Positions 1-64,000 of a stretch of DNA of 64,000 bases are shown here, in pieces. This stretch comes from Candidatus Magnetocorallium paracelense. Its GTDB lineage: Bacteria; Nitrospirota; Thermodesulfovibrionia; Thermodesulfovibrionales; Magnetobacteriaceae. Under the pieces are notes generated by a model. The model saw only the letters and a list, made by a program, of their open reading frames with translations, did not search any database and was not told the DNA's origin. The position numbers and the translations under genes are program-made. The stretch is taken from the NCBI GenBank assembly GCA_029001845.1, contig JAREWP010000020.1:1-64000 (forward strand), read 5' to 3'. Numbering within the stretch: position 1 is the first letter of the stretch; the number at the start of each line of letters is the position of its first letter.

Positions 1-765
1 CTCTATAACAGGAACGGGATTGGGCAGATCGACAAACAACAGGCTGTCCGTCTTTTTGTCCGTTACGGCGGCCCTGTTTGTATTATGATTGATTGCAACT
101 GCCGTGCTGTCTTTATTTATCCCGTATTCAAACACTGCTGTCTCGCTCTCCAAATCAATTAACCAAAGCACTTTGTCGTCTTTACACACAACCGCGACTC
201 CGTTGTCCAAAGGATTAATCGCCACATCAACAGGGTCTTTGCATACAGGTATCGTCCTTGTCTCTAAGGTAAGGAGATTGATCACCGTAACGGTATCGTC
301 CTTCTTGTTTGCCGTTACCGCTGTATGGGTAGCGGAGTTTACGGCAACTGATTCAGCCTTTTCTCCGGTTTCTATACTGTTGATAACTTCATGGGTATTG
401 AGATCTATGAGGTGGATGTAGTAATTAGATTTCCTGTTATCATCATCTTCGTCTTCTTCGTTATCGTCGCCTTCGTCATTATCATCGTCACTGTCGTTAT
501 CATCGTCATTATCATCATCGTTGTCGTCTTTGTCTTCGTCGTCATCCTTATCGTCGTCATCTTCTTCATTGTCATCGTCATCGTCGTCATCTTTATCTTT
601 TTTCCTGTAAGGAGCATTACCGTTAAACTGCTTTTTACTGACAACCGCTCCTGTTCGTAATTCACTGTCTGCTTTCGTTTTGCATACAAAGTAAACAAAA
701 CAGGGACAAAAGGGTTTGTTCGCACTTTTCGATCCGACTATAAAGTCGGCATCTCTACCGATCGA
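1..765 (-). CDS. YVTN-type beta-propeller protein with Asp-rich tract, partial
   Basis: An open minus-strand frame runs off the left edge of the window. Read from its 5' side it gives a Lys/Cys-rich stretch, then a tract of about 45 residues made almost only of Asp with Asn, Glu and Lys (DNA about 427-600), then repeated blades such as NYYIHLIDLNTHEVI, TVTVINLLTLETRTI and LWLIDLESETAVF. Those blades are typical of YVTN/NHL-like beta-propeller surface or secreted proteins. The acidic tract may be a calcium-binding linker. The frame is open back to a stop at 766-768 but contains no ATG, GTG or TTG before the propeller. So the true start is unknown: either a frameshift lies in the A-rich stretch before the Asp tract, or the copy is broken. 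The + strand frame over the same DNA, rich in Ile and Val, is an antisense shadow. Confidence 0.55.
734..749. repeat. Small hairpin
   Basis: CCGACT and AGTCGG form a perfect 6-bp stem around ATAA. It lies in the 5' part of the open propeller frame. No T-run follows on either strand, so I do not call it a terminator. Confidence 0.3.
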
Positions 766-768
766 TCA

Positions 769-1581
769 CATTTTATAACAGTATTTAAAACAGATAAATT
801 CAATTTTAAGAAGATGAAGAGAATGAAGTGACAGTAAAACAGACAAAAAAGTCATTAAATAAGACTATACTCATTATATTAAATAAACATTATTAATAAT
901 ATAGCATATAAAATAATTACTGTCAACAGTAAATATTTTTTACTTTTATAAAATTTAAGTAATAATAATTTATCTATTAGTGATTTTTATTTATTATTAT
1001 GGACGGTATATTTCCTGAATAACAGCTGTCAGCCTTCAGCTAAAGGAATACACGGTATTATGGAAAATAATAAAAATCATCCAGTCCCTTAGACGGGAAT
1101 CCAGAGTTTGTAATGAAGAAAACGTGTTATGGACGGTGTTTAAGAACGCTGGATTCCCGCTTAAGAAACTGCGGGAATGACGGTATGAGTGATTTTGAAA
1201 AAATGATTGTAACTATTGAATGAGTTTGAACAGCCCTTTATCCGAACCCGGACGCAGGCTGAAGCCTGCGGCGACATTTTTTGCTTATGGCTCGCAAACA
1301 TGTATAAAAAAAATAAAAATTCCTATACGATCAAGTTATTTTTCATGAGTTCAGGTGTTTTGAAATTGTTGCAATTAACAAGGTGGCGGCAAAGTGTTTT
1401 TTAGAAAATGGAAGTAAAAGGGAGGATTTATCCTAAAAGAAAGTAGTCAGCTATCAGCTGTCAGCCTTCAGCTAAGGAAAATATAAACATTTATGACAAT
1501 AATTAGCTTCACCTTATGAGTGAATATGTTTTTTAGTTATAACCGGATTTGACGAATACGAGATCCATGATAAGCACTATC
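769..1581. other. Gene-free, repeat-filled intergenic stretch
   Basis: No convincing gene. The left part (to about 1010) is very AT-rich. It then holds two CAGCTGTCAGCCTTCAGCTAA repeats of family C (about 1022-1045 and 1446-1477), an inverted pair CGGGAATCCAG / CTGGATTCCCG (about 1094-1159), and the GCAGGCTGAAGCCTGC hairpin at 1251-1273. A 62-codon + strand frame at 1216-1404 runs through these repeats and is probably spurious. Confidence 0.6.
1251..1273. repeat. GCAGGCT-GA-AGCCTGC hairpin, copy 1
   Basis: Near-perfect inverted repeat. The same core recurs at 61251-61272 between two convergent genes. It behaves as a small dispersed REP-like hairpin. Confidence 0.5.
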
Positions 1582-3138
1582 TCAATCCCTTCCCCATTGA
1601 TTGACAAAATCGTCATACGATATATAGAAGGCGTCACGAAATGCCTGATTAAGAGAGCGGGATTGGGATAACGACTCAAGAAGTCTTCGGATTCTGTACA
1701 TACCGTATTTTTCAACGAGATAAGTAACAGCGGAGTAACTTTCCATATATGCAAGTGATATCTTGTTTTTAGGAAGATTGAAAAAGGAGCCTTCCAGATC
1801 GGTAAGCGGTATGACCTGACCTGTTTTTTTTCTATCGGATTTTGACAAATATTCTGCCAACCCCTCGTTCAGCCATTGAGGACAATAGGGTGTCATTTTA
1901 TGTATAACAGCATGTGTATATTCATGGAAAATGGTCTTTCTGATACTTCTTTTGCTGACTCTTTCGATATCTTTAATAGGGATCCTGATCTTTCCGTCAT
2001 AAAGACCTCGGGTCCATTCAGGCGTTTCAGTGGCGCTATAAAATTTTCTGTCACTATAGAGTATCACGGAGAGAGGTACATCAGGGAAAAAATCGAGTTC
2101 TTTGCCTATTGTTCTGTATGCGTCCTCTAATATATCTATTACCATCCGGCCTGCGCTTCTGTGTTCGGCGCCGTCATAAATAAGAGTAAAATGGAGAGTG
2201 CTTACTTCTATAAAACCTTTATGGGCTACTGATTCGCGCTTAAGTTTATCATAGAGGGTATGCAACTCACGATCGTCCTTTACAGCCAAAGCGGCTTCCA
2301 CATGGGAGAGGCTTTTGTCGATATCATCTGTTTTATAATATGCAATCGCTGCATATTTATTTGCAATAAAATTCTCACTGTTATCTGCCAAAACGTTTGC
2401 AAAATAATCTATGGCGGCATTGTAAAATCCGAGTTTTAAATGGCATATCCCCAGACCAATAACAGCATCGGTGCTTTCACCCTCTATTTTTTTGAAAACA
2501 TACATTGCCCCATTATAATCGCCGTCATTCATCCTGTTATATCCCTCTCGGAGAACTTCCTTTACTCGATGCCTGCCTGTGTCAGGTTCCGATGTGAAAA
2601 CCGAGGCATTTTCTCTCTTTATATTATCTGTAATTTCTAAAAGTTTAATGAGATCGCTGTCTTCCTTTACAGCAAGAGCAGAAACGGCGTAAAAATTGCT
2701 GCTATCCATGTCGCCAATCCTGTAAAAGGAAAGAGAGAGGTACTTCATCGATAAAAAGTCGTTTCCATCCACTTCTAAAACCTTTTCAAGGGATGCGATG
2801 GCCTTTTCGTACTCTTCCGTCATAAAATAGGAAATACCCAATACCTGCAATGCTTTATAGTCGAAATCAACAAGACTTTCAAACAAAGGAATGGCGGATT
2901 CAAAATCCTTTTCATTAAATAAACCGACAGCCTTGTTGAAAAGCGCAATGTTTTCATTGTCACTCTCATTGATTACCGGCTCTTCGCTTATATCTACAGG
3001 TAATTCAACAGTCGATTGTCTGTCAACATCAGGAGTATGCGTCTCAGGTTTTTCAGCTGTTTGACGAGAGTAAAGATAGAAAACGAAGCAAACAGTAATG
3101 AAGAGTATGCTGTATGTTATAAATCTTCCTTTATTCAC
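1582..3138 (-). CDS. Membrane-anchored TPR protein with peptidase-MA-like zinc protease domain
   Basis: 518 residues. An N-terminal hydrophobic segment (residues about 8-25, FITYSILFITVCFVFYL) acts as uncleaved anchor or signal peptide. A linker and tandem TPR-like helices follow (about 60-300; for example the AIPLFESLVDFDYKALQVLG and AIASLEKVLEVDGN units). The C-terminal third carries HEYTH (about 402-406) and then NEGLAEY, the zinc-binding HExxH and downstream Glu of the gluzincin peptidase MA families. It is therefore probably a periplasm-facing protease or protease-like scaffold; the substrate is unknown. The start is a GTG with no strong Shine-Dalgarno. No same-strand partner is adjacent; repeat A lies upstream and the ATPase-PglZ gene diverges from it. 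Fold confidence is good; activity is inferred from the intact motif. Confidence 0.75.
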   Translation of the reverse strand: MNKGRFITYSILFITVCFVFYLYSRQTAEKPETHTPDVDRQSTVELPVDISEEPVINESDNENIALFNKAVGLFNEKDFESAIPLFESLVDFDYKALQVLGISYFMTEEYEKAIASLEKVLEVDGNDFLSMKYLSLSFYRIGDMDSSNFYAVSALAVKEDSDLIKLLEITDNIKRENASVFTSEPDTGRHRVKEVLREGYNRMNDGDYNGAMYVFKKIEGESTDAVIGLGICHLKLGFYNAAIDYFANVLADNSENFIANKYAAIAYYKTDDIDKSLSHVEAALAVKDDRELHTLYDKLKRESVAHKGFIEVSTLHFTLIYDGAEHRSAGRMVIDILEDAYRTIGKELDFFPDVPLSVILYSDRKFYSATETPEWTRGLYDGKIRIPIKDIERVSKRSIRKTIFHEYTHAVIHKMTPYCPQWLNEGLAEYLSKSDRKKTGQVIPLTDLEGSFFNLPKNKISLAYMESYSAVTYLVEKYGMYRIRRLLESLSQSRSLNQAFRDAFYISYDDFVNQWGRD

Positions 3139-3233
3139 TGCTTTTTATGCTCAAGGTTCAATCGTTGTGTAACAGAACCATGTATCCATAAAATAGCAAA
3201 CTGCCATACATCCGGTCAATGTAAATTGAACGG

Positions 3234-3367
3234 CAATGGTATTCACTTAAGGAGCAAAGCACCATCCGCCTTCAGCGGCTAAACTCGAAGGCTCCGCTTC
3301 GCTGCGCCTTCTCAAACATGACCCGCTTCCGTCGGAAGGTGCTTCACCCCTTAAGTTAATGGTATTG
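3234..3367 (+). repeat. Dispersed palindromic repeat A, copy 1 (MITE-like)
   Basis: About 130 bp, ending in inverted CACTTAAGG / CCTTAAGTT and flanked by AATGGTATT on both sides. The interior is imperfectly palindromic. Copies 2 (inverted, 56713-56845) and 3 (58938-59072) share nearly the whole sequence. No transposase is encoded. Confidence 0.8.
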
Positions 3368-3407
3368 AATTGAACGAGACACAACACTCTCCCGGATGAG
3401 ATGAAAA

Positions 3408-3436
3408 TTCAATTTACTTCCTCTCTATGCTATAAT
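3408..3436 (+). promoter_or_regulatory. Possible sigma70-type promoter for the ATPase-PglZ gene
   Basis: TATAAT at 3431-3436 is preceded at 17 bp by TTCAAT, a weak -35. It lies 130 bp upstream of the start codon and downstream of repeat A. Only the -10 is convincing. Confidence 0.3.
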
Positions 3437-3513
3437 GTATTCATTGAATAAATACCAACGATATAAGCAGATAAAAGTAAACTAAAAATCCATATGGCCC
3501 CTTTGGGAGTATG

Positions 3514-3560
3514 AATTGACAATCGATAAATCGTCAATCGTCAATCGAAAATCGTCAATC
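3514..3560. repeat. Repeat D, upstream copy
   Basis: Degenerate tandem of the 7-mer AATCGTC / CAATCGA ending 5 bp before the ATG at 3566. Members of the same family follow the stop of this gene (8214-8240) and precede another start codon (43371-43498). Confidence 0.7.
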
Positions 3561-3565
3561 AAAAC

Positions 3566-6500
3566 ATGCAAACACTAAAGGACATCGCCACTATCCCCGA
3601 AGTAAAGCTCGTTATCGAACTTGACGACGCAGATAAGGACAGTGAAGGTATTACATCCACTTTCATCCTTACAAGAGAAGTGGAAGAGGGACTCCATACC
3701 ATATTGTCGTCAATAGATAAGCACAAGGGGTGTGGTATATTTATAAAAGGTAACTTTGGAAGCGGCAAATCTCACTTCCTCTCATACCTCTACCTTCTTC
3801 TGAAAAAGAGAGACCTCCCTGTCGTAAAAAAGTACAAGTCTCTTAAAAACAAAGAAATCAAGGCCCTTAAAATATCTCTCGTAAAATACCCCTCGTCACA
3901 GGGACTCGAGAAGATCGTACTCTCTGAAGCAGGTTATAAGGGAGATGTTGTAAACAGGGACGATATTTTTAAAGAGATAGTAGATTGTCCTGTTGTCATT
4001 ATCATCGACGAACTCTCTGAATTTCTACGTTCCAAGCCCGATAAGGCCTCTTTTTACGAGGATATCAGATTTCTCCAGTTCATAGGAGAATTCTCCTTTA
4101 CCAATCCGCTGTGGATAGTCGCCTCCCTGCAGGAGTGGATAGAAGAAACAGGGCATATCTCGTCAAGCATTTTTAACAGAATAAAGGACAGATTTCCCCT
4201 GCGGATCAATCTCAGTTCCGCCCATATTGAGGATATTATAGACGAGCGGATCGTATTAAAAAAAAGAGGCGCCGAAGAGGTTATGAAAGAGGTCTTTTCC
4301 GATTTAAAAACCCATTACGCCCACCTTCCTCTTAAATATGAAGAATTCAGAAAGACCTATCCCCTCCATCCCTTTACAGTGAGATTTCTGTCAGGCCTTA
4401 CCCAGGTCTTTTCCCAACATAGAGGCGTCATTCAGTTTGTATTCAATGAGACGAACAAAAAGCTCGAAGAACCTGTAGACTCTCTTATCACGCCGGAATC
4501 GATCTTTGACCACTTCGAGGACAGAATCAGAGAGATCCCTGAATTCTCTTCCCTTGTCAGAGTTGTATACGACTATTACAAAAGGCATATAGAAGAGATA
4601 ATCACAAAACCAACGCAAAGGGACCTCTGCCTCTCAACGGTAAAAATACTTATTCTCACGGAAGTTTCTCCCTTTGAAAAGAGAAAGAGCTCAAAGGATA
4701 TAGCGGAAATTCTGCTTAAAAAGATCAGCACCATCACATCGGATATCAATTACGAATTTATCAGAGACGCCATACTCATGCCCCTTGTTTCTCACCAGAT
4801 GTACATCAAAAGCGAAGGTGACTCCTATTTTATCGATCCCAATGTTGACGAAGGAATCAAAGTCAAAGCAGGAATCAAGAAAATGCGGGAGAAGCTGGAG
4901 GACAGAAACGTTCTCTTTTCCGAAATATGTAAAATTCTCGATCTCTCTTACCTGCCAATGGATACAATTATGGAAGGTAAGAAGTACTCCTTTCTCTGGC
5001 AGAACAGCCTGAGAGAGTGTGTTGTGCTGACAGCTTATCCGGACCAGATAAAACGCGACGAAATAGAGAGGATGATCAGGGGGATGGAGAGAAATCTGGA
5101 TGGTTTTTTTATTATTCTCTCTCCCTTTTTCGAAACAAAGGAGTGGATATTCTCATTAAAAGAGAGATATGCATCGAGTTTCCTCTCTTCCATGATCTTT
5201 TGGAGTCCCAGGCGCCCGACCGGTAAGGAGATTCTCTTCCTGGAAGAGTTTATTGCAAGAAATATGCTTTCCCACACCTACCCCGACCTCGGAAGCGAGA
5301 TCAGAAAGGATGAGATCGAATTTAGAGAAATTATGACAACCCTCTATTTCGAAGGAGAGATCATATACGGCATGGGCAATGTAGAGGACAATCTTTCGGA
5401 CATCGGATATCTTCCTATTCAAAAACTCCTTGCCCAACTCTTCGATATCTCATTAAAGGCCCTACATCCCAATCATGTAAAAATTATGCCCAAAGTGGAC
5501 TTCTTTTCTTCCCAGCACCTTCATTCCATGTTTAGATATTTTATCAAACAGGGCAGGATTTCGACTGAAGAGGCCGAACAAAAAGGGCTTATGCCTTATA
5601 TAAAGGGTTTAATAGAGCCAATGGGCGTAATTAAAAAGAGTTACCACACCATCATGGTCTTTATAGACGCCGGTAACGAACTGGTGTCCCACCTTTTGAA
5701 CATTGCCGCTTCAGAAGAGAAAATCACGAATATTAAACACACTCTAAAAAAGGGTAAATGGGGCATGGGAGAGGAACAGATCAATCTCCTCTTATCGATA
5801 TTTATTGTGACAGGTTATCTGGTCCCCTACAGAGAAGAAGAGTTGATGGATTTAAATGATATATCCCAACTAAGAAGCGGAGAGATTACAACGATCAAGA
5901 TCGGGAAAACCATATCTCAGGATCTGCTCGGTTATATAAAGCATGGTGAATTCATATGGGGAGAAGTGGAAGAGACCCCTACCCCGCTTACTCAAAAGGG
6001 AATGTGGAAAGAGGCGGTAAAGACGATCAAAAGGGGACGGGATTTCGTATCTGATATTTCGAAGTTTAGTGAAAATCACAGAACCTCTCCTGTTTTCAAG
6101 AAGTTACAAGTCAATTATTCAATAATAAACAGATTGGTGATGTTTTTTGACTCAATAACTTTTTCCCTCTCTCCTGCCGAAGGCGTGGAAAAAGTGCTTG
6201 CCTATATTAAAGGAAACAGAGAGATGGCCTACGATATCTCTTATATTGAAAAACTCCACTCTTTCCTGTCCGAGCATTTTCAGGATTTCGGTAAATTTTA
6301 TCTCTATATGACTCACACCTCTTTGCGCCTGCCGGAGGAGCTTGGGAACACCAGGGATTCCCTTGTAAAGAGAATGGAGAATTTTCTCGATACCATGGAT
6401 GACGAATTTACGGAATTAAAAGAGGAGTGGGATGTTTTTTTCGAGAGATTTTCTGCATTTTACAGAGAAGAGCACAACCTCTATTATCACTCTCCTTTAT

Positions 6501-8206
6501 TTGAAATCAAAAAAGATGTTATGTCCGCCCCGGAAATAAAGATACTGAAGAGTATCACTTCTCACGCTCCCACCGTAACCTTTGAGTGTGATTGGATAGA
6601 GATCAAGAGAGAGCTCGACAAGCTTCCTGCGAGATGTGGAAACGACATAAACTACGAGCTCTTTTTAAAACCTCTTTGCAGTTGTGGATTTAAACCGGGC
6701 GATGAAGCCCCGATCTGTCAAACCGATTTTAAGGCGCTTTGCAAAACCGGTATCGATGCTTTTCTGAAATCTCTGCAATCATCGGACAACAGAGATAAAC
6801 TGCTATCTTACGCTCATACCCTTAGGGACACTGACAGGAGCGATATCTCTGAAAAGATATTTTCTCTTTTGGAGCTGACGATAGAGGAAGCAAACATTCA
6901 ACTCCTGCCGGTTTTATTGACAGAAGAGGCGCTCAACGAAATCGAGAATGCCTTAAAGGGATCGTGGAAAATCAAAGAGGTGAAGATCGAGGAGTTTGTA
7001 GAGAGAATTACAGAGCGCAGATTTCGTTTTGACGAGCTGAAGGAGCTCTTTTTTAAATGGATCGGAGGGGACTCGGAGTCCATCATATGGATCAGGGATC
7101 GGAATCTCGGAGGTATTGTCTTTTTAAGAGAAGAGCTTGCCAGATACGGGTCCCAGGGCGAAAGAGTATACAGAGAACTTGGTGGTACGGACTTTGTGAG
7201 CGAGCCCGGAGATATTAATGAGGACTATCTAGAAGAGATAGAGGAGAGGCTAAAGGAAGAGGGGAAGTTAAGGGCCTTTGAAGCCATTAAATGGAGTTCC
7301 TTTTCCATGGAAGAGCTTTTTGCTCATCTTGAGAAAGAGAAACTGAAATATTTGAAAAAACGGCTCAGAGAGGAGATATTCCACAGGCTCCGCGGTAAGA
7401 TGATTGACAGAGAGAGGATTGTAAACGTTCATGACGAAACAATGAGAGATGTTCTGTCCCTTCTCCGATTAATTGCCGAAGAAGGCGCCTATAGCGGAGT
7501 TGAGGTCTTTACAAAAATAATTGCGCCTGCCGGTTATTTTATGGAAAGGATTAAATTCTCCCTTTCCACAGATGAAACCATATCCGGTCAAGTAATATCC
7601 TTGATGGAAGATGAGTTTTCCAATATTGTTAATTCCTTTGAAAAGGACAGCGAAAAATTTACCAAAGCCAAAGAGCTGGACGAAATAAGGGAGTGGCTTT
7701 CCGGAGTTGTCATTATACTGGACGGGCTCCGTTACGATCTCTGGATAATGATAAAAGAGGAGTTGGAGAGAGAGGGGTTCAGGATAAAAGATCGGCCCTA
7801 TATCATTCCGGCGCCTTCGGTTACTTCTAATTTCAGAAAAATATTGGGTATAGAGGGAGAAGGTTTTATAAACGGCAGGAGTTACACTTCTTTGACATGG
7901 GCCGAAAAAGGTATTACCAAGAGGGAGATAAAAAATTTTTTATACGGCACAGAGGAGTTAAGATTTCTTCATTTTAATTTTATCGATGTAAAAATGCACG
8001 CATCGTCCATAGATATCTACCCTCTCTATCTGATTATACTAGAAGAATTCAAAAAATCGATTCTTTCAATACTAAAAAACCTCCCCTCCTTCCAAATTAT
8101 CTCGGATCACGGTTTCAGAGACACCGGTAAGTTAAAGGAGAGATATGTTCACGGCGGTGGAACAATGTGGGAGGTTATTTTGCCGGCGGCAGAGGTGATC
8201 AGGTAG
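3566..8206 (+). CDS. BREX PglY/BrxC-like P-loop ATPase fused to PglZ domain
   Basis: 1546 residues. The N-terminus carries Walker A GNFGSGKSH (residues 62-70) and Walker B VVIIIDELSEFLRS (about 143-156), followed by a conserved IVASLQEWIEETG stretch. This matches the PglY/DUF6079/BrxC group of very large BREX-type ATPases. A Cys cluster (PLCSCGF and PIC, about 1037-1055) may bind zinc. The C-terminus is a PglZ (alkaline-phosphatase superfamily) domain: VVIILDGLRYD at about 1382, PSVTSNFRKIL about 40 residues later as the probable nucleophile region, and ISDHGF at about 1509 as the metal-binding DHG. In BREX phage defence PglY or BrxC and PglZ are separate proteins; here they form one chain. 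No methyltransferase, PglW, BrxA/B/L or helicase lies nearby. No clear Shine-Dalgarno is visible and repeat D abuts the ATG. Domain calls are strong; a defence role is inference. Confidence 0.85.
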   Translation: MQTLKDIATIPEVKLVIELDDADKDSEGITSTFILTREVEEGLHTILSSIDKHKGCGIFIKGNFGSGKSHFLSYLYLLLKKRDLPVVKKYKSLKNKEIKALKISLVKYPSSQGLEKIVLSEAGYKGDVVNRDDIFKEIVDCPVVIIIDELSEFLRSKPDKASFYEDIRFLQFIGEFSFTNPLWIVASLQEWIEETGHISSSIFNRIKDRFPLRINLSSAHIEDIIDERIVLKKRGAEEVMKEVFSDLKTHYAHLPLKYEEFRKTYPLHPFTVRFLSGLTQVFSQHRGVIQFVFNETNKKLEEPVDSLITPESIFDHFEDRIREIPEFSSLVRVVYDYYKRHIEEIITKPTQRDLCLSTVKILILTEVSPFEKRKSSKDIAEILLKKISTITSDINYEFIRDAILMPLVSHQMYIKSEGDSYFIDPNVDEGIKVKAGIKKMREKLEDRNVLFSEICKILDLSYLPMDTIMEGKKYSFLWQNSLRECVVLTAYPDQIKRDEIERMIRGMERNLDGFFIILSPFFETKEWIFSLKERYASSFLSSMIFWSPRRPTGKEILFLEEFIARNMLSHTYPDLGSEIRKDEIEFREIMTTLYFEGEIIYGMGNVEDNLSDIGYLPIQKLLAQLFDISLKALHPNHVKIMPKVDFFSSQHLHSMFRYFIKQGRISTEEAEQKGLMPYIKGLIEPMGVIKKSYHTIMVFIDAGNELVSHLLNIAASEEKITNIKHTLKKGKWGMGEEQINLLLSIFIVTGYLVPYREEELMDLNDISQLRSGEITTIKIGKTISQDLLGYIKHGEFIWGEVEETPTPLTQKGMWKEAVKTIKRGRDFVSDISKFSENHRTSPVFKKLQVNYSIINRLVMFFDSITFSLSPAEGVEKVLAYIKGNREMAYDISYIEKLHSFLSEHFQDFGKFYLYMTHTSLRLPEELGNTRDSLVKRMENFLDTMDDEFTELKEEWDVFFERFSAFYREEHNLYYHSPLFEIKKDVMSAPEIKILKSITSHAPTVTFECDWIEIKRELDKLPARCGNDINYELFLKPLCSCGFKPGDEAPICQTDFKALCKTGIDAFLKSLQSSDNRDKLLSYAHTLRDTDRSDISEKIFSLLELTIEEANIQLLPVLLTEEALNEIENALKGSWKIKEVKIEEFVERITERRFRFDELKELFFKWIGGDSESIIWIRDRNLGGIVFLREELARYGSQGERVYRELGGTDFVSEPGDINEDYLEEIEERLKEEGKLRAFEAIKWSSFSMEELFAHLEKEKLKYLKKRLREEIFHRLRGKMIDRERIVNVHDETMRDVLSLLRLIAEEGAYSGVEVFTKIIAPAGYFMERIKFSLSTDETISGQVISLMEDEFSNIVNSFEKDSEKFTKAKELDEIREWLSGVVIILDGLRYDLWIMIKEELEREGFRIKDRPYIIPAPSVTSNFRKILGIEGEGFINGRSYTSLTWAEKGITKREIKNFLYGTEELRFLHFNFIDVKMHASSIDIYPLYLIILEEFKKSILSILKNLPSFQIISDHGFRDTGKLKERYVHGGGTMWEVILPAAEVIR

Positions 8207-8213
8207 AATATTA

Positions 8214-8258
8214 TGATTGACGATTGTCGATTGACGATTTAGGAATTTAGGAATTTAG
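8214..8258. repeat. Repeat D, downstream copy, and AGGAATTT tandem
   Basis: GATTGACGATTGTCGATTGACGA-type 7-mers begin 8 bp after the stop of the ATPase-PglZ gene, inverted relative to the upstream copy. A tandem AGGAATTTAGGAATTTAG joins it to repeat B. Confidence 0.7.
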
Positions 8259-8558
8259 TCGCTTATAAATGAAATTGTGGGCAAAAAAGCACTAATATTT
8301 TTGATTGTCACAGTTTTAGCTTTTATTTATAAGGCTTTTAAGCATATAGAAATATGCATTGACTTTTAAAATAAAGCTGCGAAAGCAGCGATTTACTCCC
8401 TCTCCCCTTTTGAAGGGTGAGAGGGTTGGGGTGAGGGGTAACGCTTCTCCACCGTCACCCCTCACCTTAATCCTCTCCCCTCAAGGGGAGAGGAGACTTG
8501 AAGGGAATTTCTTCGAAATTCCCCAAACCTCTTTGGTTACGGCTATGCCGGGTTAGGG
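8256..8558 (+). repeat. Dispersed repeat B, copy 1
   Basis: Begins GTCGCTTATAAATGAAATTG, passes through GAGAGGGTTGGGGTGAGGGG and its inverted counterpart CCCCTCACC...CTCTCCCC, and ends GGCTATGCCGGGTTAGGG. Other copies: 47158-47634 (same orientation), 35413-35768 and 15208-15283 (inverted). Strong self-complementarity suggests a large RNA or DNA hairpin. No protein is encoded. Confidence 0.75.
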
Positions 8559-8683
8559 ATTTAGGGATTTAGTCGTTTTTAGTATGAACCTGCTTTTTGT
8601 TTGGAAGCGGTTGGTTTTGAATAATTCCTCAATCCCTAAATTCCTAAATTATTATTTTTTTTATTTCTTTTTAATTTATCTTT

Positions 8684-9472
8684 ATGCCTTATACGAATTT
8701 ATTAAAAGAGATTCTCCACAATGCATCGGACATTGCAATGGAGAGATTTTTAAAGGTCACTCCTGCTTTTAAGGATAACAAGACCTATGTGACAGAAGCT
8801 GATATCGCCGTTCAGGAGTATCTTAAAAGCGAGCTGGAAAGGCATTTTCCCGATGACGGTATCATCGCTGAAGAGGAAGAGCTGAAAAAAGAGCCCAAAT
8901 CGGGAAACAGATATTGGATTGTAGACCCTATAGACGGTACGGCCTCTTTTGTGGCAGGTCTTCCTGTATGGGGCATTGCAGTGGGAGTTGTAGAAAACGG
9001 CGAACCGGTTGCCGGCTTTTTTATGATGCCCGCAACAAAGGATCTCTTTTATACCTCCCCGGACAAACCAGTCTATAGGAATGAAACCCCCAGAATCATG
9101 AAACCTCACGAGTCCTTTCACAGTGAAACACTGTTATTAAGCATTTCCGATTTCCACAACCTCTACTCCCTATCCCCCGATTATCCGGGAAAAGTCCGCA
9201 GTCTCGGCTCCACTGTGGCCCATGTATGCTACACAGCCACAGGAAGCGCCGAAGCATCTATCCTGGGAAATGCCTATATATGGGACATAGCGGCAGGCAT
9301 GGCGATGCTGAAAAAAAACGGCGGCCTACTGCGTTACACCGATGATGGCGAAGATGGCGAAGTTTTTAATCTTGCTGACATGCTCAATGGCGAGAAAGCG
9401 ACTCGACCTCTGATTGCCGGGCGCAGGGAAACGATTTCTGAATTCGAGAAAGTGTTGTCTTTCAGGGAATAA
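8684..9472 (+). CDS. Inositol monophosphatase family protein
   Basis: 262 residues, the usual family length. Metal-binding motif A, WIVDPIDGTASF, lies at about 77-88, preceded by the acidic AEEEE that supplies a further ligand. Motif B, WDIAAGMAML, lies at about 199. The fold is the Mg2+-dependent Li+-sensitive phosphatase superfamily, which includes inositol-1-phosphatase (SuhB), histidinol-phosphatase (HisN) and PAP phosphatase (CysQ). Subgroup and substrate cannot be fixed from motifs alone. It is cytoplasmic with no signal peptide. It follows a long repeat B block, so it is probably transcribed separately from the ATPase-PglZ gene. A truncated ABC gene follows in the same direction. Confidence 0.85.
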   Translation: MPYTNLLKEILHNASDIAMERFLKVTPAFKDNKTYVTEADIAVQEYLKSELERHFPDDGIIAEEEELKKEPKSGNRYWIVDPIDGTASFVAGLPVWGIAVGVVENGEPVAGFFMMPATKDLFYTSPDKPVYRNETPRIMKPHESFHSETLLLSISDFHNLYSLSPDYPGKVRSLGSTVAHVCYTATGSAEASILGNAYIWDIAAGMAMLKKNGGLLRYTDDGEDGEVFNLADMLNGEKATRPLIAGRRETISEFEKVLSFRE

Positions 9473-9568
9473 CGTTTTCCGACTCTTCCGGCTCGCCAAA
9501 ATCATACCAGAAAACATCGCCCTGACGGATATTCAATATTTATCATCTCCCAAAACCGATTTGGCAAA

Positions 9569-10081
9569 ATGCTTTGTCATCTTCTTATCTATGCTTGTGT
9601 CTTCCATGTTGGAAGTATTGGAAACAGTCATTCCATGGAAATCTTAAGAAAACTCGATCGGATTCTCATACTAAAGAGAGATGAAAGAAGTGACTTTCTA
9701 TACAACCCCACTCAAGAAGTTATAAAAGATTTTCAGCAAATTACTTTAAATGGAGTCGTTTATGAATATTACAGACCTAATAAAAAAGTTGATTTTTCGA
9801 TCGGCCCGGTCAATCTTTCAATCAGAAAGAGGGAGATTCTCTTTATTGCCGGAGGAAATGGAAGCGGAAAATCAACTCTTTTAAAAATTTTAACCGGTTT
9901 ATACACGCCATCAGTCGGAGGTTTTCAGATTGATAATAAGGATATTGCGATGCCGGAGCACAGGAATCTGTTTTCAGCAGTTTTTGAAGACTTTCACCTC
10001 TTTGACAGGCTTTACGGATTGGATAAAATTGATGAAAACGATATCTCTCGGTTGTTAATGCAAAAAAATGGGCCAAAGTGA
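9569..10081 (+). pseudogene. Truncated cyclic-peptide-exporter ATPase domain
   Basis: 170 residues resembling the nucleotide-binding domain of the next gene: SIGPVNLSIRKREILFIAG, Walker A GGNGSGKST and LFSAVFEDFHLFDRLYGLDKID. It stops before the LSGGQ signature, Walker B and H-loop. The expected N-terminal membrane domain is missing too: the first 30 or so codons are not family-like. It overlaps the start of the intact transporter by 14 bp. The simplest reading is a tandem pair of exporter genes in which a deletion removed the first membrane domain and the second half of its ATPase. It cannot hydrolyse ATP alone. Use as a short regulatory protein is possible but unsupported. Confidence 0.75.
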
Positions 10082-11657
10082 TTTGTTTACAAAGTTCAGA
10101 CAAAACCGTCTTCGACTGCTTACTCCCTTTATTTTAAGAGGATTTTTTGCAGCCGTTCTCGGTGTATCAATGATAGCAACGCTCTATGGCGCACTCGGTT
10201 TTCATCAGAATCAATCCAAAACCCGATACTTTATAATGTTCATATTGATGCTGGTATTATTTTTTATCGCTTACCGCCGTTTTCACTTGTTCGTGATTCA
10301 TTTTATTCAGGAGAATGTCGCAGAAATCAGACTGAATATTATGCGACGTGTCAGTAACATCGGACTGTTGGATTACGAAAAAATCGGATATGAAAAAGTA
10401 TATCTTGCTCTGATATACGATGAGAGATTCGTGTCTGAAATCTCTCAATATGCTGCATCTTTTTTGCTTTCGATCTGTGGTGTCATTACAGCTCATATCT
10501 GCCTCCTATATTTTTCTTTACCTGCCGGGATAGTGTCAATCATTGTTTACGGTACAGTCTGTGTCATATATGGATTTAACCAGGTAAAAATCACGGAAAT
10601 TCTCGAAGAGGTTAGATATGGAGAAAAGATATTTCTTCAATCTGTGAGGGATTTATTCGATGGATTTAAAGAGCTAAGATTAAATAATAAAAAAAGTGAT
10701 GATTTTTTTCACAGAGCTCTCATAGAGCATACATCACTGCTCAAAAAACAAAGAATCCGCTATCAGAATATTTTCATGAATAACTATTCCATGGCATACG
10801 GCCTGTTTAAATCACTGCTCATGCTGATGGTGCTACTTATTCCTCTTTTTGGTATTGCAACAGGTAATCTGGTGTTTACTCTGTTAGGCTTTTTATTCTT
10901 TATGCCCTATAGTGTTCTAATCGACAGAGTACCTGGTATCATACTGGCTTATCTTTCCCTAAAAAGACTCTTTGAATTGCACCGGGCTCTCGAGAATCTA
11001 AACCATGAAACCATCGCTCAGCCTCCGGAAGCAATTGATTTTAAACAACTCAGATTTAAGAATATCAAATTTTCTTATGGGAAAAGGGATTCATTCAACA
11101 TCGGCCCTCTGGATATGACAATCAACAAAGGAGAAATTATTTTTATTACAGGCAGTAACGGGAGCGGGAAATCTACCTTACTAAAACTGATCACCGGTCT
11201 CTATCCCCTTCAATCAGGCCAGGTTCTACTGAATCGCAGTGAAATTCAAATGAATGACTACCGCCATCTGTTTTCAGTGATTCATTCCGATTACCACCTT
11301 TTTATGTATCTCTACGGCATGGACAAAATAGACCATGAGCAGACGGAAGCTCTTATCGAGATAATGCAATTAAAGGGCAAAGTCAGGCTCGATGGGAACA
11401 AATTCAACACCCTTAAATTGTCGTCAGGTCAGAAGAAGAGGCTTGCATTAATTTCTGTATTATTGGAAAATAAGCCTCTTTATGTTTTTGACGAATGGGC
11501 TGCTGATCAGGATCCCTGTTTCCGGCAATATTTCTATGAGAGCCTGGTCCCTTCTTTCAAAGAGCAAAACAAAACAGTGATCGTAGTTACTCATGACGAC
11601 CGCTATTTGCATATTGCAGATCGGACGATAAAGTTGGAATATGGCAAAGTGTGTTAA
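10068..11657 (+). CDS. ABC transporter, cyclic-peptide-export (SyrD/PvdE) type
   Basis: 529 residues in the single-chain half-transporter layout. About six membrane segments fill residues 15-310, for example FFAAVLGVSMIATLYGA and ICLLYFSLPAGIVSIIVYG. A nucleotide-binding domain follows: Walker A GSNGSGKST at about 362, signature LSSGQKKRL at about 449, Walker B LYVFDEWAADQDP at about 472 and H-loop VVTHDDRY. FDEWAADQDP instead of LDEPTS is typical of the SyrD/PvdE cyclic-peptide and siderophore-precursor exporter family. It acts in the inner membrane as a dimer. No NRPS or peptide-precursor gene is adjacent, so the cargo is unknown. The ATG lies inside the upstream fragment and has no clear ribosome site, suggesting coupling. 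Its end overlaps the convergent lipoprotein gene by 4 bp. Confidence 0.88.
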   Translation: MGQSDLFTKFRQNRLRLLTPFILRGFFAAVLGVSMIATLYGALGFHQNQSKTRYFIMFILMLVLFFIAYRRFHLFVIHFIQENVAEIRLNIMRRVSNIGLLDYEKIGYEKVYLALIYDERFVSEISQYAASFLLSICGVITAHICLLYFSLPAGIVSIIVYGTVCVIYGFNQVKITEILEEVRYGEKIFLQSVRDLFDGFKELRLNNKKSDDFFHRALIEHTSLLKKQRIRYQNIFMNNYSMAYGLFKSLLMLMVLLIPLFGIATGNLVFTLLGFLFFMPYSVLIDRVPGIILAYLSLKRLFELHRALENLNHETIAQPPEAIDFKQLRFKNIKFSYGKRDSFNIGPLDMTINKGEIIFITGSNGSGKSTLLKLITGLYPLQSGQVLLNRSEIQMNDYRHLFSVIHSDYHLFMYLYGMDKIDHEQTEALIEIMQLKGKVRLDGNKFNTLKLSSGQKKRLALISVLLENKPLYVFDEWAADQDPCFRQYFYESLVPSFKEQNKTVIVVTHDDRYLHIADRTIKLEYGKVC

Positions 11658-12910
11658 TTTTGAAACATAGGCAAGATCGTAACATTTATCTTTGTGGAAA
11701 GACAGTTTTGACCATCAGGAGAAACCCTTAATAGGCCGCCCCCCCTTTTTTTTGAACAATCGATATCGATTTCCGAACAAAATCTTAGGAAAGAATCCTT
11801 TACCGCCCTCCCCGGTGGGTTCTCATATATAAATTTCACTTTATACTTACTCCTTTTGAGATCGAGTATCTCTATCTCGGCCTCACTATCGCCGTAATAC
11901 ATTCCGTTGTAATCATAAAACTCTATAAAAGGCGCGCCCCTCTTTTGAAGAAGTTTCAAAAAACCCATTAAAGCATTTTCTGAATTAATCATTTTCCATT
12001 TATCCGTCTCTATACAGGGTATGTGCAAATTCCTCTTATAAAAAACATCGATATTGGATATATTGTCACCGGTAAGACGTACGATATGTATTTCACCATC
12101 AGAGAAGGACTCGGCTTTAAGTACAATATTCGCATATTTCCTCTCTCCCACAAACACGGCGGGATAATAAGATTTCAGTAGAATTTTCATCATATCCAAC
12201 AGATCTCTTTCATATGAATTAAGACCTTTGTCAACAATGTAAAGACCTGTTCGCTCAATAGGGCGAAACCACTTGGCTATGCATCCAAGATTGTAGGCAA
12301 GAAAATTAGCTGCTTTTTCCTTTTCATTAAAAAAAGGATTAAACTTTGTACCGGCAATATAATCGTCCTTTTTCAACACCAAAAACTCGTCGACTTCATC
12401 ATCCGTTGCAATAAAGCGACCTGTTACGGAGAAAGGAGACTGAACGCCTTTTGTACTCTCTGCCTTTAAAAGAAAGAGAAAATCATTATCCGACGCTCTC
12501 TTTAATTCTATGCCCAAGAGGACATCGAAGTTGGTTCCCCTTCCTGAACATTCAAGAAGGGCTGATCTGTGCGGTCTGTCTCTCATCTCCGGTGGATGAA
12601 GTTTTTTCAACTTTATCCGGGGATACCTTCTCATATACGCCTCGATCTCCTGTCTAAGCTTTGCTGTCAATCCGTCGATCTCCCACGTAGGAGCGCCATC
12701 TCTGTATGACAGAATTATAAAAGAGGTTTCTTTAAACCATGCTTTTCTGGTAAATTCATCGATCAGTTGCGGACCGATCTTCTCCTCTACAAGCAATCGA
12801 TAGTCGTAAACAGAAGGGATAACATAGATATCTCCCTTTGGCTGCGCTCCCTCACAACCAAACAAAACAAAAACAATCAATAAAAAGATTCCCTTAAACG
12901 TATATCTCAT
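11654..12910 (-). CDS. Putative lipoprotein, unknown function
   Basis: 418 residues. The N-terminus is a lipoprotein signal: IFLLIVFVLFGC with Cys at about 19, then a polar mature part. The mature region alternates strands and helices and has no catalytic motif I recognise. The short stretches FDVLLGIELKR and KYANIVLKAESFSDGEIHIVRLTG are loosely like FlgO/CsgG/LpoB-type lipoproteins that sense or build envelope structures, but I would not assign it. Its 3' end contains homopolymer runs (C7 T9) encoding KKRGGG, a likely frameshift-prone site. It converges on the ABC transporter with a 4-bp overlap. The start ATG has no clear Shine-Dalgarno. Confidence 0.7.
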   Translation of the reverse strand: MRYTFKGIFLLIVFVLFGCEGAQPKGDIYVIPSVYDYRLLVEEKIGPQLIDEFTRKAWFKETSFIILSYRDGAPTWEIDGLTAKLRQEIEAYMRRYPRIKLKKLHPPEMRDRPHRSALLECSGRGTNFDVLLGIELKRASDNDFLFLLKAESTKGVQSPFSVTGRFIATDDEVDEFLVLKKDDYIAGTKFNPFFNEKEKAANFLAYNLGCIAKWFRPIERTGLYIVDKGLNSYERDLLDMMKILLKSYYPAVFVGERKYANIVLKAESFSDGEIHIVRLTGDNISNIDVFYKRNLHIPCIETDKWKMINSENALMGFLKLLQKRGAPFIEFYDYNGMYYGDSEAEIEILDLKRSKYKVKFIYENPPGRAVKDSFLRFCSEIDIDCSKKRGGGLLRVSPDGQNCLSTKINVTILPMFQN

Positions 12911-13125
12911 AACTGGTGATCCGAATCGTTACAAATAACAGATTAAGTTATTATGTACGTACATATTATATAACTATACCTGAATAAAGTCCATGAACTA
13001 AAACAGGATTGTTATTTTATCGATATTTATGGTAAGTTTATAAAAATTTAATTTCAAGGCATAAAAATACAACCCCTTTACCTTTAGGTTCCAATATGTT
13101 CCTGAACCTGCTCACATAATCGACG

Positions 13126-13911
13126 ATGTCAACGATAAAAACGGCTGTATTTGACGTTTATAATACACTATTAAACATCTCAGTCAATGAAGACAGAATA
13201 GAAGCTTATGAATTTCTCTCTTCCTGGCTCTCTTACAAGGGCTTGACTACCAAACCGGTGGCGCTCATGAGATTATACAAAGAGATAACAAAAAAAGAGA
13301 TCGAATCCAACCCTGAAGATTTCCCGGACATAGACATCGGCAGTGTCTTTGAAAAGATAATATTTTCTATTGACAATAAATATAGCGGAGACATCAGAGC
13401 CATGGTGTCTGAATTCTCTCTCCTTTTCAGGATTTATACTACCCAATCTCTTAAGATATATCCCCATGTCATCACAATGCTGGAAACCCTTAGTAACAAC
13501 GTAACACTTGCCATCATATCCAACACTCAGCGTCATTTTACGCTGCCGGAGCTGAAAAAGTTCGGCATTGAAAAATTTTTCAATACCATTCTCTTCTCGT
13601 CAGATGCAAGAGCTTCGAAACCCAATCCAAAGATTTTCAATACACTGCTGAATACAATGAATATCAACCCCGAACAAACTGTTTATATAGGAGACAATTT
13701 CCTTGATGACATATGGGGCGCTCAAAGAGTGGGTATGAAGACTATCTGGATAAATCGCGGTTGCAAGGCAACGATTCCCTGCGAGTTTCAAAAGACCGTC
13801 CCTGACAAACAGATAGACGGATCATCATACAAAGACCTGACCGATATCATTATCTCCATGACAAAAAAGAGATCAAAAAGAAGCTTCTCCCCAAACAAAA
13901 CTTCCTCATAG
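13126..13911 (+). CDS. HAD-superfamily hydrolase, haloacid-dehalogenase-like
   Basis: 261 residues. All four HAD motifs are visible: I, FDVYNTLL (nucleophile Asp at about 10, with Tyr in place of the second Asp, as in dehalogenase-type members); II, LAIISNTQ; III, the Lys of ASKPNPKIF; and IV, VYIGDNFLDDIWGAQRVGMKTIWINRG. The cap is helical. Motif IV and the following lines are typical of phosphatases and dehalogenases of the YjjG/HAD-IA group. It is cytoplasmic and the substrate is unknown. It stands alone after 215 bp of AT-rich DNA. The Lys/Arg-rich C-terminal tail (KKRSKRSFSPNK) is unusual and may be disordered. Confidence 0.85.
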   Translation: MSTIKTAVFDVYNTLLNISVNEDRIEAYEFLSSWLSYKGLTTKPVALMRLYKEITKKEIESNPEDFPDIDIGSVFEKIIFSIDNKYSGDIRAMVSEFSLLFRIYTTQSLKIYPHVITMLETLSNNVTLAIISNTQRHFTLPELKKFGIEKFFNTILFSSDARASKPNPKIFNTLLNTMNINPEQTVYIGDNFLDDIWGAQRVGMKTIWINRGCKATIPCEFQKTVPDKQIDGSSYKDLTDIIISMTKKRSKRSFSPNKTSS

Positions 13912-14024
13912 TACAGTGGACTTATGTTGCTCTGCATAGCCCCCTGTATCTTATATCCTCTCCATTAATACGGCTGCCTTTGGCGACTCACACAGCTCAG
14001 TCATCTACCTGCTTTAAAAACAGC

Positions 14025-14055
14025 AGTCAGCTATCAGCAGTCAGCGGTCAGCTCT
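14025..14055. repeat. Repeat C copy
   Basis: CAGCAGTCAGCTATCAGCAGTCAGC, a tandem of degenerate TCAGC units, placed just after the stop codon of the surface protein. Related copies lie near 1022, 1446, 26293, 26400 and 51388. Confidence 0.5.
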
Positions 14056-14075
14056 CTGTTTTCAAATTTTTACAC

Positions 14076-14870
14076 TTATTGAGACATTTTGCCCTCTAAG
14101 TTGGCAAACTTTTCCTCCAATGACTTTAACGCCGTATCTTGAGCCTTTATTTTTTTATTCTGCTCAATGACGTACAGAGTAAGCTCTTCGATTTTTTCCA
14201 GGAGTTTACCGTTAAGGCTCAGTAAATCAACATTGGGAGCCTTCTCGGGGTCTGTAATAACGCCTGGGAGGTGTTGTTCATCTTTGATAAAACTCTCTAA
14301 CTCCTCAAGGTTTCTGAGCTTATAACCGGGTTCAAAAACATAATCACTGTGAACCTGACCTGAGTTGGTAGTGCCGATTGTTCCATTAATGTGTAATGTG
14401 TAATTCGGACTCGTCGTGCCGATGCCGACGTTACCGTTGAGGTCTAAGATCAAATAACTATCTGGGAACGTGTCAGGCATACTAGTGATTCGCAGCTCGT
14501 TCTCATTACTAAATATGCCAAATTTACTTCCGCTCGTTGTGTCATCGAAAGCAATTCCTGCATTCTCTCCTTCGATCTCTAAGGTCGTTGCAGTACAGGT
14601 AGGACACATCTCAGGATTCGTCGTGCCGATGCCGACGTTGCCGGAGTTGTAGTACAAGTTACTCCCATTTAAATCCCAGCACCTGTCTTCCAGATAATCA
14701 AAATTCGCATTTACTTCACTCGATTTAGCGGTTGTACCTGAGCTGAATGTGTTAGGTACATTTGAATCATCGCCTCCATAAGCCATACCTGACAGGCCAC
14801 AAATTAAAAACAAAATTAGCAAATAGACAAAAAAACTCCCTTTACACTGGAAATTCATAAAATACTTCAT
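14076..14870 (-). CDS. Secreted surface protein with tail-fibre-like repeats and coiled coil
   Basis: 264 residues with a classical signal peptide (FFVYLLILFLICGLSGMAYGG). The middle contains two copies of a NVGIGTT(S/N)P unit, a repeat common in tail-fibre-like and surface-exposed beta-solenoid proteins. It is followed by VFEPGYKLRNLEELESFI and EQHLPGV, a conserved C-terminal segment of the same protein group that sits before a trimeric coiled coil (about 215-264, LLEKIEELTLYVIEQNKKI). It is probably exported and trimeric; its role is unknown. A strong AAGGAGG precedes the ATG at good distance. It has no operon partner; broken toxin-antitoxin genes lie upstream. Confidence 0.75.
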   Translation of the reverse strand: MKYFMNFQCKGSFFVYLLILFLICGLSGMAYGGDDSNVPNTFSSGTTAKSSEVNANFDYLEDRCWDLNGSNLYYNSGNVGIGTTNPEMCPTCTATTLEIEGENAGIAFDDTTSGSKFGIFSNENELRITSMPDTFPDSYLILDLNGNVGIGTTSPNYTLHINGTIGTTNSGQVHSDYVFEPGYKLRNLEELESFIKDEQHLPGVITDPEKAPNVDLLSLNGKLLEKIEELTLYVIEQNKKIKAQDTALKSLEEKFANLEGKMSQ

Positions 14871-15277
14871 ATAAAACCTCCTTATTTAAATAAATCATGC
14901 CTGTGGTTACAGAGATAAAATCTCCGGGTTATTCCATCTATGCTTGTAAAAAGAAGGTAAGCATACAAACATATAACGAAGATTGGAATGTATAGATAAA
15001 ACAAGGATAAAAGGGATTATTACTTGATTGTATGGAAAAATTACGAAGATTTCTTGTTGGTTGTGATATGAGAAAAGCGGTCGATAAAGTGTTTGATACT
15101 TTAGACGTATTTGACAGGAATTCTCTTTTAAGGCCGGTAATTCTGTCTGTCCGTGCAAGTTTGCCGCCTCGACATGTCCCCTTTATACGACTATAGCAAT
15201 CGTTACAGGAATTTCGAAGAAATTCCCTTCCAGTCTCCTCTTCCCTTCGAAGGGGGAGAGGGAGTAAGAGAAAAAAA
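14871..15277. other. Intergenic stretch with partial repeat B
   Basis: Contains the 5' region of the surface protein and, at 15208-15283, an inverted partial copy of repeat B. A 54-codon + strand frame (15031-15195, beginning MEKLRRFLVGCDMRKAVD) has reasonable amino-acid composition but no family I recognise. I leave it as a possible gene remnant. Confidence 0.4.
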
Positions 15278-15283
15278 TTAAAA
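15208..15283 (-). repeat. Dispersed repeat B, partial copy 4
   Basis: Carries GGAATTTCGAAGAAATTCCC and GAAGGGGGAGAGGGAGTAA, the border segments of repeat B, without the middle. It ends at the point where the VapC frame loses similarity to its family. Confidence 0.7.
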
Positions 15284-15505
15284 CAAATCCTGACTAATTG
15301 GTACAATCTCTAATGCATTTTCAATAGTCTTAATTTTCGCAGGTTTACTTTCAACTTTTTGAGATTTATAAGCTCCATAATACAGCTCCATCAATGTAAC
15401 TGCACTTATTTTGACAGGGTCATTATGATGGTTCTGCAAATTTTGTTTAATTGCTTCATTTCCCTTCAAGCTATAGATTATTATGTCAGTGTCAAGCAAG
15501 TACAT
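15278..15505 (-). pseudogene. VapC-like PIN-domain toxin, C-terminally truncated
   Basis: 75 codons. MYLLDTDIIIYSLKG is the start of a PIN domain (first catalytic Asp in LLDTD), and ISAVTLMELYYGAYKS is the second conserved block with its Glu. VapC proteins are usually about 130 residues; the last half, with the remaining catalytic Asp residues, is missing. Similarity ends where repeat B begins. The ribonuclease should be inactive. It lies 21 bp downstream of the broken antitoxin, in the usual vapBC order. Confidence 0.8.
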
Positions 15506-15526
15506 TAAAAGCCATCTGAATACTTT

Positions 15527-15778
15527 TTAGAATTCATACGATTCTTTTTTTATATCACGAATAATTTCAACAGCATCTCTGTTATCATCCCATGATCCTG
15601 CCAAATCCAACAGAACCTGTGCCGGAGTTCTGTTTTTTTAAATGAATTTCTCTCTGGCAAGATATTCTTTTACTACCTAGAGGATTTGCTGACTTATCGA
15701 CCGATTTTCTGAATCAGCCAATGCTTTGATCTGTTCATAGAACTCATTTTGTATATCTTTTATCTGCAGGTTTGCCAT
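15527..15778 (-). pseudogene. VapB-like antitoxin with two in-frame stop codons
   Basis: From the ATG at 15776-15778 the frame reads MANLQIKDIQNEFYEQIKAL, then SENRSISQQIL, a TAG stop, VVKEYLAREKFI, a TAA stop, TPAQVLLDLAGSWDD, RDAVEIIRDIK and ESYEF, ending in TAA at 15527-15529. The frame is otherwise continuous for 84 codons. The N-terminus resembles the ribbon-helix-helix region of VapB/FitA-type antitoxins, and the C-terminus is the toxin-binding tail. Each of the two stops breaks the protein. Unless stop codons are recoded, which nothing else in the window suggests, this is a dead antitoxin. It directly precedes the truncated VapC. Confidence 0.75.
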
Positions 15779-15882
15779 CTTTTAAGGTCCCCTTTACAAA
15801 TTATCCTTTACAAACCTCATCTGCTACTCCATGCTTCATTTCAAGCAGGTTAAATGCTCAATTTTATGGTATAGTATTCTGA

Positions 15883-16064
15883 TTAAAAAATCAAGAGGTG
15901 AGCCATTTTATTGCTTTTCATAATGAGAAGCACAGGTTCTATCTTTTTATCCACTCGTCGCACTATATTAAAGAGTTCCGCATTTACCTGTAAATAGTCT
16001 CCTGAAAAGCTGTCTACGACAACAGCAATATCAAAATATCGCTTGATTTTAATGTTTACCTGAT
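15883..16064 (-). pseudogene. Minimal nucleotidyltransferase (MNT-type) fragment
   Basis: An open minus-strand frame without start codon gives FDIAVVVDSFSGDY and then LFNIVRRVDKKIEPVLL. This is the second half of the small nucleotidyltransferase domain found in MntA antitoxins of HEPN-MNT pairs: the third catalytic Asp plus the following DxRIEP-like block. The GSxxxG and first Asp-x-Asp that should precede it are missing. The neighbouring gene ends at 16083, so no space remains for them. No HEPN partner is seen. Confidence 0.65.
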
Positions 16065-16082
16065 TTTAATCTGGGGATAAGT

Positions 16083-17240
16083 TCAAATGAGCACGAATCG
16101 ATGTCTGAACACCCCGGTTAAAAAAAGCGTTCTCCACAGTCGCCTTATCTCGTTCTTCAACTCTTCCCTCTCATTTAGCGATGAAATACCTGAATCTATC
16201 TGAGCGGATCGAAATCCTTTATCTGCACAGGGAAGATGATGGTCTATTACCATTTCGCGGCATAATTTCGTATAATCCGGCAATGTATCATCAGGGGGTT
16301 GAGAAACGACCAGTGAGCGGATCTTGCGGTTAGAGAGCAGGCTGCTCATTTCTATTCCAAAGTAGGTGGAAACGAGAACCGGCAGGTTGTTTTGCAGGAG
16401 CATAGAGATGCATTTTTCCCAATTCTTATCTAATTCAGGGGGGGTCGATGTCATTGCGGAGAGTAATTCCGCTTTGCCTTCAAAATATCTCGTCTCGGCT
16501 GTCAGGTCCGGATGTATAAGCACGGCAACATGGGCCTTCTGATATAAAGAGAGGCAGTCCGATATATCGCTGCATATAAATTCATGTTCGCTGCCTGTAC
16601 ACTCCCTGCGACAAAATTCTATCGATTTCGACGAGCTGTCGATCCCGATAATTTTGGCGTCCAGCAAACGACCGTCCCTGGTATAGTAAGCAAAGTGTCT
16701 ACTGATTATTTCAACCTCCGCCCTTGAAATGGCGCCGCAACCGGGCAGGACAACGATTGGAGGTTCACCCTCTTTCGGGTGCTTTAACGTGCTTTCTCTT
16801 TCTTTTAACCTGCTATTCGATAGAAGCAAAAAATTGCACAACTCATTTAGATTGGCAGTCGAATGAAGAGTGAGTTCTCTTTCCCTATAGAGCATGGAAG
16901 TAATCTGAGGATTCAATAGATCCCGCATTAACTCGAGATCGTTAGTGTCCAGCTTTTCAGCCTCCTCTGCAATCGATAAAAACAGAGTGTTATCAAGAAA
17001 ATCATAGACTCTTGCGGAAGTTATATCACTGCTATCGGAAAAGACCTCTCTCTTTTCCATATGAATGGCCTTTCTTATGTTCACGGGCATTTGATCTATC
17101 AATTTCTCGTAATAGGCTAAAATATTTTCGCCTGTAAGCGGGGCCGGTTCTACACTGCTTTGCAGGCAGAGAAAGCCGGGTTTTAGAGTATCGGAAAGAT
17201 CGAACCGATGCATTTGAAAGGAAAATTCACTCATTGACAT
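16083..17240 (-). CDS. Unknown protein with methyltransferase-like Rossmann segment
   Basis: 385 residues, no signal peptide. Residues about 165-240 look like a class I SAM-dependent methyltransferase core: PPIVVLPGCGAISRAEVE resembles motif I with the glycine-rich loop, IIGIDSSSKSIEFCRREC the acidic second strand, and EFICSDISDCL the third. The region before it is mostly helical and that after it is mixed; neither is recognised. Loop spacing is close to but not fully canonical, so it could also be a non-catalytic relative. No operon partner: a toxin-antitoxin graveyard lies downstream and 188 bp of non-coding DNA separates it from the cyclase gene. The ATG at 17240 and a second at 17234 are both possible. 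Confidence 0.6.
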   Translation of the reverse strand: MSMSEFSFQMHRFDLSDTLKPGFLCLQSSVEPAPLTGENILAYYEKLIDQMPVNIRKAIHMEKREVFSDSSDITSARVYDFLDNTLFLSIAEEAEKLDTNDLELMRDLLNPQITSMLYRERELTLHSTANLNELCNFLLLSNSRLKERESTLKHPKEGEPPIVVLPGCGAISRAEVEIISRHFAYYTRDGRLLDAKIIGIDSSSKSIEFCRRECTGSEHEFICSDISDCLSLYQKAHVAVLIHPDLTAETRYFEGKAELLSAMTSTPPELDKNWEKCISMLLQNNLPVLVSTYFGIEMSSLLSNRKIRSLVVSQPPDDTLPDYTKLCREMVIDHHLPCADKGFRSAQIDSGISSLNEREELKNEIRRLWRTLFLTGVFRHRFVLI

Positions 17241-17428
17241 AATAAAGAATTTAAGCCAAGTTGCTTAAGAAAGGACTTTAACAAGCAGGGGATTCATAAA
17301 AAATGTATAACCACATGGCCAAACGGCGGCCCCCAAATTCACAGATTTTTTATTATACCACCAGAATGTAAGGGAAATAATCCGGCCATATTATAACATG
17401 AATTGTGTTTCAATATGTTCAAAAAAAA

Positions 17429-19570
17429 TTACTGCCTTACAGAACGATCTCTGTATAGAGTGTAGAGTTGCTTATTACCATATATTCGGATCATTCTTTC
17501 GAATAATCTCAAGGATTCTGGAAAATCATGATTTTTAAACAAGGCGTATGCCTCATCCCAATCCTTCAGCTCTCGGTCAATTTCTTCTTCATTACCATTA
17601 TAAACAGTATAAATAGTGACAGGCTGCTCACGTCCTCGCACCTGCACTCTGTCAATCTCCTGGAATAGGAACTTCTCCTTACATGATTCATAAACGGACT
17701 CGCTGAGTAAGATGCTCACTCCATATGTCTTAGTAAGGCTTTCCAGCCTGGAAGTAAGATTTACGGTATCTCCGATTATCGTATAGTCAAAGAGATCTCT
17801 CGATCCCATATTCCCGACACGGACGTTTCCGCTGTGCAATCCTACGCCTATACGCAGGCTCTGTCCATACTCCACTTTCAGATCGGGATTCATAATGGCC
17901 AGCTCGGTAAGCATATCGAGGGCTGTTCGGACTGCTTTTTCCTTATGATCCTGCATATGCAATGGGGCATTCCAAAATGCCATGATGGCATCTCCCACAA
18001 ACTTATCCAACGTCCCGTTGTACTTTGTTACAACGTCTGTCATGGGAGTAAAATATGCCTGAAGAAGGCCGCTGACCTGACTTGGATCGATCTTTTCACT
18101 AATGGCTGTAAATCCTCTGATATCGGAAAACATAACCGTTACTTCTCTCTCCTCGCCCTCTAAAGAAAGATTACCCGGATTCGAGATGATCTCGTTGAAA
18201 ACGGATTGTGAAACATATCTGGAAAAGGCCTGTTTAAAGAATCTCTTTTCCAACTCCTCTTTCCAGAACTTAATCAAATTTAAAAATGCGAACAAGAAAA
18301 TCAAAGAGAGAACAGGCATTATCGGAGAAAGATAAAACCCTTTCTGATCGAATAACCAGACAGAACCATAAATTATTGAAATACCCGTTAAAACTGTAAT
18401 ATAGAGGCTTAAAGAGGCTCTTGTCCATGTCATCATACATGTTGCTATGATTCCGGATACAATTAAAATCAGCAGTTCAAGGCCGGACGCCCAACCCGGC
18501 CTTGTGATATAGTCGCCTGCCAGTATGTTGTCCACAACAGTTGCATGCACTTCTACTCCGACAAACCCCGTGTCCAGCGGAGTCGATCTGAGGTCTTTTA
18601 GTCCCATAGCAGAAGTTCCGAGAAACACGATTTTCTCGGACAATGCGCCCGGCCGGACTTTGTTGTTAAGTATATCCCCGGCCGAGACATAGGGAAAAGT
18701 CTTATGAGACCCCCTGAAATTAACCATCAGGGCCCCCTGTTTATCTAAAGGTACAACATAAGGACCTATTTTTAAAGAATCGACTCCTGTTTTATTCAGT
18801 TTCAGGACAAGCTGCTCTATATCCAGGCCCTCCATCATTGTCGAAACAGCCAGACTCGTATAAAGTTCATCTCTGAATTGCATTACCAGCGGAACTCTTC
18901 TGTATATACCGTCTCTGTCAGGAAGTGTGTTAAAAAAACCGTTTCTCTCCGTAGATTCCATAATAACCCTGATATTGCAGGCAATATCGGGCGCCTTAAT
19001 ATATGGTGATGAAATGTCACGATTATCTGCAGGCTTTATAACAGCTATATTTGGTCTGTTGAGGCTGCACACCTTTTGCTTACCGTGTCCATCAAAAAGA
19101 TAACTGTATCCCTGGACAAAAGGCCCTTGGGCCATAATATTTGCAAGAATCCTGTCATTATCGTCGAGACCGGGCGGGAGACCGGTGAAATCTATATCCA
19201 CATTCAGGTCTTTCAGCAGACTTTCCTTTAAGTGCTTTGGAGACGTACGATCAGGCTCGGAAAACATTATATCGACACCTATGGCAACGGCTCCGAGACG
19301 CTTGATCTTTTCCAGTAATAAAGCAATTCTGTATCTGGGCCAGGGCCACTGGCCGTTATCGGCAAGACTCGCCTCGTCTATATCTACAATGGAAATAAAG
19401 CCGCTTGTTCTGCCGGCGTGGAAGTTACTCATCAAAGTATCATAATATTTCAGATCAAGGAATCTGATAATATCGGGTTTAAAAATATATGACAAGAGGC
19501 TGAACAGAGTAATCAGAAAACCGGCCCCCAATAGTATCAAACTTTTTATATCAATCAATCTCTTTAACAT
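17429..19570 (-). CDS. CHASE2-domain class III adenylate cyclase
   Basis: 713 residues. A signal-anchor helix (about 10-30) leads to an extracytoplasmic CHASE2 sensor (about 40-345, with ISIVDIDEASL and AVAIGVDIMFSEPD). Three membrane helices follow (about 360-430), then a class III nucleotide cyclase domain (about 477-655). Both metal Asp are present (FSDIRGF and FVGDAIMAFW), as is the substrate Lys in LDKFVGD and the Thr and transition-state Asn and Arg in DYTIIGD and VNLTSRLE. That set favours ATP over GTP. A short TPR-like tail ends the protein. It converts an envelope signal into cAMP. It lies downstream of OmpA and FecR genes on the same strand, a known recurring neighbourhood. A 288-bp gap with repeats precedes it, so transcription may be separate. 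Confidence 0.9.
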   Translation of the reverse strand: MLKRLIDIKSLILLGAGFLITLFSLLSYIFKPDIIRFLDLKYYDTLMSNFHAGRTSGFISIVDIDEASLADNGQWPWPRYRIALLLEKIKRLGAVAIGVDIMFSEPDRTSPKHLKESLLKDLNVDIDFTGLPPGLDDNDRILANIMAQGPFVQGYSYLFDGHGKQKVCSLNRPNIAVIKPADNRDISSPYIKAPDIACNIRVIMESTERNGFFNTLPDRDGIYRRVPLVMQFRDELYTSLAVSTMMEGLDIEQLVLKLNKTGVDSLKIGPYVVPLDKQGALMVNFRGSHKTFPYVSAGDILNNKVRPGALSEKIVFLGTSAMGLKDLRSTPLDTGFVGVEVHATVVDNILAGDYITRPGWASGLELLILIVSGIIATCMMTWTRASLSLYITVLTGISIIYGSVWLFDQKGFYLSPIMPVLSLIFLFAFLNLIKFWKEELEKRFFKQAFSRYVSQSVFNEIISNPGNLSLEGEEREVTVMFSDIRGFTAISEKIDPSQVSGLLQAYFTPMTDVVTKYNGTLDKFVGDAIMAFWNAPLHMQDHKEKAVRTALDMLTELAIMNPDLKVEYGQSLRIGVGLHSGNVRVGNMGSRDLFDYTIIGDTVNLTSRLESLTKTYGVSILLSESVYESCKEKFLFQEIDRVQVRGREQPVTIYTVYNGNEEEIDRELKDWDEAYALFKNHDFPESLRLFERMIRIYGNKQLYTLYRDRSVRQ

Positions 19571-19858
19571 GAAAAGATAATAACTGTTTACAGTGATCTG
19601 AGATCAGAGGTCAGTTGAAGATAGAAGGGACTTTTTTTCTTAAATTTCATGAGCATAATTAGCGTTTTCACCCGTTTCCGAGCAAAACAAGGTAAATCTC
19701 TTTAAACGGACCACCGATCCCGGAACTCTGTGAACAGTTACGTAAGATATGAGTAAAGGGAAGTTTGGTTGGTATATCCGTACTTATTTGAGGAAGAAAA
19801 TATGGTTTCACCTGAGAGACGAAACCTGTGAAAACTGTGGTAAAAAAATTAGGACAAG
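19571..19858. other. Intergenic stretch between cyclase and OmpA genes
   Basis: Holds a GATCAGAGGTCAGTTGAAGATA repeat near 19600-19620 (its relatives lie near 34070 and 51240) and a possible very small + strand gene (19749-19862). Nothing else recognised. Confidence 0.5.
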
Positions 19859-19862
19859 TTAA
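19749..19862 (+). CDS. Possible 37-residue protein with one CxxC
   Basis: ATG at 19749 to TAA at 19862. It reads MSKGKFGWYIRTYLRKK and ends with CENCGKKIRTS. It is highly basic and holds one zinc-ribbon-like CENCG knuckle. It has no clear ribosome site and overlaps the tail of the convergent OmpA gene by 4 bp. Coding status is uncertain. Confidence 0.25.
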   Translation: MSKGKFGWYIRTYLRKKIWFHLRDETCENCGKKIRTS

Positions 19863-20455
19863 CGAACCGTTATTTCCACGCGCCTGTTTTTGGGTTCATG
19901 AACATTGTCTTTAGTAGGAACAAGAGGATTCTCTTCCCCATGGGATGTTATTTCAAGTATATCGGGATCAACTCCCTTTTTAATCAAAAGATTGGCCACG
20001 CTTTCTGCCCTCTTTTTTGACAATGCATAGTTATATTTCTCTGAACCGGCTCTGTCGGCATGGCCTACTACGCTTGTATCCGTTGACTTACGTTTATTAA
20101 TCGTATCGATAATTTCAGGAAGCAGATTATAAGACTTCCTCTTCAGCTTTATTGTATCGCTTTTAAAATAAAGTATATAAGATACAGGTTTAAGTGGAAG
20201 AGCATCAATGGCGTCTCCAAAAACTGACTTTATCTCCTCATCCTCCATCTTACCGGCTTCTTCAGGAGGAGCTGTCTCGTCGGTTACGACAGTATAAAAA
20301 TTGGCTTTTGTTACAGCCTGTTCTCCGCCTTTGGTTTTTACGACAATTTTACCGACACCGCCGTCAGGGTCCTCAAGTAATACAAAGAGATCTTTTTTCG
20401 CCGAACAGGAAAACAGTAAAGGAAAAAGGAGTAATAAAATTAGTTTTTTCAGCAT
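19859..20455 (-). CDS. OmpA-family peptidoglycan-binding lipoprotein
   Basis: About 198 residues from the ATG at 20455. The longer frame starting at 20509 begins inside a repetitive AGGAATTGAGG-type leader and is unlikely. A lipoprotein signal (LILLLLFPLLFSC) is followed by a short beta-rich region. The C-terminal OmpA/MotB domain includes SYILYFKSDTIKL, VVGHADRAGSEKYN, LSKKRAESVANLLI and EPKNRRVEI, with the Asp and Arg that bind diaminopimelate. It should tether the outer membrane to peptidoglycan or link an envelope sensor to the wall. It lies between FecR and the CHASE2 cyclase genes on the same strand. In other proteobacteria these three types often occur together, suggesting one envelope-sensing module. 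Confidence 0.88.
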   Translation of the reverse strand: MLKKLILLLLFPLLFSCSAKKDLFVLLEDPDGGVGKIVVKTKGGEQAVTKANFYTVVTDETAPPEEAGKMEDEEIKSVFGDAIDALPLKPVSYILYFKSDTIKLKRKSYNLLPEIIDTINKRKSTDTSVVGHADRAGSEKYNYALSKKRAESVANLLIKKGVDPDILEITSHGEENPLVPTKDNVHEPKNRRVEITVR

Positions 20456-20623
20456 ACTTATATAAATTGGCAATTCAGAATTTAGGAATTGAGGATTTAA
20501 AAAATTCAAACCATTTTGACTTCATCAGCATAATCCAAAAATAATATCGCCACGCGTTCAGAATCCCTCAGTCCCTAAATCCTTTAATTCCTCAATTAAT
20601 TTGATTTATTAAATTTATTTAAT

Positions 20624-21073
20624 CTAATCCACTTTCACGAGAAAATGGGTTCCCCTGATACCGATTGTAGCCAGAGGCGTCTCCATACGCGCGCCTTCGG
20701 GATTTAGTTTTACAATTTTACCTGACAAATAAGAGGCAGTACCTTTCATCATTTTAGTAACCATGCTGAGCTTACCCTCTGAAGGGGAAAAAACAAACTC
20801 GTCAATCTCCAAATCACTGCCAGGGCCGAGGGAAAGCATCGTATCGTCTCTGAATATTACTCCCATCGCGCCGTTCGGGCCGGTTTTCAGAATATCCCCG
20901 GTCAGCAATCTCTCTCCCGCCACTGCCGTTCTTGTTGTTTCTTTGGTTATTACCATGCACTCACCCTTTATGGTTTTAATACTGCCGACAAAAGAATTAT
21001 CACTGAATGAGAGATGGGGAAACAAAAAAGAGGAGATGAGAAATAAAATAAAAGGAGTAAAAAATGATTTCAT
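20624..21073 (-). CDS. Secreted FecR-domain protein
   Basis: 149 residues with signal peptide (FFTPFILFLISSFLFPHLSFS). The rest is a single FecR domain: AVAGERLLTGDILKTGPNGAMGVIFRDDTMLSLGPGSDLEI and the closing ETPLATIGIRGTHFLV. This free-standing periplasmic form is not the anti-sigma FecR of siderophore systems. It commonly neighbours OmpA and CHASE2-cyclase genes, as here, and may act as a ligand- or wall-sensing partner; that role is inference. AGGAGG stands 7-8 bp before the ATG. It is probably the first gene of the FecR-OmpA group, separated by a 115-bp repeat-bearing gap. Confidence 0.88.
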   Translation of the reverse strand: MKSFFTPFILFLISSFLFPHLSFSDNSFVGSIKTIKGECMVITKETTRTAVAGERLLTGDILKTGPNGAMGVIFRDDTMLSLGPGSDLEIDEFVFSPSEGKLSMVTKMMKGTASYLSGKIVKLNPEGARMETPLATIGIRGTHFLVKVD

Positions 21074-21169
21074 GATTGCCTCCTGAAAAGACTTTTGAAG
21101 ATTTATTCATCAAAGATAACAGAAATGTTATAGTAAATGCAATGATTTTCAAATCCATAAGGAGCATTT

Positions 21170-21694
21170 ATGAAAAATTTTTCCCGGTTTATATTTATAC
21201 TATTTTCTCTGTCATTAATCACTGCCTGTGGAGACGATAATGACAGCGACCAAGTGTCACAAAGCAGTCTGAACGGATGTCTGATACTTGGGAAAGAAAG
21301 AGGGACGCCTGCATGGTGCTACATTCCCGTTGCCGATACAGACGTGGACGAATCAGAGCAGGGAGATATTTGCAGCAGTGCTGACGACAATGGAGGAGAA
21401 AAACAGTTAGTCGCCTCCTGCCCTGACAATGAGATTGCAACATGCATTTTGAACGAAGGGGAAAATATTACATATTGGTATACCGATTGGAGTGACAGCG
21501 GCGCCACCTTGCTTTGCCCTGTTGATAGAGAAATGGAGTGTATGCCAGGCAATCCTCAATGGGCCATAGCCAATCGACCGGATGATGCTTTAATATCCAC
21601 GGAAGCCGAAGCTTTGGAGTATGAAAATGACGACGATCCCAATACAAGAGGCGGTACAACCTGTGAATGCGATGGAGAACTCTGCGGTCTATAG
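21170..21694 (+). CDS. Cys-rich acidic lipoprotein, unknown
   Basis: 174 residues. A lipoprotein signal peptide (FIFILFSLSLITAC) leads into an acidic mature region, GDDNDSDQ, that would keep it from inner-membrane retention by the usual rules. The mature protein contains at least ten Cys spread as likely disulfides (CLILG, WCYIP, ICSSAD, SCPDNE, TCILNE, LLCPVD, ECMPG, CECDGELC). No family recognised. AAGGAGC stands before the ATG. It diverges from the FecR gene; the 96-bp gap should contain both promoters. The following solute-binding-protein gene is 61 bp downstream. Confidence 0.7.
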   Translation: MKNFSRFIFILFSLSLITACGDDNDSDQVSQSSLNGCLILGKERGTPAWCYIPVADTDVDESEQGDICSSADDNGGEKQLVASCPDNEIATCILNEGENITYWYTDWSDSGATLLCPVDREMECMPGNPQWAIANRPDDALISTEAEALEYENDDDPNTRGGTTCECDGELCGL

Positions 21695-21755
21695 ATTATG
21701 CGCAACAACACAGGTGAATAAACCAATGAAATAAAAGATTATACAAAGGGATAAA

Positions 21756-22940
21756 ATGAAAAAATTAAAATTAATCTTTATTTTTCTCTCACTCTTCCTC
21801 GTCGCTTTTGTCTTTTACTTAAAAAATTCATCTAAAAACGCCCCCCCTTTCTCATTGGCGCCCAAGTCAGACTTATCCTCCCACCCTGTCTATTCTACTT
21901 ATAAATTCTCCGTTAACGAAAAGAGAATTAACATAGGCATACAGCCATTATATTTGCCAACCGGTATAATTATCGAGACGATGAGACGAGATTGGCTGCT
22001 TTATGAATCGTTGAAAAAAGAAGGATATGATATAAAATACTATCCCTTTCTCAAAGGCGATGATGTAAATTACTTCCTAAAGAGAGGTGATCTGGCAGCC
22101 GGAATAGGCGGTGACATGCCGGCAATAACAGCGGCTGCAACATACGATATCGTTGTTGTGTCTCTGATACAGGATGGATTCACATCCATCGTATCCAACA
22201 GTTCCATGTTAATAAAAGAGTTAAAGACCAGGCATATAGGATACGCCTTTGGCTCCAATGCCCACTATATGTTGTTAAATGCATTGGAATCATCCGGACT
22301 CAACGAGAATGATGTAAAGCTGATTCCAATGGAAGTAACGGATATGCCGTCCGCTTTAGCTTCCGGTAAAATAGAAGCCTTTGCGGCCTGGGAACCTGTA
22401 CCATCGACAACAGTAAATGAAAACAGACAAAGCATCGTTATACACAGAGGTTTAAGCACCGGTTACCTCTACTTCTCGAAAATTTTTGAAAGAAAACATT
22501 CGGAAGCTCTACGATTGATTTTGGCTGCTAAAATACGCGCAATAAACTGGCTAATAAACGATCGAAACCATCTTCTTACCGGGAGCAGTTGGGCTCTTCG
22601 ATCTATTCATAGTTTAGCTGTCTCTGACTTTAAAAAGCTGACGCCGGAGCTAAACGCGGAACTTGCATTAAAGGACATTTTAGGCTATAAAACAGCGCCT
22701 CATATTCCTGAAAATACTTTAAAAAATGATGGAGCATTGTTTAATGAATATCTGTTTTTAAAAAGGATCGGCAAGATTCCTCCCTATTCCGAATGGGAAA
22801 AGATAGGAAACAGTTTTACCAATAAATACTATCGCGAAGTTATGTCACAAAGAACAAAATATAAAATAGACGTTTTTAAATATAGAGAAATTGTCGAGAA
22901 TAAAAGTGAAAAGATTCAAAGTTCGGAGGTCTTGAAATGA
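21756..22940 (+). CDS. NMT1/SsuA-type solute-binding protein
   Basis: 394 residues with an N-terminal signal anchor (LIFIFLSLFLVAFVFYL). The body follows the NMT1/THI5-like periplasmic binding fold: KRINIGIQPLYLPTG, GDLAAGIGGDMPAITAA, TRHIGYAFGSNAHYML and GKIEAFAAWEPVPS. This family binds nitrate, sulfonates, taurine or pyrimidine precursors for ABC importers. No permease or ATPase gene follows. Instead its TGA overlaps the ATG of a histidine kinase by 4 bp (ATGA), which implies translational coupling. The likely job is ligand capture for that kinase; the ligand is unknown. The retained hydrophobic segment suits a membrane-tethered sensor subunit. Confidence 0.85.
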   Translation: MKKLKLIFIFLSLFLVAFVFYLKNSSKNAPPFSLAPKSDLSSHPVYSTYKFSVNEKRINIGIQPLYLPTGIIIETMRRDWLLYESLKKEGYDIKYYPFLKGDDVNYFLKRGDLAAGIGGDMPAITAAATYDIVVVSLIQDGFTSIVSNSSMLIKELKTRHIGYAFGSNAHYMLLNALESSGLNENDVKLIPMEVTDMPSALASGKIEAFAAWEPVPSTTVNENRQSIVIHRGLSTGYLYFSKIFERKHSEALRLILAAKIRAINWLINDRNHLLTGSSWALRSIHSLAVSDFKKLTPELNAELALKDILGYKTAPHIPENTLKNDGALFNEYLFLKRIGKIPPYSEWEKIGNSFTNKYYREVMSQRTKYKIDVFKYREIVENKSEKIQSSEVLK

Positions 22941-25900
22941 GCGACATAAGAGACATTAAAAAACAAGGGATATTTTCCGGTATTCGTAATAAAATGCTAT
23001 TTTTCTTTATACCGCTCTTTATTATAACACTGACTTCTATTGAACTATTTAAAATATACGGTATTCCATTTACGAGCGTTGCAGGAGAATACAAAACAGA
23101 ACGAAGCAATGTGTTTAAGGGACTGAACCTTGTGGCGGACTTAAAAAAAGAGCGCCTCCTAAGATGGTTAAAAAATATTCATGACGACTCGATAGTAATT
23201 GGAGAGAGCGATTTCGTCAAATCGAATATCGTGAAAATATATGCTTTAAGAGAAAATTATTTAAAGAGTGATGAGGCTGTTGATGCGAGAGATAGAGATA
23301 TAGGATTGCTTATAGAGAATAACATCGCTTATCGGACATTAAAAAAACATCTTGCCTTTGTAAAAAGGAACTATGGCTTATATAAATCGATAGAGATTAC
23401 AGACGCAAAAACAGGTCGAATAATTGTTGCAGACAACCATCGCACCATTGGCGTTGAAATCATCGGATCCGACTTGTTATCAGAAATAGCGACGTATAAC
23501 AACTATTTTCTGAACGTAGGGTATGACAGTGACAAGAAGAGTCTCGAACTAACTACTTATTATCCTATTCATATTGAAAACCGAATCATCGCGGTCCTTG
23601 TTATGCATATTAATACAGAGGACTTCATAGAACCTCTGCTTCATACCGGGGAAGGTTTAGGGACAACAGGAGAGGCCCTTCTTGTTAACAGCGAAGTTAA
23701 AATCCTGACACCACTGAAGCACAATTTACCCGATGGCGGCCGCGCCGAACCTTTAAAATTCAGAATCAAGGCAAAACCGGCTGAATTCGCCGCTCAGGGA
23801 AGGGAAGGGATCATAGAGACAAAGGATTACCGTGGGGAGAGTGTTCTGGCTGCATACAGGCACCTGAGAATTCTACCTGGAACCGGATGGGGTATGGTTG
23901 TCAAACGGGACACATCGGAAGTCTTTGCTCCATACAAGAACAAACTGATACACTCCATGTTTATTACCATAATTGGTGCTTTTATCGTAGCAATAGCGAT
24001 CATGATATTTGTCAGACGTCTCTCAGGGCCGATTATTCACTTAAGCAAAACCGCCCAAAGAGTAGAAGAAGGAGATTTAACGGTCAGAGCTTCCGAAAAT
24101 GCTTCCGATGAAGTCGGTTTTTTAGCAAAGACATTTAATTCTATGGTTCAGCGTATTCAGGATCGGCATAAAGAATTGCTGAAAGCAAACAAACGACTTC
24201 AGAATGAAATAGATAGCCACAAAGAAAGCGAGGAGAGATTCCGAAGGCTCTCCGAAGCGACATTCGAAGGAATCGTTATCACTGACAAGGGAACGATCGT
24301 AGATTCGAACAGACAGTTCGCCGAAATATTCGGATATGAAACCAAGGAGTTGATCGGTATGACCGCTACCGATCTGGTTACCGCCGAACACCGTGATATG
24401 GCAAAGGATCGCATCATCTCCGGTTACGAAAAACCTTACGAAACAGTTTGTCTTAAAAAAGACGGAACAAAGATTTTCATCGATGTTTCCGGAAAAACGA
24501 TTGATATTTCAGGCAGCAAAATGAGGATAACCGCCGCAAGAGATATTACGGATTGGAAAAAAAATGAAGAAAGGATCATAAGACAACGCAATACCCTTGA
24601 AGCGATTAATAAAATATTCGAGAAAACCTTAATCTGTGAAACCGAAGAAGAGTTGGGCAGGACGTCTCTGGAAGTATTGGAAGCACTGACTGACAGCAGA
24701 TTCGGTTTTATTGGAGAAATCAATTCTTCCGGACTTTTCGATACCATTGCCATTAGTAATCCCGGCATGGATGAGTGTAAGCTGCCGGAAGGCAAGGCTA
24801 CGCTTGTCATAAAAAACATGCCCATACGGGGCGTAGACCGAGCAACCATGCGTGACGGCGCATCGAGAATTGTAAACGGAGAAGATGATATCCATTCCCA
24901 TCCCGACCATGTGAAAATACCGAAAGGCCATCCTCCTGTGAAATGCTTTTTAGGAGTTCCTCTAAAACATGAAGGCCGGACTATCGGCATGATCGGACTG
25001 GGGAATAAAGAGGGCGGTTATGACCTTAACGACCAGGAGGCTGTAGAGAGAGTAAGCACTGCGATAGTACAGGCATTGAAAAATAAACGGACCGATCAGC
25101 AACTATTATGGGAATCGAGAGTGAATGAAATAATGGCCAAATTGTCGAGCTCCATCGTTCAATCCACATCTGTCGATGAGATATCTGATATTGTATGCGA
25201 CTATGCCAAAGAGATAACCAACAGTAAATACTCCTGGACAGGATATATAGATTCTTCAACAGGTTATCTTGTCGCTACATCTATAAGCAGAGATGTGTGG
25301 GAAAAATGTCAGGTCACAGACAAGAGTCTCATTTTCAAAGAGTTTACAGGTATTTGGGGGTGGGTGCTGAATAACAAAAAACCACTATTGACCAACTCTC
25401 CGCAAGAAGACACAAGATATAAAGGAACGCCTGAGGGGCATGTGGATGTCGATAGGTTTTTATCCGTACCTGCAGTGATGGGCGAAACACTGGTCGGGCA
25501 AATAACAATCATTAATTCGACGAGAGACTATAATGAGCAGGATATGAAAATTCTCGAACGTATGGCGACCCTCTATGCCATAGCGATTCAGAGAAGCAGA
25601 TCGAATAAACAGATAAGTGATTCTCTGAAAGAAAAAGACCTCCTCCTTGGAGAAATCCACCATCGAGTAAAGAATAACCTTGCCATTGTATCCAGTATGC
25701 TGAGTATGCAAAGAAATTTTATTACAGATCGAAAGCATCTGGACCTCTTTAAGGAGAGCGAGAATCGAATTAAATCAATGGCTCTCATACATGAAAAGCT
25801 GTATAAGTCCGACGATTTGGCAAGAATTAATTTTAAGGACTATATAAACACTCTTTCAAACGATCTTTTAAATACTTACAGGACCGAAGATTCAGGCGCA

Positions 25901-26257
25901 ATCGACTTGCAATTGGACGTAACTGACATTTATCTCGGAATAGACATGGCTGTACCATGCGGTCTTTTAATAAACGAACTGATCACGAATACTTTAAAGC
26001 ACGCCTTTCCCAATGGAAGAGAGGGAGATATGTACATAGGCATGCGGCGTTTACAGGACAAAAGAATCGAACTTCAAATAAAAGATAACGGCGTCGGGAT
26101 ACCCGACGACATAGATATAAGGAATACCGAGACACTGGGAATGCAGTTAATCGTAGGCGTAGCTGAGAGCCAACTCAATGGAGAGCTCCTTTTACAGAGA
26201 AGCGGAGGAACGATAATTACAGTAAGTTTTATGGAAAGGGAAAGAAAGAACCAATAG
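22937..26257 (+). CDS. Cache-HAMP-PAS-GAF histidine kinase (HisKA_2 type)
   Basis: 1106 residues. Membrane helix at about 20-40; extracytoplasmic double-Cache-like region to about 335; second helix (FITIIGAFIVAIAIMIFV); HAMP (about 360-410). Then PAS (about 433-545, FEGIVITDKGTIVDSNRQF), a GAF_2 domain (about 565-720, including RGVDRATM and GVPLKHEGRTIGMIGLGNKEGG) and a second GAF (about 740-890). The kinase is of the HisKA_2 group, with GEIHHRVKNNLAI at about 906 (phosphoacceptor His) and ATP-binding blocks NELITNTLKHAF and DNGVGIP. It is an inner-membrane sensor coupled by ATGA to the solute-binding protein before it. No response regulator is adjacent. Confidence 0.9.
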   Translation: MSDIRDIKKQGIFSGIRNKMLFFFIPLFIITLTSIELFKIYGIPFTSVAGEYKTERSNVFKGLNLVADLKKERLLRWLKNIHDDSIVIGESDFVKSNIVKIYALRENYLKSDEAVDARDRDIGLLIENNIAYRTLKKHLAFVKRNYGLYKSIEITDAKTGRIIVADNHRTIGVEIIGSDLLSEIATYNNYFLNVGYDSDKKSLELTTYYPIHIENRIIAVLVMHINTEDFIEPLLHTGEGLGTTGEALLVNSEVKILTPLKHNLPDGGRAEPLKFRIKAKPAEFAAQGREGIIETKDYRGESVLAAYRHLRILPGTGWGMVVKRDTSEVFAPYKNKLIHSMFITIIGAFIVAIAIMIFVRRLSGPIIHLSKTAQRVEEGDLTVRASENASDEVGFLAKTFNSMVQRIQDRHKELLKANKRLQNEIDSHKESEERFRRLSEATFEGIVITDKGTIVDSNRQFAEIFGYETKELIGMTATDLVTAEHRDMAKDRIISGYEKPYETVCLKKDGTKIFIDVSGKTIDISGSKMRITAARDITDWKKNEERIIRQRNTLEAINKIFEKTLICETEEELGRTSLEVLEALTDSRFGFIGEINSSGLFDTIAISNPGMDECKLPEGKATLVIKNMPIRGVDRATMRDGASRIVNGEDDIHSHPDHVKIPKGHPPVKCFLGVPLKHEGRTIGMIGLGNKEGGYDLNDQEAVERVSTAIVQALKNKRTDQQLLWESRVNEIMAKLSSSIVQSTSVDEISDIVCDYAKEITNSKYSWTGYIDSSTGYLVATSISRDVWEKCQVTDKSLIFKEFTGIWGWVLNNKKPLLTNSPQEDTRYKGTPEGHVDVDRFLSVPAVMGETLVGQITIINSTRDYNEQDMKILERMATLYAIAIQRSRSNKQISDSLKEKDLLLGEIHHRVKNNLAIVSSMLSMQRNFITDRKHLDLFKESENRIKSMALIHEKLYKSDDLARINFKDYINTLSNDLLNTYRTEDSGAIDLQLDVTDIYLGIDMAVPCGLLINELITNTLKHAFPNGREGDMYIGMRRLQDKRIELQIKDNGVGIPDDIDIRNTETLGMQLIVGVAESQLNGELLLQRSGGTIITVSFMERERKNQ

Positions 26258-26289
26258 TCCCGGGATAACCGGGAGCGAAATGATCATAG

Positions 26290-26426
26290 AAACAGCAGTC
26301 AGCGATCAGCTTTCAGCTAAGGAAATTACCGACATCATGCTAAAAAAGTACTTCACCTTGCAAGTGAATATACAATCATATAGTTTAGTTGAATTAAAAA
26401 GCCGACAGCTGATAGCTGACTGCTCA
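26290..26426. repeat. Repeat C, inverted pair
   Basis: CAGCAGTCAGCGATCAGC at about 26291 and GACAGCTGATAGCTGACTGC at about 26403 are inverted copies of the same element, filling the gap between two kinase genes. They could form a long hairpin in any transcript crossing the gap. Confidence 0.55.
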
Positions 26427-26444
26427 ATGCTTTTTTAAGATGAT

Positions 26445-29003
26445 ATGCTGAAAAAAAACAATACAACAACGGATATTCGCCAATCCGACAGAGAGCATAC
26501 CGGCAAATCTGCAATCGTAATTATATTTATTCTGTCATTCATAAGTTTATACACTTTAACCTTGTACAACTATCTTCTTTATCACACAGCAGCGGAATTA
26601 TTCAGCATTATCATCTCCTTTAGTATTTTCATTGTTGCCTGGAACTCCCGCCATTTACAGAACAACAGTTATTTCCTCGTTCTCGGCATAGCCTATTTTT
26701 TTATTGGTTCAATTGACTTATTGCACACCATAGGATATAAAGGTATGAATATCTTTCGGGGATATGACACCAATTTACCTACACAACTCTGGATAGCCGC
26801 CAGATACATGGAAAGCTTCACTCTATTGGCGACCCCGTTTTTCCTTAAAAGAAAAGTCAGGACTGATGTTGTTTTTTTCTCTTATAGTCTGATTACAGTC
26901 ATGATAGTCGTTTCCGTTTTCATCCTGAAAAATTTCCCTGTCTGCTTTGTAGAGGGCGCCGGGTTAACGATTTTCAAGAAAGTAAGCGAATACATCATTT
27001 CTCTAATATTGTTGTTTGCAGTCATCCATATTTATCGCAGGGAAAAGGAGTTTGACAGAGATGTTTTGAATCTTCTCGTTTTATCGATCATCCTAACTAT
27101 ATGCAGCGAATTGTCTTTCACATTCTATATACATGCCTATGGCATATCCAACATGGTCGGCCATTTCCTGAAGATTGTTTCCTTCTACCTCATATACAAA
27201 GCAGTTGTAGAGAAAGGTATCAGAGAACCGTACGATTTGTTATATCGTGAGTTGAAGCAAAGCAAGGAAGAGACCGATCAAATTATAAATTCTCTCACTG
27301 ACACACTTTTTGTCTTTGACCCCTCAAATGGCAAAGCTCTTCGATGGAACAAAGTTTTTAGTGAAATATCCGGTTACACAGATGCAGAAATCGCCTATAA
27401 AAAGGCCCCTGACGACTGGTATGACAAAGATGATTTGAAAGAAGCCGATAAGGCCCTTCAGAAGATTCGAACAGACAGACAGGCAACCGTCGAAATATCA
27501 TTGATCACAAAAAGCGGCCAAACTATCCCCACCGAATATTCTGTTTCGCTCCTTGACAAAATGGAGAACGATAAACAATATATCGTCGCTATCGGCAGAG
27601 ATGTCACAGAAAGAAGACGGATGGACGAAGCTTTGAGAGAGAGCGAAAAAAAATTTCGCGCCATCTTCGATCTCGCTCCTATCGGAATCGCTATGATTGA
27701 TACCAACACAGGCCGTTTCATCAAAATCAACAAAAAGTATTGCCAAATTCTCTTATATACAGAGGAAGAGATGCTTAGCATCGATTTTCTGAAAATCACC
27801 CACCCCGACGATCTTCAACAAGACCTCGATAATATGGAGAGTTTGAGAACAGGGGAAATTCTTTTTTTCGATATGGAAAAGCGTTATTATCGTAAAGACG
27901 GTGCTATTGTATGGGTCAGTCTGACAGTCGTACCTTTATGGCGTGAAGGAGAAACGCCTGTGGCTCATATCGCTATTGTAGACGACATCACAGAGAAAAA
28001 GAATACAGCAGACGCAGTAGCCTTTGAGAGAGACAAACTGCTGAATATTATGAACTCGATAGAGGACGGTATCTATATAGTCAGCAGGAATCATGATATC
28101 GAATATATTAATCCTGTTTTGGAAAGAGAATTCGGCCCGGTAAATAATAAAAAATGCCATACATATTTTCATGACAGAGATGCAATCTGCCCCTGGTGTA
28201 AAAACAAAGAAGTCTTTAGCGGTCAAAAAGTGAGTTGGCAGTGGTATTCGTCCAAAACCGGAAGAACCTATGACCTCTTCGATATGCCCATAAAAAACGC
28301 CGACGGAAGTATCTCCAAATTCGAAATTTTTCACGATATTACCGAACATAAAAGGATGGAGGCGCAGATTAAATCATCACTCAAGGAAAAAGAGATGCTT
28401 TTGGGGGAGATACACCACAGAGTTAAAAACAACCTGGCCATTGTATCGAGTATGCTGAGTATGCAAAGGAATTATATAACGGACAAAAAGCACTTGGAGC
28501 TGTTCAAAGAGAGCGAAAACCGAATTAAATCGATGGCTCTCATACACGAAAAGCTATACAAATCAGAGGATATGGCAAGGATAGATTTCAGGGAGTATAT
28601 AGAGAGTCTGGCAAACAATCTTTTTAAAACTTATAAGACCGGAGGATTAGGAAAAGTCGACCTGCAGTTAGATGTCGAAGAAGTCTGCTTAGGTATAGAC
28701 ATGGCGGTTCCATGCGGTTTATTGTTAAATGAGCTTCTCACAAACGCTTTAAAACACGCATTTCCTGATATGAAACCGGGAGAGCTTTACATTAAGATGC
28801 ATAAAGAGCCTAACAACGGCATAGAGATATTGGTTCGAGACAACGGCGTAGGCTTACCTGACGACTTGGATATCAGGAATACCGAGTCCCTTGGTTTTCA
28901 GTTGATTGTCGGGGTGTCGGAGAGCCAGCTTAGAGGTGAAATAGAAGTAAAGTGCAATGGAGGCGTCGAAGTGCGAGTATGTTTTATAGAGACTGAAAAA
29001 TGA
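26445..29003 (+). CDS. MASE3-PAS histidine kinase (HisKA_2 type)
   Basis: 852 residues. An integral membrane MASE3 sensor domain (about 20-260) has several helices and the family block IDLLHTIGYKGMN followed by TQLWIAARYMES. Three PAS domains follow (about 285-395, 400-520, 530-645); the third holds a Cys pair, CPWC. The HisKA_2 kinase begins GEIHHRVKNNLAI at about 654, with NELLTNALKHAF and DNGVGLP in the ATPase part. That C-terminal third is very close to the kinase of the preceding gene, also at DNA level, so the two share a recently duplicated transmitter. The MASE3 ligand is unknown. A 187-bp repeat C gap separates the two genes. Confidence 0.9.
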   Translation: MLKKNNTTTDIRQSDREHTGKSAIVIIFILSFISLYTLTLYNYLLYHTAAELFSIIISFSIFIVAWNSRHLQNNSYFLVLGIAYFFIGSIDLLHTIGYKGMNIFRGYDTNLPTQLWIAARYMESFTLLATPFFLKRKVRTDVVFFSYSLITVMIVVSVFILKNFPVCFVEGAGLTIFKKVSEYIISLILLFAVIHIYRREKEFDRDVLNLLVLSIILTICSELSFTFYIHAYGISNMVGHFLKIVSFYLIYKAVVEKGIREPYDLLYRELKQSKEETDQIINSLTDTLFVFDPSNGKALRWNKVFSEISGYTDAEIAYKKAPDDWYDKDDLKEADKALQKIRTDRQATVEISLITKSGQTIPTEYSVSLLDKMENDKQYIVAIGRDVTERRRMDEALRESEKKFRAIFDLAPIGIAMIDTNTGRFIKINKKYCQILLYTEEEMLSIDFLKITHPDDLQQDLDNMESLRTGEILFFDMEKRYYRKDGAIVWVSLTVVPLWREGETPVAHIAIVDDITEKKNTADAVAFERDKLLNIMNSIEDGIYIVSRNHDIEYINPVLEREFGPVNNKKCHTYFHDRDAICPWCKNKEVFSGQKVSWQWYSSKTGRTYDLFDMPIKNADGSISKFEIFHDITEHKRMEAQIKSSLKEKEMLLGEIHHRVKNNLAIVSSMLSMQRNYITDKKHLELFKESENRIKSMALIHEKLYKSEDMARIDFREYIESLANNLFKTYKTGGLGKVDLQLDVEEVCLGIDMAVPCGLLLNELLTNALKHAFPDMKPGELYIKMHKEPNNGIEILVRDNGVGLPDDLDIRNTESLGFQLIVGVSESQLRGEIEVKCNGGVEVRVCFIETEK

Positions 29004-29096
29004 ATGGTCAACCGAAACTGATGTGGAACTTTTAAGGGTATTTTAACACAGAGAACGCAGAGATATCACAGGTGGAGTGGTGTACAGTTGCATCAT

Positions 29097-30269
29097 TCAA
29101 AACCCACCTTCAAGAATAGCACTCCAGTCTTCCGGATCTTTTTCTATATGAATCGCCTCCCTACTCTCTTCTTCCGGTTCTTTTTCCACCAATTCCATAC
29201 TCAGAAGTTTGTTGTAGAGTTGATCGATTTTCAGGATTTCATGCTCTATTATCCATATAAACATTGAATGATAAAAATTGCTTATAAACATTGGTGTCAA
29301 ATCGGATGTATCGATATTTGTAAAAATCGTTTCCAGATAGTCACTAAAATGAAGGCTTCCCTGCTGATAAGCTGATATATAAGACGTACCGGTGACTCTG
29401 TATTTTTCTTCAGTCATGAAGTGATCCAATAATTCATGCCGAAGTTTACTTATTCTCTCAAGTATTTCATCTTTGTCTTCCCACTGCAAAAGATTTTTTC
29501 CCAGCTCGTTAAGATCGCGAATCATTTGAAAATGCTGTTGATCAACCTCCTCTATTCCGGTATAAAAGCCCTCTGACCATGAAATCGTCATTGCCTGCTC
29601 TAAATCATTGATACTTATTATATTACTGTATATAAGTTGCACAAGGGCGTCCTTCCTGCCGGAATAGATGCTCTCAAACATATCTATAATAACAACGCCT
29701 TCGGATTCGAGTTCACAAACAATCTTCCACGGCCCGATAATCGCTTGAGGAATGATATTGATGCCCTTTTCCACAATGCTCCCTGTGCCGATTGTCGCTC
29801 CTTTGCCAATCGTCGTTTTTTTCCCTCCCTTTATTCTGACTTTATTATAGAGTGTGACGTCATCGCCTATGGTTACATTCCCCCCCAGTTGAACGGAATA
29901 AAGAATGACAGCCCTGTCTCCTATACAAGAGCCGCTGCCGATTTCAGCTCCATAGGCAAGAAAAGCCTGATAGCCTATAATGACATTATCCTTAATTTTT
30001 ACGTTCCTGCTGACAAAAGCTTTGTCCTTAAAGACAACATTAGCGCCAATTTCAATGTCCAGAGAAACCTTGTCGGATCGATATTGATTCATTAAGCACT
30101 CAAGTACGTCATCGGTCATCCGGATCCTTGCGCCTTCAGGGATTTGAGCACCTGCAGCCTGCAACATATTGATTTGCTCCTCGGTCAAGAGCGGAATTTG
30201 TGCAATATCGAGTTGTGCTTTACGGAGAGAATTTTTTTTGTTATCAACTGTTTTGTCAGCCTGATTCAT
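29097..30269 (-). CDS. Left-handed beta-helix (hexapeptide) - hemerythrin fusion
   Basis: 390 residues. Residues about 65-190 are hexapeptide repeats (VKIKDN, VIIGYQ, AEIGSG, SCIGDR, VQLGGN, VTIGDD, ATIGTG), a left-handed beta-helix as in acyltransferases and gamma-carbonic anhydrases. I see no acyltransferase catalytic His and no clear metal triad. Residues about 226-355 are a bacteriohemerythrin domain: start WSEGFYTGIEEVDQQH, HFMTEEKY, LHFSDYL and WIIEHEILKID. Four di-iron ligand positions fit; the HxxxH motif reads QGSLH, so one His appears replaced by Gln. This changed site could still bind O2 or NO, or be structural. The gene follows the TPR-hemerythrin gene by 59 bp on the same strand. 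The fusion is not an architecture I know. Confidence 0.85.
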   Translation of the reverse strand: MNQADKTVDNKKNSLRKAQLDIAQIPLLTEEQINMLQAAGAQIPEGARIRMTDDVLECLMNQYRSDKVSLDIEIGANVVFKDKAFVSRNVKIKDNVIIGYQAFLAYGAEIGSGSCIGDRAVILYSVQLGGNVTIGDDVTLYNKVRIKGGKKTTIGKGATIGTGSIVEKGINIIPQAIIGPWKIVCELESEGVVIIDMFESIYSGRKDALVQLIYSNIISINDLEQAMTISWSEGFYTGIEEVDQQHFQMIRDLNELGKNLLQWEDKDEILERISKLRHELLDHFMTEEKYRVTGTSYISAYQQGSLHFSDYLETIFTNIDTSDLTPMFISNFYHSMFIWIIEHEILKIDQLYNKLLSMELVEKEPEEESREAIHIEKDPEDWSAILEGGF

Positions 30270-30328
30270 ACAGATATTCCTAAATTATCAATTTACCATA
30301 ATTGTTTAAACAAAGACACAACATTAAA

Positions 30329-32458
30329 TCAGCCACTATTACTTTTAAGAAATTCTCCTAAAGGAACATCATAATTCTCTATATGTTTTATAAAAGGATC
30401 AACGATTCTCTCGACAATGAGCATATCGAATCCGGGGGATACCCCTTCTAACTTGTAACGATCTATCTCTCCGCCGGTCTCTTCTACTTTAATCATATAT
30501 CTGGAATGATCCTCCTGATGCGCCTTGTAGTCCTTTTCCGGATAGTTATGTTCCTCCATAAGCCTGCTTTCAAAATCCAGATGAAACTGTACGGCATGCC
30601 TAAGGAAATCAAAACTGCCTTTTATTATATCTACTTTTCTCTCGGCTTCTATATCATTGAGTAATCTGTTGATTTGCTTTATAAGATGCTCGTGATCCTG
30701 GTCAATATCCTCTATCTCGGTAAAAACGGAGAGAAAGATATTCGGTGTTTCCTCCTCTTCTGTCTCCTCTGCTGCAACTTCACTCGTAGAAGCCACATCC
30801 GCCGCCTTTGTGGCCAGGTCTGTTTTAACAATTCGATCAACGGCGTCGGTTGGCAAAACTTTCATGATATCTTTTGTAATGTGATCGATCTCCGTTTCAA
30901 GCATCGTATTAACCTGCATAGTTTTTACCAGGTCCATTTCATGGGGAGAAGGTGTCTTTTCTATTCCCGCCAATAATTGCCAGGCAAGAGGATTGGCGGG
31001 ATCGATACGTTTGGCGTTGTAGAGTGCAAGAAGGGCCTCCTGCTTCTTTTTAAGACGCAATTGTTCGAGACCGCTGACCACTTCTCTCAAATAGGCGGCT
31101 TTTTTAACTTTTGAATTCAACCATGAAGCTTCTTTGAAACTGTTAAGCGTGCTTTTTATAATTTTTGGAGAAACTTTAGTTATATGCTTTTTATGTTTGA
31201 TTTCACTTATTATAGTTTTTAAACCCAGCATGCCGCTTATAACACAACTGAAGCACCTGATCAGGACGTTTTGAGGATCGAGCTTTTCTGCCCGTTTGAC
31301 CAGAATATTTGCATGGGCAATATCCTTTTCCTGAATCTTTTCCATACATTCAATAATAATTTGCCATGACTGGATAAATGGATCATTGGGACTGTACCCC
31401 CTTGCCCTCTTTAACAAGGTATGTGCTTCATTGATATTGTCTTTGATCAATTCCAATATTGCCAACATGAGGAGCAGTCTCGATGTGGCGAGTTGGTCAT
31501 TCACCTTCCATTTAAGAGATTCCTGAAGTGATTGGCTGGCCTTACTCAACTCCCCCTGCTTCATTTGCGACATGCCTGTTACCAGCATTTGCCAATAGTT
31601 GGCTTCAACAGATTCATTATTGAGCCTTCTGGCCTGATCGAAGCAGTATATGGCGTTACTGAGACGATCTTTTTCCAAATACTTTTTTCCCTGTTCAATT
31701 AGTTCTTTTACTTCTTCACTATCTGCCGATGTTTTTACTTTTACGCCTTCCGATTCCTCACTCTCACTGATTGCTTGCGTAGTTGTTTGAGCAGATGCTT
31801 CCGAGACTTTTCCGATGATAGTTTTTTCCCCGCGACGATGTTGTTTATCCTTATCTGGAACGACTTTACGTATTTTGGAAATATAGGGTTCGAAAAAACC
31901 GGTGATATGATCATCGGGCTTAATGACATCTGCCTTTTCAAAGGCTTGCGCCGCTTCATTTAAATTTCCCGCCCTGAAGTTGTAAATACCGATCGCTGCA
32001 AGTCTGCAATAAGGCAACTCTTTAAAACCCGATTTTGAGGTCAGTTCCATAACTCTTAAATAGCAATTCGCCATATTGTTGGTTTTTAGATCCAATTCCC
32101 TGGCCCTGGACAGCCACTTTATAGCTCCCTCCTTGTCATTAAGAGCGAACCTGACCAACCCTGTAACCATCGTACAATAATAGCGTACTCCCTGATTGTC
32201 AGGCATGGCGCTCTTGGCGATCTTAAAATCATCAAGCATCTCTTTAGGTTTTATCGGCTTGGCCTGAGTCGTAAAGAGCTGATATTGGGAGAGAGCTCTA
32301 AGCATATAAAATTTGCCGTACATTTTTTTGTCCCCTTTAGGAGGTGTGGTTTTTATAAGACAATCATAGACCTCTGCATATTTGCCGTGGTTATAGTACT
32401 GTTTTGCGGCCTTCAGTATGGCTTCCGGATCCCGGAATTTTTCTTTTTTTATTTTCAT
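30329..32458 (-). CDS. TPR protein with C-terminal hemerythrin domain
   Basis: 709 residues. Many TPR-like helix pairs occupy about 10-200 and 235-540, for example LIEQGKKYLEKDRLSNAIYCFDQARRL (split by a low-complexity linker at about 205-235). After an acidic linker (AAEETEEEETP) a hemerythrin domain fills about 573-705: IEDIDQDHEHL, HAVQFHLDFESRLMEEH, HQEDHSRYM and FIKHIENYD. The ligand set appears complete, unlike in the next gene. Hemerythrins reversibly bind O2 or react with NO or peroxide, and the TPR part should bind partner proteins. It may be a redox-sensing scaffold. No signal peptide, so cytoplasmic. It lies between VWA (63 bp) and helix-hemerythrin (59 bp) genes, probably in one operon. 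Confidence 0.87.
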   Translation of the reverse strand: MKIKKEKFRDPEAILKAAKQYYNHGKYAEVYDCLIKTTPPKGDKKMYGKFYMLRALSQYQLFTTQAKPIKPKEMLDDFKIAKSAMPDNQGVRYYCTMVTGLVRFALNDKEGAIKWLSRARELDLKTNNMANCYLRVMELTSKSGFKELPYCRLAAIGIYNFRAGNLNEAAQAFEKADVIKPDDHITGFFEPYISKIRKVVPDKDKQHRRGEKTIIGKVSEASAQTTTQAISESEESEGVKVKTSADSEEVKELIEQGKKYLEKDRLSNAIYCFDQARRLNNESVEANYWQMLVTGMSQMKQGELSKASQSLQESLKWKVNDQLATSRLLLMLAILELIKDNINEAHTLLKRARGYSPNDPFIQSWQIIIECMEKIQEKDIAHANILVKRAEKLDPQNVLIRCFSCVISGMLGLKTIISEIKHKKHITKVSPKIIKSTLNSFKEASWLNSKVKKAAYLREVVSGLEQLRLKKKQEALLALYNAKRIDPANPLAWQLLAGIEKTPSPHEMDLVKTMQVNTMLETEIDHITKDIMKVLPTDAVDRIVKTDLATKAADVASTSEVAAEETEEEETPNIFLSVFTEIEDIDQDHEHLIKQINRLLNDIEAERKVDIIKGSFDFLRHAVQFHLDFESRLMEEHNYPEKDYKAHQEDHSRYMIKVEETGGEIDRYKLEGVSPGFDMLIVERIVDPFIKHIENYDVPLGEFLKSNSG

Positions 32459-32521
32459 TTTTTAATTTAATTAATTCTACTTTGCTACATTCAGGATTGG
32501 AGAATTATTTGTAAGATCACC

Positions 32522-34054
32522 CTATCCCCAGTGATCTCTTGCCAGGATTTTTCTTGCAATGTTCTTTAAAAAAAACCTTCTCCCATATACCAAATAATAT
32601 GCGTAGCCAAATACAATGAACAAAATATTGATTAAGGCAAAATTGATCAATATATCTGTCACTGAAAACTCAACAACCTCATCGTCCCGCTGAGGGGAGT
32701 CGGTCGTCTGATTTTCCGAGACCATTTTTCTCTTACTTTGGTGCTCTCTCCTGTCAGGTTCTTCTATTTTTTCAAGGTTGAGAACATTAAACTCCCTGGT
32801 GATTTCCCTTTCGAAGGTCAATCCCTTTGTCACAATCCTTATCTTGTATCTCCCTTTTACAGGAGGCGCATAGAGGTTGGTATAAATTCCGTCACCTGAA
32901 TTTTTATCCATGTCTTCTCCTTCATCAAAAAGCGATAATTTTATGAGATTTCTATCAGGCTGAATTATCTCTGCATAGAAGACCGACCCTGTTAAAATCT
33001 TTTTTTCTTCTATAAGTTCGCTATCCCTCTCAAGCCATGCTTCTATAGGAACGTCTGTTTTGACATAATAATAAGACTGAACAAAATTTGTAACGAGTTC
33101 AAGGTTTGTAACGATATAAACGCCGTTATTCTTACCAGAACTAAAATGTATTGTCCATTTGCCCTTTGCAGGATTCTTTATCGTAATCATATCGAAAACC
33201 TGTGTGCTGTGCCATTTCATGTTATTCTTTAATCTGTGAGCCATGTATTTTTTATTATCAGGAGATTCCATCACTATCTGAGTCCCCGATTTATCCTTTG
33301 TGGCGGCGATAGTGAGCTCTTTAATAGATTCATCTACAATAAAAGAGTTCTCTGATAGTGGCAGTTTGTTTAGTGTTTTAAGAGTTTCCAGTATGGATAT
33401 AAAGATTCCGTGCAAGTCCCTTTCATCGAGAGCCAGATAAAACTGACCTGTTGTTCGATTTGCGATTTCCTTAAGCAGCGATTTGTCCGATTGTTCGGTA
33501 AAAGCGATCGTAAAGACTCTGATTCCGCTCTCTCCGACTCCGGGCAATAACTCTCTCTTCATGGTTTCAATCAATTGTTTATCCTTTTCCCTGTCACCTG
33601 TATCCATCTGTCCGTCTGACATCAGGATTACAATGGGAGTTGCTAATTGTGCAGCTTTATCCGAAGGGAATACTTCATAAGCGACTTTAACAGCGTCATA
33701 AAGATTTGTATAACGACCCTTCGACGATATCCGGTCAATAACCTTAAACAAATCCTCCAGATAAATATCCAAATATAAGGGAGTCAACGATATTAACAAA
33801 TTGCTCTTTTCGCTAAAGTCAACGATACCTGCTCTGTCCATATCACCCAGCAAAGTAATAAAGAGCCTTGCTGCGGACATGCGAATATTGTGTGGATCCG
33901 TCTTTTTCATACTTCCTGAACTGTCCATTACCAACAATACATCAATATTTGAATCAGGCGACTTTCTCCTTGTTTCAGCATAAAGATTACATGAAGCAAT
34001 CAGTGCAATTATCGGAATTATTAAAACTATTTTTTGTCGATTCGCCATAGACAT
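32522..34054 (-). CDS. Membrane-anchored von Willebrand factor A protein
   Basis: 510 residues. Signal peptide (IVLIIPIIALIASCNLYA; the Cys could make it a lipoprotein, though the +2 context is atypical). A VWA domain follows at about 37-230 with an intact MIDAS: DSSGSM, the Thr in GRYTNLYD, and Asp in ILMSDGQMD. A beta-rich region (about 240-425) resembles choice-of-anchor or Ig-like domains of such proteins, then a C-terminal membrane helix (about 480-500, FALINILFIVFGYAYYLV) and a basic tail. This topology puts the VWA in the periplasm. Role: metal-dependent protein binding. It lies 79 bp after an HD-GYP regulator and 63 bp before the TPR-hemerythrin gene on the same strand. Confidence 0.85.
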   Translation of the reverse strand: MSMANRQKIVLIIPIIALIASCNLYAETRRKSPDSNIDVLLVMDSSGSMKKTDPHNIRMSAARLFITLLGDMDRAGIVDFSEKSNLLISLTPLYLDIYLEDLFKVIDRISSKGRYTNLYDAVKVAYEVFPSDKAAQLATPIVILMSDGQMDTGDREKDKQLIETMKRELLPGVGESGIRVFTIAFTEQSDKSLLKEIANRTTGQFYLALDERDLHGIFISILETLKTLNKLPLSENSFIVDESIKELTIAATKDKSGTQIVMESPDNKKYMAHRLKNNMKWHSTQVFDMITIKNPAKGKWTIHFSSGKNNGVYIVTNLELVTNFVQSYYYVKTDVPIEAWLERDSELIEEKKILTGSVFYAEIIQPDRNLIKLSLFDEGEDMDKNSGDGIYTNLYAPPVKGRYKIRIVTKGLTFEREITREFNVLNLEKIEEPDRREHQSKRKMVSENQTTDSPQRDDEVVEFSVTDILINFALINILFIVFGYAYYLVYGRRFFLKNIARKILARDHWG

Positions 34055-34133
34055 AGTCTCTTTCCTTAAACTGACCTCTGATTTCAGACCTCTGAGAACA
34101 GTACAAATCTGTCATCTCCGACGGACTGCTTTC

Positions 34134-35360
34134 TCAAGCATAGACATATACTTCCTTTTTAAACTCTTTTATATCTTCACCAAGTCCCTGTATTTTCATT
34201 ATCTGTATAGCGCTCAAAAGAGAGCCTTTTTTGAATACGATTTTTCCCGTCTTATCGGTAATATCCTCAGCTAATGTCATTCCCCCCCTTAACTCTTCTA
34301 TAGAAACAAGTTCCTTTGGTTTTTTAGAAGTTTTTAAATCGCTTAAAACTTCTTCCAGTTTATTAACGACGTCCCTGTCAAACCTCTTCCCTGCATACTC
34401 CTTTAAATGGGACAAAGCGACCCTCTCATCCGGTTTGCCGGTAGAGGAGAGAGAAAAGCGACATCTGAATCTCATCTCGTCATAAGCATTGACAACAGAA
34501 AGTATCCTTGACTCTATTGGTATTTCATCGCCTTTCAATCCATTGGGAAATCCCGTTCCATCCACCCTCTCGAGATGACTCCTTATGAAAAGAGCTGCAT
34601 TTTTCAGCCTGTCAATCGTACTCAACACCTCCTGTGCATATATGGTCTGTTTTTTTACACGACAGATATCCCGCTCATTCAATTTTTCGAAGGGGGCTTT
34701 ATCGATATGCTCAGGAATACCCAGTTTACCTATATCGTGAAGATAACCGGCTGTTTGAATCTCCTGAATATCTATCTTGCTCATGGGAAACCGTTTAGCA
34801 ACCTCTCCGGCCAATATACCCACTCTCTTGCAGTGGCTTCCGATAAAAGGGTCATAAAGTTCTATCAGTTCAATAAATATTCGTATGGAGCTGAAGAAAC
34901 TTTTCTCCAATCTGTGATACAAAGCCTTCACTTCTTGAGTCCTCTCCTCTACCTTAATCTCCAGATTTCGTTGATAATCCTGATTTTCCAGAACAAGACG
35001 TCTTCGTTCGAGAGCTCGCTGAATATCGAGATCGAGCGCTTCGAAACCGATCGGTTTTGAGATATAGGAATAGGCGCCCTCCTTCATGCAAGACACCGCT
35101 GTATTCAACTCTTCCACAGCAGTCGTCATAATGACCTCTGTATAAGGATAATCCCTTTTGATCCTCCTTAACGCCTCCATCCCGTTCATTACAGGCATTT
35201 TGATATCCATTAGCACCAGAGCAAACTCCTCTTGCTTTAAGATCTCGATGGCCTCCTTTCCATTAAAGGCTCTATCTGTCAAGAATCCTTTCCTGCTTAA
35301 AAATTTACCGATGTTTTCGCATATCTGCTTTTCATCGTCAACAATGAGTATTTTAGTCAT
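34134..35360 (-). CDS. REC-HD-GYP response regulator, altered catalytic motif
   Basis: 408 residues. Receiver domain (1-120) with phospho-acceptor Asp in LVLMDIKMP, acidic DDE near the N-terminus and Lys in ISKPIG. A coiled-coil linker (about 125-155) leads to an HD-GYP domain: YLHDIGKLGIPE keeps the HD pair. The signature reads SHLERVDGTGFPNGLKGDEIP, so the usual HHE is HLE and GYP is GFP. A C-terminal GMTLAEDITDKTGKIVFKKGSLL extension is common in the family. HD-GYP proteins hydrolyse cyclic-di-GMP; the loss of one metal-ligand His makes activity here uncertain. It is probably co-transcribed with the VWA gene. Repeat B separates it from the second, canonical HD-GYP regulator. Confidence 0.87.
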   Translation of the reverse strand: MTKILIVDDEKQICENIGKFLSRKGFLTDRAFNGKEAIEILKQEEFALVLMDIKMPVMNGMEALRRIKRDYPYTEVIMTTAVEELNTAVSCMKEGAYSYISKPIGFEALDLDIQRALERRRLVLENQDYQRNLEIKVEERTQEVKALYHRLEKSFFSSIRIFIELIELYDPFIGSHCKRVGILAGEVAKRFPMSKIDIQEIQTAGYLHDIGKLGIPEHIDKAPFEKLNERDICRVKKQTIYAQEVLSTIDRLKNAALFIRSHLERVDGTGFPNGLKGDEIPIESRILSVVNAYDEMRFRCRFSLSSTGKPDERVALSHLKEYAGKRFDRDVVNKLEEVLSDLKTSKKPKELVSIEELRGGMTLAEDITDKTGKIVFKKGSLLSAIQIMKIQGLGEDIKEFKKEVYVYA

Positions 35361-35412
35361 TTAAATACACCCGATTAAATTTGAACCACAGATTGTACAG
35401 CGAATTAACACG

Positions 35413-35768
35413 CGGGAATTTCGAAGAAATTCCCTTCAAGTCTCCTCTCCCCTTGAGGGGAGAGGATTAAGGTGAGGGGTGACGGTGGAGAAACGTTACC
35501 CTGTCGAGTACCTTACCGCACCCCCTCACCCCAACCCTCTTCCCCTTCAAAGGGGGAGAGGGAGTAAAAAAAATCGCTGCTTTTGCAGCTTAACCTGTAA
35601 AGTCAAAGCATATTTCTAAATGCTTAAAAGCCTTAGAAATAAAAGCTAAATTGTGATAATCAAAAAAATGTTGCTTTTTTACACACAATTTCATTTTTAA
35701 ATGATTTTAAAGTCATAATATTTTTCCTTATCCCTTAATCCTTATTTAGTCACTCTTCGCCGGGTTAG
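35413..35768 (-). repeat. Dispersed repeat B, copy 3 (inverted)
   Basis: Complete inverted copy filling the 413-bp gap between the two HD-GYP regulator genes: GGGAATTTCGAAGAAATTCCC at its left end, then paired CCTCTCCCC/GGGGAGAGG blocks, GCTAAATTGTGATAA and CGCCGGGTTAG at the right. No gene is contained. Confidence 0.75.
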
Positions 35769-35773
35769 ATTTA

Positions 35774-36805
35774 TCACTTTTCTCGATACAACTTCTTATC
35801 GATAAACAGATCCAGCAATTCAGGATTAAATTGAGTCACTCTGTTTTCCAGCATAATGTCGATCGCTCTCTTATCGGACATTGCATCTCTATAAGGCCTG
35901 GAACTGGTCAAAGCATCATATACATCGGCGATTGTAACTATCTGTGCTTTTATATCGATCTGTATTCCCCTCAATTGACTGGGGTACCCTTTACCGTCCA
36001 TCCACTCATGGTGATGTTTGACGATTTTTTTCGCTTCACTTAAAAAATGAATCCCTCCGACAATTTTACCGCCTACCTCAGGATGTGTTTTAACGTGATC
36101 GTATTCCTCTTTTGTCAGCTTACCGCTCTTGTTCAGCACCTCTCCACGAATCCCTATCTTTCCTATATCGTGCAGTAGGGCGCCATATTCAAGAACTTCC
36201 AGTTGATCCCCGGTGAGTCCGATTTCATCACCCATTTTTAAAGACAACATAGTGACACGCGCACAGTGCCCCTTTGTATAAGGATCTTTCGCCTCGATCG
36301 CTTCAGCAAGGGACTGAACGATCTCCTTAGTGGTATTCTTAAGATAAAAATTAATATCCTGCAGTTCTTTAGTTTTTTCATAGACATTTTTTTCAAGATT
36401 CCGTTGATATTGTCGGTTTTCATATATTAATCTTTTTTTATCAAGAACCGATTCAATCGTCTGTTTAAGTTCTATCAGCACAACAGGTTTTCTGAGAAAT
36501 CCATCGGCGCCTTCCTTTGTTGAAGCGATCGCATATTCTATAGAGTCCACCGCCGTTAACATAATAACGGCGCAATCATCGTTAAAACGTCTGATATGCT
36601 TTAATGCTTCAATACCGTTCATAACAGGCATCTTGATATCCATTACCACCGCATGGGGAGACTTCTCTTTTACATAATCGACAGCATCCCTTCCGTTATA
36701 CACAGAATCCGCCTTGAACCCGATTCTAGTTAAAAACTTTATCAGGTTGTCACAACTCCGGATTTCATCATCTACGATTAATATCGTTTTCCGATTGTCA
36801 CTCAT
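35774..36805 (-). CDS. REC-HD-GYP response regulator
   Basis: 343 residues. Receiver domain with Asp in VVMDIKMP and Lys in LRKPVV. An HD-GYP domain (about 165-343) has all signature residues: LLHDIGKIGI, the His of DHVKTHPEVG, and HHEWMDGKGYPSQLRG. It should hydrolyse cyclic-di-GMP when phosphorylated. The linker contains a coiled coil. The gene follows the Cache-PAS-GAF kinase by 57 bp on the same strand, so that kinase is the best candidate partner. A GGAGG lies rather far (about 15 bp) before the ATG. Confidence 0.92.
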   Translation of the reverse strand: MSDNRKTILIVDDEIRSCDNLIKFLTRIGFKADSVYNGRDAVDYVKEKSPHAVVMDIKMPVMNGIEALKHIRRFNDDCAVIMLTAVDSIEYAIASTKEGADGFLRKPVVLIELKQTIESVLDKKRLIYENRQYQRNLEKNVYEKTKELQDINFYLKNTTKEIVQSLAEAIEAKDPYTKGHCARVTMLSLKMGDEIGLTGDQLEVLEYGALLHDIGKIGIRGEVLNKSGKLTKEEYDHVKTHPEVGGKIVGGIHFLSEAKKIVKHHHEWMDGKGYPSQLRGIQIDIKAQIVTIADVYDALTSSRPYRDAMSDKRAIDIMLENRVTQFNPELLDLFIDKKLYREK

Positions 36806-36862
36806 GATAAACGTCCATGAACCTCCGGTTCACCACAAAATTAGCTTTTTCCATGCCCTCTG

Positions 36863-39800
36863 TTAAATTCCCGGGGGAAAACAAATTGTAAATGACATGC
36901 CCTCATCGGGAATATCGACAACAATGACGCCATTATGGTTTTGAATAATTCCATAGGCTATGGAAAGGCCCAGCCCCGTTCCCTTTCCCTCCTCTTTGGT
37001 AGTGAAAAAGGGATCAAATATTTTTGTTGCGTGCTCCTCCGATATACCGGTTCCATTATCTCTAAAACGAACATTGACTCCCTTATCGTCTCTCCATGTA
37101 TCGATCGATAATCGCCCGCTCCAATTCATGCCATTCAATGCTTCCGTTGAAATCAGGCGCTGTTTTTCGTTCAAACTGTCTCTGGCGTTATTAATGATAT
37201 TTAAAAATACCTGAGCCAGCTGATCCTCATCTCCCTGAATATTCAGACAATCCTCTTTCAGATTCAAGACGATATCGATATTTTCCGTCCTCATTTCGTA
37301 TTCCACAAGGAGCATGGTTCTTTTTAATAAATGGTTCAGTTCAAGATTCCTTACTTCAGGAGTCTTTTTTCTGGCGAAATCTCTGAGATTATCAATAATT
37401 TTCACTGATCTGTTCACCTGTTCCATTACCGTCCTGCATGCAGCCATTGTCTCGTCATCCATGTTTTCTTCCATCATTAACAACTGAATCGATGTAGATA
37501 TAATATTTAACGGATTCTTAATCTCATGGGCGACACCTGCCGAAAGTTGTCCGAGAGAGGAAAGTTTTTCCGAACGAATCAACATCTTCTGGGTTTTATT
37601 GAGTTCATTCAGAGCTGTTTTCAGTTCGTCGTTCGTTTGTTGAAGCTCTCTTTCAAACAGCTCTCGTTTTCTATCCTGCCTGTCTCGCTCGAGTCTCGCA
37701 TTCAGTACCGGCGATATATATTCTCCAATACGATTCAATATTTTTATATCTTTATCCCTGTAGTCCGTCTCTTTATTGGCGACATGAATAAGCCCTATAA
37801 CATGGCCATGAGAAACGATGGGCATGGCGATATTCCTTGTTATGGGTATATGCCCCTCAGGTATATGATCGGAAAGGGTATTTGAATAAAGGGTCTTTTT
37901 CTCATGAATTGCTCTGACCCAAATACTGTCCCCCCACTCTTCCTGAGGAAAAACGATGGTTTTATCGAGCACACGACATTCATCCCATATCTCCCGCGTC
38001 ATTGTCGGTACAACCAGGTCTCCTCTTTCGCTGATATATCCGAAAACGCCGTACTTGCTCTTTAGGGCCTTTAAAATAATCTTCAAAGCCTCACTATACA
38101 TATCATCGTCAGGTATAGTGAGAAAAACACTTCCCAACTCGTTTCTTATTGACAACTCCTCTTCTGAATCAAGCAGAGCCTCCTCTGTTTTCTTTTGCTT
38201 GGTTATATCATGAAACATAGTAAGCTTGGAAACAGTGTTATTAAGGTCATTGAAAAGGGTATCAAAAAGGTCATAAAATCTCCCGGTCTTTGATAAATAG
38301 AGTTGTCTGTACTTAAATTGACCAACAGAAGCATGATCAATAATACAATCCTCACAAGGTTCTTTTCTGTTATGAATATGTTCATAACATTTACGACCCT
38401 CTACAGGACCGAATTCCTCTTCAAAAGCAACATTTACAAATTTTATTTCATATTGACCGGTCGTGATGTAAATACCGTCAACCATATTATTAAGTATACC
38501 CAACAGCTTATCGCGCTCAAGTTGCAAACCAATTTCATATTTCTTACGTTCACTAATATCTCTTATTATTCCTATAGCGTTCCATTTCTCTTTAAGTCTC
38601 AAAGCAGAAACGGAAAGCTCTACAGGGATCTCTATTCCGTTCTTTCTAACAGCTGCAAGTTCGAGTGTCTTCCCGATGGCGGGCCCCTCTCCACTATCTT
38701 TAAACCGATCGAACCCCTTTCTGAAAGGTTCTTGAAATCGCTTTGGCGCCAGAAGTGCGTGCAGCTCTCTGCCGACAGCTTCATATGCAGTGTAGCCGAA
38801 CATATCTACAGCCGCCATATTCCAGTTACTTATGTTGCCATCATTATCCAACAAAATAATCGCGTCATTGGCGGATTCGGTAATCGCACGAAACTTCTCT
38901 TCACTCTCCCTAATCGTCTCTTCCGCCTTTTTACGAAGAGATATATCCTGTGCGACACATACAATCCCCTCGGGATTGTCCGCTTCATCATACATTACAG
39001 AGACTGAAAGCAAGACAGGTATCCTTCCGCTTTCCTTTGAAATGAATACCTTTTCTATATTACTGACAACAGTTCCTCTCTTAATTATATCTGCAATTCC
39101 CGATTTGCTTAAAAGAGAATCTTCCTTCTCAAAAAAGGCGGTAAGATTTTTCGCGACCAACTCCTTTTCCGGTAAGCCCAAGAGGTTCAACGTTGCCTGA
39201 TTGACAGCTCTGATAGTTGCATCGGGATTTACGACAATAAGAGAGTCCGCCATATTTGCTATAATACCGGCCGAAAAATTCTTCTCCCTGATTAACTCTT
39301 TCACCATGACAGAAAGTGTGACTGTCAACTTGTTAAATGTCCCTGACAAGGCGTCCAGCTCGTCACTGCCTTTTACAGGCGCACTGAATTTAAAATTTCC
39401 TTTATCTAATTCCCTGACACCTTCATGCAAAATCTTTAATCTTTTTAATATGAGTTTATTCATAGCTGCGTATAAGAGTGTTATGAGTAGCAATGAAACA
39501 AAACAAAAGGAGATTGATATGACATGTTCTATCTCTTTCACCGGTTTACTTAAATCTGATTTATCATATGCGAGAACTATGTAAAAAGATAGATCGTCTA
39601 ATTGCAACAGAGTTTTTTTGTAACTTTTATCATCGCTTTTTATAAACCTCTCAGATTGTACACCATTACTTAAAATAACACTCTCTTCACTGTCCATCAA
39701 AAACAGCGTTACAGTTTTTCCTGTTTTTTTGAAGCGAGAGCTTATCTTATTAAACAGATCTTCATAGGCCCTTTGAAAGTCAAATGAAAAAACGACCCAT

Positions 39801-40372
39801 CCGAAAATATCCTTTCCATATTGTAAAACAGGCGTGATGAACCACCGGCTTATTTTATTTTCCTTTTCTATGATTGACAAAAAGGGATCCATATCTATAT
39901 TTCCACTCACTGTTTCAGTGAAAGAAGGTTTGGAATATAAAGGGTTTTCTTTAATATTCATTCCTATAAGCTTTTTTCCATTCAGATCGCTGCTATTTTT
40001 ATCTTCAGCGCCGACTGCAAAGATATCGCCCTCTCCATCGACAATCATCAGGTATGAACATGGTATACGAATAGACACCAATTTATTCAGAATTGTCTTT
40101 ATCCCCCTGTTACTGTCAGTAAATATCGCCATACTGATCTCAGGATGTTCGGCTATGATCTTTAAATTCTCTCTAATAGCATTCGTAACCTCACTTACTG
40201 TTTCATGAATTTCTATTATCTCATGCTCTATTAGTTCATTGATTCGATCATTAACAATGAGCTCTGTTTTTCGAATAATAAAAAAACTGACACCTGCCAT
40301 TGTAACTGTAACGACAATAGAGATTAATAAAGTAATCTTTATTGCAATTCTATCAGTGATGTACGTAATCAT
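36863..40372 (-). CDS. Cache-HAMP-PAS3-GAF histidine kinase
   Basis: 1169 residues. First helix about 10-30 (ITLLISIVVTVTMAGVSFFI), an extracytoplasmic Cache-like sensor to about 280, second helix (about 285-305), HAMP (about 305-360), three PAS domains (about 375-480, 490-605, 615-735) and GAF (about 745-900). A coiled coil is followed by HisKA with GQLSAGVAHEIKNPL (phosphoacceptor His) and HATPase_c with DNGTGISE and GKGTGLGLSIAYGII. The second and third PAS regions carry the PAC-like IGIIRDISERK and a Cys-containing CEDCIID. It is a classical orthodox kinase of the inner membrane. Downstream HD-GYP regulator 57 bp away is the likely partner; the REC-kinase gene lies 44 bp upstream, all on one strand. 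Confidence 0.92.
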   Translation of the reverse strand: MITYITDRIAIKITLLISIVVTVTMAGVSFFIIRKTELIVNDRINELIEHEIIEIHETVSEVTNAIRENLKIIAEHPEISMAIFTDSNRGIKTILNKLVSIRIPCSYLMIVDGEGDIFAVGAEDKNSSDLNGKKLIGMNIKENPLYSKPSFTETVSGNIDMDPFLSIIEKENKISRWFITPVLQYGKDIFGWVVFSFDFQRAYEDLFNKISSRFKKTGKTVTLFLMDSEESVILSNGVQSERFIKSDDKSYKKTLLQLDDLSFYIVLAYDKSDLSKPVKEIEHVISISFCFVSLLLITLLYAAMNKLILKRLKILHEGVRELDKGNFKFSAPVKGSDELDALSGTFNKLTVTLSVMVKELIREKNFSAGIIANMADSLIVVNPDATIRAVNQATLNLLGLPEKELVAKNLTAFFEKEDSLLSKSGIADIIKRGTVVSNIEKVFISKESGRIPVLLSVSVMYDEADNPEGIVCVAQDISLRKKAEETIRESEEKFRAITESANDAIILLDNDGNISNWNMAAVDMFGYTAYEAVGRELHALLAPKRFQEPFRKGFDRFKDSGEGPAIGKTLELAAVRKNGIEIPVELSVSALRLKEKWNAIGIIRDISERKKYEIGLQLERDKLLGILNNMVDGIYITTGQYEIKFVNVAFEEEFGPVEGRKCYEHIHNRKEPCEDCIIDHASVGQFKYRQLYLSKTGRFYDLFDTLFNDLNNTVSKLTMFHDITKQKKTEEALLDSEEELSIRNELGSVFLTIPDDDMYSEALKIILKALKSKYGVFGYISERGDLVVPTMTREIWDECRVLDKTIVFPQEEWGDSIWVRAIHEKKTLYSNTLSDHIPEGHIPITRNIAMPIVSHGHVIGLIHVANKETDYRDKDIKILNRIGEYISPVLNARLERDRQDRKRELFERELQQTNDELKTALNELNKTQKMLIRSEKLSSLGQLSAGVAHEIKNPLNIISTSIQLLMMEENMDDETMAACRTVMEQVNRSVKIIDNLRDFARKKTPEVRNLELNHLLKRTMLLVEYEMRTENIDIVLNLKEDCLNIQGDEDQLAQVFLNIINNARDSLNEKQRLISTEALNGMNWSGRLSIDTWRDDKGVNVRFRDNGTGISEEHATKIFDPFFTTKEEGKGTGLGLSIAYGIIQNHNGVIVVDIPDEGMSFTICFPPGI

Positions 40373-40416
40373 TTTATTTATTATATCATCTAAATCCGAT
40401 AATGAGTCGCTTATAA

Positions 40417-43365
40417 TCAGAGTACTGTTGTATCCTCAGGCAGTGGCAGTTTAACAATAAAAGATACGCCCTCTTTTTCATGCTCCACTTTTATATCTCC
40501 ACTATGGTTTTGGATAATTCCATATGCGATGGAAAGACCCAACCCCGTCCCCTCTCCTTCCTTTTTTGTCGTAAAAAAAGGATCGAATATATACATAACC
40601 TTGTCTCTCTCTATGCCTGTCCCGTTGTCTTTAAAACGTATTTTTACAAACTTGCCATCCTTCCATGTACTTATTTGCAATTCGCCTTTCCATCCCCTCT
40701 CTGACAACTCTTCATAAGAACACTTCCTCTGCTTTTCATGCATACTGTGTCTGGAATTATTTACAATATTCAGAAAGACCTGAGCAAGCTGGTCCTGATC
40801 GACATTAACATAGAGGGAGGAAGGGTTCAAACTTCTGATAATCTCAATATTTTCCGTTTTCATTTCATATTCAACCAGGGAAATCGTTTTCTCTATAAAG
40901 CTGTTAAGCTCCGTTTTCTTAATTTCAGGCGCCCTCTTTCTGGCGAATTCTCTGAGATTATCTATTATTTTTGTCGTCCTGTGAATCTGTTCCATGATCG
41001 TATTGTAAGACTCCAGAGTTTCTTTATCTCTCTCATTGTCCATCATCAACAATTGGACGGAAGTTGAAATGATATTGATAGGATTTTTAATCTCATGAGC
41101 TACGCCTGCTGACAGCTCGCCCAGTGCTACCAGTTTTTCGGAGCGGATAAGAATATCCTGCGCCTTTTTAACATCTTCAAGAGCCTTTTTTAATTCTAAA
41201 TTACTTTTTTTCAAATCCTCTTCCATCGCTTTTCGAGTGGAAATATCCCTAAAAATGCATAAAAGGCGTGGTTTATTGTTTAAATTGACTATTTCAGCCG
41301 TTATTTCAACAGGGATCATATTGCCGGCCGAATTTTGTACATATGCTTCGACAATAGAGGTGTATGGATTAGCGATGGATTCCTTAATATGAAGAGAGAA
41401 CTTTTCTCTGGCTTCCGAATCTGCATTCAAGGGATTTAGCCTTGAAAGATGAAGACCAATAATCTCCTCCTTTGTCATTTGGAGTAATTCTTCAGCCCCC
41501 TTATTAGCGTCAAGGATATTACCTCTTTCAGGATCGGCAAGGAATATCGAGTCAGGGGCGTTTTCAAATAACAGGCGAAATCGTTCCTCACTTTCTTTTA
41601 GTTCCAGCTGAGTGTCCTTAAACTTTAAGGCCTTTATAAAGATATCTCCCAATATCTTCAATATTTCAATCTCTTCATCCAACCACTTCTTCTCTCTGCG
41701 TAAAGAAGCAAGCCCCAGAAATCCCCGAAGAGAGTTTTCATAAATTACCGGTACAGCAATGATCGACATAGCATGCAGTTGAGATAAGCTCTCTATTTCT
41801 ATGGCAATCTCTTTAGGCAAATCCCTCAAGCATGGAATATGGATATGCTCAAATCTCTTTAATTTTTCAATCCACCAGGTAAAATCGTCAGAAGAGAGAT
41901 TTTTAAACCTTTCTATCTGTGGCTCAATCCCTTGGGCGCACCATTCATGGGTCATATCCATGATTTTCTTACTTTTATCATAACGAAAAAAAAAGCTGTG
42001 CTCCACTTTGTTAAACATTCCGATTATTTCAAGGGCCTTTTCAATTTTACTGTCCTCTTCATCCGGCCTTGCGTTGATAAAATCTCTTGAAATACCGGCA
42101 ATGATAGTTTCCAGTTCAGCGTGATGCTGAATCGCTTTTTCCCACTCCTTACGTTTCGTTATATCACGTAATATTGCGAGATAACAAGGTTTACCATACC
42201 ACTTTGTTTCTGTCACCATCATCTCGGCAATACCGGGTTCTCCATCTTCACGTAAAATACGAACATCCGTCAGTTCATCTGAAACAGCAGGAATACCAAA
42301 GTGCCTTCCCCTGACATCTTCGGTCTTGTAGCCGAAGAGTTGTCTTGCAAAAACATTTGCATATTCAATTTCTCCATCTAAATTAACAAGCAGCATTCCG
42401 TCGGCGCTGTTATCGATAATTGTCTGAAAACTCGCTTCAATATGACACAACCGTTCCTTTAACCTCTTATCTTCTATGATACCGCCAATTGTCTTGGCCG
42501 CTGTAATTAAAAAATTTTCTTCTTCCGCTTCCCTTTTTTTGCCTTCCTCTACATAAATGGTTATAACACCGAGTAGTCTGGCATCCGATAAAATGGGGAC
42601 GCAATAATGGCCGTGAGAAGACATTCCGCCATAGCGAATCTCATGCCTTTCATCAACTCTCTCTGTAAATATTACCTCTTTTTTATATGCCGCTATGCCA
42701 CAAAGACACTTGTTTAAAGGAACTTTTCTACATAATTGGAGGATCTCACTATCAATCCCTCTGTGGATTTTCAATACTAAACTCTTCGAATCCTCATCAA
42801 AAAGGTGTATAAGACCCTTTCGTTGTATAGAGAGACATGGAACGGAAAGTATGAGTTCAAGGGCCTTATCGAGTACATTAGTAAGGGATGTTATCTCTAA
42901 AGAGGTCTTGAGAATCGATTTTATTACATCCTGCATTCTGTATCTTTCGTTCTCTTGTTGAATTTTCTCATAACATCTCTTTAAATCCAGGTTGGTCTTT
43001 CTCTTGGAAATAAGATTCTCAACCAATCCCAAAAGTTCAAAATGATTGAATGGTTTTCTAAGAAAGGCGCTTACCCCCATACGGTAACACTCTTTTATTT
43101 CTTCGTCACTGCCATACCCGGTGAGCACAATAACATAGAGATCGGTTTGTAATAAATAAATTTGTTTAAGGAACTCTACTCCGTCCATTACCGGCATCCT
43201 TAAATCCAGGACAATTACATCCGGCTGCCTCTCATGCAGCAGCAGCAATCCCTCTTTGCCGTTATGAGCAGAGATAATCTCATACTCATCATGTTTGAGA
43301 CACTTTTTTACAGCGTCGATTACCGGCTGTTCATCGTCTATTATCAAAATTTTATAGTTATACAT
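40417..43365 (-). CDS. REC-GAF-PAS-GAF-PAS hybrid histidine kinase
   Basis: 982 residues from the ATG at 43365. A longer frame from a TTG at 43386 starts inside repeat D and is unlikely. Domains in order: receiver (about 1-120, Asp in VIVLDLRMP, Lys in LRKPF), GAF (about 150-300), PAS (about 315-425), GAF (about 440-590), PAS (about 595-715), HisKA (GELSAGVAHEIKNPI) and HATPase_c (DNGTGIERD, GEGTGLGLSIAYGII). No membrane helix, so cytoplasmic. An N-terminal receiver suggests it is an intermediate in a phosphorelay. Its transmitter is close to that of the next gene, showing duplication. Neighbouring membrane GAF sensor (43492-45237) has no kinase of its own and could work through this protein. 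Confidence 0.92.
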   Translation of the reverse strand: MYNYKILIIDDEQPVIDAVKKCLKHDEYEIISAHNGKEGLLLLHERQPDVIVLDLRMPVMDGVEFLKQIYLLQTDLYVIVLTGYGSDEEIKECYRMGVSAFLRKPFNHFELLGLVENLISKRKTNLDLKRCYEKIQQENERYRMQDVIKSILKTSLEITSLTNVLDKALELILSVPCLSIQRKGLIHLFDEDSKSLVLKIHRGIDSEILQLCRKVPLNKCLCGIAAYKKEVIFTERVDERHEIRYGGMSSHGHYCVPILSDARLLGVITIYVEEGKKREAEEENFLITAAKTIGGIIEDKRLKERLCHIEASFQTIIDNSADGMLLVNLDGEIEYANVFARQLFGYKTEDVRGRHFGIPAVSDELTDVRILREDGEPGIAEMMVTETKWYGKPCYLAILRDITKRKEWEKAIQHHAELETIIAGISRDFINARPDEEDSKIEKALEIIGMFNKVEHSFFFRYDKSKKIMDMTHEWCAQGIEPQIERFKNLSSDDFTWWIEKLKRFEHIHIPCLRDLPKEIAIEIESLSQLHAMSIIAVPVIYENSLRGFLGLASLRREKKWLDEEIEILKILGDIFIKALKFKDTQLELKESEERFRLLFENAPDSIFLADPERGNILDANKGAEELLQMTKEEIIGLHLSRLNPLNADSEAREKFSLHIKESIANPYTSIVEAYVQNSAGNMIPVEITAEIVNLNNKPRLLCIFRDISTRKAMEEDLKKSNLELKKALEDVKKAQDILIRSEKLVALGELSAGVAHEIKNPINIISTSVQLLMMDNERDKETLESYNTIMEQIHRTTKIIDNLREFARKRAPEIKKTELNSFIEKTISLVEYEMKTENIEIIRSLNPSSLYVNVDQDQLAQVFLNIVNNSRHSMHEKQRKCSYEELSERGWKGELQISTWKDGKFVKIRFKDNGTGIERDKVMYIFDPFFTTKKEGEGTGLGLSIAYGIIQNHSGDIKVEHEKEGVSFIVKLPLPEDTTVL

Positions 43366-43370
43366 TTTTT

Positions 43371-43498
43371 GATTTTCGATTGACAATTGACTATTGTCGA
43401 TTGGCTATTAATAATATATTGAAGTCTGTCAATCATCAATCATCAATCATCAATCATCAATCATCAATCATCAATCGTCAATCATCAATCGTCAATCG
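43371..43498. repeat. Repeat D, long tandem array
   Basis: Irregular ATTGAC/GATTG units (43371-43426), then about ten near-perfect tandem CAATCAT/CAATCGT 7-mers (43427-43498). The array touches the stop codon of the upstream gene and reaches within 6 bp of the next start codon. Confidence 0.85.
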
Positions 43499-45237
43499 CC
43501 ATTCTTCCTCAGCTTCAATGCTTCCAGCAAAACAACGGACAACGATTCTATCGCTTCCTGATCGTTCATACTATACCCCCCCTCTTTATTGGCTAAACCG
43601 ATCATTCCCACTGTTTTATCTTCATACTTCAAAGGAACTCCCATAAAGGAAGTAAGAGGCGGATGACCGACAGGGAGCTCAACATGATCGGGATGATTCC
43701 GTATCGCCTCCTCACCGTTTACGATACGTGATTTTCCTTCCATCATCGTTGCGCGATCAACACCGCGCACAGGCATATTCCTAATAATAAAAGACGCCTC
43801 ACCCCTGGGAACATTACACTTCTCCCAGCCCGGATTACTGATGGCGATCGTATCAAAGGCGCCTTTGCTGTTCAACTCGCCGATAAAACCGAATCTGCTT
43901 TCTGTAATCTTCTCAGCCACCTGAAGGCACTTCAGACCAGTTTCCTCGTAAGATTTCGATTTCAATGCCTCCCTTAACACCATATTAATGCCATCGAGAA
44001 TGGCGTTTCTCTCTCTGACCTCTTGTTGGAGTTTTTCTTTCTCTTTTTTAAGCTCCGGGGCTGTCATTTTCATTGCCAGCTTAAGACTTACCAATATCCT
44101 GTCAAAAGCCATGGATAAATCACCAACTTCATTCTGTAACGACTTTATTTTAGGATTAATTTCTACGTTTAAATCGCCTTTTGAAATGGCTTCAACAGTA
44201 TTACTAAGGTCTTTTAAAGAAATATTGAAGTTCCTGAATAGTCTTAAAGGATAGAAGAGAGTGAAAAAAAGTGTCACAATCGATAAAAGAACAAGATACC
44301 TGTTTATTTCATGGATAACATATTCTCCTTTAATGGCAAAAACTGTTATAAGTAAAATAATGGTTACAATCGTGATTGAGGCGAAACCTAAAAATAATCC
44401 CCACCCAAATGAAAGGCGATACTCAGATGCAAAAGTCTCCTCGCCAATATCCTTTGCTATAAAAGAGAGGGCAAAAGCAAAGTAAGAAAGATTCTTCAAT
44501 ATATGGGCAAGGTTAAAATGAGCATCGAAAATATCGGTGGACTCCATCATAAACACACCTGCAAAAATACCGGAAATAAAAGAAAGTAAAAGCAGTGTAC
44601 CGTTGAGGCCCATGAGCCTCAATCTCTTAAAATAGAAAAGTAAAGCAACAAATAAAGGTACAATGGCTAACAACTCGTATGGTCTGTGCAAAAAATGAGG
44701 CGCCTCAGGTAATATGAATTTCGGTATGGGAAAAAGAAGGATAATGGTCGTGAAAGCGAGAAGGAGTAACGAAGCGGGAGCAAGATGGATTATGAAGATT
44801 TCGCTGCTGTTTTGCCTGTGGATATGTGACGGCCTTTTAAAGAGAGCCAAAAAAAAGAAGATTGCCAGAAACATTCTCCCCACAGTCCATGTGGCAGGGA
44901 TGAAAACGGATTGTCCTGATGTAGGTTTTCCAAAAAAATCTATAGATGCAAAAGAGTGAATAATATCTACTATGCCGTTTATAAAAAAAGCCAGGCCAAT
45001 AAACATGTAGAAAGAAGAGCCTGTGAGCTTAAGTTGTCTTACAGCGGCAAGCCCGGCCAGAGTCGCCAATAATACGCCGACTAACTCAAGCCAAAAGTGG
45101 GCGCTCTTGTTTTCAAGAGTGTGAATCCGTAGAGAATCGGCAAAAACAAGACAAATTGTGAGTAAAAAGGTAAGAGAAAAGGCTGATATTATATTTATCT
45201 GTAAATTGTCGCATCTTTGAATGTTTTTTTCAAACAT
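43492..45237 (-). CDS. Seven-helix membrane sensor with HAMP and GAF_2, no output domain
   Basis: 581 residues. About eight hydrophobic helices fill residues 15-320 in a MASE3-like arrangement (FFINGIVDIIHSFASIDFFG, TWTVGRMFLAIFFFLAL). HAMP (about 330-385), a coiled coil (about 395-425), and a GAF_2 domain to the end (RGVDRATM, GVPLKYEDKTVGMIGLANKEGG). The same GAF_2 occurs inside the kinase at 22937-26257, where a further GAF and transmitter follow. Here the protein ends RKNGD and its TGA is supplied by the first unit of the repeat D array. It may be truncated by repeat insertion or may signal through the REC-kinase next door. GGGAGGG precedes the ATG. Confidence 0.82.
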   Translation of the reverse strand: MFEKNIQRCDNLQINIISAFSLTFLLTICLVFADSLRIHTLENKSAHFWLELVGVLLATLAGLAAVRQLKLTGSSFYMFIGLAFFINGIVDIIHSFASIDFFGKPTSGQSVFIPATWTVGRMFLAIFFFLALFKRPSHIHRQNSSEIFIIHLAPASLLLLAFTTIILLFPIPKFILPEAPHFLHRPYELLAIVPLFVALLFYFKRLRLMGLNGTLLLLSFISGIFAGVFMMESTDIFDAHFNLAHILKNLSYFAFALSFIAKDIGEETFASEYRLSFGWGLFLGFASITIVTIILLITVFAIKGEYVIHEINRYLVLLSIVTLFFTLFYPLRLFRNFNISLKDLSNTVEAISKGDLNVEINPKIKSLQNEVGDLSMAFDRILVSLKLAMKMTAPELKKEKEKLQQEVRERNAILDGINMVLREALKSKSYEETGLKCLQVAEKITESRFGFIGELNSKGAFDTIAISNPGWEKCNVPRGEASFIIRNMPVRGVDRATMMEGKSRIVNGEEAIRNHPDHVELPVGHPPLTSFMGVPLKYEDKTVGMIGLANKEGGYSMNDQEAIESLSVVLLEALKLRKNGD

Positions 45238-45340
45238 CCTGCCCTCCCTGTTCAGCTTGAAAATATTCTGAAATCTACATGATCAATATAGTGACAGATT
45301 TATGCGCCGGCTCTGCCAACTTAATTATTCACCCCTCTTT

Positions 45341-47011
45341 TTACGCACTTTCTATGATCATTAAACACTTTTGTCTGAACTCACCGGCCTTATCGGACTT
45401 CATGATTCCATCGGTAACGAGAGTATCGATAAAATCATTGATACTTTTCTCTGAAACGCCTTTTTGTGAGAGCTCATTAAAGACCTGAAGACCCATTGGT
45501 CCAAGAGTCTTTACAAACTCTTCTGTCAATTTTTCTGAAACCGACCTTCCGACTTTTTTAGTCGAACCGGTCATTATACCCTCAAAGGCGCTTAATGACT
45601 CACCGATTACAATGCCTTGGCCAGAGATAGAATAGTCCCTCAGCTTCCTGTCTCTTTCCGAACTCCTTGCTTTCAGAACGATTATCATCTGCTTTAGTTC
45701 ACCGCTTATCTCTATGTACTTCAATAAAAAGATATTGTCCGTTAATGTCGATAAATGGGCCTCTGTAATCATTTCAGTCCCAATCAAAGTCGCCGTAGCC
45801 GCAGTCATTAGGCTGGTAACGTTTTTATATTTAAGATATCCTGCAACTCTGGTGGTTAAGTCTCTGAATGTGTCATCAGGCATTACATTTCCCATACAAG
45901 AGAGGGAATCGATAACACAACGTTTTATCCTCTTCTTTTCCACAATATCCATAATATGAGTAAGGTGCTCAAAAGGGTATGCCCTGTTAGGGAAATAACA
46001 ATGAAAAATTATCAACTTAGCTTTTTCATACCCTTCGAAGTCCCAGTTAAATCCTTTTGCCGTTCGCAGCAGTTGCTCTCTGCTTTCTTCATGGCTGACA
46101 TAGAGACAGGGCTCCTCATTTTTGATACTCTCCAGCAAAAATTGTAAAGACATAACCGTCTTACCCGTTCCTGTAGAGCCTGCCACCAAGGTAGTACTAC
46201 CTTTAAACACACCGCCGCCACACATCTTATCCAGCCCCGGAACGCCGGTACTCACTCTCTCTGCACTGGAACGATAATCGAGGAAATATCTGAATTTCGG
46301 CAGGATATTGATTCCCATTTTGTTGATCCGGAAACTATTGATATCCGATTCGAAGTCCACGCCCCTCATCTTGACCACTTGGATTGTACGAGTCGTTTCC
46401 TCCTTAATTGAATTATAATCGAGTTTGATGATACCGTCTGAGATGAATTCTTCAACGCCGTAGACACTATATCCCTTTTCCGTTACCTCTGATGTCATAA
46501 ATGTCGTACACTCTATATTGGATAATCTGGCGCCAAGCCTGAAGATAAAATAGCGGATCATATCTTTATCCCTAAGCATATAACACATAGCGGTTATTGA
46601 ATCGATCACTATTCCGCCGGCCTTTGACTCTGTTACAAGATTTTCTATAAAATCGATGATTTCATTAACCTGCTCCCTTGTAATTTGCAATACATCGATC
46701 TTCAGGCTCTCTATTATGGTTCTTAAATCCGTATGATGGATTGCAAGTGGGGAAAGCATGGATTCGTTAAAAAAATCCATCTGCTTTACATTTTTTAAAG
46801 ACTTGACGATCGGTTCCGTCATTGTTATATAAATTCCGGGTATATCGAACTCTCTAAAGGCGCTATAGAGCCATTGAAGAGAGAAAATTGTCTTGCCCGC
46901 CCCGGAGTTACCACAAACCAAAACAACATGTCCCTCAGGAATACCGCCGTGAAGGAGCATATCCAGCTCTTTGATTCCAGTTGGTTTAATAACAATATCT
47001 TTTGATATCAT
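45341..47011 (-). CDS. kaiC: KaiC-family double RecA-like ATPase
   Basis: 556 residues; cyanobacterial KaiC is about 519. CI: Walker A GNSGAGKT (34-41), followed by YITMTEP where the catalytic Glu pair should be, so one Glu is Thr. CII: Walker A GSTGTGKT (about 280) and YVSHEESREQLLR with both Glu. The segment MITEAHLSTLTDN aligns with the phosphorylated TxxxxST site of CII, with Thr, Ser and Thr all kept. LSAFEGIMTGS matches the usual KaiC end. About 75 further residues follow (EFVKTLGPMGLQVFNELSQKG), helical, possibly winged-helix-like. KaiC hexamers are slow ATPases and autokinases that time or gauge energy state. KaiB lies upstream, KaiA is absent. AAGGAGGG precedes the ATG. Confidence 0.9.
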   Translation of the reverse strand: MISKDIVIKPTGIKELDMLLHGGIPEGHVVLVCGNSGAGKTIFSLQWLYSAFREFDIPGIYITMTEPIVKSLKNVKQMDFFNESMLSPLAIHHTDLRTIIESLKIDVLQITREQVNEIIDFIENLVTESKAGGIVIDSITAMCYMLRDKDMIRYFIFRLGARLSNIECTTFMTSEVTEKGYSVYGVEEFISDGIIKLDYNSIKEETTRTIQVVKMRGVDFESDINSFRINKMGINILPKFRYFLDYRSSAERVSTGVPGLDKMCGGGVFKGSTTLVAGSTGTGKTVMSLQFLLESIKNEEPCLYVSHEESREQLLRTAKGFNWDFEGYEKAKLIIFHCYFPNRAYPFEHLTHIMDIVEKKRIKRCVIDSLSCMGNVMPDDTFRDLTTRVAGYLKYKNVTSLMTAATATLIGTEMITEAHLSTLTDNIFLLKYIEISGELKQMIIVLKARSSERDRKLRDYSISGQGIVIGESLSAFEGIMTGSTKKVGRSVSEKLTEEFVKTLGPMGLQVFNELSQKGVSEKSINDFIDTLVTDGIMKSDKAGEFRQKCLMIIESA

Positions 47012-47157
47012 ACAAATCCCTCCTTCAGCTTCGGGTTAAAACAGATAAGAAGTCATACTTAATATTAACCTAAACTTTTCAATAAATCAAAAATAATTCT
47101 CTAAACATCAAAGGATTATTGTTGGTATATAAAAAAGAAAAAAATCGGACAAAGAGG

Positions 47158-47634
47158 TTAGTCGCTTATAAATGAAATTGTGTAAAAAAAAGCAACAATA
47201 TTTTTTGAATGTCAAATTCCAAAGTTCAATGCCAAATGAATGTAAAAAAAGAGATATGAGCAGGTTTTGACATTTAGTCATTTGGATTTGATCCCTGATC
47301 AGGTCAGGGACAAGCTTGACATTTTAATTTTGTCATTAAATCTATAGCGAAAACCTTTTTGGTTCCGGCCACACCGGGTTGGGTATAAGGATTTTGAGCA
47401 TTTAGTAATATACATCAACTTTTCAGAGCAGCGATTATTCCCTTACTCCCTCTCCCCCTGAGAAGGGGGAGAGGGTTGGGGTGAGGGGGTGCGGCAAGGT
47501 ACTTGATACGATAACGCTTCTCCACCGTCACCTCTCACCTTGTATCCTCTCCCCTCAAGGGGAGAGGATACTTGAAGGGAATTTCTTCAAAATTCCCTAA
47601 ACCGTGTTTGGTTCCGGCTATGCCGGGTTAGGGA
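47158..47634 (+). repeat. Dispersed repeat B, copy 2 (long form)
   Basis: Fills the gap between kaiB and kaiC. It begins TTAGTCGCTTATAAATGAAA and ends GGCTATGCCGGGTTAGGG. Compared with copy 1 it has an extra internal segment (about 47215-47400), including TTCAATGCCAAATGAATG-like tandem words and an additional CCGGGTTGGG end. Its right end overlaps the last codons of kaiB: TACCCC and the stop lie at 47628-47634. Confidence 0.75.
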
Positions 47635-47945
47635 TATATACTTTTTCTCAGTTCATCCGATTTCTCCATTGTGTCATATGATACCAGGTCCAACGCGTGG
47701 AGCACCTTTTGTTTGTCGCTTAAATCGCCGATTATTCTTCTTACAGGAAGGGGAAAGCTTTTCTCAAGAAGAGGAGTCGCCATGATTTGTTTGTCCTTTG
47801 CAAGCCTTGGGTTTTGATTGAGATCGATCACTTCCAGCTTATATTCTTCCTTTACTTCCTTCTCAAGTATCAGCTTTAAATTATCGATGACATTAATATC
47901 TCCATGATTTTTTTTCAAAACATATAACTTCAGTAAATATGACAT
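47628..47945 (-). CDS. kaiB: KaiB-family protein
   Basis: 105 residues, usual length about 100. The family pattern is clear: YLLKLYVLKK at the start, IDNLKLILE, YKLEVIDLNQNPRLAKDKQIMATPLL and PLPVRRIIGDLSDKQKVLHALDL. KaiB is a thioredoxin-like, fold-switching protein that binds the KaiC CI ring. The lines ATPLL and PVRRIIGDLSD include the fold-switch region. AGAGGAAC lies before the ATG. It is separated from kaiC by repeat B, so co-transcription has to cross about 600 bp of hairpin-rich DNA. The operator-like palindrome at 48174-48215 lies upstream and may control it. The stop codon lies within the repeat B end. Confidence 0.9.
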   Translation of the reverse strand: MSYLLKLYVLKKNHGDINVIDNLKLILEKEVKEEYKLEVIDLNQNPRLAKDKQIMATPLLEKSFPLPVRRIIGDLSDKQKVLHALDLVSYDTMEKSDELRKSIYP

Positions 47946-48309
47946 TTTTTGTTCCTCTCTTAATTTAACTTTACCAAATTAAAAAATTAGCTATAAATGG
48001 GAAAAGAAGGCTGGAGTGATTCACTTAAAACAAATTAAGATAAATTCAAACATAGATACACAACTCAAATTAATTCTTATTCGTTCAAGAATATAAATAA
48101 ATCATATCACAAATAGATATAAAAATCAAATTAAAAAATACACACATAAAATTTATACAAAAAAATAATTTTTTGTAGGTAAAAAGATGATTTTTTTGTA
48201 GGTAAAATACCTACATTTAAAAAATGAATAGTAAATGTTTGGTTAAAATCCGGTAAGGGTTCTTTGCTTATGATCTGAAAGTCCTATGAACAAAAAAGAA
48301 CAACTAAAT
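47946..48309. other. AT-rich upstream region of kaiB
   Basis: Very AT-rich, no gene. It should contain the kaiB promoter; I cannot pick one TATAAT with confidence. It holds the TGTAGGTA repeats described separately. Confidence 0.5.
48174..48215. promoter_or_regulatory. Operator-like TGTAGGTA repeats
   Basis: TGTAGGTA at 48174-48181 is repeated 23 bp on at 48197-48204. The second copy is followed after AAA by its exact inverse TACCTACA (48208-48215). Three half-sites, two direct and two inverted about two helical turns apart, look like a binding site for a dimeric regulator. It lies 229 bp upstream of kaiB. A short hairpin is the alternative. Confidence 0.4.
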
Positions 48310-48519
48310 ATCATCAGTATTGTAAAAGCGGAGCATCTTATATATTCAGATACGTTTTTAATCAGTCCTGAAGGCCTCTTAACCACATTGGTTTCGATTG
48401 GAACGGATGTAATCGTCATACCTTTCCGCCCTGCCTGAATAATGCTCTCCAAAGTGTACGTATAATATTAAATACCTTCAACCTCATTGCTGCGTCGCCA
48501 CTGATGGCTCTGAAACCTC
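48310..48519 (-). pseudogene. Duplicated glycosyltransferase fragment
   Basis: About 210 bp closely similar, in the same orientation, to 50527-50735 inside the intact GT2 gene. The encoded IIQAGRKGMTITSVPIETNVVKRPS matches residues about 180-205 of that protein. One base is missing in the stretch CGTATAATATTAAATAC relative to the intact copy, so the frame shifts. Both ends stop abruptly. It is a non-functional partial duplication about 2.2 kb away. Confidence 0.85.
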
Positions 48520-48604
48520 AATGAGATTTCCAATAAGATCAAATGAATATCATAGTTGACTTTACCGGAAGTGCTATATTTTTATAACTCTCATAAATCA
48601 ATTT

Positions 48605-48784
48605 TGTTAACAGATGGATGTGTGGAAGAGAGGCGCCCCTTTTATTATAGAAATCTCCCGCTGCCCCGCAGCCGTAGTGTGAACGAAAACCTGATAAACC
48701 ACTGTCACAGATGATACTGTGATGGGAAAAGGTGTTAGAATCTTCAAAGATTTTGAAGGGAATGTTTAAAACCTGCTCTTAACG
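48605..48784 (+). ncRNA. Cobalamin-type riboswitch, partly degenerate
   Basis: Conserved blocks in order: GAGAGGCG with AAATCTCC as the first arm, GCTGCCCCGCAGCCGT, AACGAAAACC, ATAAACCACTGTCAC, a GTCACAG/CTGTGAT hairpin, GATGGGAAAAGG, then ACCTGC. The closing stem pairs GTTAACAG (48606-48613) with CTCTTAAC (48776-48783) with one mismatch. The AAGCCAGGAGACC block that should precede the last segment is weak. The aptamer senses B12 in other genomes and represses uptake or synthesis genes. Here the next gene is an Rpn nuclease at 48863. It may be an orphan left after its gene was lost or displaced. Confidence 0.72.
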
Positions 48785-48862
48785 GTGTTATAATACTACC
48801 ACTAAGTAACGAACCTAAAAAGACGGCTATAGAACTCACCCTTACCGGAGCGAGAAAATTCT

Positions 48863-49786
48863 ATGGGAAAAAAGAATCAGTCCGATTATGACAGCGGCTG
48901 GAAGGAAGTACTGGAGAACTACTTTGAGGAGTTTCTGCTCTATTACTTCCCGGAAGTTCACAAAAACATAGACTTCTCTAAAGGATTTGAGTTCCTTGAT
49001 AAGGAGTTCAACAAGATAGTAAAGGAATCCGAGGAGAAGAAGAGATATACGGACAAACTGGTGAAGGTGTATCTGAAAACAGGAGAAGAAAAATGGCTGT
49101 TAATTCACATAGAGGTGCAGGGATCATACGAGGAAGGATTTGAATTGAGGCTCTATGTGTACAACTACAGGATTTACGACCGATACAAACAGGAGGTGAT
49201 AACTCTTGTAATCCTGACAGATGAAGATGAGGAGTACAGACCTGAGGTTTATGAAGTGAATAGATGGGGATTTGAGCTCCGCTTCAGGTTTCCAATGGTT
49301 AAGCTGATAGATTACAGGAAAAAAATAGATATGGGAAAAGCGACGAATCCCTTTGAAATAATCACATCTGCTCATTTGAAGAATCTTGAAACAAAAGGGA
49401 ATAAAGAGGAGAGGCTGTTTTGGAAGGTGACACTGGTAAAAGAGTTGTATAGAAAAGGATATACCAAAAAGGATATACTGAATATATACAGGTTTATAGA
49501 CTGGATAATGGGCTTACCGGAGGATTTATCTATAAGATTTCATACAGAGATAATTAAATATGAGGAGGAGAAAAAAATGGCATATATAACAACAGCAGAA
49601 AGAATCGGAATGGAGAAGGGAATGGAGAAGGGAATGGAAAAGGGAATGGAGAAGGGAGTAAACAAATCGATTATAAAAATGTACAAAAGAGCCAATATGC
49701 AGCCTGAGATCATAGCAGATATATTAGAACTGGAGATAGATTTTGTGAGAAATGTATTGAAAGAAGGAGATGTTCAGGTTCGGTAA
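48863..49786 (+). CDS. Rpn-family PD-(D/E)XK nuclease / putative transposase
   Basis: 307 residues. N-terminal nuclease domain: FEEFLLYYFPEVHKNIDF, RYTDKLVKVYLKTGEEKWLLIHIEVQG, giving the Asp and Glu-x-Gln of the PD-(D/E)XK site, then SYEEGFELRLYVYNYRIYD. The C-terminal part has AYITTAERIG, four GMEK repeats and a short helical end (ADILELEIDFVRNVLK). This is the recombination-promoting nuclease family (Rpn), often multi-copy and variable in environmental bacteria; some members act as DNA endonucleases in anti-phage systems. GGAGCGAG stands 7 bp before the ATG. It is downstream of a cobalamin riboswitch on the same strand. Tandem DNA repeats (49607-49650) may vary in number. Confidence 0.88.
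   Translation: MGKKNQSDYDSGWKEVLENYFEEFLLYYFPEVHKNIDFSKGFEFLDKEFNKIVKESEEKKRYTDKLVKVYLKTGEEKWLLIHIEVQGSYEEGFELRLYVYNYRIYDRYKQEVITLVILTDEDEEYRPEVYEVNRWGFELRFRFPMVKLIDYRKKIDMGKATNPFEIITSAHLKNLETKGNKEERLFWKVTLVKELYRKGYTKKDILNIYRFIDWIMGLPEDLSIRFHTEIIKYEEEKKMAYITTAERIGMEKGMEKGMEKGMEKGVNKSIIKMYKRANMQPEIIADILELEIDFVRNVLKEGDVQVR
49607..49650 (+). repeat. 12-bp tandem repeat inside the Rpn gene
   Basis: About four units of GGAATGGAGAAG, encoding GMEK repeats. In-frame unit changes would lengthen or shorten the linker between nuclease and C-terminal helix. Confidence 0.8.
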
Positions 49787-49859
49787 GTAGTCACCAAACA
49801 TGTTTTAGAGCAACAGGCAGGAGCAGGGCATAAGTTTTTTTGAGCATTAATGAAATACA

Positions 49860-49973
49860 ATGCGTTTTATAAATCAATTTACAACTGGTTATGGAAATTC
49901 TACAGAAGAGCGAAAACAACTTTTTGCAGATATGACACTAAATTATATTATATCTGAAATAAAAGAAATGTGA
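49860..49973 (+). CDS. Possible 37-residue protein
   Basis: ATG at 49860 to TGA at 49973. MRFINQFTTGYGNSTEERK followed by QLFADMTLNYIISEIKEM has a plausible composition and predicted helix, but no ribosome site or family I recognise. It could be the tail of a lost gene. Confidence 0.2.
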   Translation: MRFINQFTTGYGNSTEERKQLFADMTLNYIISEIKEM

Positions 49974-49989
49974 GTTCAACAAAAAGATG

Positions 49990-50008
49990 GAGCGGACTGA
50001 CGCCGCTC
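49990..50008 (+). terminator. Possible intrinsic terminator
   Basis: GAGCGG and CCGCTC form a 6-bp stem with a 7-base loop, followed by TTCTTCATATT. The T-run is interrupted, so termination is uncertain. Confidence 0.35.
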
Positions 50009-50239
50009 TTCTTCATATTAACCTAACCCGGCATAGCGGTCACCAAAGAAGAATAAAACCACAGAGTGCACAGAAATTATAAAAATTCACAAAAATCAGA
50101 AAAACTTTGAGTCTCCTTTTCACTATAATAATAATTATTATTATAAGAAGTAGTAGCTATTACAGTTTATCGCCGCGTTTTTATTGCTTTTAATACTGAT
50201 AAAAATCGGTTGGGGAAAAAGCGATTATATGTGATTTGA

Positions 50240-51202
50240 TTACATTTTACCGGGTCCATCGATTTTTTCTTCCAGCTTCTGCACCCTCCAGTCGAGCTTT
50301 TCCAGAAGAAGTCTGTTTACCGAAATCAGGTCAGCCACAAGGCCGATAATAAAGAGGAAAAAGCCCGTCCCCATGAGCAGAGACGACAGAATCACAGACT
50401 GAATATGACCGGCGCCCTGCCCTGCGAAATAAAAAAAGAGATATCTTATACTTATGGAAAAACCGGCAAGAAAGGAGATCAGACCTAATACCGCAAAAAA
50501 CTTAAAGGGCTTATAGGTCATAAATATCCTGAGTATAGTAAAAGCGGAGCGTCTGATATATTCCGGTATATTCTTAATCAGTCGTGAAGGCCTCTTAACA
50601 ACATTGGTTTCAATTGGAACGGATGTAATCGCCATACCCTTCTGCCCTGCCTGAATAATGGTCTCCAAAGTGTACGTATAATTATTGAATACATTCAACC
50701 TCATTGCAGCGTCGCGACTAATGGCCCTGAAACCGCTCGGAGCGTCCGGTATATTTGTGCTGCTCGCCATACTCACGACTTTGCTGCCGGCCTTTTGAAG
50801 GAGTTTCTTAAGTGGAGAGAAGCTCTCTATACTCTCTATCGGTCTCGCGCCTACTACGATTTCGGCCTCTCCCGACAAAATCGGACCAATAAGCTTCGGA
50901 ATGTCACATCCTCGATACTGATTGTCTGCATCTGTATTTACTATAATATCGGCTCCGCGCCTCAGGCATGCCTCAAGACCGGCGGTAAAGGCTCTGGCAA
51001 GCCCTCTATTCCCCTGCATATGAACCACATGATCCACGCCGTGATCGAGCGCTTTCTTAACTGTACTGTCCGTACAGCCGTCATCTACAATCAACCATTC
51101 GACGACATTCACTCCGGGAATCTCACGAGGTAATGCAGAGAGCGTTTCCACAATCGTCTCTTCTTCGTTATAACAGGGAATCTGAATTATAAGCTTAACC
51201 AT
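50240..51202 (-). CDS. GT2 family membrane glycosyltransferase (DPM1/GtrB-like)
   Basis: 320 residues. GT-A domain with PCYNEEETI near the start, VDDGCTDST at about 39, NTDADNQY at about 89 (DxD metal site) and PSGFRAIS at about 155. Two membrane helices end the protein (about 229-251, FFAVLGLISFLAGFSISIRYLF; about 268-292), followed by a coiled-coil-like charged tail. This layout fits polyprenyl-phosphate sugar transferases, which make the lipid-linked sugar donor for periplasmic GT-C enzymes. A GT-C-like protein is encoded at 57253-58935 but not adjacent. The gene stands alone. A fragment of it is duplicated at 48310-48519. Confidence 0.88.
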   Translation of the reverse strand: MVKLIIQIPCYNEEETIVETLSALPREIPGVNVVEWLIVDDGCTDSTVKKALDHGVDHVVHMQGNRGLARAFTAGLEACLRRGADIIVNTDADNQYRGCDIPKLIGPILSGEAEIVVGARPIESIESFSPLKKLLQKAGSKVVSMASSTNIPDAPSGFRAISRDAAMRLNVFNNYTYTLETIIQAGQKGMAITSVPIETNVVKRPSRLIKNIPEYIRRSAFTILRIFMTYKPFKFFAVLGLISFLAGFSISIRYLFFYFAGQGAGHIQSVILSSLLMGTGFFLFIIGLVADLISVNRLLLEKLDWRVQKLEEKIDGPGKM

Positions 51203-51510
51203 ATGAATAACATTAAAAGTATCTGTTCACAGGGGCCTGAGGTCAGAGGTCAGTTAAAGATAAAAAAAGTTTAATTATTTGTCTTCCCTATTATGATGAA
51301 CAGGCATCGGTTAAGGGGAGTTCATTCTGCAAAATCTTTTGTAACAGACCTCAGATCCCTGCCCCCCGTGAACGGTTACTACCCCAAAAAGTTGACAGCT
51401 GACTGCTGTTCTTTGGATAACACTTATAATAGACAACGGCTATTATAAAGTCAATAAATAAGTAAACGTTTACAGAAGCCGGGGATCGGTGGTCAGTAAA
51501 AAAAATTCAA
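51203..51510. other. Intergenic stretch with inverted repeats
   Basis: TGTTCACAGGGG(CCTGAGGTCAGAGG) near 51222 and its inverted relative near 51340-51380 (AGACCTCAGATCCCTGCC, CCGTGAACG) bracket about 110 bp. A repeat C segment GACAGCTGACTGCTG lies at 51392. No gene seen. Confidence 0.5.
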
Positions 51511-54500
51511 CTACCTGCTTTTCATTCTTTCCAGCGTCAGGCCGCCGTCATCCTCTGTCACAATTGTATCTGCCGGGAAGTATTGAAGTATTTTATTCAC
51601 AGTATCGATTATGGTAATTGATTCATAAAGACTTTTAAAATCCGAAATGTCTGCTATATTAACACGATCCACAGGAGGCAGTGCTATCGTGACACCCTTT
51701 GCCAACACCTCTCCGTTAACTGAAAGATTGCCGTTTTTTACAGCAAGCGATATTCTGACAGGAGTGCCGGTGCGCAAAAGTTTCCTTTGTTTCACGATTA
51801 ATTCATTGCTCTCATAAGGATCAAAGGAGTATAAAAGTCTTTCAAGCGATCTTTTACCGATCTTTGTTATATCAAGAGAAATATCCATAGAGCGTAACAA
51901 AAACTCATAATCTTCCGTGACAGGAAGCATTAGTGAAAATCTGCCACTAATTTCCGAATCTTCCTTGCCTGAATCGGGAGAGTCGGTTTTAATCATACTC
52001 TCTCCGTTAAGCCCTGAAAATGCTCCTTTAAGCTCAATAAATAAATCGGCATTCCTTTCGACGACAGCGAAAGAACTTATCAAAGTACCTCCCAGAATAT
52101 CGATTTGAAAATAATCGATTGAAGGCAGACTGTCGTGAAAACCAAAATCAAGTACCTGGTTGCTCAGTTCTACCTCCAGGCCCATTGCTTTTACGAAAGC
52201 CGAGTCAAAGGAAAGAGTGTTAACTTCTCCGAAACGGCCTTTTAAATCCATTGCAAGCCTGTTAATAGCCCTGTCGCCCTCCTCTGAAGAGAAACTCTCC
52301 AACCTATCTGCTATTAATACGTTTTTAGTCAAAGTCGGCTTCACGGCAATGACATCTGCCAAGTCTCCTCTGCTTAAAATATCGAAAGACCTGGAAAGAT
52401 CAATATTGGTTTTTAATCCCTGTAGTTTCACCAGATATTTATATTTTACATCCAACTTACTGCTGTTAACGGAAAGAGCTGCTGTCATATTTTTTTTCGC
52501 GTTCAGTTTTAAGGCCGTTGAGACAGCCATCTTTCCATTGACAGTCACATCGTTGGTAAAAACCGACAGATCACCATTATCTCCAAATACAAAAGAGTTA
52601 TCCAAACGACAATTAACACGATTAATAATCGCGGAAGGAGTAAAGTCGCTTATACTTGTAAAAACGTCCCCTATCCCTGACAGAGAAAAAGACAAACTCT
52701 GATTTACATTTAAAGGTGCGATGGAAAGACTCTCTGACAGAGAAAAAAGATTCATATCTTCCAGTTGTCCCGATAAAGCGAGATTCATGGAAATTGGCTT
52801 ACTCATAAAACGGCTTTCATAAAAATCCTCTAAAAAAAACTCTCCCTGAAAAGTGCTGCTCATTCCGCTATTATCAAAAGTAATACGTAAGGGCTTTACA
52901 GTAGAAAAGTTACCTGCACGTAATTCATAGGTATCGTAAACGAACCTGTCGACTAAAAAGTCGTGCAAATCGATTGACAGAGTGAGGTTTTCGAGAAAAG
53001 CGAGCTCTTTATCAATCATACGCCGACTCTCTATAATTTCCATTATGTAATCGACTTCATTACTGTCAGGTATCCTGCCGGCTGCCCGGAAGGATATATC
53101 CGCTTTCCCCGGATATAGGCCTTCCGGAAGACCGGGGTTCGGTAAAAAACCTGATAACCTGTTTAAATCGAGTTGCGCCGTTGTATGTAAATCAATTCCT
53201 TCATAGCCGAGGTCTTTGGCCGAGAGTTCGACATTGGCTGATATAAAATCGTCCACAAAAATCTCGGTTTGAATACCCTTTAAATCTCCTCTCGGCGGCT
53301 CTAAACTTGTAACTGAAATCTCTCCATTACCGGCTTTCATACGAATATCGTTAATATTGGCGACATCGCTCTCTATGGATGAGAGAGAGAAAAGGAAATC
53401 TCTAAACGCAATACCGGTCGCTGACGTCGTGGAAAGATCGATTCCCAGATCAAGAGAATGATCGATATCGGATATTGTAATGTCAGGCGAAAGAACGACC
53501 TTTTCTATTGAAAGAGACTCTTTTATATCCATATTGGCAGTAAGACCGAACAATGCATTTTCCGATACGCCTATGCCCTCAGCTGAAAACTCTATTTCAC
53601 GAATATGCAAACCTGAGATTTCCGTATCCCTGCCTCCCTCTACTCCGGCTTTCCTGACTGATGCCGCCCCTTTTAGGGAAATTTCGGCAGGGAAAAAATC
53701 TTGTATTAATATATCCGTCTCCTCTATTCTAAATGAAACACCGTTGACATAAAACAACGCTCCATTGGCAGGCTGTTTTATGTCGGGAACAATAAACTCC
53801 ACTCCCTCTAACGCCACTCTGCCTTTACCGGACTGCAAATCTCCCGATAAAGCAATGTCGTCAATATCCAGCGAAGGAGAGTCGCCGGAAGTCATCTCGA
53901 TAATCTCTCGGGGAAGAAAGTCAGAAAAAATATCGACGATCTCATTAAGGTTAGGAAGTAGAGTTTTTACGTTTACATCGAATGTCCCGGTACCGGTTAT
54001 AAAATTATGAATACCGCCTTTAAATGAAACACTGTTATTCCCTGAAAAAGAAACTCTGCCGCTGTCTATTGTCAATACTTCCCTGCTCAAATCTAAAGCC
54101 CCCTTCTGAGCGATTTCAAAATCGATACCGCCAATGCTGCGACCATTTAGCAAGTGCCCGGAAATACGGATATCTTCCCCCTCTATATCGAATAGAAATT
54201 CAACATTCCCTTTAGGATCACCTTGGATGTCAGTTTCAATTTCAAGAATACCCGTTACATTTATGTCACCTGTATATGGATGGAGTAACTTTTGGACAGC
54301 GACAATTAAACGGTCGAGTTCTAAATTCAGTTTTGTCGAAATAGCCGTTTGAGAAATATCTCCCATTAAAGATAATTCCACTCCCGGCAGACCGGAGCGA
54401 ATATTTATAACGCCATCATCCGGCGTCAACACACCTTGACTGTCGAAAAAACCGGCAAAATCGACTCCTACATCAAAAGGCAGTAAACTCTCTCCGGCGA

Positions 54501-55140
54501 TATCGATGTTACCTGAAGTTTCAATAGTTAAAGGATTATTGAAAAGCGATGGCGCCCGGAATAAAAACTTCCCTTCCTTTAGGAGTATCTCTTTTTCGGT
54601 GATATGATCTTCTACTTTCAACGAGATATTCCTGATATCTATCTCTGCACTGACTGCTTTAAGAGGAACGGCAAAATAAAAATCACCCCTTTCTTTACTT
54701 TCCGCCTTTATACCGTCTGCGACTCCTTCTCTTCCTGATATCTCGGAGATAAAAGATTCGATATTGGTATTACCGTCCTTGGTACGAATAAGACGAAAAT
54801 CCGGACTGTCTATAAATATGTTAAAAAGGAGCCTCTTTTTTAATAAATCGCTAAGACTTATGTTGACAGCAAGTTCTTTGACTGAAAACAGAGGAGAGTC
54901 CGAAAATAACGGATTATCGTGAAGACGAAGGGAGTGCAATCGAATTTTATCGAATTCGCTCCACTCAATACCGCCTATGTCAGCCTTTACATTGAGCGTT
55001 TCATCCAATTGATCGACAAAGACGTTCAAAAACCATGAAGAAGAAATAATGGCAGGCAAAGAGAAAATAAGCAGGGCCGACAATAATATAAGAAGAACAA
55101 CGACAATAGCCGACCATTTAATAATTCCGATGAATTTCAA
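51511..55140 (-). CDS. AsmA/TamB-like envelope protein
   Basis: 1209 residues. One N-terminal membrane helix (about 10-32, VVVLLILLSALLIFSLPAII), then an AsmA-type start (NVKADIGGIEWSEFDKIRLHSLRL) and more than 1000 residues of repeated beta-strand lines such as DINVTGILEIETDIQGDP, NVEFLFDIEGEDIRISG and LDINRLSGFLPN-like segments. Proteins of this class form long beta-grooves across the periplasm and carry phospholipid towards the outer membrane. No DUF490 TamB tail was recognised, so AsmA-like is the safer name. The start is a TTG (55138-55140) 12 bp after the stop of the M48 peptidase gene, which suggests coupling. It is last in the purN-M48-AsmA operon. Confidence 0.78.
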   Translation of the reverse strand: MKFIGIIKWSAIVVVLLILLSALLIFSLPAIISSSWFLNVFVDQLDETLNVKADIGGIEWSEFDKIRLHSLRLHDNPLFSDSPLFSVKELAVNISLSDLLKKRLLFNIFIDSPDFRLIRTKDGNTNIESFISEISGREGVADGIKAESKERGDFYFAVPLKAVSAEIDIRNISLKVEDHITEKEILLKEGKFLFRAPSLFNNPLTIETSGNIDIAGESLLPFDVGVDFAGFFDSQGVLTPDDGVINIRSGLPGVELSLMGDISQTAISTKLNLELDRLIVAVQKLLHPYTGDINVTGILEIETDIQGDPKGNVEFLFDIEGEDIRISGHLLNGRSIGGIDFEIAQKGALDLSREVLTIDSGRVSFSGNNSVSFKGGIHNFITGTGTFDVNVKTLLPNLNEIVDIFSDFLPREIIEMTSGDSPSLDIDDIALSGDLQSGKGRVALEGVEFIVPDIKQPANGALFYVNGVSFRIEETDILIQDFFPAEISLKGAASVRKAGVEGGRDTEISGLHIREIEFSAEGIGVSENALFGLTANMDIKESLSIEKVVLSPDITISDIDHSLDLGIDLSTTSATGIAFRDFLFSLSSIESDVANINDIRMKAGNGEISVTSLEPPRGDLKGIQTEIFVDDFISANVELSAKDLGYEGIDLHTTAQLDLNRLSGFLPNPGLPEGLYPGKADISFRAAGRIPDSNEVDYIMEIIESRRMIDKELAFLENLTLSIDLHDFLVDRFVYDTYELRAGNFSTVKPLRITFDNSGMSSTFQGEFFLEDFYESRFMSKPISMNLALSGQLEDMNLFSLSESLSIAPLNVNQSLSFSLSGIGDVFTSISDFTPSAIINRVNCRLDNSFVFGDNGDLSVFTNDVTVNGKMAVSTALKLNAKKNMTAALSVNSSKLDVKYKYLVKLQGLKTNIDLSRSFDILSRGDLADVIAVKPTLTKNVLIADRLESFSSEEGDRAINRLAMDLKGRFGEVNTLSFDSAFVKAMGLEVELSNQVLDFGFHDSLPSIDYFQIDILGGTLISSFAVVERNADLFIELKGAFSGLNGESMIKTDSPDSGKEDSEISGRFSLMLPVTEDYEFLLRSMDISLDITKIGKRSLERLLYSFDPYESNELIVKQRKLLRTGTPVRISLAVKNGNLSVNGEVLAKGVTIALPPVDRVNIADISDFKSLYESITIIDTVNKILQYFPADTIVTEDDGGLTLERMKSR

Positions 55141-55152
55141 GATAATAAGTAG

Positions 55153-55947
55153 TTACTTCGAATACTTAACAGCTTCCGGTATGAGACCTTTTATATTATT
55201 GATTCTTGTCTTGTCAGCAGGATGAGTACTCAAAAATTCAGGAGTAGACTCTCCCTTTTTCGAGGCAGCCATTCTCTCCCAAAAACCGATTGCAGCATTT
55301 GGATCGTAACCTGCCATGGACATAAAAATAAGCCCTAAATGGTCCGCCTCCGATTCATGGAGCCTGCTGAATGGAAGCAATATGCCCACCTGAGAACCGA
55401 CCCCGAATGCCGACATAAAGAGATTACGAGTCATTTCAGGACTCTTCGATAAAGCCTCGGACAACACAACACCTCCTGTCTGTACAATAAGCCCCTGACT
55501 CATACGCTCATTGCCGTGATCAGCAACGGCATGGGCTATCTCATGACCCATAACAACGGCAAGACCGGCTTCGTTTTTCGCAACAGACAAAATTCCTGTA
55601 TACACGACTACTTTTCCGCCGGGCATACACCAGGCGTTTAACGCCTTATCCTCAACGAGATTAAACTCCCACTTATATCCCTTCAGCCGATCGGACATGC
55701 CCTTTTCCCTGAAATACCTCTCTACGGCCTCGCTTAATCTCCGCCCTACTCTCTTTACAGCTTTAGCCTCTTTAGTATTGTCAATGACCTTGTTACTCTT
55801 GAGAAATTCATTGTACGACGAAAGACTCATACTGTTTAAGCCGACGGCGGGAATCAGACTAACCTGTTTCCTACCTGTAATGGGAACAGTCTGGCAGGCA
55901 GCGACAATAAGTAAAAATATTACTATAAAATACAACCTCTGTTTCAT
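55153..55947 (-). CDS. M48-family metallopeptidase lipoprotein (LoiP/BepA-like)
   Basis: 264 residues from the ATG at 55947, which has AAGGAG at good distance; a start at 55986 would put 13 odd residues before the signal peptide. Lipoprotein signal: LYFIVIFLLIVAAC. The body is a complete M48 catalytic core: GHEIAHAVADH (zinc HExxH at about 135-139) and HESEADHLGLIFM (third ligand Glu at about 197), with STHPADKTRI at the end. Outer-membrane-facing periplasmic members such as LoiP and BepA degrade or help fold outer-membrane proteins. Its place between purN and an AsmA-like gene, the latter almost overlapping, fits envelope quality control. Confidence 0.9.
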   Translation of the reverse strand: MKQRLYFIVIFLLIVAACQTVPITGRKQVSLIPAVGLNSMSLSSYNEFLKSNKVIDNTKEAKAVKRVGRRLSEAVERYFREKGMSDRLKGYKWEFNLVEDKALNAWCMPGGKVVVYTGILSVAKNEAGLAVVMGHEIAHAVADHGNERMSQGLIVQTGGVVLSEALSKSPEMTRNLFMSAFGVGSQVGILLPFSRLHESEADHLGLIFMSMAGYDPNAAIGFWERMAASKKGESTPEFLSTHPADKTRINNIKGLIPEAVKYSK

Positions 55948-55996
55948 AAAAAACTCCTTGGAAAATCTGTCATGAGGACCTGGCACGATCTACAAT

Positions 55997-56644
55997 CTAT
56001 GTCAATTCCGGAGAGATCAAACAAGTCTCTTTCCCTGTCTCTCCTTCAATAAAGACCGATCTCCCCTGCACCCTCAATCTGCCTTCGGAAAAAAGCCTGA
56101 TGGCATAGGGAAAAATCTTATGCTCCTCTTTCAAAATCCTGGCTGACAGACTCTCTTCCCTATCGTCGGAGTAAACGGGCACGGCAGCCTGGGCTATTAT
56201 CGGCCCTGTATCCATTCCTTCGTCTACAAAATGAACGGTGCACCCGGAAATCTTTGTTCCATACGCCAAAGCGTCCCTTTGACCGTGCAACCCCTTAAAA
56301 GAAGGCAGTAAAGCAGGATGGATATTCATAATCCTCAAGGGAAAGGCGTCGATAAGGGGCTTGCCCACAAGACGCATAAAGCCGGCCAGAATTACCAGCT
56401 CGACTCCCCTTGTTAGCAATTCATCGGCAATCCTTCTGTAGTAACTCTCTTTGTCCTTAAAATCCGCGGGCTCTAAAAAAAGATCAGCTATATTGTTGTC
56501 CCTCGCCCTCTGAATCGCATATGCATCCCTGTTATCGGTAACGAGAAGGATGACCTCTGCGTTCAAATAACCGTTTTTTATAGAATCTATGATCGCCTGA
56601 AAATTCGATCCCCGCCCGGAAGCCAGCACGCCAATTTTCAACAT
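55997..56644 (-). CDS. purN: Phosphoribosylglycinamide formyltransferase PurN
   Basis: 215 residues, usual length. It transfers the formyl group of 10-formyltetrahydrofolate to GAR in purine synthesis. Signature lines: VLASGRGSNFQAII (phosphate-binding N-terminus), AGFMRLVGKPLI, NIHPALLPSFKGLHGQ (catalytic Asn and His) and GCTVHFVDEGMDTGPIIAQ (catalytic Asp). Cytoplasmic. AAAGGAG precedes the ATG. It is the first gene of an operon with the M48 peptidase and AsmA-like genes, an odd pairing with envelope functions. Repeat A lies upstream. Confidence 0.96.
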   Translation of the reverse strand: MLKIGVLASGRGSNFQAIIDSIKNGYLNAEVILLVTDNRDAYAIQRARDNNIADLFLEPADFKDKESYYRRIADELLTRGVELVILAGFMRLVGKPLIDAFPLRIMNIHPALLPSFKGLHGQRDALAYGTKISGCTVHFVDEGMDTGPIIAQAAVPVYSDDREESLSARILKEEHKIFPYAIRLFSEGRLRVQGRSVFIEGETGKETCLISPELT

Positions 56645-56712
56645 ATGTAATTTCTCCTTTCACGGCAAACATGTCGTGTATACTTATTCTACCCCTTACA
56701 AAAGCCTAATAT

Positions 56713-56845
56713 CAATACCATTAACTTAAGGGGTGAAGCACCTTCCGACGTAAGCGGGTCATGTTTGAGAAGGCGCTGCGAAGCGGAGCCTTCGAGTTTA
56801 GCCGATGAAGGCGGATGGTGCTTTGCTCCTTAAGTGAATGTCATT
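56713..56845 (-). repeat. Dispersed palindromic repeat A, copy 2 (inverted)
   Basis: Begins CAATACCATTAACTTAAGG and ends CCTTAAGTGAATGTCATTG; these ends are inverted repeats of each other. The body matches copies 1 and 3 with a few substitutions. Confidence 0.82.
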
Positions 56846-56891
56846 GAGCTTAATATCAATATCCTGTGACTCAATACCATTGCCACGAAAC

Positions 56892-57140
56892 TTACAGCTG
56901 CGTTTCTACTTTCTCAAGGACCCACAGCATGGACAGGCTGTTAAAACTCAATTCGTAGACAGTACATCCGTCAGTAACGGCAAAGTGGTAAAGCTTTGTG
57001 CTTCCCTCCATATCGGTCCATGAATAGGTGACCTCCAGCACATCGATCACTCTCTCCGTCCACTTGAACTTTACCGGCTTTATCCTGTACCCCGCCCCGA
57101 AAGAGGCCATGACACTTACCCTTTCTCCAATATACTCCAT
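56892..57140 (-). CDS. Small hypothetical protein, beta-rich
   Basis: 82 residues, no signal or membrane segment. VSVMASFGAGYRIKPVKFKW, VIDVLEVTYSW, KLYHFAVTDGCTVYELSF and LWVLEKVE suggest five or six beta-strands. This is loosely like small DUF6504-type proteins, but I do not claim membership. Good amino-acid composition and absence of a better frame support a real gene. Repeat A follows its stop closely. No functional clue from neighbours. Confidence 0.6.
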   Translation of the reverse strand: MEYIGERVSVMASFGAGYRIKPVKFKWTERVIDVLEVTYSWTDMEGSTKLYHFAVTDGCTVYELSFNSLSMLWVLEKVETQL

Positions 57141-57252
57141 AATCTTTAAGCCTCCGAATCAATATATATACAATTGTATAGTATCGAAGAAAGAATGTCA
57201 AGCCTTGGAAATCTAAATCCGACAAGAACCCACATAGACAAATCTAAGGAAA

Positions 57253-58935
57253 TCATTGAAGGACGAAATTATTTCTGTTTTTAACTGTAGAAATTACGAC
57301 TCGTCTTTGATTGTCGCTTTTGAATTCATAAACAGGGGTCAGGACAAAAAGAGAACGTAACTGACTACCGGTATAGTTTTTTCTGTAGTCGAAATATTGA
57401 ACGACCAAAATCCTGGAAAACACGCCGTCGCTAAACTCCTTAAGAAGACCCTCGCCATTGATGTTGGCATATATAAAATCAACGGTGCTGAGATTTCTCA
57501 CGCCATACTGGCCGGGTCTGTCTGCAATAAGCAACGTATGTCGGTCGGCATGTTCGTCCAAATAGGAGAAAACCCTGGCGGTGTCCTTTACATTTGTCAG
57601 TGGTTTTACAACAGAATATTTAATGGCTATTGAATTAAACAGGAGAAAATTCAGTACAGAGATTACGAGTAAAAGCCCGGCGGCGTGTTTTGGCAATTCC
57701 CTGATTAATATCACAGGGACTATTGCCAGCATGACAGTTGGCAGCAGAAAGAGCCTGAATGTATGAGGTCCTAAAGGATCGGCCAAAAAGTGGGACAGCA
57801 TAATCCCCAGATAAATGGTCAGTGAAATAACGGCTGAAATCGTTACTGGCGATTTAAAATATTTCCCCGGAGACCGCCGGAAAACAATCCACAAGAAGGA
57901 AAAAAGAGCAACAATAGTCAAAACCGGACTGTATGGATATTTAAAATCGAACATAAAAAGGCCGCTCATAAGGTCCCATGCATTTGCAGGAATTCTGTAA
58001 ATACTCAGTAGAGAGTCGTTATGGTTTTCATAAGCGCCCTTTGTATGGAGAAGCTGTAATATGCGGGGAATAAAGAGAAGAGAAGAGATACCTGTGAGGG
58101 AGAATATATACTTAAACAGGGATGTCGGTATTGCCTTAAAAATAATCAATCCCAATGGTATTGTGAGCAAATAGATCATGCCTTCATGGCGGATATTTGC
58201 AAGCATTATCAGAGTCAGCCACAAGAGTGTAAAAGAGGTCTCTGTTTTGGTTTCCCAATAATATTTAAGAGTCAGCAGTAAGATAACAAAAAACAGTAAA
58301 TTACATATTTCATAACCCGATGAAGTTGCGGAAATACCCATAAGAGGGTGACCGATTAGTAAAAACATTGATGCAACTGCCGCAGATATTCCTGAATGTT
58401 CTCTAAAAAAAACAAAAGCCAGAGATAAAAGTATAAAAAGCAGCCACCCGTTAACGACAAACCCCATGAAATAAGTATAGCCGAAAAGATTATGAAAGAG
58501 ACTGATCAGAAACTGGAATAAAACAGGTCGTATCGGCATCAGTTGTACAAGAGGTTGATAAACGCCTGAGTCCCATTTTGCCATAATCGTATTGTAAATG
58601 CTTCTATCATAGGCCATTGACCTGGAAACGGAAATAATATTCGTTTCGTCTCCAAGGACGCGAAACCCCGGTGTTACGCCTGTAAACATAACAATCGTAA
58701 GGATAGCAGCCAAAAGAATGCCATATTTGTTAGGAATAATGTATCTCCTTAAAACATCGATATCCCTTAAAGTCAGATATAACGACACACCCCAGGCAAT
58801 AGTCATCGCGAAAATAAAGTAGTATGTACTACGCGCAAGAAGCGTTTCCCGCAACGGCTCATCCATAAAGCCGGCGATCGATACCCCTGCCGTTACAAGC
58901 AGCCCAATCAATCCGAATCTCATAATAGTATTCAT
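57253..58935 (-). CDS. GT-C-like multispanning membrane protein
   Basis: 560 residues with about eleven hydrophobic helices. After the third helix comes a periplasmic loop with FRVLGDETNIISVSRS, where the Asp-Glu pair sits at the place of the catalytic acid of GT-C glycosyltransferases (PMT/ArnT/GT39 class). YFMGFVVNGWLLF and IRHEGMIYLL continue that pattern. A short soluble C-terminal domain (about 450-560) contains HTLLIADRPGQYGVRN. It probably transfers a lipid-linked sugar in the inner membrane; substrate unknown. The ATG used is directly next to repeat A copy 3; a second ATG 12 bp further in is also possible. Confidence 0.72.
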   Translation of the reverse strand: MNTIMRFGLIGLLVTAGVSIAGFMDEPLRETLLARSTYYFIFAMTIAWGVSLYLTLRDIDVLRRYIIPNKYGILLAAILTIVMFTGVTPGFRVLGDETNIISVSRSMAYDRSIYNTIMAKWDSGVYQPLVQLMPIRPVLFQFLISLFHNLFGYTYFMGFVVNGWLLFILLSLAFVFFREHSGISAAVASMFLLIGHPLMGISATSSGYEICNLLFFVILLLTLKYYWETKTETSFTLLWLTLIMLANIRHEGMIYLLTIPLGLIIFKAIPTSLFKYIFSLTGISSLLFIPRILQLLHTKGAYENHNDSLLSIYRIPANAWDLMSGLFMFDFKYPYSPVLTIVALFSFLWIVFRRSPGKYFKSPVTISAVISLTIYLGIMLSHFLADPLGPHTFRLFLLPTVMLAIVPVILIRELPKHAAGLLLVISVLNFLLFNSIAIKYSVVKPLTNVKDTARVFSYLDEHADRHTLLIADRPGQYGVRNLSTVDFIYANINGEGLLKEFSDGVFSRILVVQYFDYRKNYTGSQLRSLFVLTPVYEFKSDNQRRVVISTVKNRNNFVLQ

Positions 58936-58937
58936 TT

Positions 58938-59072
58938 CAATGTCATTAACTTAAGGAGCAAAGCACCCTCCGCCTTCAGCGGCTAAACTCGAAAGCGCCG
59001 CTTCGCTGCGCCTTCTCAAACATGACCCGCTTCCGTCGGAAGGTCTTTCACCCCTTAAGTTAATGGTATTGG
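58938..59072 (+). repeat. Dispersed palindromic repeat A, copy 3
   Basis: Begins CAATGTCATTAACTTAAGG and ends CCTTAAGTTAATGGTATTG. It fills the gap between prmA and the GT-C-like gene. Confidence 0.82.
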
Positions 59073-59088
59073 TATTCATTTATAGAAT

Positions 59089-59934
59089 CTAAATAACCAA
59101 TGACGCCCAATATCCCTTATAAAATATTTCTATATCTACTATACCTTTTGCATGCAGTATATCTGAAAGCTCATTTTCCCATCCCTTCAGTATACCTGAG
59201 AAAATCACTCTGCCGCCATCGGCTCTTAGAAAAAGAATATCATTAAGACGACTCTTTAGAGTTTCAAGTGTAAGATTACACGCAATAACGGAAAAACGAC
59301 CTCTGATCACGCTTAAATCTCCGCATATCAGATAAATATCCGAACAACTGCGATCTATGTTTACAGAAGCATTGTCAATAGCCTGACGATCTATCTCTAT
59401 CGCCACGACAGGAGAAAAACCGATTTTGCAGGCTGCAATAGAAAGTATTCCGCTGCCTGCGCCAATATCGAGAAATCCTCCCTTTAGCCCGGAATGGGCA
59501 AGTTCTTCAACCGCTTCGAGACATAACTGTGTTGTCTCATGGTGGCCTGTACCGAATGCCGACCCCGGATCTATGATTATTCGAGTTCGATCACCGTCAT
59601 ATTCATGCCACGGTGCAAGGCATATCATGTTTTTTCCCGTCTCAACCGGTTTGAGTCTCTTTTTCCACTCAATCGCCCAATCTTCTTCGTTAAATCTCTC
59701 TATCTCGAATAAAAAATCTCCTTTCAATCCGGATTCCCTGAGGCGTACCTTTGAAGCTTCCAGAGTTTTTTTAATCTTATCCTTATCCGCCAGGTTGTCA
59801 TAGTAGGCAATGAAACCATCTTCAACGCCCTCCACACCCGTACTTCCGAGATCGAAAACAACGGCAATAAGAGCGTCAACATCTTCGGAGCTGCACTTTA
59901 TAATAACTCTGTAATAATATCTTTTCACTTCCAT
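59089..59934 (-). CDS. prmA: Ribosomal protein L11 methyltransferase PrmA
   Basis: 281 residues. N-terminal substrate-recognition half (KRYYYRVIIKCSSEDVDAL) and linker with NEEDWAIEWKKRLKP. The methyltransferase domain opens with IIIDPGSAFGTGHHETTQL, the PrmA signature, and GGFLDIGAGSGILSIAA (SAM-binding motif I), and closes with the VIACNLTLE line, which takes the place of the usual N-[IL]-x-x-x-x motif. It trimethylates ribosomal protein L11 using SAM; cytoplasmic. No clear Shine-Dalgarno. It stands apart from the neighbours, with repeat A downstream and a divergent cytochrome gene upstream. Confidence 0.93.
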   Translation of the reverse strand: MEVKRYYYRVIIKCSSEDVDALIAVVFDLGSTGVEGVEDGFIAYYDNLADKDKIKKTLEASKVRLRESGLKGDFLFEIERFNEEDWAIEWKKRLKPVETGKNMICLAPWHEYDGDRTRIIIDPGSAFGTGHHETTQLCLEAVEELAHSGLKGGFLDIGAGSGILSIAACKIGFSPVVAIEIDRQAIDNASVNIDRSCSDIYLICGDLSVIRGRFSVIACNLTLETLKSRLNDILFLRADGGRVIFSGILKGWENELSDILHAKGIVDIEIFYKGYWASLVI

Positions 59935-60146
59935 TATTGCACCGAAACAGAGAGACCAATAATTATAGCATCATAATTATTAAAAAATTGTAAATATTTG
60001 TAAAGTATTGAGCAATATGCATACAGACCATTACCAAATGGACAAGTCTGTTGAAAAAGAACAGACTCTTTGCTATACTATTTTCTATCCGGCACTGCGG
60101 TCATCAAACAGAATATAAAAAAAATAACTCACAACCAAACATCACT

Positions 60147-61238
60147 ATGAGCCAACTGGTCAATTCCTTTTTATCTATATTACTTCTCTCTGTCGCCCTG
60201 ATTGCGACCTTCGCCATACTGGAAGTAAAAAAAGCAAAAGATAAAAACCGGACAAAAATACTGATCAAATTACATACTGTTTTCGGCTACATCTTTGTCC
60301 TTTTATATACAATATTGATCTATTACATGATTAAAAAAGTCATCGAATATCAGGAAGAATTCTCTCCTAGAGTGATGTTTCATATCGTCTTATCCCTGGC
60401 GTTAATACCGTTGATTGTAATTAAGATTTTGATATCCAGAAGATATAAGCATCTGATGCCTCAAATGTTTGCATTAGGTCTTATTATTGTCATCGTCGTA
60501 TTCGTCTTTACCGGGATTTCTGCAGGTTATTATTTCTTGCGACAACCGGAGATAAGTTTTGTATCCATATCTGAATTCGACACCGATATTTTAGACCTGG
60601 AATTAGGTCAAAAGGCATTATTGGCGAAGTGCGGAAAGTGTCATACCCTTGAACGAGTATTCAGATCCTATAAAACAGAAGAGGGGTGGACCGAATCGGT
60701 CAACAGCATGGCCATGCTCGATGTGCCGAATATCAGTAAATATGAAGTAAAGCAGATAATACATTTTCTGGTAAAACAGCAGGAAGAGAGAATAAAAAAG
60801 GACACCAACAAATCGTTACAAGCAAAACTGGGGGAAACCTTAATCCGTCAAAAGTGTTCTCAATGTCATGATTTGGAAAAAATATATTCAGTCGTAAAAA
60901 CAAAGGGGGAGTGGATTGTAACAATCGACGAGATGGTTGAAATCGTTAACAGGCCCGGCTATTTAACTGATACCGAAAAACAACAGATTGTCGATTATCT
61001 GGTCAAGAAAAAGGATATTTCCAGTTTTTCTTTTGGCAAACAGCTGTTTCAACAGAAATGCTCCGTATGTCACGATCTTAAAGTAGCTTTTGATTTTGAT
61101 GCGACCGATGAAGAAATCTGGAAAGAGAAAGTAATAGAAATGCAAAAGTACGAACCTGAAATTATAAGCGATAAAGACATAGAACCTATCGTAAAGTTTT
61201 TAGTTGAATGGAAAAATAAAAAAGCTTCAAACCGGTGA
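60147..61238 (+). CDS. Membrane-anchored tri-haem cytochrome c
   Basis: 363 residues from the ATG at 60147. A longer frame starting at 60051 runs through a repeat-derived GGCACTGCGGTCATC segment and would push the first membrane helix away from the N-terminus. Four membrane helices (about 5-135, including LHTVFGYIFVLLYTILIYYM and FHIVLSLALIPLIVIKILI) contain His residues that could hold haem b. Three tandem cytochrome c domains follow: KCGKCHTLE (about 161), KCSQCHDLE (about 236) and KCSVCHDLK (about 304), each with a later Met (MAMLD, MVEIV, MQKYE) as possible sixth ligand. It should pass electrons in the periplasm. Partner enzyme unknown. Confidence 0.87.
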   Translation: MSQLVNSFLSILLLSVALIATFAILEVKKAKDKNRTKILIKLHTVFGYIFVLLYTILIYYMIKKVIEYQEEFSPRVMFHIVLSLALIPLIVIKILISRRYKHLMPQMFALGLIIVIVVFVFTGISAGYYFLRQPEISFVSISEFDTDILDLELGQKALLAKCGKCHTLERVFRSYKTEEGWTESVNSMAMLDVPNISKYEVKQIIHFLVKQQEERIKKDTNKSLQAKLGETLIRQKCSQCHDLEKIYSVVKTKGEWIVTIDEMVEIVNRPGYLTDTEKQQIVDYLVKKKDISSFSFGKQLFQQKCSVCHDLKVAFDFDATDEEIWKEKVIEMQKYEPEIISDKDIEPIVKFLVEWKNKKASNR

Positions 61239-61250
61239 TTTGCAAATATA

Positions 61251-61272
61251 GCCGCAGGCTGAAGCCTGCGGC
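61251..61272. terminator. GCCGCAGGCT hairpin between convergent genes
   Basis: GCCGCAGGCTGA AGCCTGCGGC is a perfect inverted repeat in the 40-bp gap between two convergent stop codons. It could serve both genes, but lacks a T-run. The core repeats the hairpin at 1251-1273. Confidence 0.45.
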
Positions 61273-61278
61273 AGGATT

Positions 61279-64000
61279 CTAACACTTACCCTCCCCAAAA
61301 CGACAACGTATATCGTTACTAATCATAAGAAACACAGGGACAAGAACAAGTATAAACAACGTTGTAAAGAGTATCCCGTATCCCAGCGACAGCGCCATGG
61401 GAATCAGAAATCTGGCTTGTACGGATTTCTCGAATATCATGGGAGCAAGACCGAGAAATGTCGTTACCGCAGTTAAAACAATCGGCCTGAATCTCCTGAC
61501 TCCGGCCATTAGAGCCGCTTCGCTGCAAGTCGCGCCTTGTTCGCAAAAGGCGTTATACGTTACTGTAAGCACAAGCCCGCCGTTTATCACAACTCCGCAG
61601 AGCGCCATCATACCAAAAATACTTATTATGCTCAGATTATATCCCATAATGACATGACCTGCCAATGCGCCGGCAAGTCCGAATAAAACAGATAACATGA
61701 CGAGGAACGCCTGGACATAGCTTCTGAAAAGTATGGCAAGGAGACAGAAAATACCTGCAAGAGCAAAAAGGAGTCCCTTAAATAGTTGTTTAAGCGCCTT
61801 TTTCTGATCCCTCTGTCGTCCTTCGAAAGAGTATTTAAGTCCCTGATATCTACCTGAAAGCTCATCGAGATATCCTTTTTTTAAAGAAGATAACACCTTG
61901 TTCTCGTTCGTGATTCCGGGCAGAACATTTGCCGTTACATCGATAACCCGTTTTCCGTCGACACGCCTGATCTCTGTATAGGCTCTGCTCTTTTTAATCT
62001 CTGCAGCCGCTGCAAGAGGTATCTCTCCTCCGTCACCGGTACTGATAAGCATCTCTTCCAGATAAAACAGCGACTTTCTCTCGTTTTCGGGAAGCCTTAC
62101 CATCACCTTGATCTCGTCTCGTCCCCTCTGTTGCCTCAATGCCTCTGCCCCGTAAAAGGAGTGCCTTATCTTTTTTCCAATATCTTCGGATTTTAACCCC
62201 AAACTTTCACCCTGTGGAGATATTTCGAAATCAAATCTTAATTTGCCCTTTGCAAATCCGTCGTCAATATCGGTTACACCCTGATACTGCCTCAACTCGG
62301 AAGCAAGATCGCCGGCCGCAGCTTCCAACATGTCAGGATCGGGATGGCTGAGCTCTATATCGATGGCAGCCGAACCGCCGAGACCGATGAGATAATCAAA
62401 AAACAGACTTTCCAATCCCGTCACAGCATCGACCTCCTCTCTCCAGAGAGAACTGAACTGCCGTGCGCCAACAATTCGCTTATCCGAAGAAACAAGATGA
62501 AAAGAAACCTCTGCTGTGTTGGGGCCTCTTCGTCCAATATCTCTGAGCACGCCTGTAACGATGCCTTCTTCTCCAGTCCTTTTAAGCGCTCTTAAACCTC
62601 CCTCCTCAATGAGACAGGCCTTTTCTCTCACCTCCTCTATCGGCGCTCCAAAGGGAAGTACGATCTCGACGTCTATCCTGTCTGTCTGAATTCTCGGTTT
62701 AAATGAAAAATTTATCCATCCCCTGTCCCAATAGGCATAAACGATAACAAGTAATGCCATGGAAACTAACAACACATGATATCTCAGTAAAATCAGGCGG
62801 CGCAAAAGAGGGGTAAAGAAAGACGCTGTAAAACGATCCATTCCATTGGCGCATAAGTTTGGCAAACCATTCAAAATTTGTTGAAATCGGCTATTCTCAA
62901 TTGTCTTTTTTTTGTACGAAAGATGAGAGGGCAGAATAAAAAGACACTCTCCAAGGGAGATTAGAAATACAGCTATAATAACGGCAGGAAGTATAGAAAA
63001 AAACTTACCCGTAGAACCGGGGACAAAGAGCAAAGGTATAAAAGCTATAATATTCGTCATAACAGCGAACGTTACTGACGGAGCAAGCTCCACAGCCCCT
63101 TTTATTGCAGCCTGCAAAGAGTCGAGTCCTTTCTGGCGATGGTAATAGATGTTTTCTCCGATAATCACTGCGTCGTCAACGATTATACCCAATGTGACGA
63201 TAAAAGCGAAGAGCGATACAAGATTGATGCTCCCCCCAAAGAGAGGGAGTATTACAAAGGCGCCGATTATGGATATAGGTATTCCCATGGCTACCCAAAA
63301 GGCCAGCCTGGCCTCAAGAAAAAGACCAAGCGCCATAAGTACAAGGATAAGACCGATCCCCCCGTTTTTTAAAAGCAGCTCTATCCTTGCCCTGTAAATA
63401 TCCGATCTGTCGTAATAAGCATTTATCTCTATTCCCTCCGGTAAAGTTTGCGACATTTCGTCTATATAACGGTTTACGGACTCCGAGATGCCCGTAGGCG
63501 TTTCATCTCCGGTTCTGAACACATTTATGAGTACTGCCCTCTTACCATTAAAATAAGCTTCCCTGTAACTGTCTTCAAAACCATCTGTCATTTTTGCTAT
63601 ATGATCGAGAGTAACTTCCGTACCGTCCCTGCTGCTGACAAGCGTAATATCTTTGAACTCACCTGCGAAATCTCTTCTTCCTGCCGAACGTAACAACACC
63701 TCGCCGCTTTCGGCTTTCACGCCTCCGGCAGGCACATCTACTGCATTCTTCCTGATAGCACCGGCTATCTCCTCAAGTGTAAGACCATATGTTCGTAAAA
63801 TGGATTGAGAGACCTCAACGCTTATTTCAGGCTTTCTGACACCTCGAAACTCAATCTGCGATATTTCAGGCCGCGTCAACAATTCTTCTCTTATATTCCA
63901 GGCGAAATAATAGAGCGATCTTTCATCAATGTCGCCATAGACTGCCAGACGCACAACTTCCCTCTTCCTTGACTTGAGACTTATTAAAGGACGCTCGCTC
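61279..64000 (-). CDS. RND-family efflux permease, partial at right edge
   Basis: The frame is open from its stop at 61279 to the window edge; an internal GTG at 63954 is not the start, since the frame continues upstream with family-like sequence (SERPLISLKSRKREVVRL). The seen part, about 907 residues, lacks the first membrane helix. It has the porter-domain segments, two membrane helix bundles and IVTLGIIVDDAVIIGENI with the Asp-Asp proton relay of RND pumps, plus the matching GVVINGGLVLTVTYN line in the second half. The overall layout matches the HAE1/AcrB-like group of multidrug or lipid exporters. Adaptor and outer-membrane channel genes are not in the window, perhaps to the right. Confidence 0.93.
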   Translation of the reverse strand, partial: SERPLISLKSRKREVVRLAVYGDIDERSLYYFAWNIREELLTRPEISQIEFRGVRKPEISVEVSQSILRTYGLTLEEIAGAIRKNAVDVPAGGVKAESGEVLLRSAGRRDFAGEFKDITLVSSRDGTEVTLDHIAKMTDGFEDSYREAYFNGKRAVLINVFRTGDETPTGISESVNRYIDEMSQTLPEGIEINAYYDRSDIYRARIELLLKNGGIGLILVLMALGLFLEARLAFWVAMGIPISIIGAFVILPLFGGSINLVSLFAFIVTLGIIVDDAVIIGENIYYHRQKGLDSLQAAIKGAVELAPSVTFAVMTNIIAFIPLLFVPGSTGKFFSILPAVIIAVFLISLGECLFILPSHLSYKKKTIENSRFQQILNGLPNLCANGMDRFTASFFTPLLRRLILLRYHVLLVSMALLVIVYAYWDRGWINFSFKPRIQTDRIDVEIVLPFGAPIEEVREKACLIEEGGLRALKRTGEEGIVTGVLRDIGRRGPNTAEVSFHLVSSDKRIVGARQFSSLWREEVDAVTGLESLFFDYLIGLGGSAAIDIELSHPDPDMLEAAAGDLASELRQYQGVTDIDDGFAKGKLRFDFEISPQGESLGLKSEDIGKKIRHSFYGAEALRQQRGRDEIKVMVRLPENERKSLFYLEEMLISTGDGGEIPLAAAAEIKKSRAYTEIRRVDGKRVIDVTANVLPGITNENKVLSSLKKGYLDELSGRYQGLKYSFEGRQRDQKKALKQLFKGLLFALAGIFCLLAILFRSYVQAFLVMLSVLFGLAGALAGHVIMGYNLSIISIFGMMALCGVVINGGLVLTVTYNAFCEQGATCSEAALMAGVRRFRPIVLTAVTTFLGLAPMIFEKSVQARFLIPMALSLGYGILFTTLFILVLVPVFLMISNDIRCRFGEGKC

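Follow-up and report, generated by a model that had tools for sequence, protein, structure and literature searches.

The BREX proteins BrxC and PglZ are normally separate and occur together with a DNA-marking enzyme. The window analyzed here, a stretch of 64,000 nucleotides at the start of contig C16 of the source genome (G000; 6.0 Mb, 99.6% complete), raises the question of whether one of its genes truly joins the two proteins in a single chain, and what such a protein might do. The gene (3566..8206, + strand), present in a single copy and with an ATG start, is intact and forms one open frame of 1546 codons, as the preliminary description had stated; upstream of it the contig ends after only 3.5 kb. 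The predicted domain order is a BrxC part from residue 1 to approximately residue 1167, a linker (residues 1181-1375) and a PglZ core (approximately residues 1376-1546), and comparison of each part with known families confirms that the 1546-aa product is a real BrxC-PglZ fusion at the level of sequence.

Residues 1-365 (3566..4660, + strand) are predicted from profile matches to form an AAA+ ATPase domain of the BrxC/DUF6079 type. The Walker A (GNFGSGKS, residues 62-69; 3749..3772, + strand) and Walker B (VVIIIDE, residues 143-149; 3992..4012, + strand) motifs, which had been noticed in the preliminary description, are conserved (the latter as IIIDE) in all six homologues that hold the region. 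The N-terminus matches Pfam DUF6079 at 7.9e-25 (87 bits versus a gathering cut-off of 23), NCBIfam BREX_BrxC at 1e-25 and PADLOC BrxC at 1.3e-20, and the AAA+ domain aligns with BREX-3 BrxC at 1.8e-18 over 357 columns (hhalign). At the level of such profiles the BrxC/DUF6079 identity of the N-terminal half is beyond doubt; of the label PglY/BrxC-like, which this ATPase had been given, the BrxC part stands and the specific assignment to PglY (NCBIfam PglY, 1.2e-6) does not. The collinearity of profiles extends through residues 366-1167 (4661..7066, + strand), predicted to comprise the remainder of BrxC, a winged-helix/alpha-beta region and a coiled coil. A profile built from seven fusions aligns collinearly with a haloarchaeal BrxC over residues 5-83 and again over 142-1055; profiles of segments 366-800 and 780-1110 alone match haloarchaeal BrxC at 2.2e-6 and 3.5e-8, against 0.44 or worse for reversed or shuffled controls; and BrxC homology runs to approximately residue 1167 (hhalign 6e-5 for residues ~1023-1167). 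At the tip of the coiled coil, a cluster of cysteines that is invariant in seven homologues (C1024, C1038, C1040 and C1059; 6635..6742, + strand) likely binds zinc. The motif there is C-x13-C-x-C-G-F-K-P-G-D in the fusion and C-x13-C-x2-C-x-F-K-P-G at the equivalent position of BREX-3 BrxC, and the pattern C-x13/14-C-x1/2-C is common to the fusion, BREX-3 BrxC and haloarchaeal BrxC. By these alignments the N-terminal part is a whole BrxC with its coiled coil, not an ATPase alone. Its nearest BrxC/DUF6079 relatives in BREX, those of BREX-3 and of a haloarchaeal plasmid, have the AAA+ domain, middle region, coiled coil and cysteine cluster in common with the fusion at ~23-28% identity, whereas the fusion adds a linker and a PglZ domain and has no BREX gene alongside.

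The linker (7106..7690, + strand) matches no family, is largely helical in a low-confidence model and is the fastest evolving part of the protein (omega 0.14-0.22). The putative PglZ core that follows (residues 1376-1546; 7691..8203, + strand) matches PF08665, PADLOC PglZ and PorX. Matches of the whole protein to PglZ models are weak (NCBIfam, 5.6e-4; PADLOC, 3.9e-4), and the window protein scores 17.1 bits against PF08665, under the gathering threshold of 25. The C-terminal domain alone matches PF08665 in 7/7 members of the fusion family (best 0.001) and PADLOC PglZ in 7/7 (best 1.8e-5). Weak NCBIfam matches within the family are to PglZ_1_B in 5/7, PglZ_3 in 2/7 and PorX in 2/7. The search of both halves against family profiles that the preliminary description had proposed as a check thus gave strong DUF6079/BrxC matches at one end and PglZ matches in every member at the other. 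When the C-terminal profile was compared with all PDB sequences, PorX-type response regulators came first (E 0.006), and three blocks appear in order in this match (LRYD...T, NFxDxxxH and YxHGGxS..E..xP), which bears out the PglZ signature blocks that had been read at the C-terminus. Seven predicted zinc ligands (D1386, T1420, D1474, H1478, D1514, H1515 and H1529; 7721..8152, + strand) are invariant in seven homologues and correspond in order to those of PorX-Fj (D237, T271, D360, H364, D414, H415 and H499; PMC10951265), with identical D-T (34), D-H (4) and D-H (1) spacings. T1420 and H1529 are the counterparts of T538 and H741 of Escherichia fergusonii PglZ, which have been probed by mutation, T538 being required for nicking (PMC12205998). 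The alkaline-phosphatase-type motif blocks and seven zinc ligands of BREX PglZ and PorX (PF08665) are therefore also found in the fusion, but the N-terminal half of PglZ is missing and the cap insert is reduced: 14 residues separate the DH pair from the last histidine, a distance that is 84 residues in PorX-Fj and ~75-80 residues in six PglZ proteins from the class. The C-terminal domain is thus predicted to be a cap-less PglZ core with a complete two-zinc active site. Because AlphaFold2 models of residues 1-815 and 781-1546 from four sequences were poor (pLDDT 45 and 51; pTM 0.32 and 0.30), the PglZ fold is a prediction from sequence; Foldseek with the 781-1546 model (pLDDT 51) returned noise only.

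Homologues were sought in GTDB (by 8-mer scan), in all 230 genomes of the class, in a sample of the phylum, and in phage, plasmid and viral collections. Full-length homologues (46-54% identity) are encoded by six other genomes of the class, which brings the carriers to 7/230 genomes in four families, and the two halves are fused in all seven, although the copy in G205 reads as two overlapping ORFs. No full-length homologue was found outside the class in the phylum sample (396 genomes), and no homologue of the fusion in the phages or viral contigs searched. The relatives of G000 with named records are Nitrospirota/Thermodesulfovibrionia MAGs; within its own family the fusion is present in 1/19 genomes and absent from the other 18, where a look for the empty site found no counterpart of the downstream neighbor at E <= 1e-30. 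Since the carriers span four families while most of their relatives do not have the gene, it is considered accessory.

None of the homologues adjoins a BREX gene at the loci of the carriers, and, to the extent that this was checked, the earlier statement that the 64 kb contain no other BREX gene is correct, the contig starting 3.5 kb upstream. The preliminary description had reasoned that homologues always found beside full BREX sets would make this an ordinary BREX variant; because no homologue is so placed, the fusion is not one. Throughout G000, no PF08665 match over the cut-off, no BrxB (PF08747) and no BREX-1 PglX were found, and no methyltransferase was recognized beside the window gene. 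Of the components of BREX, PglZ (as a fused domain) and a BrxC/PglY ATPase are present; BrxB, and BrxC and PglZ as separate proteins of one locus, are absent, and neither PglX/BrxX nor its Type-4 alternative, phosphorothioation genes, was recognized at the locus. As described in a survey of BREX (PMC12839542), BREX-Related Capture (BRC) systems resemble the fusion in combining a BrxC-type ATPase with PglZ outside canonical BREX, but are made of separate genes with a HerA/FtsK translocase in every case, whereas the fusion is one chain and no HerA/FtsK translocase occurs among the window neighbors examined. The survey also describes Type-3 BREX-Related (BR) systems, in which, as in the window protein, a BrxC-like ATPase is accompanied by a PglZ that carries no extra fusions, and DUF499, methyltransferase and helicase are encoded by separate genes; the ATPase of the fusion, in contrast, is DUF6079, not DUF499, and its PglZ is fused. 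In the BrxC-BrxB:PglZ core complex (PMC13326643) the ATPase is physically joined to the nuclease, as in the fusion, but through BrxB instead of by a covalent, C-terminal connection. Neither a BrxC-PglZ fusion nor the TPR partner discussed below is reported in the literature searched, including the available part of the survey (PMC12839542).

The suggestion that the fusion is a one-gene system is probably wrong, because a TPR protein of ~307 aa co-occurs with it in 6/7 carriers, sometimes in an operon and sometimes unlinked. With the best 10 candidates per genome scored, this protein was found at E below 1e-20 in 6/230 genomes of the class, all of them fusion carriers, and was not found among the best 10 candidates of the seventh carrier, G221. 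The TPR gene overlaps the fusion gene in an operon in two genomes, upstream in G182 and downstream in G015; in G223 the two are ~4 kb apart, with the TPR gene upstream; in G194, G205 and G000 they are not linked, the TPR gene of G000 (52% identity) being on contig C39 and overlapping a downstream gene for an 889-aa regulatory protein with a response-regulator-like start. The naive hypergeometric probability of this co-occurrence, 3.6e-11, is inflated because the carriers share ancestry, and the correlation of pairwise identities between the fusion and the TPR protein (r = 0.90) may reflect species distance alone. The argument for a functional pair is that the operon occurs in two opposite orders and that the co-occurrence extends over four families, and of the candidates for a sensing or controlling role the TPR protein is the best. 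Two other candidate partners were rejected. A TPR-peptidase gene upstream of the fusion in the window (1582-3138) has, in its TPR region, 34% identity over 77 aa, compared to 52% over the full length for the true orthologue. A SWIM-zinc-finger SNF2 helicase of 819 aa, encoded near the fusion in G223 and G221 (L005:4088-6547 and L004:1317-3776) and represented in G000 by just a 39% paralogue, is present in at least 11 genomes without a full-length fusion, amid other genes.

In the presence of ATP, BrxC of BREX binds double-stranded DNA; BrxB is bound by the AAA+ domain of BrxC and connects it to PglZ (PMC13326643). BrxC also forms dimers and larger assemblies (PMC13326643, PMC12205998), and PglZ is a metal-dependent nicking nuclease inhibited by ATP (PMC12205998). 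Homology predicts that the fusion binds DNA as an ATP-dependent assembly to which the nuclease is tethered, with no need of BrxB as a bridge. On a narrow balance of probability, the favored reading is that the fusion derives from the BREX core but works without a methyltransferase: an assembly that binds DNA under the control of ATP would bring along a metal-dependent nuclease of its own, and the TPR protein would be its partner. The sequence basis for it consists of the architecture, the complete set of catalytic residues, purifying selection, loci that lack BREX partners, and the co-occurrence of the TPR protein. Using its winged-helix region and coiled coil, the BrxC part would oligomerize with ATP on DNA; the TPR protein would bind as a sensor or adaptor; the act of assembly would free the two-zinc PglZ domain; and the open, cap-less site of this domain would cut or nick a phosphodiester of nucleic acid. 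With the nuclease domain as the covalent tail of the ATPase, BrxB and the N-terminal half of PglZ would therefore be gone, and the fusion suggests that the cap and N-terminal half of PglZ are dispensable. The role of the fusion may be in defense. Since no methyltransferase lies alongside, discrimination of self from non-self would rest on a cue other than BREX methylation, such as a phage protein or a state of the DNA. The more specific proposal of a two-component, methyltransferase-free immune system that arose by collapse of the BREX core and answers to such a cue is made tentatively, its probability being put a little below even. If the fusion does defend the cell, BREX methylation is not required for a BREX core to distinguish invader from self; and a covalent BrxC-PglZ protein that selection maintains with neither BrxB nor a methyltransferase encoded next to it would be a compact single-chain pair, amenable to testing.

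The main rival to a defensive BREX derivative is a PorX-like role in signaling or in DNA repair, in which the ATPase would bind chromosomal DNA, the PglZ domain would hydrolyze a nucleotide or oligonucleotide in regulation or repair, and the TPR protein would be a scaffold. Ordinary cellular neighbors at most loci, PorX as the nearest solved relative of the PglZ domain, the overlap of the TPR gene of G000 with the gene of the 889-aa regulatory protein, and unlinked TPR partners, which fit a chromosomal function, all point in this direction. Such an enzyme would be expected less readily from a distribution as patchy as 7/230 genomes and 1/19 in its own family, which is typical of accessory genes, and those separate relatives whose surroundings were read sit mostly in BREX loci; a housekeeping or signaling function is thus considered unlikely, albeit to be taken seriously. 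Much less probable is that the fusion is a remote accessory lending its activity to BREX genes elsewhere in the cell. Two carriers could accommodate this arrangement, G194, which also encodes BREX-1 (BrxB, PglX and PglZ on one contig), and G223, which has BrxB and PglZ-like fragments elsewhere in its genome, but canonical PglZ, BrxB and a BREX-1 PglX-type match are absent genome-wide from the other five of the seven, G000 included. That the gene is a functionless product of BREX decay or of misassembly is scarcely credible. The copy in G205 consists of two overlapping ORFs and G204 retains a stretch of only 48 residues, but the other five of the six homologues are unbroken and of near-equal length, the frames being intact (1545-1571 aa) in six genomes from four families with invariant catalytic residues. 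In two pairs of close homologues, omega (dN/dS) is 0.06-0.22 for every segment, so that all parts are constrained, the linker and PglZ domain included, and decay is refuted for the fusion family.

A possible origin of the fusion is indicated by plasmids. Searches of 72,556 plasmid records (7.3 Gb) with the N- and C-terminal parts meet at one record, Halorarius halobius NZ_CP101162: the C-terminal 207 residues returned only this BREX locus, and among seven DUF6079-type matches to the whole protein it has the highest identity (28%). The locus encodes, in this order, a methyltransferase, BrxA, a hypothetical protein, BrxC (1301 aa) and PglZ (726 aa), with brxC and pglZ (L131:7983-14071) as separate genes two bases apart in the order of the fusion. 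In a small-database comparison, this PglZ is 35% identical to the window PglZ domain over 57 aa (1e-6). The Halorarius pair is the closest separate brxC/pglZ pair found, and because the two genes adjoin in fusion order, the simplest inference is that the fusion arose from neighboring brxC and pglZ genes and that pglZ was trimmed afterwards. The Halorarius locus has a metallophosphoesterase gene downstream, and its BrxC is annotated merely as hypothetical.

The genes around the fusion in the window have ordinary cellular functions and do not form a defense island. Tandem arrays of the heptamer ATCGTCA in inverted orientation flank the gene (3518-3560 and 8213-8239), stopping right before the start codon and beginning right after the stop codon. 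A repeat-bracketed mobile cassette was considered and rejected: the exact 18-mer ATCGTCAATCGTCAATCG has 104 copies in intergenic arrays of the G000 genome, often at the 3' ends of genes, and in 15 regions that were sampled only one further gene is bracketed by the repeat. Being scattered through the genome, the inverted heptamers are not taken to indicate mobility. A further ATCGTCA array lies at 43381-43501 of the window. Toxin-antitoxin-like genes, DUF4143 ATPases or an IS element are located near some homologues of the fusion; a Phd/ParE-like toxin-antitoxin pair, recognized by eye, adjoins one (L003:6526-7191), and two DUF4143 AAA ATPases adjoin another (L004:3859-6404), the first of which matches PADLOC PDC-S01 at 9.9e-82. 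On another contig of G223 (C299), a weak BrxC-like AAA+ match (L022) is followed after ~2 kb by a PglZ-like ORF with SDHG and HGG motifs (L073), possibly as part of a BREX-related system. Downstream of the fusion in the window there are two overlapping ABC-transporter frames (9569-11657), of which the upstream one (170 aa) resembles, in truncated form, the ATPase domain of the downstream 529-aa protein.
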